The notes under the pieces were generated by a model that was not told where the DNA came from, ran no database searches, and saw only the letters and a list, made by a program, of their open reading frames with translations. From assembly GCF_000217715.1 (NCBI RefSeq), contig NC_015666.1, positions 2,802,270 through 2,866,269 of the forward strand: a stretch of DNA of 64,000 nt. Direction: 5' to 3'. The stretch comes from Halopiger xanaduensis SH-6. Lineage in GTDB: Archaea > Halobacteriota > Halobacteria > Halobacteriales > Natrialbaceae. Position 1 is the first letter of the stretch. Every line of letters begins with the position of its first letter. The translations under genes and the position numbers were made by a program. This document shows, piece after piece, positions 1-64,000 of the stretch.

Positions 1-281
1 CGAAGTACGACTCGCTCTCCGCAACCGAGCTCGTGGACGTCATCGCCGGCCTCGAGATGAACGCCGGTTCGTCGGCCCCGGTCGACCTGCTGGCGGCGAA
101 GATCATCCAGCGCTCGGGGATGCGCACGATCGTCCTCGACGGCACCGATCCGGATCGCATCGCGCGCGCCGTCCGTCACGGCGAACACGACGGGACCGAC
201 GTCGTGCCCGAGGGCGCCGGCGAGGAACCGACCTACTGGGCGAGCGACGAAGACGAGCGAGAGCAAGAGCAAGAGCGATAA
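1..281 (+). CDS. pyrH: UMP kinase, C-terminal part (5' end outside window)
   Basis: Only the last 93 residues or so are present; reading frame starts at base 3. UMP kinase phosphorylates UMP to UDP in pyrimidine nucleotide synthesis in the cytoplasm. The visible part has the family's C-terminal pattern: an AGSSAPVDLLAAKI stretch followed by a beta strand, VLDGTDPDRI, then an HDGT motif, which close the amino-acid-kinase fold in archaeal PyrH. It ends in an acidic tail typical of haloarchaea. The stop is two bases before the lysS start codon, so the two genes are almost certainly cotranscribed; pyrH-lysS adjacency is a common haloarchaeal arrangement. Identity is from family memory of the motifs. 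Confidence 0.85.
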   Translation, partial: KYDSLSATELVDVIAGLEMNAGSSAPVDLLAAKIIQRSGMRTIVLDGTDPDRIARAVRHGEHDGTDVVPEGAGEEPTYWASDEDEREQEQER

Positions 282-283
282 CG

Positions 284-2002
284 ATGAGCGCGGACGACCC
301 AGATTCCGACTCCGGCGCCGATGCCGACCTCGAGACGGCCGTCCCCGACGAGTACAGCCCGTACACCCTCCAGCAAGCGGACGGCGACGACGCGCGCCAC
401 GCCTTCTGGGCGGACGTCGTCGCGGACCGCGTCGAGGCTCAGGAGCCGGACGAACCGATCGTCATCAAGGGCGGCATCTCGCCGTCGGGCGTGCCCCACT
501 TGGGCAACGTCAACGAGATCATGCGCGGGTTCTACGTCGCCGAAGTCCTCCGCGAGCGCGGCTACGAGGTTCGGCAGGTCTTCACCGCCGACGACCGCGA
601 CCCGCTCCGAAAGCTCCCGCGGACCCTCTGTGACCTCGAGGGCAACCTCGTCGATCTCGGCGAGGTCGACGCCGGTGCGCTCGGGCGTAACCTGGGCTCG
701 CCCTACACCGACATCCCGGATCCGTTCGGCTGCTGTGACTCCTACGGCGACCACTTCTCGACCATTATTCAGGACAGCGCCGACGCGCTGGACGTCCCGA
801 TCGACCTCGTCTCGAACACCGAACTGTACGAGAACGGTGACTTAGAGGACGTCACGCGGTTCGTCCTCGAGCATCAGGATCGCGCACGCGATGTTCTCTC
901 GAAGTACCAGGACAAGGTCGACGAGGCGTACGTCCCCTTCAACCCGATCTGCGAGGAGTGTGGCAAGATCACCGAGACGGTGACGAGCGTGGATCTGGAG
1001 GGCGACACGCCAACCGTAGAGTACGAGTGTACCGACATGGACGCCGGCGACCAAACGATCGACGGCTGCGGCCACGAGGGTACTGCCACGCTGCGCGAGG
1101 GCAAACTTCCCTGGCGCTTCGAGTGGCCCGCCCAGTGGCAGGAACTCGGCGTCGACTTCGAGCCCTTCGGCAAGGACCACGCCGAAGGATCGTGGCCCAG
1201 CGGCCAGGACGTCGCGCGAAACGTCCTCGAGATCGAACCGCCCGTCCCGATGGTCTACGAGTGGTTCACTCTGGAGGGCGAGCCCTTCTCCTCCTCCGAG
1301 GGCAACGTCATCCTCGTTTCTGATGTCCTCGAACTGCTCGAGCCCGAAGTCCTGCGCTACTTCTTCGCGAAGGACCCCACGAAGGCCCGGGACTTCAGCA
1401 TCGAACGGCTCGACCAGCTGGTCGACGAGTTCGACCGCCTCGAGGCGATTTACTTCGACGAGATCGAGGCCGACGAGGACGAACGGGCGTTCGCCGAGCG
1501 CGTCTATCCGCTGCTGGTCGACGAGCCGCGAGAGGAGCGAATCCGCCTCCCCTACACCTTTGCCGCGGTGCTCGGGATGTTCGACGATCCCGACCTGCGC
1601 GAGGAGGTCGCCCGCAAGGAGGGCCACATCCCCGACGACGCGCCCGAGTGGGCCGTCGAAGGCGCGCTCGCGCGAGTCGAACGCGCGCGCAACTGGGCGC
1701 GACGCACCGGCAACGAGTTCGACTACGAACTCAAGCGCTCCGAGATTCCGGACCACGACTTCGACGCCGACACCGAGGAGGCGCTCGAGGAACTGGCCGA
1801 CTTCATCGAGGCGGGCCACGATCCCGAAGAGATTCAGGGCGAAATCTACGAGACGGCCAAGCGCCACGACGTCGACATCGGCGACTTCTTCGGCGCCGGC
1901 TACCGCCTGTTCTTCGACGAGGACCAGGGGCCGAAGCTCGGACCGTTCCTCGCGAAGCTCGATCGGGAGTTCGTCGTTGCGCGGCTCCGACGCGAGCGGT
2001 AA
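284..2002 (+). CDS. lysS: Lysyl-tRNA synthetase, class I
   Basis: 572 residues. Charges tRNA-Lys with lysine using ATP. This is the archaeal class I enzyme, unrelated to the class II LysRS of most bacteria. Visible signatures: the HIGH-like motif PSGVPHLGN near residues 68-76; a Cys-rich insertion (CEECGK then a second Cys/His cluster around residues 223-265) that probably binds zinc; and a KMSKS-equivalent loop EPFSSSEGN around residue 336, where Lys is missing as expected for the halophilic form. The C-terminal third is the helical anticodon-binding cage. The first 25 residues are an acidic extension. The ATG start lies two bases after pyrH. Length is normal for the family. Confidence 0.96.
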   Translation: MSADDPDSDSGADADLETAVPDEYSPYTLQQADGDDARHAFWADVVADRVEAQEPDEPIVIKGGISPSGVPHLGNVNEIMRGFYVAEVLRERGYEVRQVFTADDRDPLRKLPRTLCDLEGNLVDLGEVDAGALGRNLGSPYTDIPDPFGCCDSYGDHFSTIIQDSADALDVPIDLVSNTELYENGDLEDVTRFVLEHQDRARDVLSKYQDKVDEAYVPFNPICEECGKITETVTSVDLEGDTPTVEYECTDMDAGDQTIDGCGHEGTATLREGKLPWRFEWPAQWQELGVDFEPFGKDHAEGSWPSGQDVARNVLEIEPPVPMVYEWFTLEGEPFSSSEGNVILVSDVLELLEPEVLRYFFAKDPTKARDFSIERLDQLVDEFDRLEAIYFDEIEADEDERAFAERVYPLLVDEPREERIRLPYTFAAVLGMFDDPDLREEVARKEGHIPDDAPEWAVEGALARVERARNWARRTGNEFDYELKRSEIPDHDFDADTEEALEELADFIEAGHDPEEIQGEIYETAKRHDVDIGDFFGAGYRLFFDEDQGPKLGPFLAKLDREFVVARLRRER

Positions 2003-2084
2003 GCGACGTCTCCGCCGACAGTTCGCGCGTTCCGAATAGACAAAAGCCATTTGAGACCGCCACCCTCAGTTACGGTAGAGATAG

Positions 2085-3932
2085 ATGGATTACGGCTCCC
2101 TCGCGTTCGTCGCACTTTCGGTCCCCGAGCTCTACGGCTCCGAGGTCCTGACGTGGGTCGTCATCGGCCTGCTGCTCTACTGGGCCGGCGTCATCGCCCT
2201 CGAGCGAGCGGACCTGCTCCCGGAGTTTATCGGGACGCAGGGGCCGATGCTGACCTTCCACACCAAGCGCGGCCGGGCGTTGCTCGACCGGCTCGCGCGT
2301 CCCAAACGGTTCTGGCGGGCGTGGGCGAACCTCGGCATCGGGATCGCCCTCGTCGTGATGGTGGCGATGTTCGCCTTCCTGCTGATCGCGGCGATCGGCG
2401 CGCTCTCCTCGCCGCAGCCGTCCTCGGCCGTCCAGCAACCCCGGAACGTCCTCGTCATTCCCGGCGTCAACGACTTCCTGCCGCTCTCGGCGACGCCGGG
2501 CATCGTCTTCGGACTGCTCGTCGGCCTCGTCGTCCACGAGGGCGGCCACGGCCTGCTCTGTCGCGTCGAGGACATCGACATCGACTCGATGGGGATCGTG
2601 ATGCTCGCGATCGTTCCGATGGGGGCGTTCGTCGAACCCGATCAGGAGAGCAGCAAGTCCGCCTCGAGGGGCGGCCGGACGCGGATGTTCGCGGCCGGCG
2701 TGACGAACAACTTCGCGATCACGATCGTCGCCTTCGCCCTGCTGTTCGGCCCGGTCGTCGGCTCGATCGGTCTCGCGCCCGGCGCCGCGGTCGGCGGGGT
2801 TGCACCCGACTCGCCGGCCGCCGCTGCGGACATCGAACCGAACGATCGGATCACCGCGATCAACGGCGAGCCGGTCGCCGATAACGACGCCCTCGAGGAG
2901 CGCATCGAGGCCGCCGAGGGGAACCAGCTCGCCGTCGAACTCAACGGCGAACGGACGGTCGACGTCGAGCGCTCGCTGTTGGTTACCGCGACGGCCGATA
3001 GCAGCATCACCGGACTCCAAACCGGCGACTCGATCGTCGCCGTCAACGGCCAGGAGGTCGCGACCGAAACCGAGTTCCTCGAGGCCCTCGGCGAGGACGA
3101 GGTCGCGACGCTGACGGTCGAGACCGGGGACGGGCGCGAAGAGCGCGAGGTGCCGATCGGCGCGCTCGTGACGGTCGCCGAGGACGGCCCGCTCGCCGAC
3201 GCCGGGGCGCCGGCCGGGACCAACTTCGTCGTGACCAGTTTCGACGGCGAACGAACGGCCACCCAGTCGGAACTCAACGAACTCGTCGGAGAGACTGACC
3301 CCGGCGATCAGGTGACCGTCGCCGGCTACCTCCAAGGCGAGCGCGTCGAGTACGAGGTGACGCTCGGTGAACGGAGCGAGACGACCGGCGGCGGGACCGT
3401 CGGCTATCTCGTCTACCCGGGTTCGGAAATCTCCGGCGTCTCGACGCAAGCGCTCGGCATCCAGCTCTACCCGGCCGACGCGTACCTCTCGGTGCTCGGC
3501 GGCGGGTCTGGCGAGTCCTTCGGCGCGCTCAGCGACTCGTTCCTCGGGAAGATCGGGATCGCGCTCATGCTGCCGATCGCCGGCGTCATCGAGGCACTGC
3601 CGTACAACTTCGCGGGCTTCGCCGGCGGCATCGAGAACTTCTACCAGGCGCAGGGCCCGCTCGGCGCGCTCGGCGACTGGCCGCTGTTCGCGCTCGCGAA
3701 CGCCCTGTTCTGGACCGGGTGGATCAACGTCCAACTGGGCTTCTTCAACTGCATCCCGGCGTTCCCGCTCGACGGCGGCCACATCCTCCGGACGAGCACG
3801 GAGGCGGTCTTCTCCCGGCTCCCGATCGACGCGACCCGCGGGATGGTCCGCGTGGTGACGACGTCGGTCGGCCTGACGATGCTCGTCAGTTTCATAGCGA
3901 TGCTGTTCGGGCCGCAGTTGCTCGCCGGTTGA
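2085..3932 (+). CDS. Site-2 protease family membrane metalloprotease with PDZ domains
   Basis: 615 residues. An intramembrane zinc protease of the S2P/RseP type, expected to cut transmembrane segments of regulatory or stress-related substrates. Seen: a hydrophobic N-terminus, the zinc motif HEGGH near residue 151 inside a membrane segment, two PDZ-like regions between about residues 230 and 440 (repeated GDSIVAVNGQEV-type loops), and the distal motif NCIPAFPLDGGH near residues 555-566 that supplies the third zinc ligand. Both catalytic motifs are intact. It follows lysS by 82 bases and precedes a convergent PadR gene. The substrate is unknown from sequence; no anti-sigma-like gene lies nearby, as expected in archaea. 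Confidence 0.9.
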   Translation: MDYGSLAFVALSVPELYGSEVLTWVVIGLLLYWAGVIALERADLLPEFIGTQGPMLTFHTKRGRALLDRLARPKRFWRAWANLGIGIALVVMVAMFAFLLIAAIGALSSPQPSSAVQQPRNVLVIPGVNDFLPLSATPGIVFGLLVGLVVHEGGHGLLCRVEDIDIDSMGIVMLAIVPMGAFVEPDQESSKSASRGGRTRMFAAGVTNNFAITIVAFALLFGPVVGSIGLAPGAAVGGVAPDSPAAAADIEPNDRITAINGEPVADNDALEERIEAAEGNQLAVELNGERTVDVERSLLVTATADSSITGLQTGDSIVAVNGQEVATETEFLEALGEDEVATLTVETGDGREEREVPIGALVTVAEDGPLADAGAPAGTNFVVTSFDGERTATQSELNELVGETDPGDQVTVAGYLQGERVEYEVTLGERSETTGGGTVGYLVYPGSEISGVSTQALGIQLYPADAYLSVLGGGSGESFGALSDSFLGKIGIALMLPIAGVIEALPYNFAGFAGGIENFYQAQGPLGALGDWPLFALANALFWTGWINVQLGFFNCIPAFPLDGGHILRTSTEAVFSRLPIDATRGMVRVVTTSVGLTMLVSFIAMLFGPQLLAG

Positions 3933-4040
3933 ATTCGGTCCGCCGCTGTTCGCGTTTTCGAGAACGATACCGATCGGATCTGATCCGCTCCGCTCCTCGA
4001 GTCGCCGCCTATTCGTCAGTAACTGCTCGAGACCGCTCGG

Positions 4041-4565
4041 CTACTCCTCCCGATCGATCCCGTGGCGCTCGTAGAACTCCTCAGGAGTCTCCTCGATCCG
4101 CTCGAAGTCGGTCTCGAAGTAGTGTTCGTGGTGTCGGACCACCTGTTCGACGATCCAGCGGCTGAACTCTTCGTCGAACCGCCACTCGCCGTCCTGCTCG
4201 GGGATCTCGAACCGGTCGTCGGTCGAAAACGCCGCGTAGACGTGGAAAAAGCCCAGGATGACGTCGGCGAAGTCCTTCGCCTTCTCCGCGCCGCCCTCGC
4301 GGCGCTCCTCGAGTTCCGCGCGGCCGTCCTCGGTGAGTTCGAAGTACTTCCGATCGGGTTCGTCCTCGCGCTCGATGCGCTCGGCCCAGCCCTTCTCCTC
4401 GAACTTGTAGAGGATCGGGTACACCGACCCGTAGGAGGGCTCCCAGTGCCCACCGCTGATCTCGCGGATCTCCTTCAAAATCTCGTAGCCGTACCGGGGC
4501 TTCTCCTCGAGTAACTCGAGGACGAGATAGGCGATGAGTCCTTTCGGGGGCCCGCTTTTCCGCAT
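4041..4565 (-). CDS. PadR family transcriptional regulator
   Basis: 174 residues. Winged-helix DNA-binding repressor. The N-terminal domain carries the PadR pattern (LIAYLVLELLEEKPRYGYEIL, then YGSVYPILYKFEEKGW) at about residues 9-60; the rest is helical and acidic, probably for dimerisation. An ATG at 4577 would add four residues, but the TTTACG TATA-like box at 4591-4597 lies about 29 bases from the ATG at 4565, which fits a leaderless transcript from that start. The divergent neighbour is pitA, so pitA is a possible target, although that is only inferred from position. No ligand-binding residues can be named. Confidence 0.85.
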   Translation of the reverse strand: MRKSGPPKGLIAYLVLELLEEKPRYGYEILKEIREISGGHWEPSYGSVYPILYKFEEKGWAERIEREDEPDRKYFELTEDGRAELEERREGGAEKAKDFADVILGFFHVYAAFSTDDRFEIPEQDGEWRFDEEFSRWIVEQVVRHHEHYFETDFERIEETPEEFYERHGIDREE

Positions 4566-4587
4566 GTACGCGGCCATTTAAACGGGC

Positions 4588-4600
4588 GTACGTAAAGGGT
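4588..4600 (-). promoter_or_regulatory. Promoter of the PadR gene with palindromic CGTACG core
   Basis: On the minus strand the sequence reads CTTTACGTACGCC upstream of the PadR start. The TATA-like TTTACG is 25-30 bases from the chosen start codon. The GTACG/CGTAC symmetry overlapping the box would suit autoregulation by a dimeric winged-helix repressor; that role is inferred. Confidence 0.4.
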
Positions 4601-4742
4601 TTCGGTCGGGTCGATTCGCGCGCGTCGGATGCGGGCGAATCGGGGCGCAGCCGTCGCCACAGCGGCCGACGGTCGATTCTCGATTCCTGCGAGTCCGTCC
4701 GAAACCCGGTCCTTCTTAGCGGTCCCGTCCTAACCCGCCACT

Positions 4743-6296
4743 ATGGAACGACGACGACCACCGCAGACCGAGGAAGGCTGGTACGTCCTCCACGACTTCC
4801 GATCGATCGACTGGGACGCGTGGCGCGACGCGCCGGCCCGCCGCCGCGAACGGGCGATCGACGAGGGTATCGAATTCCTCTCGGCCGCAGAACGCGTCGA
4901 CGACGCCGAGGAAGGTGATTCGGCGGTATTCTCGGTGCTCGGACACAAGGCCGATCTGCTGATCCTCCACCTCCGACCGACGCTTTCCGACATCGACGCC
5001 TTAGAGCGGTCCTTCGAACACACGGCGCTGGCCGAGTTCACCGAGCGCGCCGACTCCTACCTCTCGGTAACCGAAGTCTCGGGCTACATGTCCCAGGAGT
5101 ACTTCGAGGAGGACGGCGAGGTCGAGGATCAGGGCATGAAGCGGTACATCGAGACCCGCATCAAGCCCTCGATCCCCGACACCGACTTTATGAGTTTCTA
5201 CCCGATGGACAAGCGCCGCGGCGAGGAGGACAACTGGTACGACCTGCCCTTCGACGAGCGTGCGGAGCACCTCTCGAGCCACGGCGAGATCGGCAAGCAG
5301 TACGCGGGCCGCGTGACCCAGATCATCTCCGGGAGCATCGGCCTCGACGACTTCGAGTGGGGCGTGACGCTGTTCGGCGACGATCCGACGGACGTCAAGG
5401 ACCTGCTCTACGAGATGCGGTTCGACCCGTCGACCTCCCGCTACGCGGAGTTCGGTCAGTTCCTCTCGGCCCGGCGGTTCCCGCCGGAGAACCTCGGCGC
5501 GTTCCTCGCGGGCGAACCGGTTCCGCAGGAGGGCGAGGCCGAGCATGGACACGGCCACGGTAGCGGTCACCCCCACTCGGACGGCGAGTCCGGCGGTCAT
5601 CACGGCCACGGCGACGCCGACTCGAGCGGCCACCCCCACGGCGATTCGGACGGTGACGGCGGTCACGGCCACGACCACGGCAGCGGCGGCCCCCACGACG
5701 AAGACGACGACGTCCGCGACGAACTCGAGGAAATCGGCGTCTACGCGGGCCAGCCCCACGGCGAGGACGTCCACGCGGTCGTCCTCTACTCCGAAGCCGA
5801 CACCGACGAACTCTTCGAGGAGGTCGAAGGCCTCCGGAAGAACTTCGACCACTACGACACCCACGTCAAGACCGCGGTCTACGAGCCCCACGACGGGGAC
5901 GGCGAAGCCGGCGTCGTCAGTCTCTGGGAGACCGAGCGCGCCGCGGACACGGCCGCCGGCTTCCTCGCCGATCTACCCGACGTCGTCCGCCAGGCGGGCG
6001 ACGACGACGCGGACTCCTGGGGCACGATGGGGATGTTCTACACCGTCAAGCCCGAGCACCGCTCCGACTTCGTCGGCACCTTCGACGACGTCGGCGCCAT
6101 TCTCGAGGACATGGACGGCCACCGGAAGACCGACCTCCTCGCGAACCGCGAGGACGAGAACGACATGTTCATCGCCAGCCGCTGGGACGCCCGCGAGGAC
6201 GCCATGCAGTTCTTCCGCAGCGACGAGTTCTCCGAGACCGTCGAGTGGGGCCGCGACGTCCTGGCGGACCGGCCGCGTCACGTCTTCCTTGCCTAA
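4743..6296 (+). CDS. pitA: PitA-like fusion: chlorite dismutase family haem protein plus antibiotic-biosynthesis-monooxygenase domain
   Basis: 517 residues. Residues about 1-260 are a chlorite-dismutase/coproheme-decarboxylase-type domain, with the family blocks FYPMDKRRGEEDNWY, QYAGRVTQIISGSIGLDDFEWGV and YEMRFDPSTSRYAEFG. A His/Gly/Asp-rich linker at about 265-325 (many HGHG and HPH groups) looks able to bind metal. Residues about 335-517 form a dimeric alpha-beta-barrel of the monooxygenase family. This domain order is that of the haloarchaeal PitA protein described in Haloferax volcanii. Haloarchaea are thought to make haem by the sirohaem route, so coproheme decarboxylation is not a safe assignment; haem handling or oxidant defence is more cautious. 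It lies divergent from a PadR gene. Confidence 0.88.
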   Translation: MERRRPPQTEEGWYVLHDFRSIDWDAWRDAPARRRERAIDEGIEFLSAAERVDDAEEGDSAVFSVLGHKADLLILHLRPTLSDIDALERSFEHTALAEFTERADSYLSVTEVSGYMSQEYFEEDGEVEDQGMKRYIETRIKPSIPDTDFMSFYPMDKRRGEEDNWYDLPFDERAEHLSSHGEIGKQYAGRVTQIISGSIGLDDFEWGVTLFGDDPTDVKDLLYEMRFDPSTSRYAEFGQFLSARRFPPENLGAFLAGEPVPQEGEAEHGHGHGSGHPHSDGESGGHHGHGDADSSGHPHGDSDGDGGHGHDHGSGGPHDEDDDVRDELEEIGVYAGQPHGEDVHAVVLYSEADTDELFEEVEGLRKNFDHYDTHVKTAVYEPHDGDGEAGVVSLWETERAADTAAGFLADLPDVVRQAGDDDADSWGTMGMFYTVKPEHRSDFVGTFDDVGAILEDMDGHRKTDLLANREDENDMFIASRWDAREDAMQFFRSDEFSETVEWGRDVLADRPRHVFLA

Positions 6297-6401
6297 TCCG
6301 TTCGAGTCGCATTTTCACTTGCAGCGTCGGTGAGTAGTTTCGTACCGTCTCGGTTGCCCCGTTGGCTGTTTGACTCCGCAGAGCCTGCTCGAGTCGCGCC
6401 G

Positions 6402-6590
6402 TCAGATCCGGCCCGAATCCGTCGTCCGATCGTAGAAGAAGTAGCCCGCGACCCCCGCGAGCCCGAGGACGAGCGTGACGTAGGGCCAGTAGCCGGCGTC
6501 GCGGTCCGTCAGAAACGCGTGTCCGGCGACGAAGATTGCGAACCCGATATGGCCGGCCAGCGTCGCGACGAGGAACGCGGCGAAATCCAT
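6402..6590 (-). CDS. Small two-helix membrane protein
   Basis: 62 residues from the ATG at 6590; a GTG three codons upstream is also possible. Two hydrophobic segments (about residues 3-24 and 33-53) separated by a short polar loop (HAFLTDRDAGYW), then a charged C-terminus. No domain is recognised. It shares G+C and codon use with its neighbours and sits between pitA and a DUF5611-type gene, both leaving it isolated in orientation and spacing. Small membrane proteins of this kind are common and mostly uncharacterised in haloarchaea. Confidence 0.65.
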   Translation of the reverse strand: MDFAAFLVATLAGHIGFAIFVAGHAFLTDRDAGYWPYVTLVLGLAGVAGYFFYDRTTDSGRI

Positions 6591-6768
6591 TACTCTCACT
6601 CGAGCGGTGTCGCGTCGCGATAATAGCGGTTTCGAAGCCAGTCGTCGATGCGGCTTCCGGACGCAAGACGGGCGCGAGGCTGGGCGCAGTATCCGGTACG
6701 GCTCCGAGAACGAGCAGCGCTGTACGATACGTGACGACCGTGACTGTAAGCGGTACGAACGCCTGCGA

Positions 6769-7158
6769 TTACGTGTCCACGTCGTGATCCGGGTCGTCTT
6801 CGACGGCCCGCTTCATCGAGTCGCGACGGGCCTTCGCGTCGCGCCCGGTCGCCTCGAGCAGGAAGTCGTTTTTGAGGTCGACGGCCTCGCCCGCGGCCTC
6901 GAGCTCGTCGGGGCCGAGTTCGGTGGGATCGCGCTCGTGGAACTCGACGCCGAGCTTGTCCTTCTTGCCGGAGTATTCGACGGCGCCGACGACGATCTTC
7001 TCGAAGACGGGGTTGTCGGGCTCTCCGATGACGAAGAGGTCGCTGCCCTTGTACTCCTCGGTGCCCGTGATGGGGCCGAAGTACTCCTCGATCGTCGTCT
7101 CCATGTCGGGGATTCGCTCCTCGAGGTACTCACCGCGACGCATCTTGTACTCCTTCAT
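6769..7158 (-). CDS. DUF5611-type conserved archaeal protein
   Basis: 129 residues. The sequence begins MKEYKMRRGEYLEERIPDM and contains a long alternation of beta strands (YKGSDLFVIGEPDNPVFEKIVVGAVEYSGKKDKLGVEFHERD), matching my memory of the DUF5611 family. The C-terminal third is helical and acidic. No catalytic residues stand out and the function is unknown. A TATA-like box (GAGGTAAAC on the minus strand, 7183-7191) lies about 29 bases before the start, implying a leaderless message. Soluble and cytoplasmic, by absence of membrane segments. Confidence 0.7.
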   Translation of the reverse strand: MKEYKMRRGEYLEERIPDMETTIEEYFGPITGTEEYKGSDLFVIGEPDNPVFEKIVVGAVEYSGKKDKLGVEFHERDPTELGPDELEAAGEAVDLKNDFLLEATGRDAKARRDSMKRAVEDDPDHDVDT

Positions 7159-7247
7159 GGATTGGTAGATACACGGCGGACTGTTTACCTCTTTTCATAG
7201 ACGACGTGGGCGACGTTCCCGCCTGTGCGGGCGAAACCGCCGGATAC

Positions 7248-8321
7248 TTATCGGCGGGGCCGTTCGCCGAGGTACCCCTTCCGGCAGTCGGGACAGATGT
7301 CGCCGGCGCGCAGCGAGGCGCGGTCGTCGGACGCGACGAAGTCGCAGCGCGGACAGTAGAATTCGGTCGGGACGCCGTCCTCGTCCGGCCCGGTGTCCTC
7401 GGCGGGCGTCGGCGCCGCCCCGGCGCGTTCGATACCGGTGTCGGGTTCGGAATCGGCTTCGGTGGCCGCCTCGGCGTCGATTTCGGCTTCGGCGCCGGAG
7501 CCGACGTCCGCACCCGCGATGTCGCTTCCCGTCGTCTCGATGTCGCTCATCGTCGAGCCGGCGTCGACCGTCGTTCCGGCGTCGCTCCCCGTCGAGCCGG
7601 CGTCGACCGTCGTTCCGGCGTCGCTCCCCGTCGCGCCGGCGGTCGTCGAATCGTGCTCGAGGACGACCGCGTCGTCCTCCGCGGGGTCGTGGTCGTCGCC
7701 GATCCCGTCGTCGGGCCACGCGGTCGGCTCGTCGTCGGCACCGACCGGCGGACCGACGTCGTCGGTGTCGGGCCACTCGCCGCGGCCGCGGTCGCGGTCG
7801 GCCGCCTCGTCGAGGGTGTCTTCGATGATCTCGCCGTCGTCGGTGATCGGCTCGCCGTTCTCGTCGGTGGGCTGGTCGGAGTCGACGTCAGCGTCCGCGG
7901 GCGCGTCCGTTTCGGCGGCCGCGTTCGCGTCCGCCTCGGCGGCACCCGCTGCCGGCTGTGCAGCGTCATCGCTGCTGTCGCTCGCGTCGGCATCGGCGTC
8001 GATGAATTCGACGTCCTCGCCGGCTGCGACGTCGGTATCGGCGGCAGCAGCGTCCGCGCGGGCTTGCGCCGGTTGATCGGACTGAGACGGTACGTCGGAA
8101 TCGGCTGTCGGTTCGGGATCGTCGGGCAGTGAGTCGCCGTCCGCACCAGCCGAGAGGCTCGTGACCTCGGTGTTCTCGCTGATGACGTGTCGCTCGCCGC
8201 AGCGAGTACACTCCTCGTACTCCTGGACGGTAACGACGACCTCGCTGCCCCGTTCTTCGCGCTCGCGTTCGACTTCGGCGTCGCCGTAGTCGTGTCCGAG
8301 CAGCGAACATCGCAGGACCAT
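7248..8321 (-). CDS. Conserved haloarchaeal zinc-ribbon protein with long acidic linker (DUF7093-type)
   Basis: 357 residues. The N-terminal 60 residues hold a probable half zinc site (CTRCGERH) and start with MVLRCSLLGHDYGD, a pattern I recall from a haloarchaeal DUF family. The C-terminal 45 residues carry a classic two-CxxC ribbon (CPRCDF and CPDCRKGY). Between them lie about 240 residues of Asp/Ala/Glu/Thr-rich low-complexity sequence, probably disordered, including two exact 13-residue repeats. A strong TATA box (TTTTTTATGG, minus strand, 8346-8355) about 29 bases upstream indicates a leaderless transcript. Two separated zinc modules suggest nucleic-acid or protein binding; the role is unknown. 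Confidence 0.7.
   Translation of the reverse strand: MVLRCSLLGHDYGDAEVEREREERGSEVVVTVQEYEECTRCGERHVISENTEVTSLSAGADGDSLPDDPEPTADSDVPSQSDQPAQARADAAAADTDVAAGEDVEFIDADADASDSSDDAAQPAAGAAEADANAAAETDAPADADVDSDQPTDENGEPITDDGEIIEDTLDEAADRDRGRGEWPDTDDVGPPVGADDEPTAWPDDGIGDDHDPAEDDAVVLEHDSTTAGATGSDAGTTVDAGSTGSDAGTTVDAGSTMSDIETTGSDIAGADVGSGAEAEIDAEAATEADSEPDTGIERAGAAPTPAEDTGPDEDGVPTEFYCPRCDFVASDDRASLRAGDICPDCRKGYLGERPRR
7552..7629. repeat. Two tandem 39-base units inside the zinc-ribbon protein gene
   Basis: Units start at 7552 and 7591 and are essentially identical, encoding two copies of a 13-residue Gly/Ser/Asp/Thr segment in the disordered linker. The period is a multiple of three, so copy-number change would keep the reading frame. 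Confidence 0.75.
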
Positions 8322-8539
8322 TGTCCCACCGTTCCGACCCAGGCCATAAAAAACATACCGCCCGGAATCTCCGGTCTCCTGTCACGTTCCTGCCCGAACG
8401 GGTGTCGGCGGCACGCGTCCGTGTCGTCGGTTGCTTCTGTCCTACATAGTCGGCCGCCGGTCGGTCCGTCCGAGGAACCGGTCCGATCGTTTGTGAGAAC
8501 GGCAAACGTCAAATCCCGGGTCGTCGAATACCCGAACGG

Positions 8540-8839
8540 ATGAGAGCAAAGCGGGAGTTCCGCGACCGGGAGGGGACGGAGGTTGCGGTCCTCGACGAAC
8601 TCGTCGATCGCGCCGACGACGGGATGACCGTGTTCGAGCTTCGAGCGGCCGTCGAGACCGACATCGACGACCTCGAGGAGGCCCTCTCGACGCTGAAGGA
8701 CGACAATCTGATCGTCGTCGAGAAGAACGCCGGCGAGACGGTGATCAAGCCCGACGAGCGGGTGGTTCCCGACGCGCCGGCGGACGAGGGGGACGACCAA
8801 TCGATCAGCGAGTGGCTCCGCGATCGACTCCCATTTTGA
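8540..8839 (+). CDS. Small winged-helix-like protein (DUF6432-type)
   Basis: 99 residues. The first 65 residues read as a compact helix-turn-helix/winged-helix (VLDELVDRADDGMTVFELRAAV, then DIDDLEEALSTLKDDNLIVVEK with a following beta hairpin), followed by an acidic tail and a conserved-looking hydrophobic end (SEWLRDRLPF). Probably a DNA-binding or adaptor protein; the DUF6432 label is from memory. It is 55 bases upstream of the YgfZ-like gene in the same direction and may be cotranscribed. Confidence 0.65.
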   Translation: MRAKREFRDREGTEVAVLDELVDRADDGMTVFELRAAVETDIDDLEEALSTLKDDNLIVVEKNAGETVIKPDERVVPDAPADEGDDQSISEWLRDRLPF

Positions 8840-8894
8840 GTCGTTCGAGTATCGAATCGAAACGCCTGAGGGGCGCAGGCCCCAGCTAGTAGCT

Positions 8895-10010
8895 ATGACC
8901 GTCATCGAATCCGTCCACGCCGATCACGGGGCCGAGTTCGGCGAGCGGGACGGCCGGACGATCGTCGAACACTTCGGCCGCCCCGAGCGCACCCACCGCG
9001 CCGTCCGCAACGGCGTCGGCCTGCTCGAGCCGGCCTACGGCGTCGTGGTCGTCGAGGGCGAGGATCGCCTCGAGTACGTCGACAACGTCGTTTCGAACCG
9101 CGTCCCGGCCGAGGACGGGCGGGGCTGTTACGCGCTCGTGCTCGACCCGCAGGGCGGCATCGAGGTCGAGATGTACGTCTACAACGCCGGCGAGCGGCTG
9201 CTCCTCTTCACGCCGCCGACGAAGGCCGAGCCGCTGGTCGAGGACTGGTCCGAGAAGGTCTTCATCCAGGACGTCGATATCCGGCTCGCGACCGACGACT
9301 ACGCGATCTTCGGGATTCACGGCCCGCACGCGACCGAGAAGATCGCCAGCGTGCTCAACGGCGCGCCGTCGCCCGACGAGCGCTACTCGTTCGTCCGCGG
9401 GACGATGGGCGACGCCGGCGTCACCGTCATCCGCACCGACGCGCTCACCGGCGAGGAGAGCTACGAGGTCGTCTGTGCGGCCGACGACGCCGAGTCTGTC
9501 TACGATATCCTCCTCACACAAGGGCTGAACGCCGCTCCGTTCGGCTACCGGACCTGGGAGTCGCTCACGCTCGAGGCCGGCTCGCCCCTGTTCGAGACCG
9601 AACTCGAGGGGACGATTCCGAACGTGCTCGGCCTGCGGACGGCCCTGGACTTCGAGAAGGGCTGTTACGTCGGCCAGGAGGTCGTCTCCCGCGTCGAGAA
9701 CCAGGGCCGGCCGAGTCGACGGCTGATCGGGGTGACGCTCGAGTCTGCGGCGGATGAGGACGACGAGGACGCAACAGTTCCGGAATCCGGCGCCGCCGTC
9801 TTCGACGGCGACGCCTCGGTCGGCGAGATCACCCGCGCCGGCGAGAGCCCGCTGCTCGAGGACGTCATCGCGCTCGCGCTCGTCGACTACGACCTCGAGA
9901 GCGACGACCTGACCGTCCGAGTCGGCGGCGAAGAGGTGCCCGCGACCCGGACCGAACTACCGTTCTACGAGGGTTCCGATCAGTCGGACCGGCTGCCGGT
10001 GTACCAGTAA
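8895..10010 (+). CDS. YgfZ/GcvT family folate-binding protein
   Basis: 371 residues. Member of the aminomethyltransferase-fold family. The diagnostic motif KGCYVGQEVVSR at about residues 255-266 is the YgfZ/CAF17 signature (KGCYxGQE), used by folate-dependent proteins that support iron-sulfur cluster maintenance. True glycine-cleavage T proteins lack this cysteine motif, and no other gcv genes are nearby. The N-terminal folate-binding domain covers about residues 1-250, and a C-terminal beta-barrel (GEITRAGESP-type strands) follows. Length is close to bacterial and haloarchaeal YgfZ-like proteins. I prefer YgfZ-like over GcvT because of the motif and context. Confidence 0.82.
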   Translation: MTVIESVHADHGAEFGERDGRTIVEHFGRPERTHRAVRNGVGLLEPAYGVVVVEGEDRLEYVDNVVSNRVPAEDGRGCYALVLDPQGGIEVEMYVYNAGERLLLFTPPTKAEPLVEDWSEKVFIQDVDIRLATDDYAIFGIHGPHATEKIASVLNGAPSPDERYSFVRGTMGDAGVTVIRTDALTGEESYEVVCAADDAESVYDILLTQGLNAAPFGYRTWESLTLEAGSPLFETELEGTIPNVLGLRTALDFEKGCYVGQEVVSRVENQGRPSRRLIGVTLESAADEDDEDATVPESGAAVFDGDASVGEITRAGESPLLEDVIALALVDYDLESDDLTVRVGGEEVPATRTELPFYEGSDQSDRLPVYQ

Positions 10011-10088
10011 GCGACGTTCGTCTGGGCCGCCGGGACGGCCGGAACTGGCCGGCCCCACCGTCAAGGACGGTGACGGCGGACGCCCGGT

Positions 10089-10514
10089 ATGGGCTCGAGT
10101 ACGAGCGGCGATCCGCCGATCGACACGGGAACCGACTTCGAGGAACTGTCCGCGCGACTGCGAACGCAGTCCGACAACGCGCCCGGCTCCGACACCGAGC
10201 GGGTGACGATCCGCTCGCTCGACGAAATCAGCGCCGACTCGCTGTCGACGCTACTGGAAGCCGAAGAGAGCGAGGGCACCGCGCCTGGCGAACTCGCGTT
10301 CGTCATCTCGCGGGCCAACGCCGAACGCCTCCTCGAGCGCGATTTCGACCTCGACGACGTCGACGAACTCGAGGACGCGCTGGGCTGTGCGGTACAGGTG
10401 GAGGACGAGATGCCGGACGACACGGTGCTGGTGTTGGACCCGGACGCGGTCGACGGCGAGGAAATTGTGGATCCCGACGCGATCGCGTGCGGCATCGTCG
10501 GGACCGATCACTGA
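10089..10514 (+). CDS. Conserved-looking haloarchaeal protein of unknown function
   Basis: 141 residues, strongly acidic, no membrane segment. The central part (SLDEISADSLSTLLEAEESEGTAPGE, LAFVISRANAERLLERDFDLDDVDEL) predicts alternating helices and short strands. The end contains hydrophobic strands (DTVLVLDPDAVDG, DAIACGIVG). I do not recognise the family. G/C-rich third positions match neighbours, supporting a real gene. It lies between the YgfZ-like gene and the DUF389 gene, all in the same direction. Confidence 0.6.
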   Translation: MGSSTSGDPPIDTGTDFEELSARLRTQSDNAPGSDTERVTIRSLDEISADSLSTLLEAEESEGTAPGELAFVISRANAERLLERDFDLDDVDELEDALGCAVQVEDEMPDDTVLVLDPDAVDGEEIVDPDAIACGIVGTDH

Positions 10515-10635
10515 CGGCCGATCCTTTCCGGTCCTGCTCGCCGTTCCGTTTTGTTCCCGTTCCGATCCCGGCTATCGAGACGTCCCCGTCCGCTGCCGAC
10601 CGCAGTACTATCCGCGACTCCGTGGACCCCCCGGT

Positions 10636-11991
10636 ATGCGCTATCTCGAGATCACGGTCCCGGAGGGGAAGCGCCGGGCCGTGCTCGACGTTCTCGAGGA
10701 CGAGGGGATCGACTACGTCGTCAGCGACGAGACCAGCGGCAGAGGGTACGCCGCGGTCGTCCGCTTCCCGCTGCCGACGCGGGCCGTCGAACCGGTACTC
10801 GACCGGCTCCGACGAGCCGGTATCGGCGACGAGGCCAGCGTCGTCGTGATCAACGCCGAGACGGTCATCTCCGAGGAGTTCGCGACGCTCCGGAACCAGT
10901 ACAGCCGCGGCGGCAAGAAGGGCTCGCGCACCTCGCGGCAAGTGCTGCGGACGAAGGCCGACGAGCTCACGCCGCCGTTTCCGATCTACGCCGTCATGCT
11001 GCTCATCAGCGCCGTCGTCGCTACCGCCGGGCTGCTCTCGGACTCGCCCGCGGTCGTGATCGGGGCGATGGTCATCGCGCCGCTTTTAGGCCCCGCGCTA
11101 GCCGCGAACGTCGGCATCGTCACCGGCGACGACCGGCTCAAGCGCACGGGCTTCGTCTACCAGATCATCGGCGTCACGGCGGTCGTCGTCGCGTCGATCG
11201 CGCTCGCCGCCCTCGCGCGCGTGGCGGGCCTCGAGCCCGCGGGCGTCGATATCGTCGTCGCGACCGAACTCGAGGAGCGGGTCGCCCCGAACCTGTTCTC
11301 GTTGGCGGTGGCGCTCGGGGCCGGCATCGCCGGGATTCTGAGCCTCACGCGGGGCTTCTCCGAGGCGATCGTCGGCGTCATGATCGCCGCCGCCCTCATC
11401 CCGCCGTCGGCGGCGGTCGGCATCACGGTCGCCTGGGGGATGTACGGCGCGGCGATCGGCGCCGCCGCGCTCGTGATCGTCAACCTGCTCTCGATCAACC
11501 TCGCCGCGCTGGGCACGCTGTGGGTCGCCGGCTACCGCCCGCAGGGACTGTTCGAGGTGTCGCCTACCCGCCGGCCGACCTACGTCTACGCGACGGTCTT
11601 CGGCGTCGCGCTGCTGGCGCTGGCCGCGCCGCTGGCGGGCGTGACGCTGATTGACTTCCAGACGACCGAACTCGAGTCGGCGACCGAAGAAGAGGCTCAC
11701 GGGGTGCTCGCGGACCCGGCGTACGATCACCTCGAACTCGAGGACGTCGCGGTCGAACTCGACGGCAACTATCCGATCCAGGCGGTCGATCGCGTGCTCG
11801 TCACGGTCTCGAGTCGAGAACCCGGTCCGGAGCCGGGACTAGCTGATCGACTCTACGAGGAGATCCGGCCCCACGGCGACGGATCGCTGGTCGTCGAGGT
11901 GCAGTACGTCGTCAGCGAGGAGCGCGGCGAGGGGACGGCGGACGACGCCGAGAGCCAGCAGGCGGCAGTCCGGAGCGCCGGCGGATCGTAA
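10636..11991 (+). CDS. DUF389 / TIGR00341 family membrane protein
   Basis: 451 residues. A soluble N-terminal region of about 100 residues opens with a ferredoxin-like fold (MRYLEITVPEGKRRAVLDVL). It is followed by six or more hydrophobic helices, with the family hallmark VIGAMVIAPLLGPALA around residue 140. A soluble C-terminal domain of about 110 residues ends in an acidic tail. The function is unknown; these proteins are integral to the cytoplasmic membrane. The frame stays open upstream of 10636, but the ATG there gives the family's usual N-terminus and the preceding bases look non-coding, so this start is chosen. Confidence 0.85.
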   Translation: MRYLEITVPEGKRRAVLDVLEDEGIDYVVSDETSGRGYAAVVRFPLPTRAVEPVLDRLRRAGIGDEASVVVINAETVISEEFATLRNQYSRGGKKGSRTSRQVLRTKADELTPPFPIYAVMLLISAVVATAGLLSDSPAVVIGAMVIAPLLGPALAANVGIVTGDDRLKRTGFVYQIIGVTAVVVASIALAALARVAGLEPAGVDIVVATELEERVAPNLFSLAVALGAGIAGILSLTRGFSEAIVGVMIAAALIPPSAAVGITVAWGMYGAAIGAAALVIVNLLSINLAALGTLWVAGYRPQGLFEVSPTRRPTYVYATVFGVALLALAAPLAGVTLIDFQTTELESATEEEAHGVLADPAYDHLELEDVAVELDGNYPIQAVDRVLVTVSSREPGPEPGLADRLYEEIRPHGDGSLVVEVQYVVSEERGEGTADDAESQQAAVRSAGGS

Positions 11992-11998
11992 TTCACGC

Positions 11999-12196
11999 TC
12001 ACTCGCGTGCGTTCAAGCCCGCACCGAGCGCGGCGCCGAGGGCGACGCCCACCGGCAACCACAGCGCCAGATTGTCGCTCGCCGTGCCGATGGCGACGCC
12101 GGTCGACATGCCGATCGCGATCCCGACGCCGATGTCGGCGCCGTTCGTCTCGTCGTCCTCGTTGTCGTCCTTCGCCGGTGCCGTCGCATCGCTCAT
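11999..12196 (-). CDS. Small glycine-rich membrane protein
   Basis: 65 residues. An acidic N-terminal 20 residues is followed by two Gly/Ala-rich hydrophobic helices with small-residue spacing (GVGIAIGMSTGVAIG and VGVALGAALGAGL), the glycine-zipper look of small haloarchaeal membrane proteins. It ends seven bases from the convergent DUF389 gene. No function can be assigned. Confidence 0.6.
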   Translation of the reverse strand: MSDATAPAKDDNEDDETNGADIGVGIAIGMSTGVAIGTASDNLALWLPVGVALGAALGAGLNARE

Positions 12197-12427
12197 ACGA
12201 TCCAGTTGTCGGCCAGCGTGATAATCGTCGTCCTCAGCGGCGGTTCGCTCGCCGATCGCGTTCGCGTCGACGCCATCGATCGCGGAGGCGCCGCGGCATC
12301 GAAATATGACTGCCGGCGGGACGCTCTCGAGCGCGGTATCGATCGATTCTCCCAGGTGCGCCGGCGTCGAGTTTCGGTTCGTCGCTCAGCCGTCATATCC
12401 GGTCGGCTGATCGTCGTGTAATCGAGC

Positions 12428-12443
12428 AAACTAGTTTATCGTC
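12428..12443 (+). promoter_or_regulatory. TATA box for the BBE-type oxidase gene
   Basis: ACTAGTTTATCGTC upstream of the ATG at 12465 places the TTTAT core about 27 bases before the start codon, so the message is probably leaderless. Confidence 0.5.
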
Positions 12444-12464
12444 ACCCGCGGCGTACCGTGCTCT

Positions 12465-13898
12465 ATGGGAACAATAGACATATTGCCCGGTGAGGAAGCG
12501 CTCGCAAACGTTCCGGGAAGCGCGGTTCGCTCGTTCGAAACCGAGTTCGCCGGCGACGTCATCCGTCCCGCGGATCCGGCGTACGACGACGCGCGGCGGG
12601 TCTGGAACGGAATGATCGACGCGTATCCCGCGATCGTCGCCCGCTGTACCGGCGTCGCCGACGTCGTCGCGGCGGTGACCTTCGCGCGCGAGCAGGAACT
12701 CCCGCTGACGGTTCGGGGCGGCGGCCACAACGTCGCGGGGACGGCCGTCCGCGACGGCGCCCTCGTCGTCGACCTCGAGCCGATGAGCGGCGTTCGCGTC
12801 GACCCCGACGAGCGGACGGTCCGGGTCGAGGGCGGGGCGACGCTTGGCGACGCCGACCGCGAGACCCAATTGTTCGGGCTCGCGACGCCGCTGGGCGCCG
12901 TCTCGCAGACCGGCGTCGCCGGGTTGACGCTCAACGGCGGCTACGGCCACCTGAGCCGCGAGTACGGCCTGTCGCTGGACAACCTCCGCTCGGTCGACGT
13001 GGTGACCGCGGACGGGCAGGTTCGAACGGCCAGCGCCGATCGACACACGGACCTCTTCTGGGGGGTTCGCGGCAGCGGCGGCGCGCTGGGCGTCGTCACG
13101 TCCTTCGAGTTCGACTGCTACGAGGTCGGCCCCGAAGTGTCCGTACTCTTCCCGTGGTTCCACGCCGACGACACGGAGGCGGTCTTCGAGCGCTACCTCG
13201 AGTGGACCGCCGACGCCCCGCGCGAGGCCGGCGTTCTCGCGTTCACCGCCCACGTGCCGCCCCTCGAGGAGTTCCCCGAGGAGCGGCGGGGCGAACCGGC
13301 CGTCGCCATGCTCGGCGCGTACCGCGGCGACCCCGAAGACGCCGAGGGGGTCTTCGAGCCGCTGCTGACGGCCGCGACGCCGATCGTCGACTTCAGCGGC
13401 CCGATGCCGTTCGTCGACCTCCAGTCGATGCTCGACGAGGACTACCCCGACGGGCTGCGCTACTACTGGAAGTCGATCTACCTCGAGGCGGTCACCGACG
13501 AGGTCCGCGACTTGATGGTCCGGTACAACGAGGCCGCACCCTCGCCGCTCTCGACGGTCGACCTCTGGCACCTCGACGGGGCGGTCGCCGAAGTGCCGCG
13601 GGACGCGACCGCGTTCTGGCACCGCGACGAGCCGTTCATGCTCACCGTCGAAGCCAACTGGGAGGAGCCGGCCGACGACGACGCGAACGTCGCCTGGGCG
13701 CGGGATGCGATCGCCGACGTGCGGGCGCTGTCGGTCGCGACCGGCCGGTACGGCAACTTCCCGGGGCTGAACGAGGAAGACGACCCCGCGCGGGCGACGT
13801 TCGGCGACAACTACGAGCGACTGGTCGACGTCAAAACCGAGTACGACCCCGAAGACCTGTTCGGAACCGAGGCGTCCGTTCCGCCGCGAGCCGGCTGA
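12465..13898 (+). CDS. FAD-binding oxidoreductase, berberine-bridge-enzyme-like
   Basis: 477 residues. A PCMH-type flavoprotein expected to oxidise a small organic substrate and pass electrons to oxygen. The N-terminal FAD domain (about 35-215) contains RGGGHNVAG near residue 88, whose His is the usual covalent attachment site for FAD. The second attachment Cys found in bicovalent enzymes is not evident: the equivalent loop reads SQTGVAGLTLNGGYG. The C-terminal BBE motif is present (YDPEDLFG), preceded by a substrate domain. Length is normal. A leaderless promoter lies directly upstream. Substrate unknown. It is convergent with the flavoprotein at 13901. Confidence 0.85.
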   Translation: MGTIDILPGEEALANVPGSAVRSFETEFAGDVIRPADPAYDDARRVWNGMIDAYPAIVARCTGVADVVAAVTFAREQELPLTVRGGGHNVAGTAVRDGALVVDLEPMSGVRVDPDERTVRVEGGATLGDADRETQLFGLATPLGAVSQTGVAGLTLNGGYGHLSREYGLSLDNLRSVDVVTADGQVRTASADRHTDLFWGVRGSGGALGVVTSFEFDCYEVGPEVSVLFPWFHADDTEAVFERYLEWTADAPREAGVLAFTAHVPPLEEFPEERRGEPAVAMLGAYRGDPEDAEGVFEPLLTAATPIVDFSGPMPFVDLQSMLDEDYPDGLRYYWKSIYLEAVTDEVRDLMVRYNEAAPSPLSTVDLWHLDGAVAEVPRDATAFWHRDEPFMLTVEANWEEPADDDANVAWARDAIADVRALSVATGRYGNFPGLNEEDDPARATFGDNYERLVDVKTEYDPEDLFGTEASVPPRAG

Positions 13899-13900
13899 CG

Positions 13901-14992
13901 CTAGCGCCACACCCGCGCGAGCATCGCGCGGAGGTGGTCCGCCGAGAGCAGCGAGGTCGGCCGGTCCATGTGGACGCCGATCTCGCCCGACAGCGCGCCC
14001 AGGCCGATCCGCTGGACAGGTTCGGGCAGCGAGTAGGCGCGGCGAATCCAGTGGGCCAGTTCCTGCTCACGCGCTAAGTCGTCGCGCCAGGCGCGCTCGT
14101 AGGCCGAAAGCGTCGTCGGCCGCTGGGGATCGATCTCGCGGGCGGCGTGGTCGGCGCAGGTCATGCCGTAGAGGATGCCGCCGCCGGTGAACGGCTTGGT
14201 CTGGGCGGCCGCGTCGCCGATGAGGAAGCCGCGTCTCGAGGTGACCCGATCCGCCGGCCCGATCGGGATCGCGCCCGAACAGCGGTGGGAGACGTCGACC
14301 TCGTAGCCGTCGATCAACTCCTCGAAGTGCTTGTTCACGTGCACGCCCGGCGGGGCCGCCAGTCCGTACTCTACGCCGGCGTCGCCGCGGGGGATGCGCC
14401 ACGCGAAGAACGTCGGCGGAGTGAGGTGGACGTCGACGAAGTCCTGGTCGTCCGCTTCCTCGGAAAACGCGAGCACGCCGTGGAGCAGTTCGTCGGGTTC
14501 GGGCAACTCGAGTTCGTCCCGAACTCTCGAGCGCGGGCCGTCGCAGCCGGCGACCATGCGGGCCTCGTGGGTGACGACGCCGTCGGGGCTGTTCGCGACG
14601 ACCTCGACGCGGTCGTGGTGTTCGCGCACGTCGGTGACGGTGTGTTCCTCGCGGACGTCCGCGCCGGCCTCGCGAGCGAGTTCCGCGAGGTGGCGATCCA
14701 GGCCGACGCGGTCGATAACGTTCGAGGCGACTTCGCGCTTGTAGAAGGGATAGGCGTCGCTTTGCGGCCCGCCGACGTGGAATCGGGCGCCGTAGATCTC
14801 GTTCTGAAAGAGCTCATCGCGGGCGCCGGCGCCGGTAAACTCCCAGATGTCGGTGCTGACGTGGCCCGAGCAGGCCAGCGGGGTGCCGATCGTCCCCTGC
14901 TCTACCGCCAGCACGTCGTAGCCCTTCTCGGCGGCCCGCCGCGAGAAGCGCGCCCCGGCAGGGCCGACGCCGACAACGACGAAATCGTACAT
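13901..14992 (-). CDS. Geranylgeranyl reductase family FAD-dependent oxidoreductase
   Basis: 363 residues from the ATG at 14992; a GTG at 15007 would add five residues before the family-typical MYDFVVVGVGPAG. The Rossmann FAD motif GVGPAGARFSRRAAEKG is at the N-terminus, an ACSGHVS loop follows at about residues 38-45, and GFLIGDAAAQTKPFTGGGI near residue 265 is the second FAD-binding block. The family includes the enzyme that saturates geranylgeranyl chains of archaeal membrane lipids and related menaquinone-type reductases; haloarchaea have several paralogues, so the exact substrate cannot be told here. Confidence 0.82.
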   Translation of the reverse strand: MYDFVVVGVGPAGARFSRRAAEKGYDVLAVEQGTIGTPLACSGHVSTDIWEFTGAGARDELFQNEIYGARFHVGGPQSDAYPFYKREVASNVIDRVGLDRHLAELAREAGADVREEHTVTDVREHHDRVEVVANSPDGVVTHEARMVAGCDGPRSRVRDELELPEPDELLHGVLAFSEEADDQDFVDVHLTPPTFFAWRIPRGDAGVEYGLAAPPGVHVNKHFEELIDGYEVDVSHRCSGAIPIGPADRVTSRRGFLIGDAAAQTKPFTGGGILYGMTCADHAAREIDPQRPTTLSAYERAWRDDLAREQELAHWIRRAYSLPEPVQRIGLGALSGEIGVHMDRPTSLLSADHLRAMLARVWR

Positions 14993-15076
14993 GTCGGTCA
15001 CGTTCACGTCGGCCGGTAAATATCCTGTCGAACGGAGTGACGGCGGCCGAAGGCAGCCGTCGGCTCGCCCACCGTG

Positions 15077-15286
15077 CTATCGAGTGCCTCCGGTCTCGCC
15101 GACACTATCGGCGTCGCTTTCCGCGGCCTGTTTCAGGATCAACGGCGTCACCACCATATCGAGGACGGCGATCCCGAGCGCGGCCAACTGCATCGTGCCC
15201 TCCAGAAAGAGGATCGCAATCACAGCGACCACGAGCCCGCCCGAGAGACCGATTCCCCATCGAACGGTCGGTTCTGTCAAATCCAT
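15077..15286 (-). CDS. Small two-helix membrane protein
   Basis: 69 residues. Starts MDLTEPTVRWGIGLSGG and has two hydrophobic helices (about residues 11-29 and 33-51) followed by a charged C-terminus. The pattern recurs in haloarchaeal genomes as a small uncharacterised family. The AT-rich stretch just upstream (15300-15316 region, TAATATAAATCC) provides a promoter for the minus strand. Confidence 0.6.
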   Translation of the reverse strand: MDLTEPTVRWGIGLSGGLVVAVIAILFLEGTMQLAALGIAVLDMVVTPLILKQAAESDADSVGETGGTR

Positions 15287-15376
15287 ACCGAGCTGTTAGC
15301 GAATAAATAATATAAATCCAACCACTCGTTTCGGGTTTCGAAACCGCGACGGCGCCGTACTACATCCGCCAGTTCG

Positions 15377-16000
15377 TCACTCGTCGCGCTCCTCGAGCAA
15401 CGACCACAACCGCTCCGTATCGCCCTCGAAGCGCTCGAGCAGCGCCCGCATCCGCTCGCGGTGGTCGTCGGTCACGCGCACGTGGACCATCCCCTCGCCG
15501 GGCTGGCCGTAGACGACGCTCGCGCCCTCGGGGGCGGCGACGATCGCCGGCAGGGCGACCAGATCTTCCTCGCCCGCGACGAGGATCGTCGTCGGCTCGT
15601 CGCGGGAAAGGGCCTCGAGCAGCGCTTCGATCACGTCCGCCGAAATTTCGGCGGGCGGATTCACCGCCTCGAGGTGGGTTTCGGCGGTGATGGTCTCGCG
15701 AACGTCCTCGTTGACCGCCTCGCGCTCGGTTCGCTCGTCGACGAGCGCGACGTCCGGCGCGCGGCCGGCCTCGAGCAGGTGGTAAGTGACGACGTCGCCG
15801 ACGGCGATGAGCGCGCCGTCGACGTCGGCCAGCAGTCGCTCGGCGTCGGTCTCGATCGGGCCGAGCGGCTCCTTGAGTTCCGCGCGGAGGCCGTCGGGGA
15901 GCGTCAGCAGGTGCTCGTAATCGGTCTCGACGGTCTCGGCGGTCTCGGCGTCCTCGACATCTTCGATCGCGTCAGCGTCTGAATCGGTATCGTCGGTCAC
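15377..16000 (-). CDS. GTP-dependent dephospho-CoA kinase family protein
   Basis: 207 residues. Archaeal (DUF359/COG1909) type of dephospho-CoA kinase, which uses GTP to finish CoA synthesis, as shown biochemically for the Thermococcus enzyme. After an acidic 28-residue extension the sequence follows the family: LPDGLRAELKEPLGPI, LIAVGDVVTYHLLEAG, VALVDERTER, then the segment EPTTILVAGEEDLVALPAIVAAPEGASVVYGQPGEG with conserved acidic residues and a glycine loop near the C-terminus. It follows spt4 by 63 bases in the same direction; Spt4 next to this gene is a widespread archaeal arrangement. Confidence 0.88.
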   Translation of the reverse strand: MTDDTDSDADAIEDVEDAETAETVETDYEHLLTLPDGLRAELKEPLGPIETDAERLLADVDGALIAVGDVVTYHLLEAGRAPDVALVDERTEREAVNEDVRETITAETHLEAVNPPAEISADVIEALLEALSRDEPTTILVAGEEDLVALPAIVAAPEGASVVYGQPGEGMVHVRVTDDHRERMRALLERFEGDTERLWSLLEERDE

Positions 16001-16063
16001 GTATGCGTAGAAGTAGGCGTTTCGTGGCTGTGGTTCGTCCTCGAGTTCGCGTCGAAACCGCGA

Positions 16064-16261
16064 TCAGCGGACCTTCAGCGCGTACGCGCCCGGCTCCGTG
16101 ATCTGCATCTCGCTGGCGATCTCGCTGTCTTCGGGGTGGGCGATGACGACGTACCCCGCCCAGTCCTCGGTCAGCGACGAGGAGTTACAGGCGTCGCAGG
16201 TGTCGTTGTCCGGTTCGTTCACGCGGTGACACTCCCGGCAGACGAGGCGATCGGATGCCAT
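16064..16261 (-). CDS. spt4: Transcription elongation factor Spt4 (RNA polymerase subunit E'')
   Basis: 65 residues. A zinc-binding partner of Spt5 that promotes processive transcription. Two zinc knuckles are visible: CRECH at residues 8-12 and CDAC around 23-26. The C-terminal beta sheet (DWAGYVVIAHPEDSEIASEM, then GAYALKVR) is typical. It begins two bases after the rpo7 stop, so the two are translationally linked. Confidence 0.94.
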   Translation of the reverse strand: MASDRLVCRECHRVNEPDNDTCDACNSSSLTEDWAGYVVIAHPEDSEIASEMQITEPGAYALKVR

Positions 16262-16263
16262 GG

Positions 16264-16842
16264 TTATTCACCCTCGGTCGCGGTGGTCGCTTCGCGCTTT
16301 TCATGTTCCTCCTCGAGCCAGGCGTGCTTGCCCAGCCCCGGCTGCTTGGCCGTGAGACCGATCTTCGAGTCGCGCGGGTTGCGCTCGTCGATGCTCTTGG
16401 TGACGATGCGGGTCCGGATGGCGTCGTCGACGCCGAGCGCGCGGTCGGACTCGTTCGAGGACAGGCGCTGGTTCTCGCCGTCGAACGCGAGGTACTCGTC
16501 GCTGATCTGGGAGACGTGGAGCAGCCCGTCGACGGGGCCGATCCCGACGAAGGCGCCGAACTCGACGACCTCGACGACCGTCCCGTCGACGACCTCCTGC
16601 ATCTGCGGATCGAAGGTGACGGCGTCGAAGTCGGCCTCGTAGTAGACGCCGGGTTCGTTGGGCAGTACCGTCCCCTGGCCGATGTCGTGGACTTCGGTGA
16701 CGGAGACGATGCTCCCCACCTCCTCGTCCATGCGGCCTTCGAGTTTGTCCTGCAGCAGTCGCTTCACGAGGTCCGGCGAGACGTCGCCGAGTGCCTCCGG
16801 CGGTACTTCCACCGTGTCTTTCAGTCTGACCCGTTTGTACAT
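16264..16842 (-). CDS. rpo7: DNA-directed RNA polymerase subunit Rpo7 (E')
   Basis: 192 residues. Forms the polymerase stalk with Rpo4 and helps open complex formation and RNA binding. The N-terminal tip domain (MYKRVRLKDTVEVPPEALG to about residue 80) precedes an S1/OB domain (VVDGTVVEVVEFGAFVGIGPVDGLLHVSQI, about 84-165). An acidic/basic tail rather longer than in non-halophiles follows. It starts at the base next to the PIN gene stop and runs into spt4 with a two-base gap, a tightly packed operon. Confidence 0.95.
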   Translation of the reverse strand: MYKRVRLKDTVEVPPEALGDVSPDLVKRLLQDKLEGRMDEEVGSIVSVTEVHDIGQGTVLPNEPGVYYEADFDAVTFDPQMQEVVDGTVVEVVEFGAFVGIGPVDGLLHVSQISDEYLAFDGENQRLSSNESDRALGVDDAIRTRIVTKSIDERNPRDSKIGLTAKQPGLGKHAWLEEEHEKREATTATEGE

Positions 16843-17265
16843 CTATGGTTGAGTGATCGCTAACTTGTTTCTCCCGCGTAATGCAATTACCGGTACGCTC
16901 GCCTCGAGCACCCGGTCGCGCAGCGGGCGGTCGTTCGTGACGACGTAGTCGACGTTACCCTCGCGGGCGAGTTCGACCAGGGCGTCGTCCGCGTACGATG
17001 CCTCCGTGTCGACGACGAGACAGCGTTCGATCGCCAGGTCGTGGCCGACGTTGGCGGCCGTGCCTTCCGTGCCGCCTTTCTCGGCGAGGCGGCGTAATTC
17101 TTCGACGACGGCCTGGGGCGCGGTCGGCTCGAACTCCTCGAGCAGCCGGTCGAGTTCGTCGAACAGGCGCACGTCGAGTTCGACCGGCATCATGAGTGCG
17201 CTCGTGTCGAGCGCGACCCGCGCGCCGGTTTCAGGTCCGGTTCCGTTCGGCGTCCCCGTACTCAT
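16843..17265 (-). CDS. PIN-domain protein (Fcf1/VapC-like ribonuclease)
   Basis: 140 residues. PIN nuclease fold: the first Asp in VALDTSALMMP (near residue 19), an acidic E in PQAVVEELRRLAEKG (about 57-60), ADDALVELA and the C-terminal VTNDRPLRDR give the usual acidic cluster for metal-dependent RNA cleavage. The position between aIF2-gamma and Rpo7 is conserved in archaea and suggests a role in rRNA processing or RNA quality control rather than toxin activity; no antitoxin gene is adjacent. Confidence 0.85.
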   Translation of the reverse strand: MSTGTPNGTGPETGARVALDTSALMMPVELDVRLFDELDRLLEEFEPTAPQAVVEELRRLAEKGGTEGTAANVGHDLAIERCLVVDTEASYADDALVELAREGNVDYVVTNDRPLRDRVLEASVPVIALRGRNKLAITQP

Positions 17266-17299
17266 CCTGGTCCGTCGTCGGTGGCCGCGGTGTTACCCC

Positions 17300-18532
17300 T
17301 CACTCCTTGAGCGTCCCGAGTCCGATCAGCCGCCAGCGCGCGCCGATGCGGCGGTTGATCGCAATCTTCGCGCCCGGTTCGGCCGCGACGGGGCGTTTGA
17401 GATTGACTTCGCACTCCCCTTCGCGGGCGCTGGTGACTGCCCCGACGGTCGTCGCCGTGCCGACGGTCATCATCAGGGGTTCGCCCGTGCTGATCTCGTC
17501 GACGGTCTCGCCGCTTTCGGCGCCCACGACGCGGTCGAGCAGGTCGACGTCCATCGTGAAGCGCTCCCAGGTCGGCGGGAGCGAGCCCGGCGGCCCGGCC
17601 AGCCGACCCGCGAGCGCGTCGCCTTTCGTCAGCGACGGATCGAGGCCGGTGCCGACGCCGAGCAGGCCGCCCGGCGTGGCCGTGTCGACGTTTTCGCCGC
17701 CGGCCTGCAGCGAGCGGATCGTCGTCTCGATCGGGACGTACTCCGTCTGGCCGCCCTCCTCGACCTCGCGGCCGGGACGGATCTCGATCTCGTCGTCGAC
17801 CTCGAGTTCGCCCTGGACGAGGCTGCCTCCGAGGACGCCGCCGGCCAGATCTTCGGCGGCGGTTCCGGGCTTGTTGATGTCGAAGCTCCGGGCGACGTGC
17901 ATCAGCGGATCGGCGTCGGGATCGCGCTCCGGCGTCGGGATCTCCTCCTCGATCGCCTGGATCAGCAGGTCGAGGTTGACCTCCTGGCCCGCGGAGACCG
18001 GGACGACCGGCGCGTCCTCGGCGACGGTGCCCTCGACGAACTCCTGGATCTCCTCGTAGTTCTGCCGGGCCTGATCGCCGCTGACGAGGTCGACCTTGTT
18101 CTGAGCGATGACGATGTTGTCGATCCCGATGATGTCGAGCGCCATCAGGTGCTCTTCCGTCTGGGGCTGCGGGACGGGCTCGTTGGCGCTGATGACCAAC
18201 ACGGCGCCGTCCATCAGCGACGCGCCGGAGAGCATCGTCGCCATCAGGGTCTCGTGACCCGGGGCGTCGACGAACGAAACGGTCCGCATCGGCTCGCTTT
18301 CCGAGCCGTCCGGACACTCCTCCTCGACGGTGTAACACTCGGGTTCGTCCAGGCCTTCGCAGTGGCGGAACGTCGCGTCCGCGTAGCCGAGCCTGATGGA
18401 GATGCCACGCTTCATCTCCTCGCTGTGCTGGTCGGTCCACGAGCCGCTCAAGGCCTGGACCAGCGTGGTCTTGCCGTGGTCGACGTGACCGACGAGCCCG
18501 ATGTTCACCTCCGGTTGTTGATTTCCTGCCAT
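17300..18532 (-). CDS. eif2g: Translation initiation factor 2 subunit gamma
   Basis: 410 residues. GTPase subunit of aIF2, which brings initiator Met-tRNA to the ribosome. GTP-binding motifs: [10 protein letters not shown] (G1, residues about 14-23), DAPGHE (G3, about 90) and NKVD (G4, about 150). The archaeal Cys-containing insertion (CEGLDEPEC then CPDG) is present at about residues 58-75. Two beta-barrel domains complete the C-terminal half. It heads an operon with the PIN protein, Rpo7, Spt4 and the CoA kinase. A TATA-like GGTTTATCAAG (minus strand, 18571-18581) suggests a short leader of about 18 bases. Confidence 0.96.
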
Positions 18533-18753
18533 AAGACGATGAGTAATCTTAGGTATGGCTTCCGCCGTGCGCTTGATAAACCTACTGTTCTGATAGCGCC
18601 TCGTCGCCCGAAACGTACACGACGTCGTGGGGGTCAGTCGATCGAAGTAGTCACGCGGACGAGGGGTCTCGGTTCGAACGCGACCGGCGTTCGCTCGGGG
18701 AGGCCGCCGCGCCGATCCGACTCCTTTTGTCCTCTCGCTTCCACTCCCCGAGC

Positions 18754-19788
18754 GTGTCGACCGCCAGCGAGTTCGCGTTCGAACTCGAGTTGTGTACCCA
18801 CCTCGAGACCCGGCGGGAGGGTATCGTCGCCCGCCAGCTCGGCGCGAGCGTCGCCGATCCGGGCGGCCGAATCCTCGACGTCGTCTGCGTGGAACCGGGC
18901 CCCGAGTTCGACGACCGAACCGCCATCACGAGCGAGACGATTCCCGACGCGGCGATCGAATCCGACGTCGGTCCCGGACGGGCGCAGTACTGGAAGGACG
19001 CCGTGCCGGACGACTGCCATCCCGATCACGCGCGACGGGCAGTCGATCGAGCCTGCGAGATCGGTTTTTTCGAGCGCGAGCGCCGCAAGGGCCGCGAATA
19101 CGTCCGGCAGGTCGCCCGCTACCCGGACTGGTACGGCCGGCTCGTCGGCGTCGAGAACAAACCCGACCTCGGCCGGCCGGGCGACCTCGAGTCGCAGTTG
19201 CGGACGGACGTCAGCCTCGCGCTGGTGGACGAAGCGATCCTCGCGACCGAGAGCTACGTGACGCGGGCGCACCTGAACCGGATCCCCGACGAGGTCGGCG
19301 TCTGGCGCGTCCATCGCGACTCGCCTGCCGGCGGCGAAGCCGACGACGCGCTCCCCTCGCTCGAGATCGACGTCGAGGTGATCCGCGAGCCGACGCCGCT
19401 TCCCGTCGACGAGCCCGGAATCGAACCGCTCGAGTCGCGTCCCGGCCGCACGGATATCGCCGTCGTTCCACCCGCGGAGAAGTCTCGAGCGCGGCGACGG
19501 ATCGCCGAACGAGCGTACGGGAAGGGGTGGCGAACCTACGAGTTCCCGGGCTGTGGCGCCTGCGAGCCGACCGACCCGGCCGACGCCGGGGCGACGCTCC
19601 CCTACTGCGAGTGGGCGGGCCGCCTCGTCGACGCCAACTCGGCGTGTGGCCCCTCGTGTCCGGGGTACGAGCCCGCAGCCGATTCCGACGAGATCGATCT
19701 CGAGGCGGAACGCGACCGGCGAACGCCCTGGGTTGCCGACCCGACCGGCAAGCGGCGGCGCCAGTCGGGACTGGGACGATTCGAGTGA
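18754..19788 (+). CDS. DUF5787-type haloarchaeal protein with a C-terminal cysteine cluster
   Basis: 344 residues from a GTG start; this start is chosen because the sequence [25 protein letters not shown] then follows at once, as in the family, and a TATA-like CTTTTG box sits about 27-30 bases upstream. The N-terminal two thirds contain [48 protein letters not shown], reminiscent of an endonuclease-like core with a VENKPDL acid/lysine pair. The C-terminus has [24 protein letters not shown]: a compact Cys cluster that could hold zinc or iron-sulfur. Function unknown. The nuclease idea is inference only. Confidence 0.7.
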
Positions 19789-19847
19789 CGGCGGGACGGC
19801 CGTCCCAGCGGGAGGACGTCCGGTCGAGAACTGCGCGCCGAGGCTCC

Positions 19848-20084
19848 TTAGAGCCGCTGGAGCCGAATCTCGTCGTCCGAAATCGATTCGACGTTTTCGG
19901 CGTCGAGAGGGTAGGTCTCCTCGTCGGTATCGCCCCACCCGAGCTTCGATTTGATCGTATCCGTCATCCCCGGATCCGGATTGACGTGCGCGGTGCCGCC
20001 CTCGACGCTCTCGACGATACCGATCTGTTCGCCTTCCGCGTTGACAACCTGTTTGCCTTCGTCGTCGTCGGTCAACTGTGCCAT
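19848..20084 (-). CDS. PRC-barrel-like small protein
   Basis: 78 residues from the ATG at 20084. The text MAQLTDDDEGKQVVNAEGEQIGIVESVEGGTAHVNPDPG matches the PRC-barrel beta fold (conserved G-x-x-V-x-x-x-x-G-x-x-x-G-x-V), followed by a short acidic segment with a final strand (DDEIRLQRL). Such proteins are abundant in haloarchaea; roles suggested elsewhere include RNA-related or cell-division work, none testable here. Confidence 0.75.
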   Translation of the reverse strand: MAQLTDDDEGKQVVNAEGEQIGIVESVEGGTAHVNPDPGMTDTIKSKLGWGDTDEETYPLDAENVESISDDEIRLQRL

Positions 20085-20150
20085 ACGATAGCCGTCACCG
20101 ATCGGCGACGTAGCTGTTGGACTTACATGTGCCACCACCGCCGCGTCCGC

Positions 20151-20975
20151 TCAGAGGACGTACGTTTCGCCGTCGACCGCCAGCGGCTCCGCAAAGGCTT
20201 CGTCGACCGGGTAGTAGTGCGCGAGGTGGACCAGCCGCGTGCGCTCGGCCTCGAGGTCGTCGGCCAGCGCGAGCGCGCCCTCTCGAGTCATGTGTTTCGT
20301 GCCGAAGGTTCGCGGGACGCCGTCGGGCCCCTCGTGGCGGCCGCCGACGGGGTGGTGCTCGCAGAACCGGGCGGGGACGATCGCGTCGGCCAGCAGGAGG
20401 TCGGGGTCGGCGAGCGCCTCGCGGGACCGCTCGGGAACCCCGTAGCTCGTATCTCCCGATAGCGAGAGCTTCGCGCCCGTCTCGGGATCCTCGATCGCGA
20501 GCCCGTAGCACAGCAGCGGCGGGTGCTCGACCGGCACCAGCGTTACGTCGAACCCGCAGATCCGGACCGGCTCGAGCGGCGTCGTCGGGCGGACGTCGAT
20601 CGGATCGAGGTAGTGGTAGTCGTCCCGCACCGTTTCGGCGACGCTCTTACCCGTTTGCGGATCGGTCTCGTCGGCCGCGTAGACCTCGAGCGAGTCGAAG
20701 ACGCGGAAGACGTTGCCCAGTCCGTCCAAGTGGTCGAAGTGGATGTGCGTGATGACGGCCGCGTCGGGGAGCGGCACCTCGTCCCGGAGGAACTGGTAGC
20801 GAAAGTCGGGGCTGAAATCGACCAGCAGCGACTCGCCGGTACGCTCGTTTTCGACGTGGACCGAGAACCGGGTGCGCTCTATCCCTCGCTCCCGCGCGGT
20901 CTCGCAGGTGTCGCAGTCGCAGCCGACGGTCGGCGTCCCCGTCGTGTCGCCGGTGCCCAGCAGCGTGACGCGCAT
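20151..20975 (-). CDS. MBL-fold metallohydrolase, PhnP-like
   Basis: 274 residues from the ATG at 20975. Binuclear zinc hydrolase fold. Motifs: HIHFDHLDG (the HxHxDH metal motif, about 77-84), a later LSGDTSYG with metal-bridging Asp, and a C-terminal LVHLAHYY. The N-terminal Cys-rich segment VGCDCDTCETARERG is the extra zinc site of the PhnP subgroup, which cleaves cyclic phosphodiesters. No other phosphonate genes are close, so the natural substrate is open. Confidence 0.83.
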   Translation of the reverse strand: MRVTLLGTGDTTGTPTVGCDCDTCETARERGIERTRFSVHVENERTGESLLVDFSPDFRYQFLRDEVPLPDAAVITHIHFDHLDGLGNVFRVFDSLEVYAADETDPQTGKSVAETVRDDYHYLDPIDVRPTTPLEPVRICGFDVTLVPVEHPPLLCYGLAIEDPETGAKLSLSGDTSYGVPERSREALADPDLLLADAIVPARFCEHHPVGGRHEGPDGVPRTFGTKHMTREGALALADDLEAERTRLVHLAHYYPVDEAFAEPLAVDGETYVL

Positions 20976-21011
20976 CGTCACCGTCGGCCTCCGGCGCGCT
21001 CGCGCGTGCGG

Positions 21012-21374
21012 TCACACATACGATCGCCCTTCCGCGAACGCCCGCTGGAGCAGCGGGTGTTCCTCCCGTTTCTCGACCCGGTCGGCGGGGAGAACGTACG
21101 GCGAGAAGACGACGCCGTACTCGGCTCCGACGGTCTCGGCGAGCGCCTCGAGTTGCCGTTCGCGCTCCTCGTCTTCCTCCTCGAGGACGATCAGCACCTC
21201 GGCCTCGGCGTGGACGTCGCGGTCGCCCCGGACGGCGTCGCCGAAGACGACGAGGTCCCGGATCGCGTCGCCGTGTTCGGCCCGCACCCGCTCGGCGAAC
21301 GCGTCCGCGGCGTCGGCGTCGCCGCCGGTCCCGGGCCCGGACCCTGCCGCTCCGTGTGGCGCGGTGTCTCTCAT
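21012..21374 (-). CDS. Nucleotidyltransferase-fold protein with altered active-site motif
   Basis: 120 residues. Resembles minimal nucleotidyltransferases: VVFGDAVRGDRDVHAEAEVLIVL corresponds to the GSxxRG-x-SDxDL block at about residues 42-64, but Ser is replaced by Asp and the two catalytic Asp positions read Glu. The C-terminal half (YGVVFSPYVLPADRV) fits the fold. The acidic residues are kept as Glu, so weak activity is possible, or it may bind without catalysis. No HEPN partner gene is adjacent. The N-terminal 20 residues are low-complexity. Confidence 0.6.
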   Translation of the reverse strand: MRDTAPHGAAGSGPGTGGDADAADAFAERVRAEHGDAIRDLVVFGDAVRGDRDVHAEAEVLIVLEEEDEERERQLEALAETVGAEYGVVFSPYVLPADRVEKREEHPLLQRAFAEGRSYV

Positions 21375-21493
21375 GGGCGTGTGATTGGGCCCCGTCGCAT
21401 AAAGGGTATACTGATCGGTGGCCTCGACGAGTCCGACTGCGACTCGAGGCGACGCTGGATTCGGTCGACCGCTCGCAAAACGGTAAACTAACT

Positions 21494-21503
21494 AACTAAA
21501 AAC
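21494..21503 (+). promoter_or_regulatory. TATA box for the small membrane protein at 21526
   Basis: AACTAAAAAC centred 27 bases before the ATG, following a short ACTA triplet repeat (21487-21498). Leaderless transcript expected. Confidence 0.5.
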
Positions 21504-21525
21504 GGGTACGATACGACGTGGATCA

Positions 21526-21804
21526 ATGAGTATTGTCGCTACCGCCGCCGGAACGGGAGCGTTCGGACTCGCGATCGGATTCGCGACCGGGCTCTCCGAA
21601 ACGAAAGGGACGATCAAAAAAGCGCTTACGGTGCTCGGTAGCGTCGCGGCAACCGGCGGGCTCGTCGGCTGGTATCAGGACCTGGGGACGGGAAGCGTCG
21701 CGATCGGATCTCTCTCGATCGGCTTCATCGTCGGACTCGTTATCGGGGCGCTGCTCAGACAGTCCCGCGTGCTGCGCGTCATGTCTCCAAGAAAATCGGA
21801 GTGA
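21526..21804 (+). CDS. Membrane protein with three hydrophobic segments, unknown function
   Basis: 92 residues. Hydrophobic helices at about 5-21, 32-48 and 58-76, and a basic C-terminus (RQSRVLRVMSPRKSE) that should face the cytoplasm. The small-residue spacing GLAIGFATG is reminiscent of helix packing. No family recognised. It lies convergent with the AAA ATPase gene, 21 bases apart. Confidence 0.6.
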   Translation: MSIVATAAGTGAFGLAIGFATGLSETKGTIKKALTVLGSVAATGGLVGWYQDLGTGSVAIGSLSIGFIVGLVIGALLRQSRVLRVMSPRKSE

Positions 21805-21825
21805 AGGTGACGTTTTGGTGGCGCG

Positions 21826-23247
21826 TTAGTGGTCGTGATCGTGATCGTGCTCGTGACCGCCGTCGCTCGCAGCACCCTCGATGTCGCCGCCCGCGACCAG
21901 GGCGTCGTGGTCGCCCTCGATCATGTCCATGTTCTTCAGGTTGTCCCGCTCCTCGAACTCCTCGACCGCGTTCAGGAGGTCCTCCTGGGTCAGGGTCGTC
22001 CGGTCCTCGGTCAGCGCCTCGAGGACGGCCTCCCGGAGCACCATCCGGAGGTCGCTGCCGGTCAGGCCCTCCGTGGCCTCGGCGATGAGTTGCGGGTCGA
22101 ATTCCTCGATTTTCATCTGGCGGGTGATGACCTGGAGGATGTCGGCCCGCATGTTGTAGTCGGGCTTGGGGAAGTTGATGATCTCGTCGAAGCGGCGCCA
22201 GGCGGCGTCGTCGAGCTGGTCGGGGTGGTTGGTCGCCCCGATCAGCAGGACGTCGTCCTCGATCAGCGAGATGTTGTCGATGCTCTTGAGCAGGGTGTTC
22301 ACGGCCCGTTTGAGCGCGGCGTGTTCGTCGCTGCGCCGCGTTTTGGCGACGAAGTCGAACTCGTCGATGAACAGAATGCACGGCGAGAGTCGCTTTGCGA
22401 CTTCGAAGGTCTTGTCGACGTTTTTCGCCGTCTCGCCGAGGTACTGCGAGGTGATCATCGAGAGCTTGACCTCGACGAACGGCAGGTCCATGTCGCGGGC
22501 CAGCGCCTGCGCGGTCGACGTCTTCCCGGTCCCCGGCGGCCCGACGAACAGCAGCTTGCCGATCTCGCGCAGTCCGATCTCCGAGAGGTAGTCCCGGTGT
22601 TCGATCGCCTTCGCGATCTTGTCGATCTCGGCCTCCTGATCCTCGGTGAGGACGAGGTCCTCGAGCGTGATGTCGACCTCCTCGGGCGCGCGGACTTCGA
22701 CGAGGTCGAGCATGTCCTCGTCCTCCTCGTCGTCGAAGTACTCCTCGAGTAGGCCGTCGATCCAGACCCGATCCGCGCGGATCGGCCGGTTTTGCTCGCG
22801 GGCCTCCTCGTGGGTAACGTCGAAGTCGTCCCCGTACTCGCCGTGCTCAGCGAAGTGTTTGGCGAGGGTGGGGTTCTCGAGCAATCGCTTTTCGTCGGCG
22901 CGCTCGGCGAACCACCGCTCGGCCATCTCCTGTTGGGTGAGGGTGATCGTGCCGGAGAACTCGTCGCGCTCGGTGAACATCAGGTCCGAGACGGCCGCCC
23001 AGGGTTGGTCGACCCCCGTCGCCTCGCGCGCCGTGCTGTTCGTGGCCGAGAGCGGGCGACTGATGCCGGCGCGGCGGCGGCTGGTTCCGTCGTCGCTATC
23101 GCCGTCGTCGCTGCCGCCGTTCGCGCCCCCGGTCCAGAAAACTCGGCGGAACGACGGCGGCAGATCGTTCTCGTCCAGCGTCCTGTCGTCCGAATACACG
23201 CTCGTCGTGAGCAGGAACTCTACGACATCGAGCGCCGCGTCACTCAT
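21826..23247 (-). CDS. AAA-family ATPase with metal-binding-type His/Asp tail
   Basis: 473 residues from the ATG at 23247 (MSDAALDVVEFLLTTSVYSD). One AAA module: Walker A GPPGTGKTS near residue 234, Walker B CILFIDEFDFVAK near 291, sensor GATNHPDQLDD near 335, and arginine-finger-type WRRFDEII just after. The N-terminal 150 residues are a haloarchaeal extension. The C-terminus ends in GGHEHDHDHDH, which could bind a divalent metal. Haloarchaeal genomes carry close relatives of this ATPase; the substrate is unknown. The reading frame is open further upstream but lacks coding character. Confidence 0.85.
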   Translation of the reverse strand: MSDAALDVVEFLLTTSVYSDDRTLDENDLPPSFRRVFWTGGANGGSDDGDSDDGTSRRRAGISRPLSATNSTAREATGVDQPWAAVSDLMFTERDEFSGTITLTQQEMAERWFAERADEKRLLENPTLAKHFAEHGEYGDDFDVTHEEAREQNRPIRADRVWIDGLLEEYFDDEEDEDMLDLVEVRAPEEVDITLEDLVLTEDQEAEIDKIAKAIEHRDYLSEIGLREIGKLLFVGPPGTGKTSTAQALARDMDLPFVEVKLSMITSQYLGETAKNVDKTFEVAKRLSPCILFIDEFDFVAKTRRSDEHAALKRAVNTLLKSIDNISLIEDDVLLIGATNHPDQLDDAAWRRFDEIINFPKPDYNMRADILQVITRQMKIEEFDPQLIAEATEGLTGSDLRMVLREAVLEALTEDRTTLTQEDLLNAVEEFEERDNLKNMDMIEGDHDALVAGGDIEGAASDGGHEHDHDHDH

Positions 23248-23407
23248 TCGGTCACCGTACTCCCCACACGGTCTTAACAGCGTCGTCACGGAACTCGTGT
23301 GCCAGTCGGTCCCAGCGCGTCGCGTGGAACCAGGCCTCGCGCGGTTCACCGTCGCGCACCGGCCGCCCGGCATAACGGTTTTCGTGTGTGCGGACACACG
23401 CACGTAT

Positions 23408-23776
23408 ATGAACGTCTTACTGGGTCTCGGGGGCAGCGACGAATCGGTGAAAGCGCTCCGGCAGACCATCGATCGGACGCGGGAGGCCGGCGACCAACTC
23501 ACCGTCGCCGTCCTCGACAAACCCGAATCGAAGCGATCGCAGGACGAGATGGCGACGGAAGCCGAGGACCACCTCGAGGAGGCCGGTATCGACGCCGAGA
23601 TCGTCCGCCTCGAGGGCGATCCGGGCAGCGCGCTGGTCGACTACGCCGAGCAGGGCGAGTTCGACCAGCTGGTGATCGGTGGCGGCACGCTCTCCCCGAT
23701 GGGGAAGATCCAGCTCGGCCCGATCACCGAATTCGTGCTGTTGAACGCCCCGACGACCGTCAAACTCGTTCGATAA
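23408..23776 (+). CDS. Short universal-stress-protein-like protein
   Basis: 122 residues. USP fold: starts MNVLLGLGGSDESVKALRQTI, has strand QLTVAVLD, and ends with the nucleotide-loop pattern IGGGTLSPMGKIQLGPITEFVL then PTTVKLVR. Shorter than the 145-residue norm. It is followed two bases later by the GNAT gene, so they form a two-gene operon. Probable ATP-binding stress adaptor; ligand not certain. Confidence 0.8.
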   Translation: MNVLLGLGGSDESVKALRQTIDRTREAGDQLTVAVLDKPESKRSQDEMATEAEDHLEEAGIDAEIVRLEGDPGSALVDYAEQGEFDQLVIGGGTLSPMGKIQLGPITEFVLLNAPTTVKLVR

Positions 23777-23778
23777 CG

Positions 23779-24342
23779 ATGCCAGGGACGCGACCGTATC
23801 CGGACGAGCCGGCCGGCCCGTTCCCGTCGCCGCCGACGACGTTCGAGGACGGCGACGGCCGATCGATCGAGGTCCGAGCCCCCGCGGACTTCGAGGCCGT
23901 CGTCGACGACGTCGTCGCGATGTACGACGACTTCGATCCGTCGGACCGAGCACAGGGGATCCCGCCGACCGGCGAGGAACGGATCCGCAACTGGCTCGAG
24001 ACGATCGCCGACGAGAGCGTCAACGTCGTCGCGCGCCACGCCGGCGACGTGATCGGCCACGCCGTGCTCGTCCCCGACACGGACGATCCGGGCGCGATCG
24101 AGGCCCGCAGCGACGTCGAGTGGGAACTGGCGATCTTCGTCCTGCAGGCCTACCAGCGGGCCGGCATCGGGACGCAGCTGCTCGAGCACCTGCTGGGTCA
24201 CGCCAGCGACGTCGGCATCGAGAAGGTGTGGCTGACCGTCGAACGGTGGAACCAGCCGGCGATCGCCCTCTACGAGCGGGTCGGCTTCGAGGCGACGGGC
24301 ACGGAGAGTTTCGAACAGGAAATGGCGATTCTCCTGAACTGA
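23779..24342 (+). CDS. GNAT family N-acetyltransferase
   Basis: 187 residues. After an N-terminal region of about 40 residues comes the GNAT core: VNVVARHAGDVIGHAVLV, VEWELAIFVLQAYQRAGIGTQLLEHLLGHA (acetyl-CoA pyrophosphate loop QRAGIGT near residue 134), then VWLTVERWNQPAIALYERVGFEATGT. Transfers acetyl from acetyl-CoA to an unknown amine. Coupled to the preceding USP gene. Confidence 0.85.
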   Translation: MPGTRPYPDEPAGPFPSPPTTFEDGDGRSIEVRAPADFEAVVDDVVAMYDDFDPSDRAQGIPPTGEERIRNWLETIADESVNVVARHAGDVIGHAVLVPDTDDPGAIEARSDVEWELAIFVLQAYQRAGIGTQLLEHLLGHASDVGIEKVWLTVERWNQPAIALYERVGFEATGTESFEQEMAILLN

Positions 24343-24359
24343 ATCGCCGTAGGGACGTT

Positions 24360-24827
24360 CTACACCGACAGAACGGGTTGACTCGCGTACGACAGCACGT
24401 ACTCGGCCGCCTTCTCGAGCACTTCCACTTCCGCAGCCGTCGCGTCGCTGACCGGCTCCCGAGGCAGAACGATGAAGTCGGCATCGATCTCGTCGGCCGT
24501 GTCGAGCACGACGTTGCCCGGGTGGCGGGTCTTGCGGGTCTGGGAGAACCCGTCGTCGATCGACGTCGACAGGGGGACGTCGGCCTCGTCGGCGATCGTC
24601 CCGACGTCCTCGAGGAAGTTCCGCGTGTCCTCGGCGACGGCGTCCTCGTCGACGGTGCCGGCGTCCATGCCGTGGACGACGCCCCGTCCGAGCACGAACA
24701 GCGCGTGGACGGACGCGTCGTACCGATCCGCGACGGCGACGGCGTATTCGACGGCGGTGGCGGACTCGTCGCTTCCGTCGACGGGCGCGAGGACGGTGTC
24801 GACGGAAAACGGCTTGCTGTCGTCCAT
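24360..24827 (-). CDS. Universal stress protein family
   Basis: 155 residues. Typical opening VDTVLAPVDGSDESATAVEYAVAVADRYDASVHALFV. The usual C-terminal G-x-x-G-x9-G(S/T) ATP loop is replaced by VLPREPVSDATAAEVEVLEKAAEYVLSYASQPVLSV, so ATP binding is doubtful and this may be a non-nucleotide-binding USP. It is divergent from another USP at 25039. Confidence 0.8.
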   Translation of the reverse strand: MDDSKPFSVDTVLAPVDGSDESATAVEYAVAVADRYDASVHALFVLGRGVVHGMDAGTVDEDAVAEDTRNFLEDVGTIADEADVPLSTSIDDGFSQTRKTRHPGNVVLDTADEIDADFIVLPREPVSDATAAEVEVLEKAAEYVLSYASQPVLSV

Positions 24828-24900
24828 ACGCGCCAGTGTGTGCGCCGATGCCAAAAAGGTCCCCCCGCGGCGTCGGCGACTTTGGAATCGCAGTGTCGCG

Positions 24901-24957
24901 CTCGAGTCGCAGCGGTGTGCTCGAGTTGCGGCGATACGCTCGAGTCGCGATCGGACC
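24901..24957. repeat. Three tandem 19-base units between divergent stress-protein genes
   Basis: CTCGAGTCGC, CTCGAGTTGC, CTCGAGTCGC begin at 24901, 24920 and 24939, an exact 19-base period, with variable bases after each core. They sit in the 211-base gap between two divergent USP genes, so they could be regulator sites shared by both. The core CTCGAG is common in this genome, which lowers confidence. Confidence 0.45.
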
Positions 24958-25038
24958 CGGAGCGGCACTGAATCGACGGACGGCCGAACGAGTGCAGGAG
25001 CAGGGGAGTTTAAGCCACCGGAGGCAGAACCCTCGCGC

Positions 25039-25521
25039 ATGTTCGATACGGTCGTGGTCGCTACCGACGGCTCCGAGAGCGTCAAGCGAGCCGTCGACGT
25101 CGCGCTCGATCTCGCCGCTCGGTTCGACGCCGCGGTCCACGCGCTGTCGGTCGTCGACGCCAGCGAGGTCGACGCCTCGCCCGAACAGCTCCGCGAGGAG
25201 CTCCGAACCGCCCTCGAGACCCACGCGGACGCCGCCCTGGGAACGGTCGAGGACCGCGCCGACCGAGACGTGACGACCGCCGTTCGCGAGGGTCGGCCCG
25301 CGGCCGAGATCTGCGAGTACGCCCGCGAGATCGACGCCGATCTGGTCGCGACCGGGACCCGCGGCCGCCACGGGGAGAACCGCCTGCTGCTGGGCAGCGT
25401 CGCCGAGCGGGTCGTCCGAACCTCGCCCGCGCCCGTGCTGACGGTTCGCCAGCTCGAGCCGGCGGGCGACGGCGAGGCGGCCGAGTCGGGCGAGGTCGCC
25501 GAGACGGTCGCGGACGCGTAG
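25039..25521 (+). CDS. Universal stress protein family, ATP-binding type
   Basis: 160 residues. Full USP pattern: MFDTVVVATDGSESVKRAVDVALDLAARFDAAVHALSVV, then DLVATGTRGRHGENRLLLGSVAERVVRTSPAPVLTVR, which contains the intact GxxGxxxxxxxxxG(S) ATP loop, unlike the divergent neighbour. Acidic Ala/Glu tail. Likely stress-related nucleotide-binding protein. Confidence 0.88.
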   Translation: MFDTVVVATDGSESVKRAVDVALDLAARFDAAVHALSVVDASEVDASPEQLREELRTALETHADAALGTVEDRADRDVTTAVREGRPAAEICEYAREIDADLVATGTRGRHGENRLLLGSVAERVVRTSPAPVLTVRQLEPAGDGEAAESGEVAETVADA

Positions 25522-25627
25522 CTGCTTCGGTTCTCCCTCCTCAATTCTGCCCGTCAGTCGGAGCCACGCGTCCGCCGAGCGACGCGAGAGGGGAACGCAC
25601 TTCCCCGCCCGCGTCCCAGGGGGGAAC

Positions 25628-26917
25628 ATGTACGACGAACTCATCGACAGCGGCGATCTGCCGCTCGCCCGCAAGTCCGTCCTCCCGGGAACCGGCTTTT
25701 TCCTGCCCGACACGGTCGAGGAGGACTTAGAAGAAGAGCAGGCGGCCGCCGCCCTCGAGGGGGCCGAGGTCGCGGTTATCGCCGACCCCGACGCCGACGG
25801 GCTGGCCTGCGTCGCCCTGATTCGGGAGGCCTACGACGACGTGCAGAACGTTCCCGAACCGGACGACGAGGCTGCGGACGGTGACGAGAACGACGCGTCC
25901 ACAGAGGCGTCGGACGCGGCCGACGCCGTCGATGACGCTGAAGAGGCAGCCGTCGGCCTCACCGGCGACGAGGTCGAGAGCCCGCTCGAGGAACCCGAGC
26001 CGACGCCCCACGAGGTCGCCCTGATCCCGGCGAGCCCCCACGACGTCGAGGACGCGATCGCGCGGGTCGCCGAGTACGGCGACGACGGGATCGAACTGTT
26101 CGTCTGCGACCTCGCGCCGGACAGGTACGAGTACGTCGAGGACGAACTCGAGGCGGCCCTCGAGACCGCCTCCTCGGTCGCGTGGTACGACCACCACCAG
26201 TGGGACGACGAGGTCGCGCAGGCAGTTCGCGACGCCGGCGTCGACCTCGTGATCGGCGACTCCGACGAGGAGTGTTCGGCCGACGTCGTCTACCGCTCGC
26301 TCGAGTACGACTTCTCGCCGATGTACGAAGAACTGGCAGCCGTGACGCGGGATCACGACCTCTGGCTGCGCGAGGACCCTCGTAGCGACGATCTGGCGGA
26401 CTACGCGTACTGGACCGACCCTGCCGAGTACGTCGAGGTCGTCCGCGAGTACGGCGTGGACCTCCCTGACTGGGTCCACGAATACATCTCCGAGCGCCGC
26501 GTCGAGAAGGAGGCGCTGATCGACCGCGCGATCGCGCGCGCCGAGTACCGCGAGATCGGCGGCTACACCGTCGGCGTCACCTACGGCCGCTGTTCGCAAA
26601 ACGAGGTCGCCGAAGCGATGCGCGAGGAGGGCGCCGACGCCTCGGTGATCGTCAAACCCGCCGGCTCCGCCTCGATCCGGGGAACCGACGAGTTCGACCG
26701 CTGCCACGAGGTCGCAGGGAGGGTTAACGGCGGCGGCCACCCCAAGGCCGCGGGCTGCAAACCCGACATCTACGACGACATGCTCGACTTCGCGAACCAC
26801 TGGACCTCCCGCGGGGCGGTGACGAAGCAGGTCATCCTCGACGCGTTCCGCGAGGTCGTCGCGGATGAGGAAAGCGAGACTCCGGACGACGCGGACGCCG
26901 ACGAAACCGCCGCGTAA
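25628..26917 (+). CDS. DHH/DHHA1 family phosphoesterase (RecJ-like)
   Basis: 429 residues. Manganese-dependent phosphoesterase of the RecJ/NrnA superfamily. Motifs: IADPDADGLACVAL (motif I, about 57-70), LFVCDLAPDR (motif II), WYDHHQWDD (DHH motif III, about 186) and the DHHA1 signature VNGGGHPKAAGCKP near residue 365. An acidic haloarchaeal insertion sits at about 78-125. It may act as an ssDNA/RNA exonuclease or a small-nucleotide phosphodiesterase; the sequence does not decide. The C-terminus is acidic. Confidence 0.85.
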   Translation: MYDELIDSGDLPLARKSVLPGTGFFLPDTVEEDLEEEQAAAALEGAEVAVIADPDADGLACVALIREAYDDVQNVPEPDDEAADGDENDASTEASDAADAVDDAEEAAVGLTGDEVESPLEEPEPTPHEVALIPASPHDVEDAIARVAEYGDDGIELFVCDLAPDRYEYVEDELEAALETASSVAWYDHHQWDDEVAQAVRDAGVDLVIGDSDEECSADVVYRSLEYDFSPMYEELAAVTRDHDLWLREDPRSDDLADYAYWTDPAEYVEVVREYGVDLPDWVHEYISERRVEKEALIDRAIARAEYREIGGYTVGVTYGRCSQNEVAEAMREEGADASVIVKPAGSASIRGTDEFDRCHEVAGRVNGGGHPKAAGCKPDIYDDMLDFANHWTSRGAVTKQVILDAFREVVADEESETPDDADADETAA

Positions 26918-27032
26918 TCGTCATCCACAATCCAAACACTGCGTTTTCGGTCGCTCTGGGCCTACTCGGGCTCGTTCTCCCTCGAGCTCCGACGTGATCC
27001 GCGAGTATCATCATTCGGTTGTCATAGCACGT

Positions 27033-27042
27033 CCCTTAAGCC
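27033..27042 (+). promoter_or_regulatory. TATA box of the TFB gene
   Basis: CCCTTAAGCC centred about 27 bases before the ATG at 27065, indicating a leaderless message. An in-frame TTG at 27053 is too close to the box to be used. Confidence 0.55.
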
Positions 27043-27064
27043 ACTGGGACGGTTGTATCGGGTT

Positions 27065-28036
27065 ATGGATAGGCTCACCCGGCAGCGAACGCGCGACTCC
27101 GAAACGACACAGGAACGCGAGAACGAGCAGGATACGGCGGCTGAACGGGTGTGCCCGGAATGTAACTCCGACAGCCTCGTCAGGAGCGAGGACCAGCGAG
27201 AACTCGTCTGCGACGACTGCGGGCTCGTCGTCGAGGAGTCGAACATCGATCGCGGGCCGGAGTGGCGCGCGTTCAACCACTCCGAGCGACAGAGCAAGTC
27301 CCGCGTCGGCGCGCCGACCACCCAGGCGATGCACGACAAGGGGCTGACCACCCAGATCGACTGGAAGAACACGGACGCCTACGGCCGCTCGCTGTCGGCG
27401 GACAAGCGCAGCCAGATGCGCCGGCTCCGCAAGTGGCAGGAACGCATCCGCACGAAAGACGCCGGCGAACGGAACCTCCAGTCCGCGTTAAGCGAGATCG
27501 ACCGCATGTCGAGCGCGCTCGGCATCCCGCGATCGGTCCGCGAGGTCGCCAGCGTCGTCTACCGACGGGCGCTCTCCGAGGACCTGATCCGCGGCCGCTC
27601 GATCGAGGGCGTCGCCACCGGCTGCCTCTACGCCGCCTGCCGCCAGGAGGGCATCCCGCGGAGTCTCGAGGAGGTCGCCGAGGTATCCCGAGTCGAACGA
27701 AAGGAGATCGGGCGCACGTACCGGTACGTGGCCCAGGAGCTGAGTCTGGAACTGAAGCCGGTCGATCCCCAGGAGTACGTCCCGCGGTTCTGCTCGGAGC
27801 TCGATCTGAGCGAGGAGGTCACGGCGAAGACGCGAGAGATCATCCAGGTCACGGCGGAGAAGGGCCTGCTCTCCGGGAAGTCGCCGACGGGGTACGCTGC
27901 CGCCGCGATCTACGCCGCGTCGCTGCTGTGCAACGAGAAGAAGACCCAGCGCGAGGTCGCGGAGGTCGCCCAGGTGACGGAGGTCACCATCCGGAACCGG
28001 TATCAGGAACAGATCGAAGCGATGGGCATCCACTGA
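27065..28036 (+). CDS. tfb: Transcription initiation factor TFB
   Basis: 323 residues. Recruits RNA polymerase to TBP-bound promoters and reads the BRE. An N-terminal zinc ribbon (CPECNSDSL and CDDCGLVVEE, about residues 32-55) is followed by the B-finger (DRGPEWRAFNHSERQSKSRVGAPTT), then two cyclin-like repeats (about 125-215 and 220-315). Both repeats and the C-terminal helix-turn-helix (QREVAEVAQVTEVTIRNRYQE) are complete. Haloarchaea encode several TFB paralogues, so the number cannot be assigned here. Confidence 0.96.
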   Translation: MDRLTRQRTRDSETTQERENEQDTAAERVCPECNSDSLVRSEDQRELVCDDCGLVVEESNIDRGPEWRAFNHSERQSKSRVGAPTTQAMHDKGLTTQIDWKNTDAYGRSLSADKRSQMRRLRKWQERIRTKDAGERNLQSALSEIDRMSSALGIPRSVREVASVVYRRALSEDLIRGRSIEGVATGCLYAACRQEGIPRSLEEVAEVSRVERKEIGRTYRYVAQELSLELKPVDPQEYVPRFCSELDLSEEVTAKTREIIQVTAEKGLLSGKSPTGYAAAAIYAASLLCNEKKTQREVAEVAQVTEVTIRNRYQEQIEAMGIH

Positions 28037-28072
28037 CTGCCGTCCCCGCCGTTCGGCAGTCGTAGCGTGTTT
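28035..28072 (+). terminator. Stem-loop plus T-run after the TFB gene
   Basis: GACTGCCG (28035-28042) pairs with CGGCAGTC (28054-28061) over an 11-base loop, and a T4 run follows at about 28068, with a T5 run near 28090. It lies between convergent tfb and a membrane-protein gene. Archaeal termination mainly needs the T-run; the hairpin may protect the 3' end. Confidence 0.5.
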
Positions 28073-28122
28073 TCCAGCTTGCCGAGCCGTTTTTCCGATT
28101 ATCTTGTCACACTACTACTCGG

Positions 28123-28824
28123 TTACTGCCTTGAGGCGAAGTATCGCATCACCAGTTGTAACACGTGGACGAAGACGCCGGCGACGGCGACGTAGACGCC
28201 GATCGTCTGGAGGCCGACGGACGCGTCGCGGTTGTCCCGAACCTGCCAGATCTCGTAGCCCAGCCGCAGCAGGAAGCCGAGGAAGACGAGCACGAAACCG
28301 ACGACCAGCAGTTCCGAGAGGACGAACGAGCCGATGGCGATGACGGCGATCCCGCCGAGGAACGCGTAGTTGGCGAACTTCCCCCAGTGTTCGAACGTCG
28401 TCGACCGCGCGTAGACGTAGCCGGCGATCAGCGCCGTCAGAACGGCGGTAACGATCGCCGTCACGCCGAGGATCGTGAGTGCGCTGTCAGGCGGGGCGAA
28501 CCGCAGCACGCCCGCGCCGAAGATTCCGAACGCGAGTTGCAACACGACGACGCCGACGAAGGCGATTCCCGTGTCGCCGCCCTTGACGCCGCGCTCGGCG
28601 ATCAACTGGCCGCCCGTGATCGCCACGCCGTAGACGATCACGCCGAGGATCGGCGCGGTCCCGAACAGGAAGTCGTTGATCGCTGCGAGCGGCGTCCCCA
28701 CGAAGGCGTACATCACCGCGACGTTGATCGCCATCAGCAGGCTCGCGCCGCCGATCACGCGACCGTCGCGACTCGAGAGGCCGAATCCGCGCTCGGTTCG
28801 CTGAGCCGTGTCGACGGAGCTCAT
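28123..28824 (-). CDS. Bax-inhibitor-1-like seven-helix membrane protein
   Basis: 233 residues from the ATG at 28824. About seven hydrophobic helices, with a last segment ending IYVAVAGVFVHVLQLVMRYFA-like (GVYVAVAGVFVHVLQL, then MRYFASRQ) and a preceding YVYARSTTFEHWGKFANYAFLGGIAVIAIGSF, resembling the BI-1/YccA family pattern. The family includes pH-sensitive calcium-leak channels in bacteria, but function in haloarchaea is unknown. Assignment is by overall pattern, so moderate confidence. Confidence 0.65.
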   Translation of the reverse strand: MSSVDTAQRTERGFGLSSRDGRVIGGASLLMAINVAVMYAFVGTPLAAINDFLFGTAPILGVIVYGVAITGGQLIAERGVKGGDTGIAFVGVVVLQLAFGIFGAGVLRFAPPDSALTILGVTAIVTAVLTALIAGYVYARSTTFEHWGKFANYAFLGGIAVIAIGSFVLSELLVVGFVLVFLGFLLRLGYEIWQVRDNRDASVGLQTIGVYVAVAGVFVHVLQLVMRYFASRQ

Positions 28825-28952
28825 AGTGGTATCTACCGTCAACTAGGCCGTCGAGGCGGAAAAACAGCGACCTTGCCGTCGGCGGCGTTCTCGGCAGCCG
28901 GCGGCGGTCGCTCGAGATCGAGAAATGCGACCGGAAACTGGTCGCTGCGGCC

Positions 28953-29414
28953 TTACAGCTCCTCGGGTTCGGCCGGATCGCGTTCGGGTTCGGGGTTCCA
29001 CTTGTCGGAGTAGGCGGTGCCGCACTCGCACTGGACGTACGCGTGGATGACGTCGCCCTCGGCGTAGATGCCGCCGACGTCGTCGTTTTGCTCCTCCGCG
29101 AAGGCGAAGACGAACTTCGGTTCGTGGTCGCCCTCGCTGTCGCCGGGCGTTTCGGGACAGGTGCCGCCGGTGAGATCGGCGTCGACGATGCCCTCGTTAG
29201 CCATCGCCGACTTGGCGAACTGCATCGCGCCCGTGCCGGTCGCCGCCTGGAACGCGTTCCGTCCGCTCTCGCCGTCGACGACGATCAGCGTGCCGCCCTC
29301 GACGGACTCGCCGAACTGCTCGAGGCGGTCGTCGTCGACGAACGAGTCGGCCAGATAGAGCGCGACGTCGTCCGGCCGGTCGCCGGCCAGAAACTCCGAA
29401 CGTGGGTCACTCAT
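28953..29414 (-). CDS. DUF5807-type haloarchaeal protein
   Basis: 153 residues from the ATG at 29414. Begins [29 protein letters not shown], includes [31 protein letters not shown], and ends with a half zinc-like motif [16 protein letters not shown]. Acidic, soluble, no membrane segment. I recall it as DUF5807. Function unknown. It sits just left of the taxis block, divergent from the first transducer. Confidence 0.7.
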
Positions 29415-29542
29415 GCCCCGAAATCGGCGCCGGACGCGGATAAAAGTCGCGCACCGGCGCCACGGCGTCGATCTCGACGGACCGGAGGAACGACCGCAGC
29501 GACTACCCGCATTCGGCGGCGCGACCGTGCGACGGCAGCCCA

Positions 29543-29554
29543 CGAACTAGTTCG
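29543..29554. promoter_or_regulatory. Perfect 12-base palindrome upstream of the globin-type transducer
   Basis: CGAACTAGTTCG is self-complementary and lies 12 bases before the TATA box (29566-29575) of the transducer gene, a place where an activator or repressor dimer could bind. Confidence 0.35.
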
Positions 29555-29565
29555 ATCTGCAACAA

Positions 29566-29575
29566 CACTTATCCC
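29566..29575 (+). promoter_or_regulatory. TATA box of the globin-type transducer gene
   Basis: CACTTATCCC, centred about 28 bases before the ATG at 29598, giving a leaderless transcript. Confidence 0.55.
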
Positions 29576-29597
29576 CCTGACCTTCACTTTTATCGGT

Positions 29598-31235
29598 ATG
29601 TCTAGATCGGACCGTCAATCGTCCCGTCTCGACGCGGCTCGCGAGGCCGTCGTCGAACCCGATGCCGTCTCTCGGGACGATGTCTCCCGCGCGAAGGACC
29701 TCGCCGGCCTGCAGTCGGCCGACGAGCGCCGCCTCGAGTCGATGTCTCACCTGTTCGACGCCGTCAGCGACGAACTCGCTGCCGCGTCCGTCGATGCGGT
29801 CCGTTCCCAGTCGGATATCGATATCGGCGCGGCGCTCGAGCGGACCGGGTCCGACGAAGCCGCTCTCGAGCGAAGCCGACGCGAAGCCCTTGAGGGGGCT
29901 ACGGACGGCGAGTACGACGCCGACTTTTTCGACCGTCGGCTGCGCGGGGACGACGTGGCGGCGCTGCTGTCGGCCGGCCCCGACGTCTATCTCGGCTCGT
30001 TCGGCGTTCAGTACGAGCGGCTGTTCGAGGAGATCGCGGCCGATGTCGTGGCTCGCTACGAGGATGCGGACGACGGCACGTCCGACGACCGTGCAACCGA
30101 CGGCGGCGTCGCCGCCGCGCCCGCGACCGACAACGGGACCCTCGAGCGGGCGGTCGACGACGCCCTCAACCGGGCGCTGTCGGCCGTCCGACTGTCGATG
30201 GTCGACCAGCAACTCGCGCTGCGAGCGCGCTCGAGCGCCCAGGAGGCACGGATCGACGCCTACGAAGCGCAACTCGCGGAGTACGAGCAGCGACTCGAGG
30301 AGTACGAAGCTGAAATCGAAGCGCAGGACCGAACGCGGGAGGATCTCGCGGACGCGCGCCGGAGCATGGAGAACACGCTCGAGGAAGTCGCCGAAGCGAC
30401 CGACGACGTCGCGGACGGCGCCGACGAGATCGACGACCTCACCGCCGAACAGTCCGACTCGATGAGCGAAATCGCGAGCGAAATCTCCGGGCTCTCGGCG
30501 ACCGTCGAGGAGATCGCCTCGAACGCCGAGGAGGTCAGCGCGACCAGCGAACAGGCCGAATCGGTCGCGAGCGACACGACCGAGACCGCCGAGGAGGCCA
30601 TCGACAAGATGGAGGGCGTCCAGGAGGCGGCCGACGAGGTCACCGAGGACGTCGAGAACCTCCGCGAGGGCGTCCAGCGCATCGACGAGATCGTCGACGT
30701 CATCAACGACATCGCCGACCAGACCAACCTGCTCGCGCTGAACGCCTCGATCGAGGCCGCGACCGCCGGTGAGGCGGGCGACGGGTTCGCCGTGGTGGCC
30801 AATGAAGTCAAGAGCCTCGCCGAGGAATCCCAGGACGAAGCGACGAACATCGAACGCATGGTCGACCGGATTCAGGCCGACACCGAGGAAACCGTCGACA
30901 GCCTCGAGACGGCGAACGCGGAGATCGACGACGGCGTCGAGCTGGTCGAAGAGACCGTCGACAACCTCGGCCGGATCGAGGAGGCGGTCGCCGAAGCCAG
31001 TACCGGCATTCGCGAGGTCGCGACCGCGACCGACGATCAGGCTGCGAGCACCGAGGAGGTCGCGAGCATGACCGACAGCGCGATGGAACGATCGCAGGAG
31101 ATCGCCGACGAAGTCGAGACCATCGTCGCGACGACCGCGGACGCGAGCGACCTCGTCGAGGAAATCGACGCCGAGCTCGACCGACTCGAACTCGAGGACG
31201 GGACGGGCGTCGAAGCCGGAACCAATCGGAAGTGA
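29598..31235 (+). CDS. Soluble methyl-accepting taxis transducer with globin-like N-terminal domain (HemAT-like)
   Basis: 545 residues, no membrane segment. Residues about 38-215 follow the protoglobin pattern of HemAT aerotaxis sensors: [62 protein letters not shown]. In HemAT the haem-ligand His lies ten residues before the YLG-type aromatic; here that position is Ala121, so canonical haem binding looks lost. Residues about 215-545 are the cytoplasmic signalling coiled coil, with the conserved hairpin tip [38 protein letters not shown] that contacts CheA and CheW. It overlaps or closely precedes cheW, so the two are cotranscribed. Confidence 0.85.
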
Positions 31236-31240
31236 GCCAC

Positions 31241-31696
31241 ATGTCAACGACGAAATCGAACCGACCGACTGCGGACGAGGAGGACAGAACGAGCACCCAC
31301 GTGCTCGAGTTTAGCCTGGGCGAGAACCGCTACTGCGTCGACATCGGCTACGTGGCGGAGATCGTCGACACCAACCAGCTGACGGCGGTGCCGAACACGC
31401 CGGACCACGTCGAGGGCGTCATGGATCTGCGCGGCGAGACGACGAAGATCGTCAATCTTCGGCGGATCTTCGGCGAGACGGACGACGACTCGGCGATCGG
31501 CAACCGGATCATCGTCTTCAAGCGCAAGCGCGGCTCCAACGAGCGCATCGGCTGGCTCGCCGACGAAGTCTACCAGGTCGAGGAAGTCTGGACCGACACG
31601 GTCGACACCTCGGTCGACGGGGAAGGGATCGCCGGCGTCATCCGGCGAGACGACGAGTTCGTGTTCTGGATCGATCCGACCAGCGTTCGGATCTGA
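31241..31696 (+). CDS. cheW: Chemotaxis coupling protein CheW
   Basis: 151 residues from the ATG; a GTG at 31232, overlapping the transducer stop, would add three residues. Single CheW domain (HVLEFSLGENRYCVDIGYVAEIVDTNQLTAVPNTPDHVEGVMDLRGETTKIVNL), linking transducers to CheA. The core motif VMDLRGE is intact. Its position directly after the globin-type transducer suggests coexpression. It is a normal-sized CheW, unlike the long paralogue at 33760. Confidence 0.92.
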   Translation: MSTTKSNRPTADEEDRTSTHVLEFSLGENRYCVDIGYVAEIVDTNQLTAVPNTPDHVEGVMDLRGETTKIVNLRRIFGETDDDSAIGNRIIVFKRKRGSNERIGWLADEVYQVEEVWTDTVDTSVDGEGIAGVIRRDDEFVFWIDPTSVRI

Positions 31697-31818
31697 GTTC
31701 GGTCAGTTTGCTGTTCTCGAAGCCCCGCAACGATAGTGAGCGGGCCGTCCAGTCGGTTTGCATCAGTTGAGCGGAAACGACGGAAAGAGAGCGAAGAAAT
31801 CAACCGCGAGCGACCGCG

Positions 31819-33504
31819 TTAGACGTCGTCGGTCTGTAACTCGTCGACTCGCGCCATGAGCGTCTCGATCGTCTGGTTCTGGTGATCGGTCGCCGCCACG
31901 ATCCGCTCGGCGGCCGCCTCGCTCTCGTCCGACCGGTCGCGGACGGTCTCCATCGTCGACGTGAGCTCCTCGATGCTGGCCGTCTGATCGTCGATCACCC
32001 GCGCGACTTCGGAGATACCGTTAGCCGCCTCGTCGACCGAGTCGGCGATGTCCTCGAGCGAGGTGAGCACGGCCTCGATCTGTTCGTCGGCGTGTTCGAT
32101 CCGCTCGTGGGACTGTTCGACGGCGTCGGTCGTGTCTTCCGACTGGGCCTGCAACTCGTCGAGGCTCTTCGTGATCTCCTCGGTGTGTTCCTGGGTCTCG
32201 TCGGCGAGTTTCTTGACCTGGTCGGCGACGACGGCGAACCCGTTGCCGCTCTCGCCGGCCCGCGCGGCTTCGATGTTCGCGTTGAGCGCCAGCAGATTCG
32301 TCTGGTCGGCGACGTCGGAGATGACCTCGACGACGTCCCCGATCTCGTTCATCTTCTCGGCTAAGGCGTCGACGCTCTCGCGGAGTTCGTCCCCGATCGC
32401 GACGACGTCTTCGGTCGCCTCGCGCGCGTCCTCGCCCGCGTCGAGGCCCTGCTCGACGGCTTCTCTCGCCGTCCGCGCCGCGGAGTCGACCTCGTCGGCC
32501 TGGGCCGCAACCTCCTCCATGCCCGCCGCGAACGACTGCATCTCGTCGACCGAGTCCTCGAGCAGCCCGTGCTGTTCGGTGACGTTCCCGGCGATCTCGT
32601 CGGCCGCGTCGTTCGCTTCGTCGACGGCCGAGCGCATCTCGGTCGCCTGCTCGGTGACCCGGCCGGTGAGCGTCTCTAAGTTGTCGGCCATCCCGTTGAC
32701 CGCGTCGACGACGTCGACTAGATCGTCGTCGAGCGCGTCGAAATCGTCGCTGCGCTCGGCGCGGGCGGTGAGGTCCCCGTCGCTGATCTCGTTTGCCGTC
32801 GTGCGAATCTCCTGGACCAGATCGACCGTCGCGTCCCGCTCGTTGACGATGTCGGTGCGGTCGATGACGACCTCGATGACGCCGATCAGATCGTCGCCGT
32901 CGTACAGCGGCGTCGCCGAAAAGTCGATGTGCTTCTCGTCGCCGTGGCGGTCGACCATCGTGCTGGTGTCGCCGTACCGATTCCGATCGGGATCGCGGTG
33001 CTCGACGCCGTACTCGAGGTGCGCGCGCTCGGGGGCCTGCAACACCTTGTCCGCGAGCGTGTCCGCGCGACGCCCGTCCGGGTAGAAGTGTTCCGAGGCG
33101 TGTTCGTGGCCGACCGCTTCGGTCCGGTCGACGCCGGTCAGTTCGGCCAGGGCCGCGTTCCACTCGACGATGGTGCCGTCGGCGTCCAGGATGAAGGTCG
33201 GGACGCCGGTGCCGTCGAACAGTTGCTGGTAGCCGGCGCGTCGCAGCGTCCCGGCATCGTTCACGGCGGCCGCGTCGGGCTCGCCATCCGTCCCGACTTC
33301 CTCGTCCCCCTCACCCGTCGCCGGTCGGTCGGCTGCGGCCGTCGTCGCCGGTCGATTGCCGCCGTCGGTCCGGTGCCGTCGGTTCGGTCGACGATCCCCG
33401 CGGTCGCCGCTCGCCGAACTTCCGTCGCGATCGCCGTTCCCTCCCGAGGAACTGTCAGTTTGTCGTCGTGATTCGGGCCGGTCGTTACTACCCATTCGGT
33501 CCAT
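31819..33504 (-). CDS. Soluble PAS-domain methyl-accepting taxis transducer with basic low-complexity N-terminus
   Basis: 561 residues, no membrane segment. Residues 1-85 are Arg/Gly/Ser/Asp-rich and probably disordered, unusually basic for a haloarchaeon. A PAS domain follows at about 90-220 (YQQLFDGTGVPTFILDADGTIVEWNAAL, then HIDFSATPLYDGDDLIGVIEVVIDRT), expected to sense a redox or small-molecule cue. A HAMP-like segment (about 235-285) connects to the signalling coiled coil with tip [37 protein letters not shown]. Divergent TATA box at 33535-33545. Sits beside the ParA-CheW pair. Confidence 0.9.
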   Translation of the reverse strand: MDRMGSNDRPESRRQTDSSSGGNGDRDGSSASGDRGDRRPNRRHRTDGGNRPATTAAADRPATGEGDEEVGTDGEPDAAAVNDAGTLRRAGYQQLFDGTGVPTFILDADGTIVEWNAALAELTGVDRTEAVGHEHASEHFYPDGRRADTLADKVLQAPERAHLEYGVEHRDPDRNRYGDTSTMVDRHGDEKHIDFSATPLYDGDDLIGVIEVVIDRTDIVNERDATVDLVQEIRTTANEISDGDLTARAERSDDFDALDDDLVDVVDAVNGMADNLETLTGRVTEQATEMRSAVDEANDAADEIAGNVTEQHGLLEDSVDEMQSFAAGMEEVAAQADEVDSAARTAREAVEQGLDAGEDAREATEDVVAIGDELRESVDALAEKMNEIGDVVEVISDVADQTNLLALNANIEAARAGESGNGFAVVADQVKKLADETQEHTEEITKSLDELQAQSEDTTDAVEQSHERIEHADEQIEAVLTSLEDIADSVDEAANGISEVARVIDDQTASIEELTSTMETVRDRSDESEAAAERIVAATDHQNQTIETLMARVDELQTDDV

Positions 33505-33534
33505 TGTTTACTACCCACATGGTCGAACCTTCAC

Positions 33535-33545
33535 TATTTAAAATC
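33535..33545 (-). promoter_or_regulatory. TATA box of the PAS transducer gene
   Basis: ATTTTAAATAG on the minus strand, centred about 35 bases from the ATG at 33504; leader of roughly 8 bases predicted. Confidence 0.5.
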
Positions 33546-33669
33546 ACTGGCGGAACGAACGTCATTCCCCCGTCCGCAATTCCCGAAGGATCGATTCTAC
33601 CGTCGGATTCCGACGCGGCGAGTGCTGACGTCGAGCCTCGACGCTCGAGGGAAACGCGCTCCGGGATCG

Positions 33670-33687
33670 CGACTCGACGGCGAGTCG
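33670..33687. terminator. Hairpin downstream of the long cheW gene
   Basis: CGACTCG (33670-33676) pairs with CGAGTCG (33681-33687) around a four-base loop. On the minus strand T-rich stretches (TTCTTTCG, GTTTTCG at about 33725-33745) precede it, right after the cheW stop. Together they may end the parA-cheW transcript. Confidence 0.35.
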
Positions 33688-33759
33688 AGCCACTCCGCTA
33701 CTGGACGTGCCCCCGGCTTCGAACGAAAACTGTCGAAAGAACGATGTAATGACGGCCGG

Positions 33760-34968
33760 TCAGTTCCGGACGTAATCGCTCGGCGTGTACTCCGTCTCCG
33801 TGGTCTCGATCAGACTGTCGATATCGAGCCACGCGACCAGCGCCGTTCCGTCGTCGACGTTCTTCTTGATGATCCCCTCGACGAACTCGTGTTGGGCGTC
33901 CGTCCCGTCCATCACCGTCCCCGTCTCGTCGATCTGGGACTCGCGGTAGGTGACCGCCTGCGAAACGTCGGTCACGCGGATCCCGAGCTTCTGCTTGTCG
34001 CCGTCGCGCTCGATGACGACGATGTAGTGGTCCTCGGAGGGCTCGCTGCGTTCGACGTCGAGCATGACGGTCGGGTCGAGAACGCCCGTGATCTCGCCGC
34101 GGAGGTCGGTGACGCCGTCGATGGCTTTCGGTCCGCGGGGGAACCGGGTGATGTCTTTCATCTCGACGATCGCGCTGACCCGTCCGATCTCGATCGCGTA
34201 CCGGTTATCGTTGAGGTAGAACTCGAGCATCTGGACGGTGTCTTCCTCGTTGTGGGTCGACGCGATCAGCGAGTCGCCGCGGTCGAACACCTCCTCGCGG
34301 TCGGCCGCATCGCCGTACGTGTCGGCGTCCATGATGGCCGTCGAGTCGACGGTCGCTTCGCCGACGCGCTCGTCGACGGTGACCGTATCGGACATGCCGG
34401 CGATCGCACCCTGCAGCGACGCTTCACTCACGCCGTCAGTCGTCTCGGTGCCGGTCCCTGTTCCGGCGCCGATCCCTGTCGTCGCTGCGTTCCCGTTCGC
34501 GATCGCGGCGCCACCGGCGTCGGCCGCCGGTTCCGGTTCGGTCCGCTCCGCGGCGGTCTGCTCGAGCGGCTCCTCGGTCCCCGTCGTTTCGGTTTCGTCG
34601 TAGGAGAGCGCCTCGCCGTCGGCGTCGTCGGTCGTCGGTTCCGCCGTCGGCTGCTCCGCGTCGCCTCGATCCTGTTCCTGTCCCTTTCCCTGTTCCCGGT
34701 CCGCTTCGTCCGTCGCGTCCCGTTCGTCCCCGTCGTCCGTCCCTGCGGACGACTCGTTCGTTCCGGACGCGTCGTCGGGTTCCGACTCGACGTTCGATGT
34801 CGCCTCGTCCGAACCGGACCCGTCAGTCGCCGCGTCGGTCTCGGCCCCTGTCTCGGCCTCAACGTCGCTCTCGCTCTCGGCGTCGACTGTGCTATCGTCC
34901 GATTCGTCCGACTCTCCCTTCGATCGATTGCGGATGTCCCGAATCCGCCGCGCTCTGTCGTCGGTCAT
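33760..34968 (-). CDS. cheW: Long CheW: basic N-terminal peptide, about 220-residue acidic linker, C-terminal CheW domain
   Basis: 402 residues. The CheW domain occupies residues about 243-390 (DTVQMLEFYLNDNRYAIEIG, AIDGVTDLRGEITGVLDP), with DLRGE intact. The first 17 residues (DDRARRIRDIRNRSKG) are strongly basic. Residues 20-240 are Glu/Asp/Thr/Ala-rich and almost surely disordered. The ATG overlaps the parA stop (ATGA), so ParA and this CheW are translationally coupled. Short basic N-terminal peptides on a flexible tether are how ParB, TlpT and similar partners stimulate ParA ATPases; a link between array and ParA is inferred from this. Confidence 0.9.
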   Translation of the reverse strand: MTDDRARRIRDIRNRSKGESDESDDSTVDAESESDVEAETGAETDAATDGSGSDEATSNVESEPDDASGTNESSAGTDDGDERDATDEADREQGKGQEQDRGDAEQPTAEPTTDDADGEALSYDETETTGTEEPLEQTAAERTEPEPAADAGGAAIANGNAATTGIGAGTGTGTETTDGVSEASLQGAIAGMSDTVTVDERVGEATVDSTAIMDADTYGDAADREEVFDRGDSLIASTHNEEDTVQMLEFYLNDNRYAIEIGRVSAIVEMKDITRFPRGPKAIDGVTDLRGEITGVLDPTVMLDVERSEPSEDHYIVVIERDGDKQKLGIRVTDVSQAVTYRESQIDETGTVMDGTDAQHEFVEGIIKKNVDDGTALVAWLDIDSLIETTETEYTPSDYVRN

Positions 34969-35759
34969 GCCGACACCTCCTGGCGGCCGATCCGCTCGTC
35001 GAGGGTCTCGGCCATCGACTCGAACACCGCCTCCATGTCGACGTCCTCCTCGACCTCGAAGATCGACGTTCCCGCTTCGAACGCGCGCTGGAGCGCCACG
35101 CGCTTGCGCACTTCGAACAGCGGCACGTCCGGCAGCGCCTCGTCGAACCACTCGAGCATCTCGTCGGCCTGATTGGTGTACTCGACGCGGTTCGCGACCA
35201 GCGCGCGCGGCTCGATCTCGACGTCGTAGTCCATCTGGAGCGAGCCGACGTAGTCGAACAGCAACTCGAGCGAGCGCTTGCTCGTCGATTCGGCCAGCGC
35301 CGGAATCACGAGGTTTTTGGTCGCACAGAGGGCGTTGTCGGTGATCAGTCCGAGCTGCGGCGGGCAGTCGACGACGACGACGTCGTAGCCCCCCTCGCGC
35401 TCGAGGGCGGTCAGCAACGCGTCGAGTCGGTCTTCGCCGTCCGGCTGCTCGGCCAGGGTCGACTGGGCCGCGTTCATGTCGACGTTGCTCGCGAGCACGT
35501 CCATCTCCGGATGATCGTAGACGATCTCCTCGAGCGGGACGCCGGACGGGTCCACGAGCGCGTCGAGCAGCGTCGGCGGCTCGGCGTCGTAGGCGTCGAG
35601 CTGTCCGAGGCCCTCGGTCGCGTTGCCCTGCGGATCGAGATCGACGAAGAGCACGTCCCGTCCGCGTTCGTTCAACGCACCGGCGAGGTTGATCGCAACG
35701 GTCGTCTTTCCGACGCCTCCTTTCTGATTTGTCACACACAGCCGAGCGGATCCCGCCAT
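34965..35759 (-). CDS. parA: ParA family ATPase in the chemotaxis cluster
   Basis: 264 residues from the ATG at 35759. Deviant Walker A KGGVGKTTVAINLAGAL at about residues 12-28, switch I/Walker A' VDLDPQGNATEGLG at about 39-52, and Walker B VVVVDCPPQLG near residue 125. All ParA-specific residues are present, including the signature Lys. ParA proteins form ATP-dependent dimers on the nucleoid and move or space partner-bound cargo. The only partner gene next to it is the long CheW, suggesting the cargo is a chemosensory array rather than DNA; no parB or centromere-like repeat is adjacent. Confidence 0.93.
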   Translation of the reverse strand: MAGSARLCVTNQKGGVGKTTVAINLAGALNERGRDVLFVDLDPQGNATEGLGQLDAYDAEPPTLLDALVDPSGVPLEEIVYDHPEMDVLASNVDMNAAQSTLAEQPDGEDRLDALLTALEREGGYDVVVVDCPPQLGLITDNALCATKNLVIPALAESTSKRSLELLFDYVGSLQMDYDVEIEPRALVANRVEYTNQADEMLEWFDEALPDVPLFEVRKRVALQRAFEAGTSIFEVEEDVDMEAVFESMAETLDERIGRQEVSA

Positions 35760-35902
35760 TCGCTTGGGTCGTTTCAACGCTGCCTACATAATTCACACGG
35801 CCAACTCGACGAACCTGTCGCCGGCCGGACACTGTCCGGATACGGATGACAGACGGAGCCGATCGATTCCGAGCCGCGAATCCGAGCGGGAAATAACCCG
35901 AT

Positions 35903-35920
35903 CGGCCGAATTCTTTATGC
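35903..35920 (+). promoter_or_regulatory. Promoter with GGCCGAA element and TATA box upstream of the gene at 35944
   Basis: GGCCGAATTCTTTATGC: TTTAT is centred 28 bases before the ATG at 35944, and GGCCGAA occupies the BRE/upstream position. The same core precedes the TATA-like box at 60899-60915. Confidence 0.5.
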
Positions 35921-35943
35921 GGCGAACATCACAACCCAGTTCC

Positions 35944-36414
35944 ATGGCAGTGAACGTATCGACCGTCGACAATACCACACGCGCGTGTGTGGACGCTCGA
36001 GCGGACGGTCACGACGGCGGCCGTCTCGGCAGTTCGGCCGCCGTCGGACTCGAGGTCGGGTCGGAACCCGAACTCGAACCCGGACTCGAATCCGGACCCG
36101 ATCCCGGTGTCGAAGTCGGCGACGCCGACTTCGCCGCCGGTCGTCCGGCCGCGCTCGAGCGCGATCGAGCCGTCGACGGCGTCGATCCAGCTGCCAGGAT
36201 CGGCAACCGCTCCCGACGACCAGCTATGATAACCGCTCTCTCCACCAGCACCCCACGGCAGGATCGACCGCGACCCGCGACCGGCGTCGCCGACACCGGC
36301 GACACCGAGACCGACGGCATCAACGAACTCGCGACGCACAGCGAGGGCTCGCCGATGCCGTCCGCGACCGGGCCGATCGCACTCCGCCGACCGAGCCACA
36401 GTTCCGACCGCTGA
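35944..36414 (+). CDS. Unrecognised protein overlapping cheB
   Basis: 156 residues. No family recognised. Supported by a leaderless promoter ending at the ATG, by G/C-rich third codon positions, and by a TGATG stop/start overlap with cheB that would couple translation. The sequence is low-complexity: a Glu/Pro/Gly-rich segment (LEVGSEPELEPGLESGPDPG) at about 34-55 and an Arg/Pro/Thr-rich second half. A weaker minus-strand frame of equal length exists here; the promoter and overlap favour the plus strand. It could also serve mainly as a translated leader for cheB. Confidence 0.45.
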   Translation: MAVNVSTVDNTTRACVDARADGHDGGRLGSSAAVGLEVGSEPELEPGLESGPDPGVEVGDADFAAGRPAALERDRAVDGVDPAARIGNRSRRPAMITALSTSTPRQDRPRPATGVADTGDTETDGINELATHSEGSPMPSATGPIALRRPSHSSDR

Positions 36415-37496
36415 TGGTCCGAGCCGTTATCGCCGACGATTCTGCGGTCATGCGCGAAACCCTCGGGAAGATCCTCGAGGACGGCGGCGTCGAGGTCGTC
36501 GGCCGCGCCAAGAACGGCACCGAGGCGGTCGCGATGATCGGCCGCCTCGAGCCCGACGTGGCGACGATCGACATTCAGATGCCCGGGCTGACGGGCCACG
36601 AGGTGATCGAGCGGGTGATGGCCGACAACCCGACGCCGATGCTGGTCATCAGTTCGCAGACGACGAAAAACGCCGACGCGACGTTCGACGCGCTCGAGGC
36701 CGGCGCGGTCGACTTCATCGCGAAGCCGTCGGGCGACAACTCGGTCGACATCTGGTCGAAACAGGACGAGATCGTCGAACAGGTCGAAGCGGTTGCGAGC
36801 GCCGACGTATCGAAAGCGACGGAGTCGAACCGTAACACGAGTACCGGCACCGGGAGCGGGGCCAGCGCCGCCGGCGCCGGCTCGACGATCGACGTCGCCG
36901 CGGAGTTTCCGAACGACCCGACGCTGGTCATCGGCGCGTCGACCGGCGGCCCGCGCGTCGTCGAGCAGGTTCTCTCCGAACTTCCCGAGCGAGCAGGGTT
37001 ACGAATTCTGGTAGTTCAACACATGGCAGATCACTACACGGAGCGTTTTGCGAAACGCCTCAACGACCGAACAGCGTACGACATTCGAGAAGCGACCGGG
37101 AGCGACACGATCGGGCCCGGCGAGGCCGTGCTGGCGAAGGGCGGCAAACACATGGCGGTCACCGGCTGGCGCAACGGCCGGGTCACCGTCGAACACGACG
37201 ACGGCCCGAAGCGCCACAACGTCAAGCCGGCCATCGACGTCACCATGGAGACCGCGGCCGAGACGGTCCGGGGCAACCTCGCCGGCGTCATCATGACCGG
37301 CATGGGCGCCGACGGCGCCGAAGGTCTGGGCGCGATCAAGGCGGCCGGCGGCAAGGCGATCGTTCAGGACGAGGCGACCTCCCGCGTCTACGGGATGCCG
37401 AAGGTTGCCGCTGAACAGGTCGACGTCGACATGGTGCTGCCGAAAGGTCGGCTCGCCGAAGGCGTCGTCAACGCCTTCCGGGGGTGGTCCGCGTGA
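36414..37496 (+). CDS. cheB: Chemotaxis response regulator protein-glutamate methylesterase CheB
   Basis: 360 residues. Removes methyl groups from transducers (and deamidates Gln) to allow adaptation. The receiver domain (residues 1-120) has the acidic pair DD at 8-9, phospho-Asp in TIDIQMPGL near residue 53, and the Lys in FIAKPSG. A Thr/Gly/Ala-rich linker joins the esterase domain, with catalytic Ser in GASTGGP (near 183), His in VVQHMADHY, and Asp in MTGMGADGAEGL. The final GTGA overlaps the cheA start, so cheB-cheA is an operon. CheR, the opposing methyltransferase, is not in the window. Confidence 0.96.
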   Translation: MVRAVIADDSAVMRETLGKILEDGGVEVVGRAKNGTEAVAMIGRLEPDVATIDIQMPGLTGHEVIERVMADNPTPMLVISSQTTKNADATFDALEAGAVDFIAKPSGDNSVDIWSKQDEIVEQVEAVASADVSKATESNRNTSTGTGSGASAAGAGSTIDVAAEFPNDPTLVIGASTGGPRVVEQVLSELPERAGLRILVVQHMADHYTERFAKRLNDRTAYDIREATGSDTIGPGEAVLAKGGKHMAVTGWRNGRVTVEHDDGPKRHNVKPAIDVTMETAAETVRGNLAGVIMTGMGADGAEGLGAIKAAGGKAIVQDEATSRVYGMPKVAAEQVDVDMVLPKGRLAEGVVNAFRGWSA

Positions 37497-39499
37497 GCGA
37501 CGCGACCAGCACCTTCGTCCAGGAGAGCCAGGAGGACATCCGGAAATTAAACAACGCCCTGCTTGACCTCGAGGACGACCCCGAAAGCTCCGACGCCATC
37601 GAGACGGTGTTCCGGGTCGCGCACAACCTCAAGGGCAACTTCGGCGTGATGGGCTACACGAAGGCGAGCAACATGGCCCACGCGATCGAGGACCTGCTCG
37701 ACTGCATCCGGGACGGCGAACTCGCGGTCACGCCCGAGCGGATGGACCTCATCTTCGAGGGCGTCGACCACCTCGAGGCGATGGTCAACGAGATCTCCGA
37801 CGACGGGGAGACTCACACGAACCCGGAGGCGACGATCGAGGAGATCCGCGCGTCGCTCGAGGCGGGAGCGAACGAAAGCGAGGACGCCGCCGACGCTGAC
37901 GCCGACGAAAGCGCGAGCGACGACGGCGACGCGAATGCCGACGTGGCCGACGCGCACGACGTCCCCCTCGAGGAGCTAGCCGAGGCCGTCGACCTCGAGG
38001 ACGACGAGGAACTCTTCCGGGCGTCCGTCAGCATCGACAACGACGACTCGCCCCACGTCGACGCGATGTTCGTCCTCGACGCGACCGAAGACGAGTACGA
38101 CGTCGTCCGGATGGTCCCCGAGGACGACGTGCTCGAGTCCGAGGAGTTCGGCGGCGTGCTCGACGCGTACCTGCGCACGGGAGACGCCGTCGGAAGCGAC
38201 GACGTCGCCGGCTTCTACGACGAGAACCGGTACGTCGGCGACGTCGCGGTCGAGGCGCTCGGCGACGACCTCGCCGCGGACGCCGATTCCGACGCGGACG
38301 ACACAGCAAGCGAAGACGACGACAGTGGTCGCAGCACCGGCGGTTCCCACGGCTCCCAGGAAGTCGAATCCATCCGCGTCGACGTCGAGCAGATCGACCA
38401 GCTCTACAACCAGGTCGAGGAGATGGTCACCAGCCGGATCAAGCTCCGGAAGATCATCGAGGAGCACGACCTCGTCGAAGCCGAGGACGAACTCGAGGAA
38501 CACGGCAAGATCACCTCGAGCCTGCAGGATACGGTGCTGCAGATCCGCCTCGTTCCGCTGAAGAAGATCGTCGGGAACTTCCCGCGGGTCGTCCGCGACA
38601 TCTCCCGCGATCAGGGCAAGGAGATCGACTTCGAGATGGAGGGCGTCGACATCGAGATGGACCGCTCGATCCTCAACGAACTGAGCGATCCGCTGATGCA
38701 CCTCATCCGGAACGCGGTCGACCACGGCATCGAGTCCCCGGAGGAGCGCGAGAAGAAGGGCAAACCCCGCGAAGGATCGATCAAACTCGTCGGGGAGCGC
38801 GAGCGCGACCGCGTCTCGATCACCGTCGAAGACGACGGCGCCGGACTCGACGTCGAACGCATCCGCGAGAAGGCGGTCGAGAAGGGGATCAAGACCGAGG
38901 AGGAAGTGAAGGTTCTCGACGATTCCGAGGTGTTCGACCTCATCTTCCATCCGGGCTTCTCGACCACCGAAGAGGTCACCGAGGTCAGCGGCCGCGGCGT
39001 CGGGATGGACGTGGTCAATCAGGTCGTCCGCGGCGTCGACGGCTCGATCAATGTCGAGAGCGAACCGGACGAGGGGACGGCTATCACGCTCACGCTGCCG
39101 GTCAGCGTCGCCATCGTCCGCGTGCTGTTCGTCACCGTCGGCGACGAGCAGTACGGCGTGCCGATCAAGAACATCGACGAGATCTCCGAGTTCGAGGACG
39201 TGACCGTCGAGTCCGTCGAAGGCCGGCCCGCGATCACGCACGACGACCGCGTCTACCCGCTGCTCTCGCTTCGCGACCACCTCGACGTCCCGGAGGCCGC
39301 CCCCTCCGAGGACGACATGGTCATCCGGATCAAGGACACCGTCAGGCAGGTCTACCTGCGCTGCTCCGACGTCGTCGGTCAGGAAGAGGTCGTCATCAAA
39401 CCGTTCGAGGGCCTCCTGAGCGGCGCGCCCGGTATCAGCGGCGCCTCCGTCCTCGGCGAGGGCGAGGTCGTGATGATTCTGGACGTCGAAACGCTGTAG
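37493..39499 (+). CDS. cheA: Chemotaxis histidine kinase CheA
   Basis: 668 residues from the GTG that overlaps the cheB stop; another in-frame GTG lies nine bases upstream. HPt domain with phospho-site His44 (RVAHNLKGNFG). An acidic linker and a regulatory-like P2 region span about 165-265. The dimerisation helices (about 285-345) precede the ATPase domain, with N box HLIRNAVDHGIE, G1 DDGAGLD and G2 GRGVGMDVV. A C-terminal CheW-like domain binds the array. All catalytic parts are intact. Phosphorylates CheY and CheB. Confidence 0.96.
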   Translation: MSDATSTFVQESQEDIRKLNNALLDLEDDPESSDAIETVFRVAHNLKGNFGVMGYTKASNMAHAIEDLLDCIRDGELAVTPERMDLIFEGVDHLEAMVNEISDDGETHTNPEATIEEIRASLEAGANESEDAADADADESASDDGDANADVADAHDVPLEELAEAVDLEDDEELFRASVSIDNDDSPHVDAMFVLDATEDEYDVVRMVPEDDVLESEEFGGVLDAYLRTGDAVGSDDVAGFYDENRYVGDVAVEALGDDLAADADSDADDTASEDDDSGRSTGGSHGSQEVESIRVDVEQIDQLYNQVEEMVTSRIKLRKIIEEHDLVEAEDELEEHGKITSSLQDTVLQIRLVPLKKIVGNFPRVVRDISRDQGKEIDFEMEGVDIEMDRSILNELSDPLMHLIRNAVDHGIESPEEREKKGKPREGSIKLVGERERDRVSITVEDDGAGLDVERIREKAVEKGIKTEEEVKVLDDSEVFDLIFHPGFSTTEEVTEVSGRGVGMDVVNQVVRGVDGSINVESEPDEGTAITLTLPVSVAIVRVLFVTVGDEQYGVPIKNIDEISEFEDVTVESVEGRPAITHDDRVYPLLSLRDHLDVPEAAPSEDDMVIRIKDTVRQVYLRCSDVVGQEEVVIKPFEGLLSGAPGISGASVLGEGEVVMILDVETL

Positions 39500-39627
39500 T
39501 CGTCGCTACCCGTTCTTTCCGGTATCGCCGCCGTCGTTCGATTCCGTTCCTCTCGAGCCAGCCCCGATCGTCCTCGGGCAACAGCTGTCGGTTTCTCTCC
39601 GGTTGTAGCGACGGTCGGGAGCGCAAC

Positions 39628-39680
39628 GGCCGATAATAATATAGTTCTTCGTACGCGCGTATGTGAAACATTCGGCCGAT
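39628..39680 (+). promoter_or_regulatory. Two GGCCGAT elements with AT-rich box upstream of cheY
   Basis: GGCCGATAATAATATAG starts at 39628 and GGCCGATGAACG at 39673. Between them is TACGCGCGTA, a perfect palindrome (39652-39661). AATAATATAG could be a distal TATA box. The GGCCGAT core resembles the repeat units upstream of the archaellin genes. Confidence 0.4.
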
Positions 39681-39766
39681 GAACGTTCCCAATCGCATGC
39701 GAATCTCCAAAATAGCTATTTTCCACTGTCGCCACCCAGCAACGAAGTCGTTCATTCGGGCAACAT

Positions 39767-39778
39767 TGTTAAGTTATC
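39767..39778 (+). promoter_or_regulatory. TATA box of cheY
   Basis: TGTTAAGTTATC centred about 26 bases before the ATG at 39798; leaderless cheY-cheC transcript predicted. Confidence 0.55.
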
Positions 39779-39797
39779 TGGGTGTATTGGACCGTTC

Positions 39798-40154
39798 ATG
39801 GACGTGCTGATTACAGACGATTCTGGGTTCATGCGGGATCTCCTCCGTGAAATCCTCGAGGAAGACCACAACATCGTCGGGGAAGCCGAAAACGGCGTCG
39901 AAGCCGTCGAACTCTATCAGGAAGAATCGCCGGACATCGTCTTTATGGACATCGTCATGCCGATCAAGGACGGAATCGAGGCGACCGACGAGATCACGGA
40001 CATGGATCCGGACGCGAAGGTCGTCATGTGCACCAGCGTCGAGCAGGCCGAGCAGATGAAAGACTCGATCAAGGCCGGCGCCGAGGGTTACATCACGAAA
40101 CCCTTCCAGAAGGAAAGCGTGCTCGAGGAACTCAACAGCATCGTCGCCGGGTAA
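39798..40154 (+). CDS. cheY: Chemotaxis response regulator CheY
   Basis: 118 residues, a single receiver domain. Acidic pair Asp7-Asp8 (VLITDDSG), phosphorylation site Asp51 (VFMDIVMP), switch Thr in VVMCTSVEQ, and Lys in YITKPF are all present. In haloarchaea phospho-CheY acts on the archaellum through CheF. A six-base gap to cheC makes the two an operon. Confidence 0.97.
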   Translation: MDVLITDDSGFMRDLLREILEEDHNIVGEAENGVEAVELYQEESPDIVFMDIVMPIKDGIEATDEITDMDPDAKVVMCTSVEQAEQMKDSIKAGAEGYITKPFQKESVLEELNSIVAG

Positions 40155-40160
40155 CTCGCC

Positions 40161-41375
40161 ATGGAAATCGACATTCGAGAACTCGAGACCTTTCAGGAGC
40201 TCGCCCACGACGGCGCACAGTCGGCCGCCGACTCTCTCGCACAGTTGACGGGGATCAGCACGAACGTTCAGGTGACCAACGTCTCGCTGATGTCCGCGTC
40301 GGACCTGCAGTACGAATTCATCGGCACCGAGTTCGCCGGCGTCAACATCGATCTGAGCGGCGAAATTTCGGGCGAGGTTGTCCTCGCGTTCGACGAACGG
40401 GGTCGGCGCGCGATCACCGACGAACTCGTTCCCGCCGACGACCCCGAGAAGAAAAAGAGCAGCATCAAGGAAGTCGGAAATATCATGTCCAGCGGGTTCG
40501 TCGACGGCTGGGCGAACTACCTGAACGCCAAGATCAAGAACTCGCCGCCGGACTACATCGAGGGGACCGGCGTCGACGTCTTACCCAAGTCGGCGACGGA
40601 GGAGGACACCCACCTCCTCGTGTTCCGCAGCCGCGTCGAAGCCTCGCAGGGCGAGGTCAACGAACCCGTCGACTTCCGCATTCTACTCGTTCCCGACTCG
40701 ACCTCGCTCGAGCGCGCGCTTACGCCCCGCGCCGAGGACGGCATCTCCTTCGAGAAGCTCGAGGTCTTCACGGATATGACCAAGGAGGGCGCCGAGAAGG
40801 CGGCGGCGAACATCACCTCGATGACCGGCATCGACACGAACGTCAACGTCAGCCGGCTGACGCTGGTGCCGATCGAGGACATCCCGCGCGAGGTCGGCAA
40901 CAAGCGCTACGTCGGCAACGTCATGGAGTTCGAGGGGAAACTCGGCGGCTACCTCGTGATCCTGTTCGACCAGCCCTCCGGACGGGCGGTCGTCGACTCG
41001 CTGGTGCCGATGGAGACCGACGAACAGTGGGGCAGCATGGAACAGGAGGCGCTCAAGGAACTGGGCAACATCATGACCAGCGGCTTCATCGACGGCTGGG
41101 CGAACGTCTTAGACGCCGAGATCAAACACAAGCCGCCGGAGTTCGTCGCCGACACCGGCTCCTCGATCATGAGCCCGATCACGTCGAAGATCGCCGAGAC
41201 CGACGATCACGCGTTCATGCTCGACTCGAGCATCCAGACCGACAGCGATCAGGTGTTCACCTGCCAGATGCTCGCCCTACCGCGGCGGGACGAACTCGAG
41301 CAGGCGCTATCGGATCTGCTCGTCGAGAACTCGGAGAATACGCGCATCGATCCCGCCGACCTGTTCGATCGGTAA
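40161..41375 (+). CDS. cheC: Two-domain CheC-family CheY phosphatase
   Basis: 404 residues with an internal duplication. Each half carries the CheC-type active-site helix: EVGNIMSSGFVDGWANYLNAKI at about 109-130 and ELGNIMTSGFIDGWANVLDAEI at about 297-318, each with the acid and Asn expected for phosphatase activity. CheC-type proteins dephosphorylate CheY-P and contribute to adaptation. The partner CheD is not seen in the window. Cotranscribed with cheY. Confidence 0.93.
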   Translation: MEIDIRELETFQELAHDGAQSAADSLAQLTGISTNVQVTNVSLMSASDLQYEFIGTEFAGVNIDLSGEISGEVVLAFDERGRRAITDELVPADDPEKKKSSIKEVGNIMSSGFVDGWANYLNAKIKNSPPDYIEGTGVDVLPKSATEEDTHLLVFRSRVEASQGEVNEPVDFRILLVPDSTSLERALTPRAEDGISFEKLEVFTDMTKEGAEKAAANITSMTGIDTNVNVSRLTLVPIEDIPREVGNKRYVGNVMEFEGKLGGYLVILFDQPSGRAVVDSLVPMETDEQWGSMEQEALKELGNIMTSGFIDGWANVLDAEIKHKPPEFVADTGSSIMSPITSKIAETDDHAFMLDSSIQTDSDQVFTCQMLALPRRDELEQALSDLLVENSENTRIDPADLFDR

Positions 41376-41385
41376 ACGGGCGAAC

Positions 41386-41416
41386 TTTTTCCTCCTCGAG
41401 GTCGCCGAAGGCGACC
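41386..41416 (+). terminator. T-run and hairpin after cheC
   Basis: T5 at 41386-41390, 11 bases after the stop, followed by GGTCGCC-GAA-GGCGACC (41400-41416), a perfect seven-base stem with a three-base loop. Lies between convergent cheC and cheF2. Confidence 0.5.
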
Positions 41417-41445
41417 CACTCGGTGCAAAGACTCGATGAAAAATG

Positions 41446-41468
41446 CCGGAAGCGCTGCCCGCTTCCGG
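41446..41468. terminator. Nine-base hairpin in the cheC-cheF2 gap
   Basis: CCGGAAGCG (41446-41454) pairs perfectly with CGCTTCCGG (41460-41468) over a five-base loop. With the previous hairpin it may separate the convergent transcripts. The surrounding 200 bases have no gene I can support. Confidence 0.4.
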
Positions 41469-41586
41469 ACCCTCGCTCGCTGTACTCGCAAGGAGGCCCT
41501 CGCTCTCGTCAGTCACTCGCAGGTGCACCGCTTCGGAACCGGTACTGAGCGTGGATTTCTCGAGGACCGAACCGCGCCCGGCGCCA

Positions 41587-42495
41587 CTACCGATCTAACT
41601 GGTCGAGCGTTCCGCCCGCGTTGACGTCCTCGATCCGCTCGCTGACGATGATCCGTCCCTTCGCCGTCAGCGACATCTCGTTGCCGTTCTCGACGATCAG
41701 TCCCTTCTTCTGGACCGAGTTGAGGACGTTCGTCACGTAGGTCGGATCGCCGTCTAACATGTTGGTGAAGTCGATGTCGCCGCCGGTCGCGTGGATCCCG
41801 ACCAGGACCCGCTTTTCGGGGTTCGAGAGCTCGAGGTCCGCGACCTCCTCCCGAAGTTCGTCGAACTCGAGGCGGAGGAACCGGGCGAGCAGGTTCACGT
41901 ACTGACTCTTCGAGGGGGCGATCAGCGACGTCTGTGTGAGTCCGGAGCCGCGGTCGATGTGTTTGACGACCAGCGTCACGCGGTCGTCGCTCTCGCCGAT
42001 CTTGTTGGTTCGATCGATCTCCATGACGGTCTCGACGTCGAAGCTGAAGGTGCCGGCCTTCGAGCGGACCTCGATCCGCCGGTCGTCGATGCCGATCTTC
42101 CCGGGGACGACGGAGGTGTCCTTGACGCGGCCGCCGACGCGGGCCGGGTGGCGGACGGCGGCTTTCCGACCGTCCAGCAGGCAGCGAAACAGCAGCGAGA
42201 CGAACTCCTCGACGGACTCGCCGCGGCTCTCGATGACCGCGCTGCGGGTCCCCTCGTCGGTCTTGTAGCCGATCGTCACCGTATCGTCGAAGAACTGCCT
42301 GACGTGACTCGGGACGGTGCCGACGTTGACGTCGACGACCCGCGAGAGCGGAATCGTCTTCTTCTCGTCCTCGGTCACGAGTACGACCCGTTTCTCGGTC
42401 GTAATGATCCGCCCGGTAAACGGCGTCCCATCCCCCGTACCGCCGCGATTGAAAAAGAACCGCCCCGTGAAATCGGCGACGACGTCCTCAGTCAT
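41587..42495 (-). CDS. cheF2: Archaeal taxis protein CheF (DUF439), second paralogue
   Basis: 302 residues. CheF proteins link CheY to the archaellum in haloarchaea. N-terminal beta-rich half (GRIITTEKRVVLVTEDEKKTIPLSRVVDVNVG) resembles a PH-like fold; the middle repeats this theme (VVPGKIGIDDRRIEVRSKAGTFSFDVETVMEIDR). The C-terminal 90 residues are a winged-helix-like domain (LELSNPEKRVLVGIHATGGDIDFTNMLDGDPTYVTNVLNSVQKKGLI). Number assigned by context only. Convergent with cheC. It probably has its own promoter (ACCTAAATGC, minus strand, about 42524-42533). Confidence 0.88.
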   Translation of the reverse strand: MTEDVVADFTGRFFFNRGGTGDGTPFTGRIITTEKRVVLVTEDEKKTIPLSRVVDVNVGTVPSHVRQFFDDTVTIGYKTDEGTRSAVIESRGESVEEFVSLLFRCLLDGRKAAVRHPARVGGRVKDTSVVPGKIGIDDRRIEVRSKAGTFSFDVETVMEIDRTNKIGESDDRVTLVVKHIDRGSGLTQTSLIAPSKSQYVNLLARFLRLEFDELREEVADLELSNPEKRVLVGIHATGGDIDFTNMLDGDPTYVTNVLNSVQKKGLIVENGNEMSLTAKGRIIVSERIEDVNAGGTLDQLDR

Positions 42496-42587
42496 ACGCT
42501 CCCATCTATCGTGAATTGTCTTAGCATTTAGGTATCGCCGTCGGTGCCGTTACCGCAGGTCCGTCTCCGTCGGTCGCGGTCGCGTCG

Positions 42588-44261
42588 TTAGTCCGGCCGC
42601 GTGATGTGGAACGGCAGCCCTTCGACGCCGTCGCGCTGGAACGACTCGATCGCCGAGTTGACCTCGTGGTACTCGAGGATGTTCTCCTGGATCATCCGCT
42701 CGATGATGTCGGCGCGGAACCGCAGGTCGTCGTAGATGTCCCGGGTCTCCGCATAGCCCAGCAGGGTCGCGATCTGGTCCTCGAGCACGTAGGAGTTGTT
42801 CATCCCCTGGAAGACGATCTCGTCCTCGACGGGGTCCCAGTAGAACACCTGCCGGGTGACGACCCCGTCCATCTGCTCGGAGTAGCCCTCGATCTCCTGG
42901 ACCGAGGTCACGCGACGCAGGACGTCGTCGCCCTGCTTGACGCGGTTCTGGAACAGCGCCACGTCGGCGTTGTCCATGAACGTCTCGGGGACGTTGATCG
43001 GGTCCCCGGTAAACCGCTGGATCATTGAGACGATGTCGCTCGCGTGGAAGGTCAGCATGACCGGGTGGCCGGTCTGGGCCGCCTGGAAGGCCATGCGACC
43101 CTCCTCACCACGAACCTCACCCACGACGATGTACTCGGGGCGGGAACGAAGCGCGGCCTCGACCAGTTTGAACATGTCGACGTCGACGCTGTCCTCGCTC
43201 TGGCTCTCGCGCGTGAGCAGCTGCTGCCACGTGTTGTGGGGCGGCAGCACCTCGGCGGTGTCCTCCGCGGTGTAGATCTTCGAGTCCCGCGGAATGAACG
43301 ACATGATGGAGTTCAGCGTCGTCGTCTTCCCCGACGCCGTCTCCCCGACGACGAACACCGTCTGCTCGTTCTCGAGACAGAGCCACAGGTACGCGGCCAG
43401 TTCGGGCGAGAGCGTCCCCCAGTTGGTAATCTGCGTCACTGAAAGGGGGACCTCGTCGCCCTGACGGATCGTGAGGCTGGGCCCCTTCACGCTCACGTCG
43501 TCGCTGTAAATGACGTTCAGACGCGAGCCGTCGGGCAGCGTCGAGTCGACGATCGGCTCCGCGTCGGTCATCGGGTTGCCGATCCGCTCGCCCATGTTCG
43601 AGAGCCAGCGGTCGAACGCCTCCCGCGTCCCGAAGTCGACCGACGTCTCGACCATCCCGAACACGCCGTGATCGACGTAACACTCGTTGGGGCCGATCAC
43701 GTGAATGTCCTCGTTCTCCGGGTCGCGCATGATCGGCTCGAGCGGTCCCAGTCCGACGATATCCCGATTCAGGCGGTAGCGGATGTTCTCGTAGGTCTCC
43801 TGTGGAACTTCTTCGATGCCGGGGTGGAACCGAACCTTCAGCTCCTCGAGGAGGTTGTCCGTCTCCTCGCCCTTGATGTGGGTCGTCTCCTGGAGCAACT
43901 CTTCGATCCGGTCGTCGTACTCGGCGTCTTTCTCCGGCGCCTTCTTGGTCGCGCTGCGGCGAAGCAAGGAGTCTTTGACGCTCTCGAAGACCTCCTGCTC
44001 TTCCTCGGAGAGCGTCGGCTCGACGGCGAAGTACTGCATCTTCGTCCCGATGTCGCCGTAGACGTGACTGTAAATCGGACCGCCGACCGGGTAGATGACG
44101 TTCGGGTGTGCGACCTCGTGTTCGGCCGTCGGCTCGTCGATCAACATCGGGAACTCGCCGGTGATCTGTCGGAACTTCTTCAAGTGCTCGCGGAGGTGCG
44201 GGCGACGCGCCGCTATCTCCTGAAGCTCGTCCGACGGCTTCGGCGTCCCCATTTCCGTCAT
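42588..44261 (-). CDS. arlI: Archaellum motor ATPase ArlI (FlaI)
   Basis: 557 residues. Type II/IV secretion-family hexameric ATPase that powers archaellum assembly and rotation. N-terminal region to about 270, then the RecA-like core: Walker A GETASGKTTTL near residue 310, Asp box YTAEDTAEV, Walker B VVGEVRGEEG near 370, and His box GHPVMLTFHASD. Length is typical of haloarchaeal forms. It starts 15 bases after arlH and ends the leftward archaellum transcript. Confidence 0.95.
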   Translation of the reverse strand: MTEMGTPKPSDELQEIAARRPHLREHLKKFRQITGEFPMLIDEPTAEHEVAHPNVIYPVGGPIYSHVYGDIGTKMQYFAVEPTLSEEEQEVFESVKDSLLRRSATKKAPEKDAEYDDRIEELLQETTHIKGEETDNLLEELKVRFHPGIEEVPQETYENIRYRLNRDIVGLGPLEPIMRDPENEDIHVIGPNECYVDHGVFGMVETSVDFGTREAFDRWLSNMGERIGNPMTDAEPIVDSTLPDGSRLNVIYSDDVSVKGPSLTIRQGDEVPLSVTQITNWGTLSPELAAYLWLCLENEQTVFVVGETASGKTTTLNSIMSFIPRDSKIYTAEDTAEVLPPHNTWQQLLTRESQSEDSVDVDMFKLVEAALRSRPEYIVVGEVRGEEGRMAFQAAQTGHPVMLTFHASDIVSMIQRFTGDPINVPETFMDNADVALFQNRVKQGDDVLRRVTSVQEIEGYSEQMDGVVTRQVFYWDPVEDEIVFQGMNNSYVLEDQIATLLGYAETRDIYDDLRFRADIIERMIQENILEYHEVNSAIESFQRDGVEGLPFHITRPD

Positions 44262-44276
44262 GCGGCGACCACCGTC

Positions 44277-45035
44277 TTAGGCGACGCTCCGGTTCTCGAT
44301 GACGATTCCGGTTCCGGACCGGACCGAGTAGCCGACCCGGTCGCCGACCTGTTCGCCCATCCCCGCGAAGCGCTTGATGAACAGCTGGCGGCGGATGTCG
44401 TTCCCGACTTCGATCATCTCGAGTTCGATGAACACGTCGGCGATCGATCGGAACGGGCCGATCGCTTCCTCGCCGACCGTCGAGGGGTCGACCGTCAGCA
44501 CGACGACCTTCCCCTGGGAGATGATATCGCGGAGGAACGAGATGATCTCGAGGGCGGCCTGGCGCTCCTCGTTTTGCCGGACCAGCGCCTCGAACTTCGG
44601 ATCGTTACGGAGGATCGCGTCGAAGGTATCGATGATTACGATGTCGGCGGACCACAGGGTCTCTTCCTCCATCAGATCCGTCAGCAGATCCTGACGGTTG
44701 TCTTCCTCGGTGGTCGAGGAAAGCACGCCCCCGCTGTCCAGATCGCCGTGGAGGAACAACATGTTCTCGAACAGGAGGTGTTCCTCGACGTTGTAGTTCA
44801 GCGAGTCCATCTGGTCGATAAAGCCCTGTACCTCGAGTTCCGTCGAGAGGAACGTAACCGACTTGCCCGTCTGGCACAGTCCGTAGGCGAACCGTTGGGA
44901 GATCGCGCTTTTGCCGGCCCCGTAGTCGCCTTCCATGAGAACGATACTGCCGGTCGGAATGCCGCCGCCGAGTTCCTTGTTGAGGCGGTCGCGGTCGTCC
45001 AACCCGATAGAGAAGATATTGTTACGCTTACTCAT
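44277..45035 (-). CDS. arlH: Archaellum protein ArlH (FlaH)
   Basis: 252 residues. RecA-fold, KaiC-like ATP-binding protein that sits with ArlI and ArlJ in the motor. Walker A EGDYGAGKSAISQ at about 35-47, Walker B IVIIDTFDAIL near residue 133, no sign of a catalytic Glu motif typical of active ATPases. ATP binding, rather than turnover, is thought to regulate its partner. Six bases after arlCE. Confidence 0.94.
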   Translation of the reverse strand: MSKRNNIFSIGLDDRDRLNKELGGGIPTGSIVLMEGDYGAGKSAISQRFAYGLCQTGKSVTFLSTELEVQGFIDQMDSLNYNVEEHLLFENMLFLHGDLDSGGVLSSTTEEDNRQDLLTDLMEEETLWSADIVIIDTFDAILRNDPKFEALVRQNEERQAALEIISFLRDIISQGKVVVLTVDPSTVGEEAIGPFRSIADVFIELEMIEVGNDIRRQLFIKRFAGMGEQVGDRVGYSVRSGTGIVIENRSVA

Positions 45036-45041
45036 AGTGCA

Positions 45042-47303
45042 TCAGCTCCGGTCCGTCTCGTCGTCGTGGACGAGGAGCAACTGGACGGGTTCGATCGTCA
45101 GGTTGCCCTCTTCGTCCGGGATAAACAGCGGTTTGAGCGAGTCGTCTCCGTCCTGCTCCGCCGTCTCGGCGTCCGCCCCTCGAGCGTAGCCGCCCGTGTT
45201 GTAGAGGTCGGCGCCGGCCTCCGAGAGCACGACGTCCGAGTCGACCCAGATCATCTGGCCGTTGTCAGTAAAGTCGTCGTCGACGCGGTTCTCGCGGAGG
45301 ACGGTCGCGTTGGTGCTGTCCGTCCAGACGGCGTCCGTTTCAGTTGCGGCGTCCGGTGCGGTCTCTCGCGTTCGATCCGCGTCGGCGCTCGAGGCCGCGT
45401 TCGCGTCGTCCTCCGATCCCGACTCGTCGATGAGGATCTTCTGGGCGCCGTTGGTGTCGGTCTCCGTCTCGTCGCGGTCGATGTCGACGTGCTCGAACGT
45501 CGTCCCACCGGACTCGTCGTCGGCACCCTGCTCGGATTCGTTCGCGTACGCGTCTGCGGCCGCGGTCGTGTCCGCGTCGTCAGCACTCGCGTCGGCACCG
45601 TCGGTCGCCGGCTCGTCGACGTCGTCGACGGCGGTGTAGACGAGTTCTTCGCCCGAGTCGCCGTCTGCATCGGCTTCATCGTCAGCATCGTCGGCCCCGT
45701 CGGTCTCGAGGTCGTCGGTCGCGTCCTCGGGGCCCTCGATATCGATCGAGAGTTCGTCGTCCTCGGGCACGTCCGCGTCAGCCTCCGGGACGTCGCCCGC
45801 AGCGCCGTTCAGGCCCTCCTGGGCCAGCCACTCGTCGAACGGTTTCCGTTCCTTCTCCGGCGTTTTGATCTGACTGATCCGCCAGAGACTGCGCTTGTGG
45901 TTGACGCCGAGCGCCGACCGCGGCTCCGGATCCTCGACGTCCGGCCCGCCGCCGAACCCGTTCAGCGTCGTCTGAAGGTGGGCTTCGACCGGCGAACTCA
46001 CCCACCGGATCGACTCGTAGAACTTGATGGTCCGCGCGGCGCCGTTGAGCCCCGCTTCGCTCACGAGGTAGTCCAGCCAGTCCATCACGACGAACTGGGT
46101 GTCGTACTCCGAGGGGATCGACTCGAGGTACGGTCGGCCGCCGTCGTCCCAGGCGATATCGCCCGCGGGCGCGGCGCCCGCCGATTCGTCCTCGAGGTCG
46201 TCGACCGTCGCGGCCGGTTCGGTTTCGGCGGTGGCGGTACCGGTATCGGCAGCGTCCTCGGCGAAGGGGTCGTCCGCTGCGTCCTCGTCGGCACCGTCGT
46301 CGAATCCGAGGTCGGCGTCTTCCTCGTCCGCCTCCGCGAACGGGTCCTCGGGCTCGCCGGCATCGTCAGCACCGCCGTCGTCCGCGTCGCCTTCGTCCCA
46401 GTTGGCGTCGCCGGACTCGTACTCGGATTTCAGTTCGTCGAACGAGAGGTCCCCGTCGGCCGAGTCGGAGTCAGAACTCGTGTCGGCGTCGTCTCCATCG
46501 TCGAGTTCGAAGTCGTCGTCACCGCCCTCGTCCATGTCGTCGAACTCGTCGTCCATCCCGACGTCGTCGAACTCGAGGTCCTCCTCGTCGTCCGTGTCGT
46601 CCATGCCGTCGTCGAGGAAGTCCTCGGCTTCGGCGTTCGCGATATCGTCGTCGATCTCCTCGTCTTCCTCGTCCTCGACGTCGCTGTCGAACAGGCTCTC
46701 GTCGCCGAAGTTACCCGTCCCCTGGGCGCCTCCGCCCCCGCTGCCGTGCTCGAAGGAGTCGCTCAGCGAGTCGCCCTCGACGAACGGGTTCACGCCCTGC
46801 GTCACCATCTCGTAGACTTCCAGCAGCTTGCGAATGTCCTCTTCGATCTCCTCGAGGGAGTCGCTGATCTTCTCGTTCTCGCTCTGGACGGTGTTGACCG
46901 TTGAAGAAAGCGAGCCGACGTTGTTTTCGATCTCCTCGACGCGGGACTCGAGTTCGCTGGAGGGGCCGTCGTCGCCTTCGCCGCCGTCCATGCCGTCGAG
47001 CGACATCTCGCCGTCCATATCCATGCCGTCCATCCCGCCGTCGTCGCTGAGCAGGTCGTCGTCACCGCCCATGTCGTCCATGTCGTCCATCCCGCCCATG
47101 CCGCCGTTGCTGCCGTCGGCGAGGATATCGTCGTCGTCGCCGGCGTTCGAGTTGTTCGTGCCGGGCATCAGCCCCTCGTCGCTCGTGCTTCCCGAGAGGT
47201 CGCCGCCCATGAGGTCGTTCCCACCGTCGGAACCGCCGTCGTTCCCGTCGGTGTTTTGCCCGTCGCCGTCGCCGAGTAGATTCCCGATTATGGACAATAG
47301 CAT
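45042..47303 (-). CDS. arlCE: Fused archaellum switch protein ArlCE (FlaCE), very long
   Basis: 753 residues. The N-terminal 120 residues are Gly/Asp-rich, then the ArlC-type coiled coil (SRVEEIENNVGSLSSTVNTV to about residue 180), then an acidic disordered stretch. The ArlD/E domain is at about 390-485 (FVVMDWLDYLVSEAGLNGAARTI, YESIRWVSSPVEAHLQ, HKRSLWRISQIK). A second acidic linker (490-650) leads to a conserved-looking C-terminal block (LKPLFIPDEEGNLTIEPVQLLLV). ArlC/D/E proteins form the switch complex that receives CheY/CheF input. Longer than typical because of the linkers. Confidence 0.9.
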   Translation of the reverse strand: MLLSIIGNLLGDGDGQNTDGNDGGSDGGNDLMGGDLSGSTSDEGLMPGTNNSNAGDDDDILADGSNGGMGGMDDMDDMGGDDDLLSDDGGMDGMDMDGEMSLDGMDGGEGDDGPSSELESRVEEIENNVGSLSSTVNTVQSENEKISDSLEEIEEDIRKLLEVYEMVTQGVNPFVEGDSLSDSFEHGSGGGGAQGTGNFGDESLFDSDVEDEEDEEIDDDIANAEAEDFLDDGMDDTDDEEDLEFDDVGMDDEFDDMDEGGDDDFELDDGDDADTSSDSDSADGDLSFDELKSEYESGDANWDEGDADDGGADDAGEPEDPFAEADEEDADLGFDDGADEDAADDPFAEDAADTGTATAETEPAATVDDLEDESAGAAPAGDIAWDDGGRPYLESIPSEYDTQFVVMDWLDYLVSEAGLNGAARTIKFYESIRWVSSPVEAHLQTTLNGFGGGPDVEDPEPRSALGVNHKRSLWRISQIKTPEKERKPFDEWLAQEGLNGAAGDVPEADADVPEDDELSIDIEGPEDATDDLETDGADDADDEADADGDSGEELVYTAVDDVDEPATDGADASADDADTTAAADAYANESEQGADDESGGTTFEHVDIDRDETETDTNGAQKILIDESGSEDDANAASSADADRTRETAPDAATETDAVWTDSTNATVLRENRVDDDFTDNGQMIWVDSDVVLSEAGADLYNTGGYARGADAETAEQDGDDSLKPLFIPDEEGNLTIEPVQLLLVHDDETDRS

Positions 47304-47338
47304 CGTGAACTCACCACCGTCCCCGCCGTTTGGTTGCT

Positions 47339-47400
47339 CGCAGCCCTTCGAGGCTGGTAACCGCTCCAGACCAGATATGATCGTCTCGATACGGGCTGCG
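47339..47400 (-). ncRNA. Predicted structured 5' leader of the arlCE-arlH-arlI transcript
   Basis: CGCAGCCC (47339-47346) can pair with GGGCTGCG (47393-47400); inside, CTGGT (47354-47358) pairs with ACCAG (47370-47374). With the TATA box at 47436-47447 the message would start near 47414, so this folded element lies in a leader of about 110 bases, unusually long here. It could control translation of arlCE. Prediction from pairing only. Confidence 0.4.
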
Positions 47401-47435
47401 ACGAGTAGTCATCGATGAAAGCTATACGAACCAAC

Positions 47436-47447
47436 CTATTAAGTAAT
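47436..47447 (-). promoter_or_regulatory. TATA box for arlCE
   Basis: TTACTTAATAGG on the minus strand; start of transcription predicted about 27 bases further on, near 47414. The AT-rich region 47430-47465 also serves the divergent gene at 47545. Confidence 0.5.
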
Positions 47448-47544
47448 TATGGCTATTTGGACTTTCGTTCACAGAAGAGACTGCTGGAACCCATCAAAAG
47501 GTTTCTGACCACTCGCCGTGAAACTCGCCTAGAGTTGGCAGCCA

Positions 47545-48240
47545 ATGACAACAGGTAACGAGGGAGGGGATCCCAAAGAGAAGGCCGACGTTCCGCCCGT
47601 ACTCCCGAGCGAACAACAATCGTCGGGGGACGCGAAGGGTGCCCTCTCGCCCGACGACCTCGATTTCACGGAGAGTCCGTACGTGGACGAGATCGACGAG
47701 GGGCGATACGTGGTCTCCGCGGATCGAACGCCCCCGAACGTGCCCGACAAGCAGGGGTCGTCACAGTCGCTTCCGCAGGCCAAAACGCAGTCGCAGTCTC
47801 AGGCCCCTGCAACTCGATCGAACGCCAGCGGAGAAACAGCCCCGGCGACCGACGCAGGCCCCGAATCCGCACCCGCCGCGGCCGATCCTCGCGGTACCGC
47901 GAACGGGATCCAGAGTCCCGAAGCCGCCCGAACGCTCCTCGCGAACGAACTCGAGCGCGTCGACACCCGCTTTGCGATCGACATCGTCTCGCGGTTCGGC
48001 GAGGACACGGTCAGACACCGGATGACCTCCGACGACGTCGTCGGGACGTTCAACAGTCTCGTCTTCTGGTACGCGCGCCACGTCTCGCGGAACACGCCGA
48101 CGAACCGCGCCGCCTCCCTGCTGCTCGCGAAATCGGACTTCACGCCGGAACTCACGGAAACGCAGGTCCGAACCGCGATGGCCAAACACGGACTCGACGA
48201 GTCGAGCAGTCTCGAGGAGTTGCTCGAGGCGCTCGAGTAG
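47545..48240 (+). CDS. Haloarchaeal protein inserted in the archaellum cluster (DUF7500-type)
   Basis: 231 residues, plus strand within the minus-strand archaellum block. The first 120 residues are low-complexity with a short ordered-looking motif (DLDFTESPYVDEIDEGRYVVSADR); the C-terminal 100 residues form a helical domain (FAIDIVSRFGEDTVRHRMTSDDVVGTFNSLVFWYARHVSRNTPTN then LTETQVRTAMAKHGLDESSSLEELLEAL). I recall it as DUF7500, found beside archaellum genes. No membrane segment. A motor-associated or regulatory role is inferred from location. Confidence 0.7.
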   Translation: MTTGNEGGDPKEKADVPPVLPSEQQSSGDAKGALSPDDLDFTESPYVDEIDEGRYVVSADRTPPNVPDKQGSSQSLPQAKTQSQSQAPATRSNASGETAPATDAGPESAPAAADPRGTANGIQSPEAARTLLANELERVDTRFAIDIVSRFGEDTVRHRMTSDDVVGTFNSLVFWYARHVSRNTPTNRAASLLLAKSDFTPELTETQVRTAMAKHGLDESSSLEELLEALE

Positions 48241-48293
48241 GCGGGTTGCGTTCGCTTTCGTCGATCCCTTTCTCCCGCCGCAGAAATCGGGAC

Positions 48294-48428
48294 TCAGCCG
48301 GAGCCGTTCAGGAAGACCACGCCCCCCATAAACAGCGCGAGCAGGAGCGTAAACCCGAACAGCAACAGGCCGCTCTGAATCGATTCGATGCCGCGGTCGC
48401 GGCGAATACGCAGTCGGTCGAGCCTCAT
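48294..48428 (-). CDS. 44-residue single-span membrane microprotein between arlJ and arlCE
   Basis: Read from the ATG at 48428 to the TGA at 48294: an Arg-rich N-terminus (MRLDRLRIRRDRGIESI), one hydrophobic helix of about 22 residues (SGLLLFGFTLLLALFMGGVV), and a short polar end (FLNGSG). The positive-inside rule puts the N-terminus in the cytoplasm. It starts 58 bases after the arlJ stop in the same orientation. Its coding frame is clean and G/C-biased in third positions. No family is recognised; a small partner of the archaellum platform is a reasonable guess. Confidence 0.6.
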   Translation of the reverse strand: MRLDRLRIRRDRGIESIQSGLLLFGFTLLLALFMGGVVFLNGSG

Positions 48429-48486
48429 TTCGTCGTTCGTTCCGCTGGACACCTGATTGTTCTTGCGGCCGGGCGTCCGGTCGCGG

Positions 48487-50208
48487 TCACAGATCGACGG
48501 TGATGATCGCGTCGATCAGTCGCTCCGTGATTGCACCGGTAATCGACCCCATCCAGAGCAGCGCCGTGAAGTGGAAGTAGGAGTTTCCGAAGTGGCCGCC
48601 GTCCGCCACCCGGAGCAGTAGCGACGAGATGAACGCGTTAAAAATGAGCACGAGGAGGATGAGATACCGCAGCACGTGGATGTTGTACTGATCGGTGTGG
48701 ATCAGGGAACCGGACATGATCTGGCTCTGCATGTCGATGTCGAAACTCGAGAGCATCGCCGCCAGTTCCAACCCGATGAAGAAGGCGAACGACGCCGCCG
48801 CCGTGATCCCGTAGATGACGCCGACGAGCGTCGTCGTCTGTTGCTTCCGCTCCTCGCGCAGGTTGATGATCACGCTCATGTTCTGACTGATGAGTTCGCC
48901 GAGCCGTTTCGGTCCGCCGCCCATCTCCCGACCGATCAGGTACATCTCGCTGAACTTCTGGACCAGAAAGGAGTGCGCGTCGCCGGTGAAGTACCGCCAG
49001 GACTTCTCCGTGCTCAGGCGCATGTTCAGCCGGCGGTACAGATCGTCGATATTCTCCGTCAACGGCCCGAAGTCCTGGTCTCGAAGCGTCGACAGCACCT
49101 CCGAGGTCGTGCTCTGCTTCGCGCTCTCGCTGGTTCCCAGCGCGCGGATGAAGTTCGGAAACTCCCGGTCGCGGTCGAACGTCTTTCGCTCCGCGTGCCA
49201 GAACACGGCACCCGGAATCAACAGCGGCGTCGTCGCGATCGGCATGTACAGCAACATCGGCAGCGACTTCACGAGCCCCGTTCCGGGGAGTACGCCGAAG
49301 AACATGAACAGCATCACTCCGACCACCAGGACGCTCCCGCCGACGCCGACGACCGTCGAGCCGAGCAGCAGTTTCTTGGTCGTCGTCCGGTAGCCGTCCT
49401 CGAGGTACCAGATGGGATCGTCCGGGACGATCGCGTGGATCACGAAGAAAAAGCCGATCTGGACGAACGTGAACATCACGATGACGATGCTGACGGTGAT
49501 CGTCGGATTGTTACCGGTCAGCAGCGGGAGGACGATCGCGAACACCAGCGCGAACGTCGTCGAGATGATAAGCGAGAGGTACAGGTCCTTCAGCACGTCG
49601 AGGTTGCTGAGCGACTGCCTGTAGACGGTCGAGTACTTCTCGACCAGGACGTCCTGCTCCTGTTGGAGGAATTCGGCCAACCCCTGGCCGGCGCTCAGCG
49701 TGTAGGCCATTCGTTCTAACAGGTCGGCAACGGACTCGCTGGGAACCGCCTTCGCGCGCCGTCGGCACGCGTCGTCGAGGCTCAGGTGCCAGACGTCGAC
49801 CAGATCGACGATGCGTTGCATCTCGTCCGCGAGTTCGCCGTACTCCTCCTCCTGGGCGAGCTGGCGCAGAACCTCCATCCGGTCGATGTTGGTCGTCGAC
49901 AGCACCGTCATGTGGATCACGAACAGGTGGAACCGGTTTTCCATCTCGATGCGGCGCCTGTCGACGGCGAGTCGCGGATAGCCGACGGCAGCCAGGACGA
50001 TCAGTAGCCCGAGCACCGGAAGGAGCAGCCGGGCCAGCAGGAACAGGTCGACGACGACCGCCGCGACGATCGTTCCGAGGAAGATCAGCACCGCCGGCAG
50101 CAAGATTGCGGGAAGATAGATCTTCGCGGGAAGCTCCATCTCGTCGTACGCCTGAATGATGGACTTCGTAAGGTCGGCTGCTCCCGCAGTGCGGTCGGTA
50201 ATCCCCAT
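48487..50208 (-). CDS. arlJ: Archaellum membrane platform protein ArlJ (FlaJ)
   Basis: 573 residues. Polytopic membrane core of the archaellum, docking ArlI. Hydrophobic segments near residues 29-85, about 220-270, 290-345 and two near the C-terminus, alternating with two cytoplasmic T2SSF-type helical domains (FHLFVIHMTVLSTTNIDRMEVLRQLAQE and its second copy FPNFIRALGTSESAKQSTTSEVL). Normal length. Separated from arlI and arlH by arlCE and the insert genes, which differs from the common H-I-J order. A TATA-like GCATAAGTAC (minus strand, 50302-50311) gives a possible own promoter. Confidence 0.94.
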   Translation of the reverse strand: MGITDRTAGAADLTKSIIQAYDEMELPAKIYLPAILLPAVLIFLGTIVAAVVVDLFLLARLLLPVLGLLIVLAAVGYPRLAVDRRRIEMENRFHLFVIHMTVLSTTNIDRMEVLRQLAQEEEYGELADEMQRIVDLVDVWHLSLDDACRRRAKAVPSESVADLLERMAYTLSAGQGLAEFLQQEQDVLVEKYSTVYRQSLSNLDVLKDLYLSLIISTTFALVFAIVLPLLTGNNPTITVSIVIVMFTFVQIGFFFVIHAIVPDDPIWYLEDGYRTTTKKLLLGSTVVGVGGSVLVVGVMLFMFFGVLPGTGLVKSLPMLLYMPIATTPLLIPGAVFWHAERKTFDRDREFPNFIRALGTSESAKQSTTSEVLSTLRDQDFGPLTENIDDLYRRLNMRLSTEKSWRYFTGDAHSFLVQKFSEMYLIGREMGGGPKRLGELISQNMSVIINLREERKQQTTTLVGVIYGITAAASFAFFIGLELAAMLSSFDIDMQSQIMSGSLIHTDQYNIHVLRYLILLVLIFNAFISSLLLRVADGGHFGNSYFHFTALLWMGSITGAITERLIDAIITVDL

Positions 50209-50344
50209 AGAGGTTCCAGATCTCCGTTCTCGGCGGTCTTCGCTGCCTTCGCTGCCGGCGCTTCGACGCGGGCGGCGCGGACCGTCGGGTACGCGCTACG
50301 TACTTATGCACTCCATACAAAACTTCTGGCCTCCTGACCGACGG

Positions 50345-51505
50345 TTATTCCCCGGAGGGATCGGCGGCGTCGGCTTCGACCGGCGGCTCGATGGATAGCT
50401 CCGTCGCTTTCTCGGGTGTCGCGATGTTCGCGATGTACTGCAGGCTCCGCTTGTGTTCGTCGGTGGTGAGTACCGACCGCGGTTCGATCTCGTCGTCCGC
50501 CACGGGCGCGTCGGTGAATCCGTTCAGCAGCGATTGGAGATACGTTTCGACGGGGTCGGAGATCCAGTCGATCGACTCGTAGTAGGCGATCGTCCGCGCC
50601 GCGCCGTCCATCCCGGCCGTCTCGATGAGGTACTGCAGCCACTCGATCGTCACGAGCTCCGCGTCGGTTCGCGACGGGTGGCGAACCAGATACGGCGGTT
50701 CACCCATCTCTCCGTTCTCGCCGAGTGCGGTCGTTTCTGAGGCATCCGTAGTTTGCTCAACCGCTTCCGCCGTCTGCATCGGCTCGGGCTCGGGCTCAGG
50801 ATCAGACGACTCCTCGAGTTCGTGCTCGTCGGCACCCGTCTGGTCTCCATCAGCTTCGTCGTCAACTCCGAACTCGTCGGCGTCTTCGTCGTCCTCGTCG
50901 TCCTCGTCGAACTCGTCCGCGAACGGATCGTCCTCGAGCGCATCGTCTTCGGCACCGTCGTCGAACCCGTCCCCATCCTCCTCGAGCGGGTCGTCGATCC
51001 CGTCACCGTCGTCGAACTCGTCCGCCGCGAAGTCGTCTTCGTCCTCGTCGACTTCCTCGAGGTCGTCGTCGAGGAAGTCTTCGGCTTCGGCGTTCGTGAT
51101 ATCGTCGTCGATATCGTCGGCGGGATCGTCGCCGCCGAAGACGCCGCCGTCGCCCGTCGCCGTCTCGAACGCGTCGCCGATCTCCTGATCGCCCACGAAG
51201 GGGTTGATCCCCTGCGTGACGATCTCGTACATGTCGACGAGCCGGTCGACGTTCCGCTCGACGGTCTGGATCGAGTCGCTGATCTTCTCGTTTTCGCCCC
51301 GGACCGTTTCGACCTTTCCCTCGAGGGAATCGATCTCCTTCTCGATCTCGTCGAGCCGGTAGGAGAGCTCCTCGTCGTCGGAGCTGCCGTCATCATCGTC
51401 GGCGAATCCCATTTCGCCGCCCATCAGGCCGTCGTCGGCACCGCCCAGCAGGTCGTCGTCGGCGCTTTCGTCCTCTAGTTCGTCGTCGTCATCGAGTATG
51501 CTCAT
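50345..51505 (-). CDS. arlD: ArlC-ArlD/E fusion protein, second paralogue (FlaD-type)
   Basis: 386 residues. Same architecture as the long ArlCE: ArlC-type coiled coil (about 45-100, ending LVDMYEIVTQGINPFV), an acidic linker (about 120-250), and an ArlD/E domain (ELVTIEWLQYLIETAGMDGAARTIAYYESIDWISDPVETYLQ, TTDEHKRSLQYIANI) at about 270-370. Shared blocks such as ENEKISDS, YE(I/M)VTQG(I/V)NPFV and NAEAEDFLDD show the two arose by duplication. The gene symbol is tentative. Part of the leftward archaellum operon. Confidence 0.88.
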   Translation of the reverse strand: MSILDDDDELEDESADDDLLGGADDGLMGGEMGFADDDDGSSDDEELSYRLDEIEKEIDSLEGKVETVRGENEKISDSIQTVERNVDRLVDMYEIVTQGINPFVGDQEIGDAFETATGDGGVFGGDDPADDIDDDITNAEAEDFLDDDLEEVDEDEDDFAADEFDDGDGIDDPLEEDGDGFDDGAEDDALEDDPFADEFDEDDEDDEDADEFGVDDEADGDQTGADEHELEESSDPEPEPEPMQTAEAVEQTTDASETTALGENGEMGEPPYLVRHPSRTDAELVTIEWLQYLIETAGMDGAARTIAYYESIDWISDPVETYLQSLLNGFTDAPVADDEIEPRSVLTTDEHKRSLQYIANIATPEKATELSIEPPVEADAADPSGE

Positions 51506-51568
51506 TGTCTTCTCCAGTCTGTGGTCGCACCGCCGTCGCGGCTGCTAGGGTATTCGTACACATTCGTT

Positions 51569-52033
51569 TCACTCTACGTAGGTGTCTATACTGTCCTCGT
51601 TGCCGTTCACGATGACGGTAATTTCCGTGTCGTTCTGGACATTTTGGTCCCCGTACGATGCGGTGACTTCGACGACGCCGCCGGGTGCCCAGCGGTTGCT
51701 GTCGGTGTCGACCCGTTCGACGCTCGTTACGGGATCGTAGGAGCCGTCAACGAGGACATCGACGTAGTTCGGGTGCGCGGGAACGTCTCGATCGCCAATG
51801 TTTTTCACCAGTACCGTTGCGGTCTCGTTCGTTTGGTTGATGATCGCATCGGATTGCGATTCATCGCTGATGATCGCGATATCGGTTTCGATCTCCTCGG
51901 CGACCGCCGAGCCCCGCGTCTCGATCGAGTTACTCACCTGATCGACCTCCATGATTACCGTTCCCGCGACCGCTGAAGCGATCACGAGACTACCGATGAA
52001 CATGATCAAGTGCGTCGCCGTGACGCTCGACAT
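51569..52033 (-). CDS. arlG: Archaellum protein ArlG (FlaG)
   Basis: 154 residues. N-terminal membrane anchor (SVTATHLIMFIGSLVIASAVAGTVIMEV), then a beta-sandwich outside the cell (TATVLVKNIGDRDVPAHPNYVDVLVDG). ArlG with ArlF anchors the motor to the S-layer as the stator. Begins 3 bases after arlF. Several NxT/S sites (NQT, NET, NDT) could be glycosylated. Confidence 0.92.
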   Translation of the reverse strand: MSSVTATHLIMFIGSLVIASAVAGTVIMEVDQVSNSIETRGSAVAEEIETDIAIISDESQSDAIINQTNETATVLVKNIGDRDVPAHPNYVDVLVDGSYDPVTSVERVDTDSNRWAPGGVVEVTASYGDQNVQNDTEITVIVNGNEDSIDTYVE

Positions 52034-52036
52034 CTA

Positions 52037-52525
52037 TTAGCTCCCTCCGCTGATTTCGGCTGTCGCAGCGATCCCGCGCTCGGTCGTTATCTTGACGCGA
52101 TCTCCGTCGCCGGTGATTTCGCTGTCGCTCTCGAGTTTGCTGTTATCGATCTCGATCTGCAGCACGGTTCCCGGCAACCAAACGTCGCTGCTTGACCGTG
52201 TGCTGTCGTTCGTAATGATTGCCGTCTCCGCATCGGAGTCGTTCGTCGGGTAGTACTCTCCGTTGACTACGACGTCTGTCCGCTCAACTGATAGCGACCG
52301 TGCGCCGTCGTTGGTCACGTTGACGACTGCATCAACAGTTGATTCCGTCTCGAACGATTCGATGACGATTTCCGAGTTTGCCTGCTCACGAAACTGGTCG
52401 TTCTTCGCTGAAAACGCGTCGCCAGTCGTACTGGTAATGTTGAAAACCGTGGGGACGATGGCGCTGAAAGCGACGAGAACGCCGATGAGTATGACGATGA
52501 TAGCGCCGCTCGTACTGAACCCCAT
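52037..52525 (-). CDS. arlF: Archaellum protein ArlF (FlaF)
   Basis: 162 residues from the ATG at 52525. N-terminal anchor (GFSTSGAIIVILIGVLVAFSAIVPTVF), followed by an extracellular beta domain (SEIVIESFETESTVDAVVNVTNDGARSLSVERTDVVVNGEYYP). Works with ArlG, binding the S-layer. TATA box at 52546-52557 is about 27 bases upstream, so arlF starts a leaderless transcript separate from the archaellins. Confidence 0.9.
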   Translation of the reverse strand: MGFSTSGAIIVILIGVLVAFSAIVPTVFNITSTTGDAFSAKNDQFREQANSEIVIESFETESTVDAVVNVTNDGARSLSVERTDVVVNGEYYPTNDSDAETAIITNDSTRSSSDVWLPGTVLQIEIDNSKLESDSEITGDGDRVKITTERGIAATAEISGGS

Positions 52526-52545
52526 TGTATCCTCTTGATGTAGCA

Positions 52546-52557
52546 GATTCTTAAAAG
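52546..52557 (-). promoter_or_regulatory. TATA box of arlF
   Basis: GCTTTTAAGAAT on the minus strand, centred about 27 bases from the arlF ATG. It provides an internal promoter for arlF-arlG and later genes, independent of the archaellin promoter. Confidence 0.55.
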
Positions 52558-52705
52558 CCCTCTGGCCATTCCTCAACCAACCAGTCGCATGCCACCAACG
52601 CGACTACGAGTTGATCCGGGAATTTGGCTTTGTCCGACGGTTTTGAGTAACCTTCCAGCTATCAGATCGTGTCTACGGAAAGAAAAATGTCTGCAGCCGC
52701 GCAGC

Positions 52706-53332
52706 TTAGAGCTGAACTGCTTCGCCGCGATCAGTAAAGAGATCGGGTGCACGGAGTTCGACTTCCGTAGTTGCACCAGACGGCGAAACGATGCTGAGCG
52801 ACGATTCGTCACCTTCTCCGAACTCCGTTCCGGCATCACTGTCGCCGAACGGACCATTTGCTGGGTTAAAGATCAGTGTGAAGTCGCTGTTTTCGTCGCT
52901 GAGAACCGCATTGTTCCAATCGACGAATCCATCGTCATCCTTCGCGGCAAATTCACCCCGTTCGAGATCAGACACGTTAGACACATTTGCCAGTGTGAGC
53001 GTTTCTTGACCGTTCGGTCCGACTGCCTGGACGATTGTTTCGTTAAGGTCGATTTCACCAGCACCGGCTGCACCAGTGACGGTAATATTAATCGAGGAAA
53101 GATTCGACGGATTTTCTTCGTCCTCAACGATACCGACTTCGCTGGTTACGTCGATTCGTTCAGAAACGAGATCCGTGCTTTCTTCACCGGTTGCTTCTGC
53201 TTGCGTCTGCAGCATACCTGCAGTGTTGATAAGGACACCTGCGGCGATCGCAGCGACTAGCACCATCGCGATGAACACGATGAGGGTACCGATACCAACT
53301 TGACCTCGTTCGGTTGCTTCGTTACTAAACAT
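52706..53332 (-). CDS. arlB2: Archaellin (flagellin), downstream copy
   Basis: 208 residues. Filament subunit. Class III signal peptide [10 protein letters not shown], cut by the prepilin-like peptidase before [10 protein letters not shown], then the hydrophobic assembly helix ([18 protein letters not shown]). The outer domain is beta-rich and acidic, with several N-glycosylation sequons (NLS, NIT, NET, NVS). Starts two bases after the upstream archaellin stop. The first 45 or so mature residues are identical to the other copy. G+C is lower than in neighbouring genes. Confidence 0.96.
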
Positions 53333-53334
53333 GA

Positions 53335-53916
53335 TTACAGCCTCACCGAGCTATCTTCGTCAGTGATCGTCGTCGGGACGCGAATTTCGGTCTGCGTCGT
53401 CGCACCGGCATCCGTCGTAAACGTGACCGTCATTCGGTCACCTTCTGCAAGTTCAGCGTAACCGACATCATTAAGACCGACGTTCAATTTCAGTCGGTCG
53501 CTGCTTTCGGTTAGGACGGGATTGTCTCCTCCTTCTGTGACTCCCTGAATATTCGTAATACTAACACCGCTAGTGTCGTTTTCGGTCGTAAAGGTTTCTT
53601 CACCCTCCGAACCGATGAACTGCGCCGTCGTCTTATTGAGGTCAATCGGACTCGAGCCGGGTGCCATTGCTAGAACGAAATCAATGTCAGTGACGTTGTT
53701 AGAGTCGCTGACGTTACCGGACACGCTAACGATCTCGAGGCGATCGCTCACTTGACTTGTCGATTCTTCACCGGTGGCTTCTGCCTGCGTCTGCAGCATG
53801 CCAGCCGTGTTAATTAGGACGCCTGCGGCGATCGCAGCGACCAGCACCATCGCGATGAACACGATGAGGGTACCGATCCCCACTTGACCGCGGTCTCCGT
53901 CTGTGTGTTCGAACAT
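53335..53916 (-). CDS. arlB1: Archaellin (flagellin), promoter-proximal copy
   Basis: 193 residues from the ATG at 53916; a GTG at 53931 would overlap the leader hairpin and is less likely. Signal [10 protein letters not shown], cleavage before [10 protein letters not shown], same hydrophobic helix as the downstream copy. The outer domain differs ([33 protein letters not shown]) with NVS/NVT/NKT/NDT sequons. First gene of the archaellin transcript, so probably the major filament subunit. Confidence 0.95.
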
Positions 53917-53930
53917 GTATTGGTCTTGCA

Positions 53931-53946
53931 CCCGGCTGTTGCCGGG
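53931..53946 (-). promoter_or_regulatory. Hairpin in the archaellin mRNA leader
   Basis: CCCGGC and GCCGGG flank a four-base loop, 14 bases before the start codon. The predicted transcript begins near 53950, so this stem forms almost at the 5' end and could shield the message from decay or tune ribosome entry. Confidence 0.5.
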
Positions 53947-53972
53947 GCAGTGAAGACACGTTCTGACTACCT

Positions 53973-53981
53973 GTTATTAAG
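53973..53981 (-). promoter_or_regulatory. TATA box of the archaellin operon
   Basis: CTTAATAAC on the minus strand, immediately next to the repeat array at 53982-54085; transcription is predicted to start near 53950, giving a leader of about 34 bases. Confidence 0.55.
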
Positions 53982-54085
53982 TCTACTTGCCGAAATTGAC
54001 ATTACTTAACTCTATTCGCCGAATAGTATACGATTTAAACTTAGTGGCCGATATTGATACCGTGTATTTAGCATTGTTGGCCGAA
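53982..54085. repeat. Regularly spaced repeat array upstream of the archaellin promoter
   Basis: Cores TGCCGAAAT (53988), CGCCGAATA (54017), GGCCGATAT (54046) and GGCCGAACA (54079) are spaced 29, 29 and 33 bases. Each is followed by an AT-rich segment with ATTGAC, GTATAC or ATTGATAC and a TTAAC/TTTAAAC/TTTAGC end. A fifth weak copy, GGCCGGG, lies at 54117. Located directly upstream of the archaellin TATA box, it looks like an operator array for a motility regulator. Confidence 0.55.
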
Positions 54086-54120
54086 CACCGATCAGTCTAG
54101 TTTGCTTCCCGCTGTCGGCC

Positions 54121-54132
54121 GGGATACTTATC
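54121..54132 (+). promoter_or_regulatory. TATA box of the small CxxC protein gene
   Basis: GGGATACTTATC, centred about 30 bases before the ATG at 54158; leaderless message. The repeat array lies between this promoter and the archaellin promoter and could act on both. Confidence 0.5.
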
Positions 54133-54157
54133 TGCCCCCTCCCACGATACTCTCCGC

Positions 54158-54352
54158 ATGAATATCGTCGACGGCACCAAGGTCGAGTGCAGCCGCTGTG
54201 ATGAACTCATTTCGCTGGACGATGCTAACGTCCTCGGCAAAACCCACAACAAGTCGTACGCGAAACCACTTTGTGACGACTGCCTCCAGAACGTCGGCGT
54301 TCCGAAGGGGTACGAGCTCGAGCGCGACGTAAGCTACCTCAAGGAAGAATAA
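54158..54352 (+). CDS. Small two-CxxC zinc protein
   Basis: 64 residues. CSRCDELI at about 11-18 and CDDCLQNVG at about 39-47 make a probable zinc-binding pair; the end is acidic (YELERDVSYLKEE). No family known to me. It faces away from the archaellins across the repeat array, so shared control with the archaellum is plausible but unproven. Possibly a small nucleic-acid- or protein-binding adaptor. Confidence 0.65.
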   Translation: MNIVDGTKVECSRCDELISLDDANVLGKTHNKSYAKPLCDDCLQNVGVPKGYELERDVSYLKEE

Positions 54353-54552
54353 GCCTCCGCGCGGGCCGACCGCTCTTTCGCCGGAATCGTGTTCGTTCCG
54401 GCGCGGGCACTGATACGATACTACCTCAAATCGAATCCCTTTCTCTCAGCGTCTGTCTGATGGTCTCGAACACCATGGAATTGTCGTGCTCGAGGCGGCC
54501 GCTCAAGAATAAGAGAATCAATACCGCACTCGACACTGCAAACGAACCTTCG

Positions 54553-55416
54553 CTACTTGCTGTTCATCGCTTCGCTCGCGATGTTTCGGCCGCGCGGTTT
54601 CAACGCGACCTCTCGTCGAACCCGCACCTCCTCTAAGACGTCCAGTTCGATCAGTCGCTCGTAGATCTCCTCGACCTCGTCCGTGTTAATATCCAGAAAC
54701 TCCGGCACCTCGAACGGCGACACGCCCGAGTAGATCGCCATCAGAACCTCTTCCTCCTTCCCGGAGAGGTCGATCTGCGAGGCGTTCTTCTCGGCGCCCT
54801 TGTCGAGCACCGATTTGAGGACTGCGCAGTTCTGCGGGCCGCCCGAGAGGTACGTCTGGACGCTCGAGCCGTCCTCGGTGTGTTCGGCTTCGATGACGGG
54901 CCGTTCCTTCGAGAGGATCGTCCGCTCCTCACTTTCGACCGTGCCGACGTCGTCGACCTCGATCTGGACGAACGAGCCGTTCTCGACGGCGAAGTTCGCG
55001 ACGCCGGTGTCGACCTTGACGCGGGCCTTGCTCCAGCTGGTGTCCTGGACGACGCCGCCCTTGACCGCCGGGTGCTTGATGAGGACGATCTCGCCGTCGA
55101 GGATCGCCTTCTGGATCTGGAGCTCGAACTCGTTGACCTCGGCCATCGAGATCAGGTGGACGTCCGCGCCGGTGTTGATGCTGATGTAGTCCGAGACCTT
55201 CGCGACCGTCTGGTTGACGTCGTACCGCCCCTTGATCGACTTGATCTCCGAGAGCGGCATCGTCTTTTTCCCGTCGTTGCTCGCGATCACCAGGCGCTTG
55301 TTCGAGAGGACGATCCGGCCGTTCGACCAGTTGGTATCGGACATCTTGCGCCCGTCGCGCATCACCTGCGTGAACTTGCCGGTGACGTCCGCGAGCTTCT
55401 GTTCGGATCGGCTCAT
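54553..55416 (-). CDS. cheF1: Archaeal taxis protein CheF (DUF439), first paralogue
   Basis: 287 residues. Same fold plan as the protein at 41587: N-terminal beta half (NGRIVLSNKRLVIASNDGKKTMPLSEIKSIKG), a repeat of that half (SKARVKVDTGVANFAVENGSFVQIEVDDV) and a C-terminal winged helix (LSGKEEEVLMAIYSGVSPFEVPEFLDINTDEVEEIYERLIELDVL). Named CheF1 because in Halobacterium the CheF1 gene neighbours a HEAT-repeat gene, as here. Its ATG overlaps the stop of that gene (ATGA), so translation is coupled. Confidence 0.9.
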   Translation of the reverse strand: MSRSEQKLADVTGKFTQVMRDGRKMSDTNWSNGRIVLSNKRLVIASNDGKKTMPLSEIKSIKGRYDVNQTVAKVSDYISINTGADVHLISMAEVNEFELQIQKAILDGEIVLIKHPAVKGGVVQDTSWSKARVKVDTGVANFAVENGSFVQIEVDDVGTVESEERTILSKERPVIEAEHTEDGSSVQTYLSGGPQNCAVLKSVLDKGAEKNASQIDLSGKEEEVLMAIYSGVSPFEVPEFLDINTDEVEEIYERLIELDVLEEVRVRREVALKPRGRNIASEAMNSK

Positions 55417-56675
55417 GCGAAGTCACCACTCATCGCGCCCGCTCCGCCCAGTTTCGAGAGGGCGGAGAAGCCCCGTTTCCGGAGCCGGTCGCTCTCCGTT
55501 CGGTCGACGAACGACGAGAGCCGATTGCGAGACTGCTCGCCACCGATCTTCCCCAGGACGAACAGGGCTTTGACGCGCATCTCCTCGTCCCTGATGTCGT
55601 CTTCGACCAGATCGAGCAACCGCTGCTCTAAGTCGCCGCCTTCCAGCAGCGACAGGCTCGTCGCGGCGAACTTCGAGGTCATCTCGTCCTCATCGGCCAG
55701 CGTGTCGATCAGCGCATCCTGTGCCGCCTGTCGGTACTCCTCGTTCGCGATCCGACCGAGCAGCCACGCCGCGTTGCGCCGCTGTGCGGTCTCCGAACTC
55801 CGATCGAGGATCTCGATCAGCGGCTCGATCGCCTCGCTGGCGTTGGCCTGCTCGAGTTCGCCGACGATCTTCTCGCGGACCTTGTGGCTGGCCGACGCGG
55901 GTGCTTCCGAGAGCAACTGCACGAGCGAGAACATCGCTGTTCGCCGGACGGAATCGGAGTCGTCGCGCAACGCGCCCGCGAGGATTTCGACCGCCTCGAC
56001 GCTGCCGAGTCGTCCCAGCGCGTCGACCGCGATCCGGCGAACCGTCTCGTCCTCGTCGTCGGCGACGTCGACCAGTTCTCGCAGGGCGTTGTCCGTGCCG
56101 ATATCCGCGAGCGCGTACGCGATTTCGACTCGAACGCCGTACTGATCCTCGTGGAGCCTTTTCGAGAGCGCCGGGACGGGTTCGGGGGATTCGATTCGCC
56201 CGAGCGCGCGTGCGATCCGCTTTCGAACGCGCGGATCCGGGTCGTCCAGCTGATTGACGAGGGCCCTGACCACGTTGTCCTCGCCGATCCGTCCGAGACC
56301 GGTGGCGGCGGCCATCCGCAATTCGGGACGATCGGCCTGCAGTCCACGCGCCAGTACTTTCGCCTTCTTCCACTCTGCGATCTCGTCGAGATCCTGGCCG
56401 GAAATCTCGCCGATGAACTGCTCGAGTGCATCCTGGCCGTACTGGTCCAGCGCGTCGATGGCTGCAGCCCGGACCTCGTCGGCGTCGTCAGTTTGGGAGG
56501 CGTCGACGAGCGCGTCGATGACCTCGTCCCGCGGGTATCGGTTCCCGCCCGCTTCGGACTCCAGACTACCGAGTATTTCCGCCGATCGACGTCGAATATT
56601 CGAGTTCGAACTTCCCTCTAAGTGCTCGATGAGTTGCTCGAATTCGACGTTGCGCTCGAGTTCGAATAGCGTCAT
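55413..56675 (-). CDS. HEAT-repeat protein coupled to CheF1
   Basis: 420 residues. About ten HEAT/PBS-type helical repeats spanning nearly the whole chain (for example AAATGLGRIGEDNVVRALVNQL, IARALGRIESPEPVPALSKRL, AVDALGRLGSVEAVEILAGAL). A curved scaffold of this kind binds partner proteins. In Halobacterium the equivalent HEAT protein interacts with Che proteins and CheF, from published interaction work I recall, so an adaptor role between taxis signalling and the archaellum is likely. Confidence 0.88.
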   Translation of the reverse strand: MTLFELERNVEFEQLIEHLEGSSNSNIRRRSAEILGSLESEAGGNRYPRDEVIDALVDASQTDDADEVRAAAIDALDQYGQDALEQFIGEISGQDLDEIAEWKKAKVLARGLQADRPELRMAAATGLGRIGEDNVVRALVNQLDDPDPRVRKRIARALGRIESPEPVPALSKRLHEDQYGVRVEIAYALADIGTDNALRELVDVADDEDETVRRIAVDALGRLGSVEAVEILAGALRDDSDSVRRTAMFSLVQLLSEAPASASHKVREKIVGELEQANASEAIEPLIEILDRSSETAQRRNAAWLLGRIANEEYRQAAQDALIDTLADEDEMTSKFAATSLSLLEGGDLEQRLLDLVEDDIRDEEMRVKALFVLGKIGGEQSRNRLSSFVDRTESDRLRKRGFSALSKLGGAGAMSGDFA

Positions 56676-56835
56676 GCTGGTGAATCACCTGTTCCAAGCG
56701 GACCGCCGGTCGGCTGTCGTTGAATTCTGCCCGGCTGTGCGACTCGCTGAATATGCAGCAGTTTCGTCCGAGCTTGTTCGACGATCGCGCGTTTGCGTTC
56801 GCTCCCGACTCGTTGCGAGGCATTGTTCTTCCATA

Positions 56836-57618
56836 TCACTCCTCATTAGCTGTCTCGTCGCTATCGTTCTCGCTCCCGCTCGATGATTCGGCGTCGGATT
56901 CCGATTCGTCGCTCGCGTTTCGATCGGTCGTCGTTGCAGTCTCGTTGCTCGTACCGCTCGCGTTCGTCTCGTTCGCGGATTCGTCGTCGTATACTTTCGT
57001 GTCCGCGATCTTGTTCCACACCTTGAGCGGATTCGCTTCGCCGGCTGCGTGTTGCTCGGCCCACTGCGAATTCACCGCCCAACCGCCGACTTGTCCGTCG
57101 AACCGGCTTTCGGGAACGATCTCGGTGTAGAGGTAGTTGACGTCACCACCCCGTGCGATGAACCCATCCTTGAAGATTCGATAGATTAACCCGATTTCTT
57201 CGTCGGACTCTCCCGGAGACTCCGCGTCCGACTCGTAGAACAGGATCAGATCGTCGGAACCAGTATCTTCGTACAGTTCGTCGACGCTGATATCGTTCTC
57301 CTCGAGGAGGAAATAGAACTCGCCGGCTGTCGCCGCCGTTTCGTCCGGATTCTCGGCACTATCGACGATCGTCCCTTGTTCGTCGTCCCAGTTTTCCGGC
57401 GCCTTCGGTTCGACTGGAACGCGACTGCCGGTAAGCGAGGTCACCGAGTTCAAACAGCCCGCAGTACTACCGAGTGCAAGCGTTCCGATGCCGGCGAGGG
57501 TCTGTCGTCGGCTCAGCGTCGACCGAGCAGCCGGCTGTGCTGTCGTGGCGTCACGGTCACGACGGTCGCGGCGCTCGATTTTCGAATTACTAAGCGTACG
57601 TTCAGGACCCGTTGGCAT
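56836..57618 (-). CDS. Tat-exported lipoprotein, unknown function
   Basis: 260 residues from the ATG at 57618. Twin-Arg signal SRRQTLAGIGTLALGSTAGC near residues 34-53: RR, hydrophobic core, and lipobox Cys. The mature part begins with acidic beta-type sequence (ENWDDEQGTIVDSAENPDETAATAGEFYFLLEENDISVDELYED), has a conserved-looking middle (LIYRIFKDGFIARGGDVNYLYTEIVPESRFDGQVGGWAVNSQWAEQH), and ends in a Ser/Asp/Glu/Asn/Thr tail rich in glycosylation sequons. Membrane-anchored outside the cell. Divergent from the large surface protein. Confidence 0.75.
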   Translation of the reverse strand: MPTGPERTLSNSKIERRDRRDRDATTAQPAARSTLSRRQTLAGIGTLALGSTAGCLNSVTSLTGSRVPVEPKAPENWDDEQGTIVDSAENPDETAATAGEFYFLLEENDISVDELYEDTGSDDLILFYESDAESPGESDEEIGLIYRIFKDGFIARGGDVNYLYTEIVPESRFDGQVGGWAVNSQWAEQHAAGEANPLKVWNKIADTKVYDDESANETNASGTSNETATTTDRNASDESESDAESSSGSENDSDETANEE

Positions 57619-57703
57619 CTTTACGATACCGTCACACCAATACGTGAAAAGCGCGTCGGCCGTCGGGGCGACATTCCCCACGAACTGAAAGTCACTGCCA
57701 GAG

Positions 57704-57712
57704 AGTATATTA
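57704..57712 (+). promoter_or_regulatory. TATA box of the large surface protein gene
   Basis: AGTATATTA; transcription would start near 57735, which excludes the ATG at 57712 and favours the ATG at 57754. Confidence 0.45.
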
Positions 57713-57753
57713 TGCTTCCACTCAAACGCTTCCCACAGACTGGTGCCGCCCTA

Positions 57754-60486
57754 ATGTACGTGACCTCGATTATCCGCGCGTTGATCGGCTCTTTGCCTTC
57801 GTTTCTGGCCGAACTGGGAGTTCCCACTGCGCGCCTGCGCGGGCGTCACCTCCACGATCGTTTCTCATCTTCGTCCGTTTCTGCAGTACTCCTCTTGTCA
57901 CTCCTCTCGCTGGTGATCGTCGGGGGTATCCTTCTCGGTGGAATCACCGGAATCGGTACCGGAACCGTATCTGAACCGGCCGATCTTTCGAGCACCCCTG
58001 CCGTCGACGCTGATACGTCGATTCAACCTGCCGTCCTCGAGTCGACATCCCAGCGACCGCTCGGACCCGATGCGCACGAGGAACAGTCGTTCCGTTCCGT
58101 CGCGTTCAGTCAGCCGAACGCAGACACGCCCGACGAAGACGATGTCGTCGTCCGCCTCGAGGACGATCACGTCGTCACGGCCGCAGTTGCCGATCGGATG
58201 CCGTCGGATCCGTACGTCGAGACGGTAGACGATGGGGATCACCTCATCGTCGACGAGGAGAGCAGCTATGACTATCCGGTCGTCCAAACGAAAGATGGCA
58301 CCGTCGCAACTGTCGGCGACGATGGGGCACCGATCGCACGGATCAACAACGGAACGGATCTCGTCGTTCTCAGCGATAGCGGGTCGATAGCGGACACGAT
58401 CGTCGTTGACCGTGCCGACGGATTCGTCAAAACGGAAGACGGCAGAACCAACGTAACGGTCGACGGAACGCCGATCAAGTACCCGAATTACAAGAAAACG
58501 GAAATTCACCCGACGATTCAGAACGTCACCGCCGTCAACGAGGGCGAAACTATCGAGATCGCGGCAGCCTTCGAGAAGCGAGAGTGGGGAAGCGGCGAAC
58601 GCGACGTGACCGTACGACTGCTCGATTCGGGGTCGCCGCAGGAAACAGTCACTCGGACGATCGAAATCGGCGACGAGGAGCGGATTAGTGAAGTTCTTGA
58701 GTACGAAACCAAGCGCGGCGATCATACGGCCGATGAAATTGAACTCACTATCGACGGCAATTCGGATGCCGAAGACGTCTCCATCGGCGCCGCGGGCGCT
58801 GCAGTCGTCAATCTCGAGACGCGAGGGACGGTCGAAGGCGACGCGCTGGAAGTAACCGCCGAACTCGACCGCTTTGGGACCGTCCCGGAAGGGAAGCAGG
58901 ATTATCCGATTACCCTCTCGATCAACGGCACCGACGTCCGAACGAACGTCGTCACGCTCGCGCCTGACGCGACGACGACAGAGACCTTTACGTACGAGGC
59001 CGACCGCGATGATGTCCCGCAGGTCGACGTTCGCGTCTCGAGTCCGACGGATTCGGCGTCGACGACGGTACCGGTCCTCTCTCGGTTAGAACACGATCAC
59101 AACATTCGAACGGAGGTCACGGATACGACGATCGGCGGCCTCTCCGAAGAGTTCGACGTCTCGGCCGTCTTCTGGTACAGCGGTGACCTTCCGGGAGGAG
59201 AGACGCAGTTCACCGCGAATCTCACGGCTGACGGAACCGTCGTCGACCAACAGGATATCACGCTCTCCGGCTCGTCGGCGGCGAACGCGACGTTCACGCA
59301 CGAACTCAGTGAGTCAGCACCGCCGATCGCGAACGCCACTATCGAAACGCCGGCGGATGTTACACCGGTCGAACTCGACCAGGAAACCGTCATCACGTTC
59401 GACGAGATAACCGACCCCGCTGCGCGAAACGGCCAGCTGACCGCCACGGTCACCGTCGAAAACCAGGGCGAAACGCCGGGGACGGAGACGCTGACGATCG
59501 AGCCCCGGAACCCCTACGCCGTCGAGTCGGACGGCACGTATACTGCTTCGGCACCGCTGGAGCCGTCGGAGTCGTTCACGGAAACGGTTACGTTCGACGT
59601 CACCGAAGACGCGCCGCCGAACCTCGACCTCGTGGCGTCGACGACCCACGCGAGCGAGATGCGGACGGTCCAGATCCGCGACAACGAATCGCGCTTCGAG
59701 ATCGAAAACGTGTCGGTCGATGCGGGAGCCGACGGTACGAACCCCGTCGTCACCGCAACGATTCGGAACACGGGCGGTGCCGCCGGAACGCAGGACGCGA
59801 CGCTCACGTTCGACGACGAATCGATCGCGACCGAGTCGGTTTCGCTCGAGCCCGACGAAAAGCGGACGCTCTCGGGTGCGGTCGAGCCGGCGGAAACGGG
59901 GACGTATTCCTACGGCGTCACGACGGACGACGATTCCGTCAGGGACACGACGACCGTCGAACCGGCGGCGGACGACTCGTCGGGGATCGTCGGATCGGTT
60001 CAGGACACGATCTCTCTGAACGGGTCTCGACTACCGCTTCTCGCGGCGTCGCTGCTCGGCGTCGTGCTAGTCGGAGCGGTCGTCGTCGGATATCGGACGG
60101 ATTCGGACGATCTCCAGGAACTACAAGAGCGGATGACAGGGATGACGGCCCTCCAGCCGGCCGCACAAAAACTCCAGCAGGCTGCGCGAAATGCCCGAAA
60201 CCTCGTCTCCAACGGCGGCAGCGGCTCCGTCGTCGTCCAGAACGGCTTGCCCCGGACGGCGCTCATCCGGGTTCGCGTTCGCTCGGACGAGGAGATCCTG
60301 TTCCTCGAGGACTTCGAACTCGCCGAGGACGAACAGCGGACCCTCGAGTGCCTCCCTGACGCGGACCAGTTCGAAGTCGGCGCCGGCGTCGACGATATCG
60401 CGGCCCACGAGGAGACGTTCCAGCGCGGCACCGCCGAAGTCGGTGTCGTCCTCCAGCCGGACGGGATCACGATCACTGCATTGTAA
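57754..60486 (+). CDS. Large membrane-anchored surface protein with Ig-like (CARDB-type) domains
   Basis: 910 residues from the ATG at 57754; an upstream ATG at 57712 lies within the TATA box. A signal-anchor helix at about 41-66 (VSAVLLLSLLSLVIVGGILLGG). Residues about 80-755 contain several beta-sandwich domains of about 100 residues, with CARDB-like lines (QLTATVTVENQGETPGTETLTIEP; VVTATIRNTGGAAGTQDATLTF). A second membrane helix (about 756-779, RLPLLAASLLGVVLVGAVVVG) leads to a 130-residue cytoplasmic domain with helices and beta strands. It could be an S-layer-linked partner of the archaellum or an adhesin; no relative is known to me. Confidence 0.75.
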   Translation: MYVTSIIRALIGSLPSFLAELGVPTARLRGRHLHDRFSSSSVSAVLLLSLLSLVIVGGILLGGITGIGTGTVSEPADLSSTPAVDADTSIQPAVLESTSQRPLGPDAHEEQSFRSVAFSQPNADTPDEDDVVVRLEDDHVVTAAVADRMPSDPYVETVDDGDHLIVDEESSYDYPVVQTKDGTVATVGDDGAPIARINNGTDLVVLSDSGSIADTIVVDRADGFVKTEDGRTNVTVDGTPIKYPNYKKTEIHPTIQNVTAVNEGETIEIAAAFEKREWGSGERDVTVRLLDSGSPQETVTRTIEIGDEERISEVLEYETKRGDHTADEIELTIDGNSDAEDVSIGAAGAAVVNLETRGTVEGDALEVTAELDRFGTVPEGKQDYPITLSINGTDVRTNVVTLAPDATTTETFTYEADRDDVPQVDVRVSSPTDSASTTVPVLSRLEHDHNIRTEVTDTTIGGLSEEFDVSAVFWYSGDLPGGETQFTANLTADGTVVDQQDITLSGSSAANATFTHELSESAPPIANATIETPADVTPVELDQETVITFDEITDPAARNGQLTATVTVENQGETPGTETLTIEPRNPYAVESDGTYTASAPLEPSESFTETVTFDVTEDAPPNLDLVASTTHASEMRTVQIRDNESRFEIENVSVDAGADGTNPVVTATIRNTGGAAGTQDATLTFDDESIATESVSLEPDEKRTLSGAVEPAETGTYSYGVTTDDDSVRDTTTVEPAADDSSGIVGSVQDTISLNGSRLPLLAASLLGVVLVGAVVVGYRTDSDDLQELQERMTGMTALQPAAQKLQQAARNARNLVSNGGSGSVVVQNGLPRTALIRVRVRSDEEILFLEDFELAEDEQRTLECLPDADQFEVGAGVDDIAAHEETFQRGTAEVGVVLQPDGITITAL

Positions 60487-60544
60487 GCAGGGAGGGGGAG
60501 TCGCGGTTCGGATCCGACCTAAATGCGGTCCGCCGGAACACCGA

Positions 60545-60790
60545 CTAGTGGGTCAGCAGAAGCAGTTTCTCGTCCGTCCGCGCGAGACAGAACGGTCGAT
60601 CCGGGGCCGTCTCGAAGGTCGCCGTCTCTCGCTCGCTAACGAACAACCGATCGAACGCGCGATTACACGCGGGACATCGCAGTTCCCGTCGGTTCTCGAG
60701 CGTGCGCGTCGCTCCCGAATCGTTCAAGAGTTTTAGCTTCGCCCGGTAGTCGTGGATGCTGAACCCGCTCTCGAGGTCGATGCGGTCCAT
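60545..60790 (-). CDS. Flagella-cluster CxxC protein (DUF7385-type)
   Basis: 81 residues. LRCPACNRAFDRLFVSERETATF at about 37-60 carries one CxxC; C and H further on (PFCLARTDEKLLLLTH) could complete a zinc site. The opening FSIHDYRAKLKLLNDSGATRTLENR and this motif match a haloarchaeal family often annotated as flagella cluster protein. TATA-like CCTATGAAACC (minus strand, about 60813-60823) suits a leaderless transcript. Role unknown. Confidence 0.7.
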   Translation of the reverse strand: MDRIDLESGFSIHDYRAKLKLLNDSGATRTLENRRELRCPACNRAFDRLFVSERETATFETAPDRPFCLARTDEKLLLLTH

Positions 60791-61223
60791 ACGAGTCGCA
60801 TTCGCTCGCGGGGTTTCATAGGCATCGGCCGCGCAGTCCGGACGAAGCGCGTGTTCGATTCGTTCCAGCCGCTCTCGTGACGGTATCGTATCCGAATCGG
60901 CCGAAACTTTATTGTATGTCTGTTCGACGCAGCCAGAACACTACATATGATTCGATAGAGGGGAGAAGGACGGACAAAACCCATTCATTGTGGGTTCCAG
61001 AGCAGTAATCGAACGCATCACGACAGCCCATCGTTATTATATCATTCAAGCAGATTTAAAATATCGTATTTCGTGACGGTCACTTCCATGTGGGTTTAAT
61101 ATCTGCCAGTTCCAGCGGTTAAGTCGTCGTGAGGGATACCGCGCGACTACTCGTCGGCAGTGTGTGGCCGATGGTGCGTGAAGCGGTTCCACCCACGAAC
61201 ACCCCCATTCGGTGATCGGAACA
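60791..61223. other. 433-base AT-rich intergenic region before the PadR-like gene
   Basis: No gene supported. Holds GGCCGAAACTTTATTG (60899-60914), an inverted repeat AACCCA/TGGGTT (60978-60996) with a half copy TGGGTT at 61091, several TATA-like boxes (ATTTAAAATATC near 61053-61064, GGTTTAATATC near 61094-61104), and GGCCGAT at 61166. The gene at 61224 probably has a leader of about 100 bases or several promoters. Confidence 0.5.
60978..60996. promoter_or_regulatory. Inverted repeat AACCCA-N7-TGGGTT
   Basis: Perfect six-base arms around a seven-base spacer, in the control region of the PadR-like gene; a second half-site is at 61091-61096. A candidate operator for self-regulation. Confidence 0.4.
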
Positions 61224-61751
61224 ATGCGTGAGGATACAACCAACACGCGGTCAGTGTTCGACGAACTGTCGAACGCAGCCGCGAACAAGCAGTCGGAATC
61301 GGAATCAGAATCGTACGAAACTATCCGCGGGACGGCTACGGGAGCCGACGCCGGTACAGATGCCGGAAACTCGGTCGAGCGGGAACTCGATAGCTTGCTC
61401 GAGCAGGTACAGGGTGCTTTAGCGACTGACGACATTCAGTTCGACGAGGCGCTCATCAAGGAGAACCTCGACGAGGTGCTGCTGATGCTCATCGCGCTTC
61501 GCGAGGAGACCCACGGGAAGGAGCTACTCTCGGACTTGACGCACCTCTTCGATGCGACGCTCAGTCCGGGGACCGTCTATCCGGCGCTCCACGACCTCAA
61601 GGAGGAGGACGTGTTGGCGATGCACACGAAGGTGCGGACGAAGGAGTACTCGATCGACGACGAGGCGTACGTCCGCGAGGCCGTCGAGCAGACGATGCGC
61701 CAACACCTGGCGTTCGGACTCCTCCTGTACGCCTTCCTCGCCCGCCACTAA
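61224..61751 (+). CDS. PadR-like winged-helix regulator at the edge of the motility block
   Basis: 175 residues from the ATG at 61224. The N-terminal 75 residues are low-complexity and acidic. The winged-helix core covers about residues 78-150: DEVLLMLIALREETHGKELLSDLTHLFDATLSPGTVYPALHDLKEEDVL, with SPGTVYPALHDL as the recognition helix of the PadR family, then a wing (MHTKVRTKEYSIDDEA) and a C-terminal dimerisation helix. It adjoins the flagella-cluster gene, so it may control motility genes; that is positional inference. Confidence 0.78.
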   Translation: MREDTTNTRSVFDELSNAAANKQSESESESYETIRGTATGADAGTDAGNSVERELDSLLEQVQGALATDDIQFDEALIKENLDEVLLMLIALREETHGKELLSDLTHLFDATLSPGTVYPALHDLKEEDVLAMHTKVRTKEYSIDDEAYVREAVEQTMRQHLAFGLLLYAFLARH

Positions 61752-61893
61752 CGTCGGACGGCCGCCGTCTCTCCGTCGGTTCGCACCCGTCGTTCCTCTC
61801 CCTCTTTTCGTCTGTCTTATAAAATCAAAACTCGAAGTGTACTGCCTCGGAACACCGACTTCAAAATCCTCCCGAGCGACCCCAGACGTCTCG

Positions 61894-62331
61894 TTACCCG
61901 TCCTCGAGGTTCTTCGCGATCTCGCTCAGGCTGTCGCTCGGGGGTTCGTGGGCGTCGTAGTACGCCGTCGCGCCGGGCTCGCGGAGGCCGTAGAGAAAGT
62001 CGGGTTCGACGATATCGACCAGCACCGAGCCGCCGGCCGAAATGCCGTGGTCGTCGAGCCACGCCGGGAGTCGATCGGTGCCGCTGCTCGGATCGCGTGC
62101 GCCGTCGGGCGTCTCGTAGACGCCGGGAATCGAGACCCCGTCTTCGGCCAGCGGCCGATCGAGCTTCGCGAACAGTTCGTCGCCGTCGAGGACGATCCGC
62201 ACGACTTCGTCGGTCGGAAACGCGTCGCTGTCGTCGTCGGGAATCGCCACGTACGCGCCGGTCGCCGTTTCGGTACACGTCGCTCGCACCGTCTGCACCG
62301 ACGGGTGATCGCTCGAGACTCTATCTGCCAT
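61894..62331 (-). CDS. Conserved haloarchaeal protein (DUF7112-type)
   Basis: 145 residues from the ATG at 62331. Begins MADRVSSDHPSVQTVRATCTETATGAYVAIPDDD and has beta-rich stretches (EVVRIVLDGDELFAKLDRP, GGSVLVDIVEPDFLYGLREPG) with a helical end. I recall a DUF7112 family with this start. Follows rps6e by 29 bases in the same direction, so probably cotranscribed with the ribosomal protein gene. Function unknown. Confidence 0.65.
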   Translation of the reverse strand: MADRVSSDHPSVQTVRATCTETATGAYVAIPDDDSDAFPTDEVVRIVLDGDELFAKLDRPLAEDGVSIPGVYETPDGARDPSSGTDRLPAWLDDHGISAGGSVLVDIVEPDFLYGLREPGATAYYDAHEPPSDSLSEIAKNLEDG

Positions 62332-62360
62332 AGAAGTACGTACTGATCGAGGTCGATCCG

Positions 62361-62759
62361 TTATTCGTCGTCCTCGCCTTCGCCCAGCAGCTCGTCGACG
62401 TCCGCGCTGCCGCGGTCGACGATCGAGGCGTTGATTTGGGCGACTGCGTCGGAAACCTCGCTCCCGCGGACGGTGACTCGGCGGCGCTCGCCGTCGCGGG
62501 ACGGCTTGTAGCCGGTCTGGCGACCTTCCATCAGGACTTCCGTCAGGTTCGCGCCCGGCACGTTCGGGTTGAGCGGTCGGCCCGCGTCGTCGGAGCCGCC
62601 CGTGATCTCGAGCGTGTAGCCGTCGAGACCGACGGCACCGCCGTCGACTTCCTCGCCGATCGACTTGCCGATGAATCGGTTCGCGTCCTGGTCCTCTGCC
62701 TCGAGCTGGTAGGACGACCCGGAGTCGGGGTCGCCGACGACGACAGTGAAACTTGCCAT
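62361..62759 (-). CDS. rps6e: Ribosomal protein S6e
   Basis: 132 residues from the ATG at 62759. Small-subunit ribosomal protein. Conserved text: [45 protein letters not shown], then [23 protein letters not shown] and [18 protein letters not shown]. Acidic tail as in haloarchaea. A TATA-like TCTTTTGAGC box (minus strand, 62782-62791) lies about 28 bases upstream, so the message is leaderless. Confidence 0.93.
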
Positions 62760-62804
62760 GCCCGACGGAAGACGGTCGCCGCTCAAAAGAACATCGTTTC
62801 ACAC

Positions 62805-62882
62805 CGACCTTTTACGCTGCAGTCTGTCGCGCTGACGGCGGCGTTGCCGCCGCACAGCGCGATGTCCTTCAGTAAAAGGTCG
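62805..62882. repeat. 78-base palindromic element with terminal and central inverted repeats
   Basis: Ends CGACCTTTTAC (62805-62815) and GTAAAAGGTCG (62872-62882) are perfect 11-base inverted copies. Inside is a strong hairpin: GCGCTG (62829-62834) and CGGCGGC (62836-62842) pair with GCCGCCG (62846-62852) and CAGCGC (62855-62860) around a GTT loop. It fits no gene; REP- or MITE-like repeat, RNA gene end or cruciform are all possible. Confidence 0.6.
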
Positions 62883-63139
62883 ATCAAAAGCACTCCTCCC
62901 TCCGTTCGCTCGCTTGCGGCGCGCCGCGCGCTCGCTCACATCGGTCGTCGGCCCGCTCGCTCCGTACGTCGCTCGCGGTCGGGAACGGTGTGAGGGCCTG
63001 CCCTTCCCCGAGTCGCGCGCTCGCCGAGGACGGCGAACGCGCTCCCGGCCGTTCGATCTCGCACATCCCCGAATCGGTTCGGATCGAGCGGACCGCATCG
63101 GCTCGAAGACTCAAGTACGTCGCCTGTGTAGCTCCGAGC
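62883..63139. other. GC-rich low-complexity stretch, no gene
   Basis: Runs of CGCTCGCT-type text between the palindromic element and the gene at 63140. Frames here are open on several strands but have no recognisable protein, and none agrees with neighbouring codon use. The stretch to about 63020 may belong to the same dispersed element as the palindrome. Confidence 0.4.
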
Positions 63140-63418
63140 GTGTTCATCGATCCCGACCGCCTCGAGACGCGCCTGCGCGAGGAGTTCGACGGGACGGAGG
63201 GCGAATCCCGCGTCGTCGTCCGGCAGGCGGTCGACCTCGCCGATTCCGGGAAGTACGGAGACGATATCGGCACGCCGCTGACGACCGACGCCGTCCTCGA
63301 GGAACTCGCCGACGCGCCGGACGGAACGCCGTCAGAGCGGTGGAACTGGTGGATCGGCTCGCTCGAGGTCGCCTACGGCGGGTACGAGCGGTTCGGAATC
63401 CGACAGTATCGGAAGTGA
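63140..63418 (+). CDS. Small conserved-looking haloarchaeal protein
   Basis: 92 residues from a GTG start. Reads FIDPDRLETRLREEFDGTEGESRVVVRQAVDLADSGKYGDDIGTPLTTDAVLEELADAPDG, then ERWNWWIGSLEVAYGGYERFGIRQYRK. The aromatic-rich C-terminus (WNWWIGSLEVAYGGYERFG) looks conserved and structured. No family name comes to mind. A leaderless start is plausible: CTCAAGTACG lies about 27 bases upstream. Cytoplasmic. Confidence 0.65.
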   Translation: MFIDPDRLETRLREEFDGTEGESRVVVRQAVDLADSGKYGDDIGTPLTTDAVLEELADAPDGTPSERWNWWIGSLEVAYGGYERFGIRQYRK

Positions 63419-63436
63419 CAGTCGCCGGGAACGAAA

Positions 63437-63470
63437 CGACTTTTACGCTCACCTGACCAAGTAGTCAGGT
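63437..63470 (+). promoter_or_regulatory. TetR promoter and operator
   Basis: ACCTGAC (63451-63457) and GTCAGGT (63464-63470) form a perfect seven-base inverted repeat with a six-base spacer. ACTTTTACGC just upstream (63438-63447) is a TATA box about 30 bases before the GTG at 63472. The operator therefore covers the transcription start and would block its own gene. Confidence 0.65.
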
Positions 63471-63471
63471 A

Positions 63472-64000
63472 GTGACCGATCCCGACGTTCGCGAGGCGAT
63501 CATGGAAGCGACCTACGAGGCCCTGTGCGAGCACGGCTACACCGATCTGACCGCGCAGGATATCGCCGACAGGACGGACAAGAGCAAGTCCCTGCTGTTC
63601 TACCACTACGATTCCAAGGACGACCTCGTCGCCGACCTGCTCGCGTACCTCCGGGAGCAGTTCGACGAGGGGATCGAGACGACTCGAACGCTGGCGCCGA
63701 CGACGCGGCTGGCGATGTTCATCGACTGGTACCTCTACGGCTCGAGCGGCGAGGACGAACGCCGATCCTTTCACACGGCCCTGCTCGAGTTGCGGACGCA
63801 GGCCCCGCACAACGAGCGGTACCGCGAGCAGCTCCAGCGAAGCGACGAGCAACTCCGGACGACGCTCGAGGAGATCCTGCAGGACGGGATCGACGCCGGC
63901 GAGTTCGTCGACCACGATACCGCGGAGACGGCCGCGTTACTGCTCGCCGCGCTGGACGGCGCACGAACCCGGCAACTGGCGTTCAACCGCGACGAGTACC
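63472..64000 (+). CDS. TetR/AcrR family transcriptional regulator, 3' end outside window
   Basis: At least 176 residues, open to the window edge. The GTG start is chosen because it follows the operator directly and gives the family N-terminus (VTDPDVREAIMEATYEALCEHGYTDLTAQDIADRTDKSKSLLFYHYDSKDDLVADLL). The helix-turn-helix is at about 26-46 (TAQDIADRTDKSKSLLFYHY). The ligand-binding domain follows from about residue 60. In haloarchaea such genes often control an adjacent efflux or ABC transporter, which would lie beyond this window. Confidence 0.88.
   Translation, partial: MTDPDVREAIMEATYEALCEHGYTDLTAQDIADRTDKSKSLLFYHYDSKDDLVADLLAYLREQFDEGIETTRTLAPTTRLAMFIDWYLYGSSGEDERRSFHTALLELRTQAPHNERYREQLQRSDEQLRTTLEEILQDGIDAGEFVDHDTAETAALLLAALDGARTRQLAFNRDEY

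Follow-up and report, generated by a model that had tools for sequence, protein, structure and literature searches.

What is a Soj-like ParA ATPase doing in a haloarchaeal chemotaxis region, directly ahead of a CheW with a long N-terminal tail? Such a pair is encoded in the window, by which we mean the whole stretch of 64,000 nucleotides analysed from Halopiger xanaduensis SH-6. A first-pass annotation, made without database searches, had proposed that the ParA spaces or segregates chemosensory arrays by pulling on the CheW. The reading developed below is that the pair is likely a dedicated chemosensory-array positioning module built from a haloarchaeal plasmid partition module, with the positioning itself inferred and no experiment behind it. 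The features of the pair are these:

35759-34965, minus strand: parA, encoding a Soj/plasmid-type ParA ATPase of 264 aa; first gene of the pair
34968-33760, minus strand: long-tailed cheW, encoding 402 aa; second gene of the pair
34965-34968, minus strand: ATGA stop/start overlap of parA and cheW
34915-34968, minus strand: basic N-terminal peptide of CheW, residues 1-18 MTDDRARRIRDIRNRSKG; presumed to contact ParA and activate its ATPase
34249-34914, minus strand: acidic low-complexity linker of CheW, residues 19-240; net charge -57, fast-evolving
33802-34233, minus strand: CheW domain (PF01584), residues 246-389; array-binding cargo domain

The gene structure is established. The ATPase carries a deviant Walker A motif, KGGVGKTT, and is Soj-like. 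It matches Pfam AAA_31 at 133 bits, plus CbiA, and the solved chains nearest to it are ParA/Soj. Against the NCBIfam model minD_arch it scores 49 bits, far below the cut-off of 201.75, and no MinD-type membrane tail was found on it, the C-terminus (DERIGRQEVSA) being judged non-amphipathic by eye. Residues 1-18 of the CheW are 39% K/R, with a net charge of +4, and the linker is 29% D/E and 4% K/R. The C-terminal domain matches PF01584 at 81 bits over residues 246-389 and aligns with Thermotoga maritima CheW (1k0s, 4jpb) with the hydrophobic groove positions conserved; the T. maritima receptor-groove residues L14/V27/I30/V33, positions named in PMC5706961, are L/I/V/I in the window protein. The tailed CheW thus carries a genuine, canonical CheW domain. 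The first-pass annotation had described the ATGA overlap and the three-part CheW, and both descriptions held, with the coordinates right and only the minus strand left unstated. 

The pair sits inside a chemotaxis/archaellum region. Around it are genes for CheW1, CheB, CheA, CheY, CheC, CheF and two transducers, together with archaellum genes (type A denotes the window's kind of pair and its orthologues):

31232-31696, plus strand: untailed cheW (CheW1), ordinary array adaptor with PF01584 and no basic peptide; internal control
31819-33504, minus strand: soluble PAS methyl-accepting transducer, downstream of the pair
36414-37496, plus strand: cheB, divergent from parA; order kept in type-A relatives
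37649-39499, plus strand: cheA; chemotaxis context
39798-41375, plus strand: cheY and cheC; chemotaxis context
41587-47303, minus strand: cheF and three archaellum-type genes (T2SSE ATPase, KaiC-like ATPase, FlaC/FlaDE protein)

The Halopiger genome has six CheW matches, split between this locus and a second che cluster. That cluster (L155; G000:C3:1862000-1881900) encodes CheY, CheB, CheA, CheC and two divergent CheWs, and has no ParA. A 165-aa open frame at 35917-36414 on the plus strand, between the divergent parA and cheB, has no Pfam match; it is probably not a gene, in which case parA and cheB share a long upstream region.

The type-A pair is conserved as a unit. Its ParA has an orthologue (E<=1e-100) in 32 of 125 Natrialbaceae genomes, and the tailed CheW directly follows parA in every locus with a readable downstream gene, a count that leaves out one truncated, unreadable locus. 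The ATGA overlap is retained in 29 of 29 pairs. The genomes were sampled one per species, some of them incomplete; the chromosomes of Hbt. salinarum and Hfx. volcanii lay outside the genomes read directly, and the family assignment of the relatives (Natrialbaceae, Haloarculaceae, Haloferacaceae, Haladaptataceae) is inferred. The CheW N-terminus follows the pattern (M/V)(T/S)D(D/E)RA(R/E/K)R(I/L)(R/K)... Among 25 divergent orthologues, mean pairwise identity is 78% over residues 1-16, falls to 14% over linker residues 17-150 and 36% over residues 151-239, and is 75% in the CheW domain. A short peptide so strongly conserved ahead of a freely drifting linker implies selection on the peptide. The conservation of peptide and overlap is a direct observation, and so is the co-occurrence of the pair with the chemotaxis system: 34 Natrialbaceae genomes have at least five CheW domains, all 32 type-A genomes are among them, and none is among the other 91 (counted by hand from two lists). 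One exception of the two is G413, where a related CheW lies by the che genes with no adjacent ParA; we regard this locus as a natural control in which the pair was lost or never gained. The G413 CheW (L152:9549-10277, minus strand) is only 242 aa long and lacks the basic peptide. Neither a tail nor an adjacent ParA was found for the CheWs of 12 genomes from other families. Halobacterium CheW2 was considered as a possible orthologue and set aside, the two Halobacterium-like genomes with a CheW having no tail or adjacent parA; Hbt. salinarum itself was not among them.

The origin of the pair is indicated by its nearest relatives outside chemotaxis loci. The nearest other ParAs to type A, and to the type B described below, are on plasmids or other contigs of Halomarina, Haladaptatus, Hbt. 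salinarum (pHS4) and Haloglomus, at 49-62% identity. Most of these plasmid-type parA genes have an overlapping partner of 97-224 aa, with an N-terminus of the type DRAxR(I/L/M)RxxR (for example MTDDRAQRMRRRRQ, MSDDRADRLRKNRNQVKNR and MSDERASRLRSRRG) and an acidic linker, and the ATGA overlap itself recurs in most of the plasmid pairs. The C-terminal domain of the partner is not CheW. It is about 70 aa long, carries YLP...KNRHFYP, and is predicted to be helical with moderate confidence. The partners match no Pfam family at its cut-off and are annotated as hypothetical, and no PDB match was found for the C-terminal fold; a ribbon-helix-helix fold is possible but would be a mere guess. We think it likely that this small overlapping family is the haloarchaeal plasmid partition partner, an inference from gene arrangement in which DNA binding is assumed. 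The family is widespread on haloarchaeal plasmids (e.g., L150:3792-4181, L151:1755-2168 and L249:927-1382), its domain being marked by YLP..KNRHFYP or KHWDFY after the basic peptide and acidic linker. A haloarchaeal-type plasmid parA-partner pair, at 50% identity, also appears on contig L171 (4001-5060), labelled as a Candidatus Bipolaricaulota MAG; the contig is probably a mis-binned haloarchaeal plasmid. No tailed CheW was found on plasmids.

The homology between the CheW peptide and the plasmid partner peptides is shown by a position matrix trained on 12 plasmid ParA-partner N-termini only, with no CheWs included. The window CheW scores 16.9 bits on it. Among 1,400 background ORFs, six reach that score, of which four are plasmid partners already read and two look like partners; the best of the rest reaches 13.5. 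Scores of type-A CheWs range from 7.1 to 22.4, so some orthologues do not rise above the best background, while CheW1 and the G413 CheW score at background level. In BLASTP, the window CheW matches a Haloquadratum partner at its N-terminus with E=1e-4. The homology ties the peptide to ParA rather than to DNA or CheA. The soluble PAS transducer has an Arg-rich low-complexity N-terminus that recalls FrzCD; the N-termini of its two nearest orthologues are short and different. The first-pass annotation had mentioned this basic N-terminus alongside that of the CheW, and that part failed: as a second ParA substrate the transducer was rejected, its N-terminus scoring -1.2 (background) and being absent in the two nearest orthologues.

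Two further kinds of pair were found. Type-B ParA, about 50-58% identical to the window ParA and bearing an insertion of about 33 aa, is present in 83 of 148 Haloarculaceae genomes and in one genus of Haloferacaceae. Every type-B locus read in these two families has parA and then a tailed CheW; the count of 83 is for the ParA, and the CheW partner is confirmed only in the examined loci. Named carriers are Haloarcula vallismortis, Har. mannanilytica, Halorientalis regularis and Salinibaculum sp. KK48. In Haloarculaceae the CheW begins with M(S/T)DD..RMDRAERIRxMREG or a close variant. Across type B, the ATGA overlap is retained in 23 of 26 pairs, and identity is 74% in the peptide, 17-27% in the linker and 68% in the CheW domain, which is closer to ordinary CheW1. 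The type-B peptides are less basic, with a mean net charge of -0.75 over residues 1-24; since they are not net basic over that span, the motif and not the charge must matter. The type-B insertion is also present in the ParAs of two plasmid-type relatives, L077 and L080, and the partners of both (MGRADRIRNTREGRR and IERAERVRRLRDGE, respectively) show the matching type-B peptide variant; the L077 partner is ParB-like. Type C occurs in one Natrialbaceae genus, where it was read in three genomes, and its ParA is only about 35% identical to that of the window. The CheW after it has a distinct conserved N-terminus, (F)EDQLSDVG.R.REK....KKAEKLGVSP. The type-C ParA is 77-79% identical to the ParA of Halocatena salina plasmid NZ_CP096022, and residues 7-43 of the CheW match the overlapping "hypothetical protein" of that plasmid at 26 of 37 positions (70%, E=7e-15). 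Outside those residues the two proteins do not align. We take this match as direct evidence, inferred from sequence alone, that a plasmid ParA partner swapped its C-terminal domain for CheW, or the reverse.

The sequence-level checks that the first-pass annotation had named came out in its favor. Adjacency of parA and cheW in haloarchaeal genomes is widespread in two families, and the basic CheW N-terminus is kept where the linker is not, while CheWs not adjacent to ParA lack it. A separate observation is that parA in the type-B and type-C loci has a gene of the archaellum FlaD/E type (PF04659) directly upstream (L037:3499-3981, minus strand, also L039, L040, L081 and L084; L153:13670-14944, minus strand), accompanied by FlaC (PF05377) in type C. 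This gene could possibly tie ParA to placement of the archaellum as well as of arrays.

How often did the change of partner occur, and in which direction? Types A and B fall into two separate clades in the maximum-likelihood ParA tree, with plasmid-type ParAs between them, and each CheW-linked ParA clade adjoins or falls among haloarchaeal plasmid ParAs. A single clade of types A and B is rejected (AU p=0.0086; 8e-6 without long branches). Once type C is included, the tree shows three changes of partner type, and a single clade of all CheW-linked ParAs is rejected at AU p=3.6e-49. Trees of the CheW domain, which are weakly resolved, leave the separate origin of the A and B tails unsettled on their own (AU p 0.17, 0.13 and 0.046). 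At least three independent exchanges between the partner C-terminal domain and a CheW domain are shown. Counts of partner changes alone cannot tell gain from loss, so the direction is only likely; repeated gain of CheW is favored because the plasmid-type partner is plasmid-borne and widespread. Plasmid partition modules were, then, probably re-aimed at arrays at least three times independently, a CheW domain replacing the C-terminal, presumably DNA-binding, domain of the partner while the cognate peptide was kept. The contact with ParA and the positioning remain inferences in this statement.

A mechanism can be proposed on this basis. The tailed CheW would dock into arrays through its CheW domain, placing many copies of the peptide on each array, and the long acidic linker would extend the basic peptides outward and give them reach. 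The peptide would bind ATP-ParA dimers on a positioning surface, most likely the nucleoid because the ParA is Soj-like and has no MinD-type membrane tail. It would stimulate ATP hydrolysis and local release of ParA, and the resulting ParA gradient would move, space or share out the arrays before division. For ParB homologues, MinE and PomX, N-terminal peptides of 20-52 residues are by themselves enough to activate the respective ParA/MinD ATPase (PMC7993993), and the homology of the CheW peptide to those of the plasmid partners leads us to expect that it should activate its own ParA likewise. A counterpoint is that the partition role of the plasmid partner is itself inferred from gene arrangement alone. 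The peptide-ParA contact, the activation of the ATPase, the nucleoid as matrix and the positioning in the cell are all inferred from sequence alone. The original proposal of ParA pulling on CheW is in that sense supported: every sequence-level prediction was met, and positioning in vivo is an inference.

Other readings of the pair can be weighed against this one. The most serious is that the tailed CheW anchors arrays at a pole, or at another landmark, that is marked by ParA, without any travelling gradient, on the model of ParC-ParP in Vibrio. ParP, which shares this architecture, tethers arrays to ParC at the pole (PMC5706961), the arrays of Haloferax are found mainly at the poles (PMC6509185), and the FlaD/E-type gene adjoins parA in types B and C. 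However, this ParA lineage derives from plasmid partition and not from the ParC clade, and Pfam matches at the window locus reveal no recognisable polar landmark gene beside parA. We judge a polar tether unlikely. Less plausible still is direct DNA binding by the basic tail, which would fix arrays to the nucleoid and leave ParA as a mere regulator. There is a precedent in the basic N-terminus of the Myxococcus chemoreceptor FrzCD (PMC5716589), and the window peptide has 7 R/K in 18 residues. But FrzCD tails keep only their charge while their sequence varies (PMC5716589), whereas the sequence of the CheW peptide is kept, the peptide type tracks the ParA clade, residues 1-24 of the type-B tails are not net basic, and CheWs without an adjacent ParA also lack the peptide.

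A signalling role, in which ParA sequesters and releases the tailed CheW to tune CheA activity without any positional function, seems equally hard to sustain. In its favor, CheW2 of Hbt. salinarum binds transducers and not CheA (PMC3579733), and the window also encodes the ordinary CheW1. Against it, the described ParA/MinD ATPases with partners that bear a basic N-terminal peptide are positioning systems (PMC7993993, PMC10241942), and among the Halobacterium-like CheWs sampled, none has a tail or a neighbouring parA. Finally, the two genes might be chance neighbours, brought together when a plasmid parA integrated ahead of a cheW whose acidic tail is unrelated. Acidic low-complexity tails are common in haloarchaeal proteins. 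This is all but excluded by the three separate origins, the conserved overlap, and a peptide that each type retains and that is homologous to those of plasmid partners.

No earlier report of an archaeal parA-cheW pair was found in the open-access literature searched; for bacteria, a 2010 survey had reported that many che operons contain a PpfA homologue (PMC2829493). Among bacterial systems, ParC-ParP (Vibrio; Halothiobacillus Hn0722/Hn0723) comes closest (PMC5706961). There too a ParA-like ATPase is followed by its partner in a chemotaxis locus, the Halothiobacillus ParC overlapping the gene of its CheW-type partner (PMC10241942), and ParP runs from an N-terminal part that binds the ATPase, through a long linker, to a CheW-like domain at the C-terminus (PMC5706961, PMC10241942). 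Three gammaproteobacterial pairs that we recovered show this plan. The haloarchaeal tail differs in being an Arg-rich peptide common to plasmid partners, unlike the N-terminal sequences of the three bacterial partners, and the ParP-AIF domain is nearer to CheA-P5 (PMC5706961) whereas the window protein has a canonical CheW domain. Kinship with bacterial ParC by horizontal transfer was considered and rejected; a tree branch with 100/100 support separates bacterial ParC/Soj from the haloarchaeal ParAs. By analogy, then, the archaeal pairs would work like ParC-ParP without being members of that system, with array positioning and recruitment inferred. The first-pass annotation had instead drawn its parallel with PpfA-TlpT of Rhodobacter, which partly held. 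PpfA is likewise a ParA homologue in a che operon, is activated through the N-terminus of its partner, and segregates arrays over the nucleoid (as summarised in PMC5706961), but the partner is the chemoreceptor TlpT and not a CheW.

With the haloarchaeal plasmid pairs, the window pair shares a homologous ParA, the ATGA overlap, a homologous N-terminal peptide and an acidic linker, and it differs in having a CheW domain where the plasmid partner has a helical C-terminal domain of about 70 aa. Set against ParA partition systems generally, it has the homology to plasmid ParAs and the basic N-terminal peptide (as sequence only, contact with ParA being inferred), but it has a CheW domain in place of a DNA- or centromere-binding domain in the partner. 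The acquisition of new cargo by ParA/MinD motors is usually argued from architecture alone. Here the intermediates coexist, a plasmid ParA with a plasmid-type partner and a chromosomal ParA with the same peptide on a CheW, three times over, and they offer a natural way of testing whether a short N-terminal peptide is enough for ParA to take on new cargo. A point against the positioning reading comes from Haloferax volcanii, whose arrays are positioned with MinD2 and MinD4, two ATPases of the ParA/MinD superfamily with an effect on array position (PMC11588486); array placement in haloarchaea is thus possible without a parA-cheW pair. The window ParA is not a MinD, and archaea would thus have, in addition, a dedicated non-MinD array-positioning system, present in culturable genera such as Haloarcula and Natrialba.
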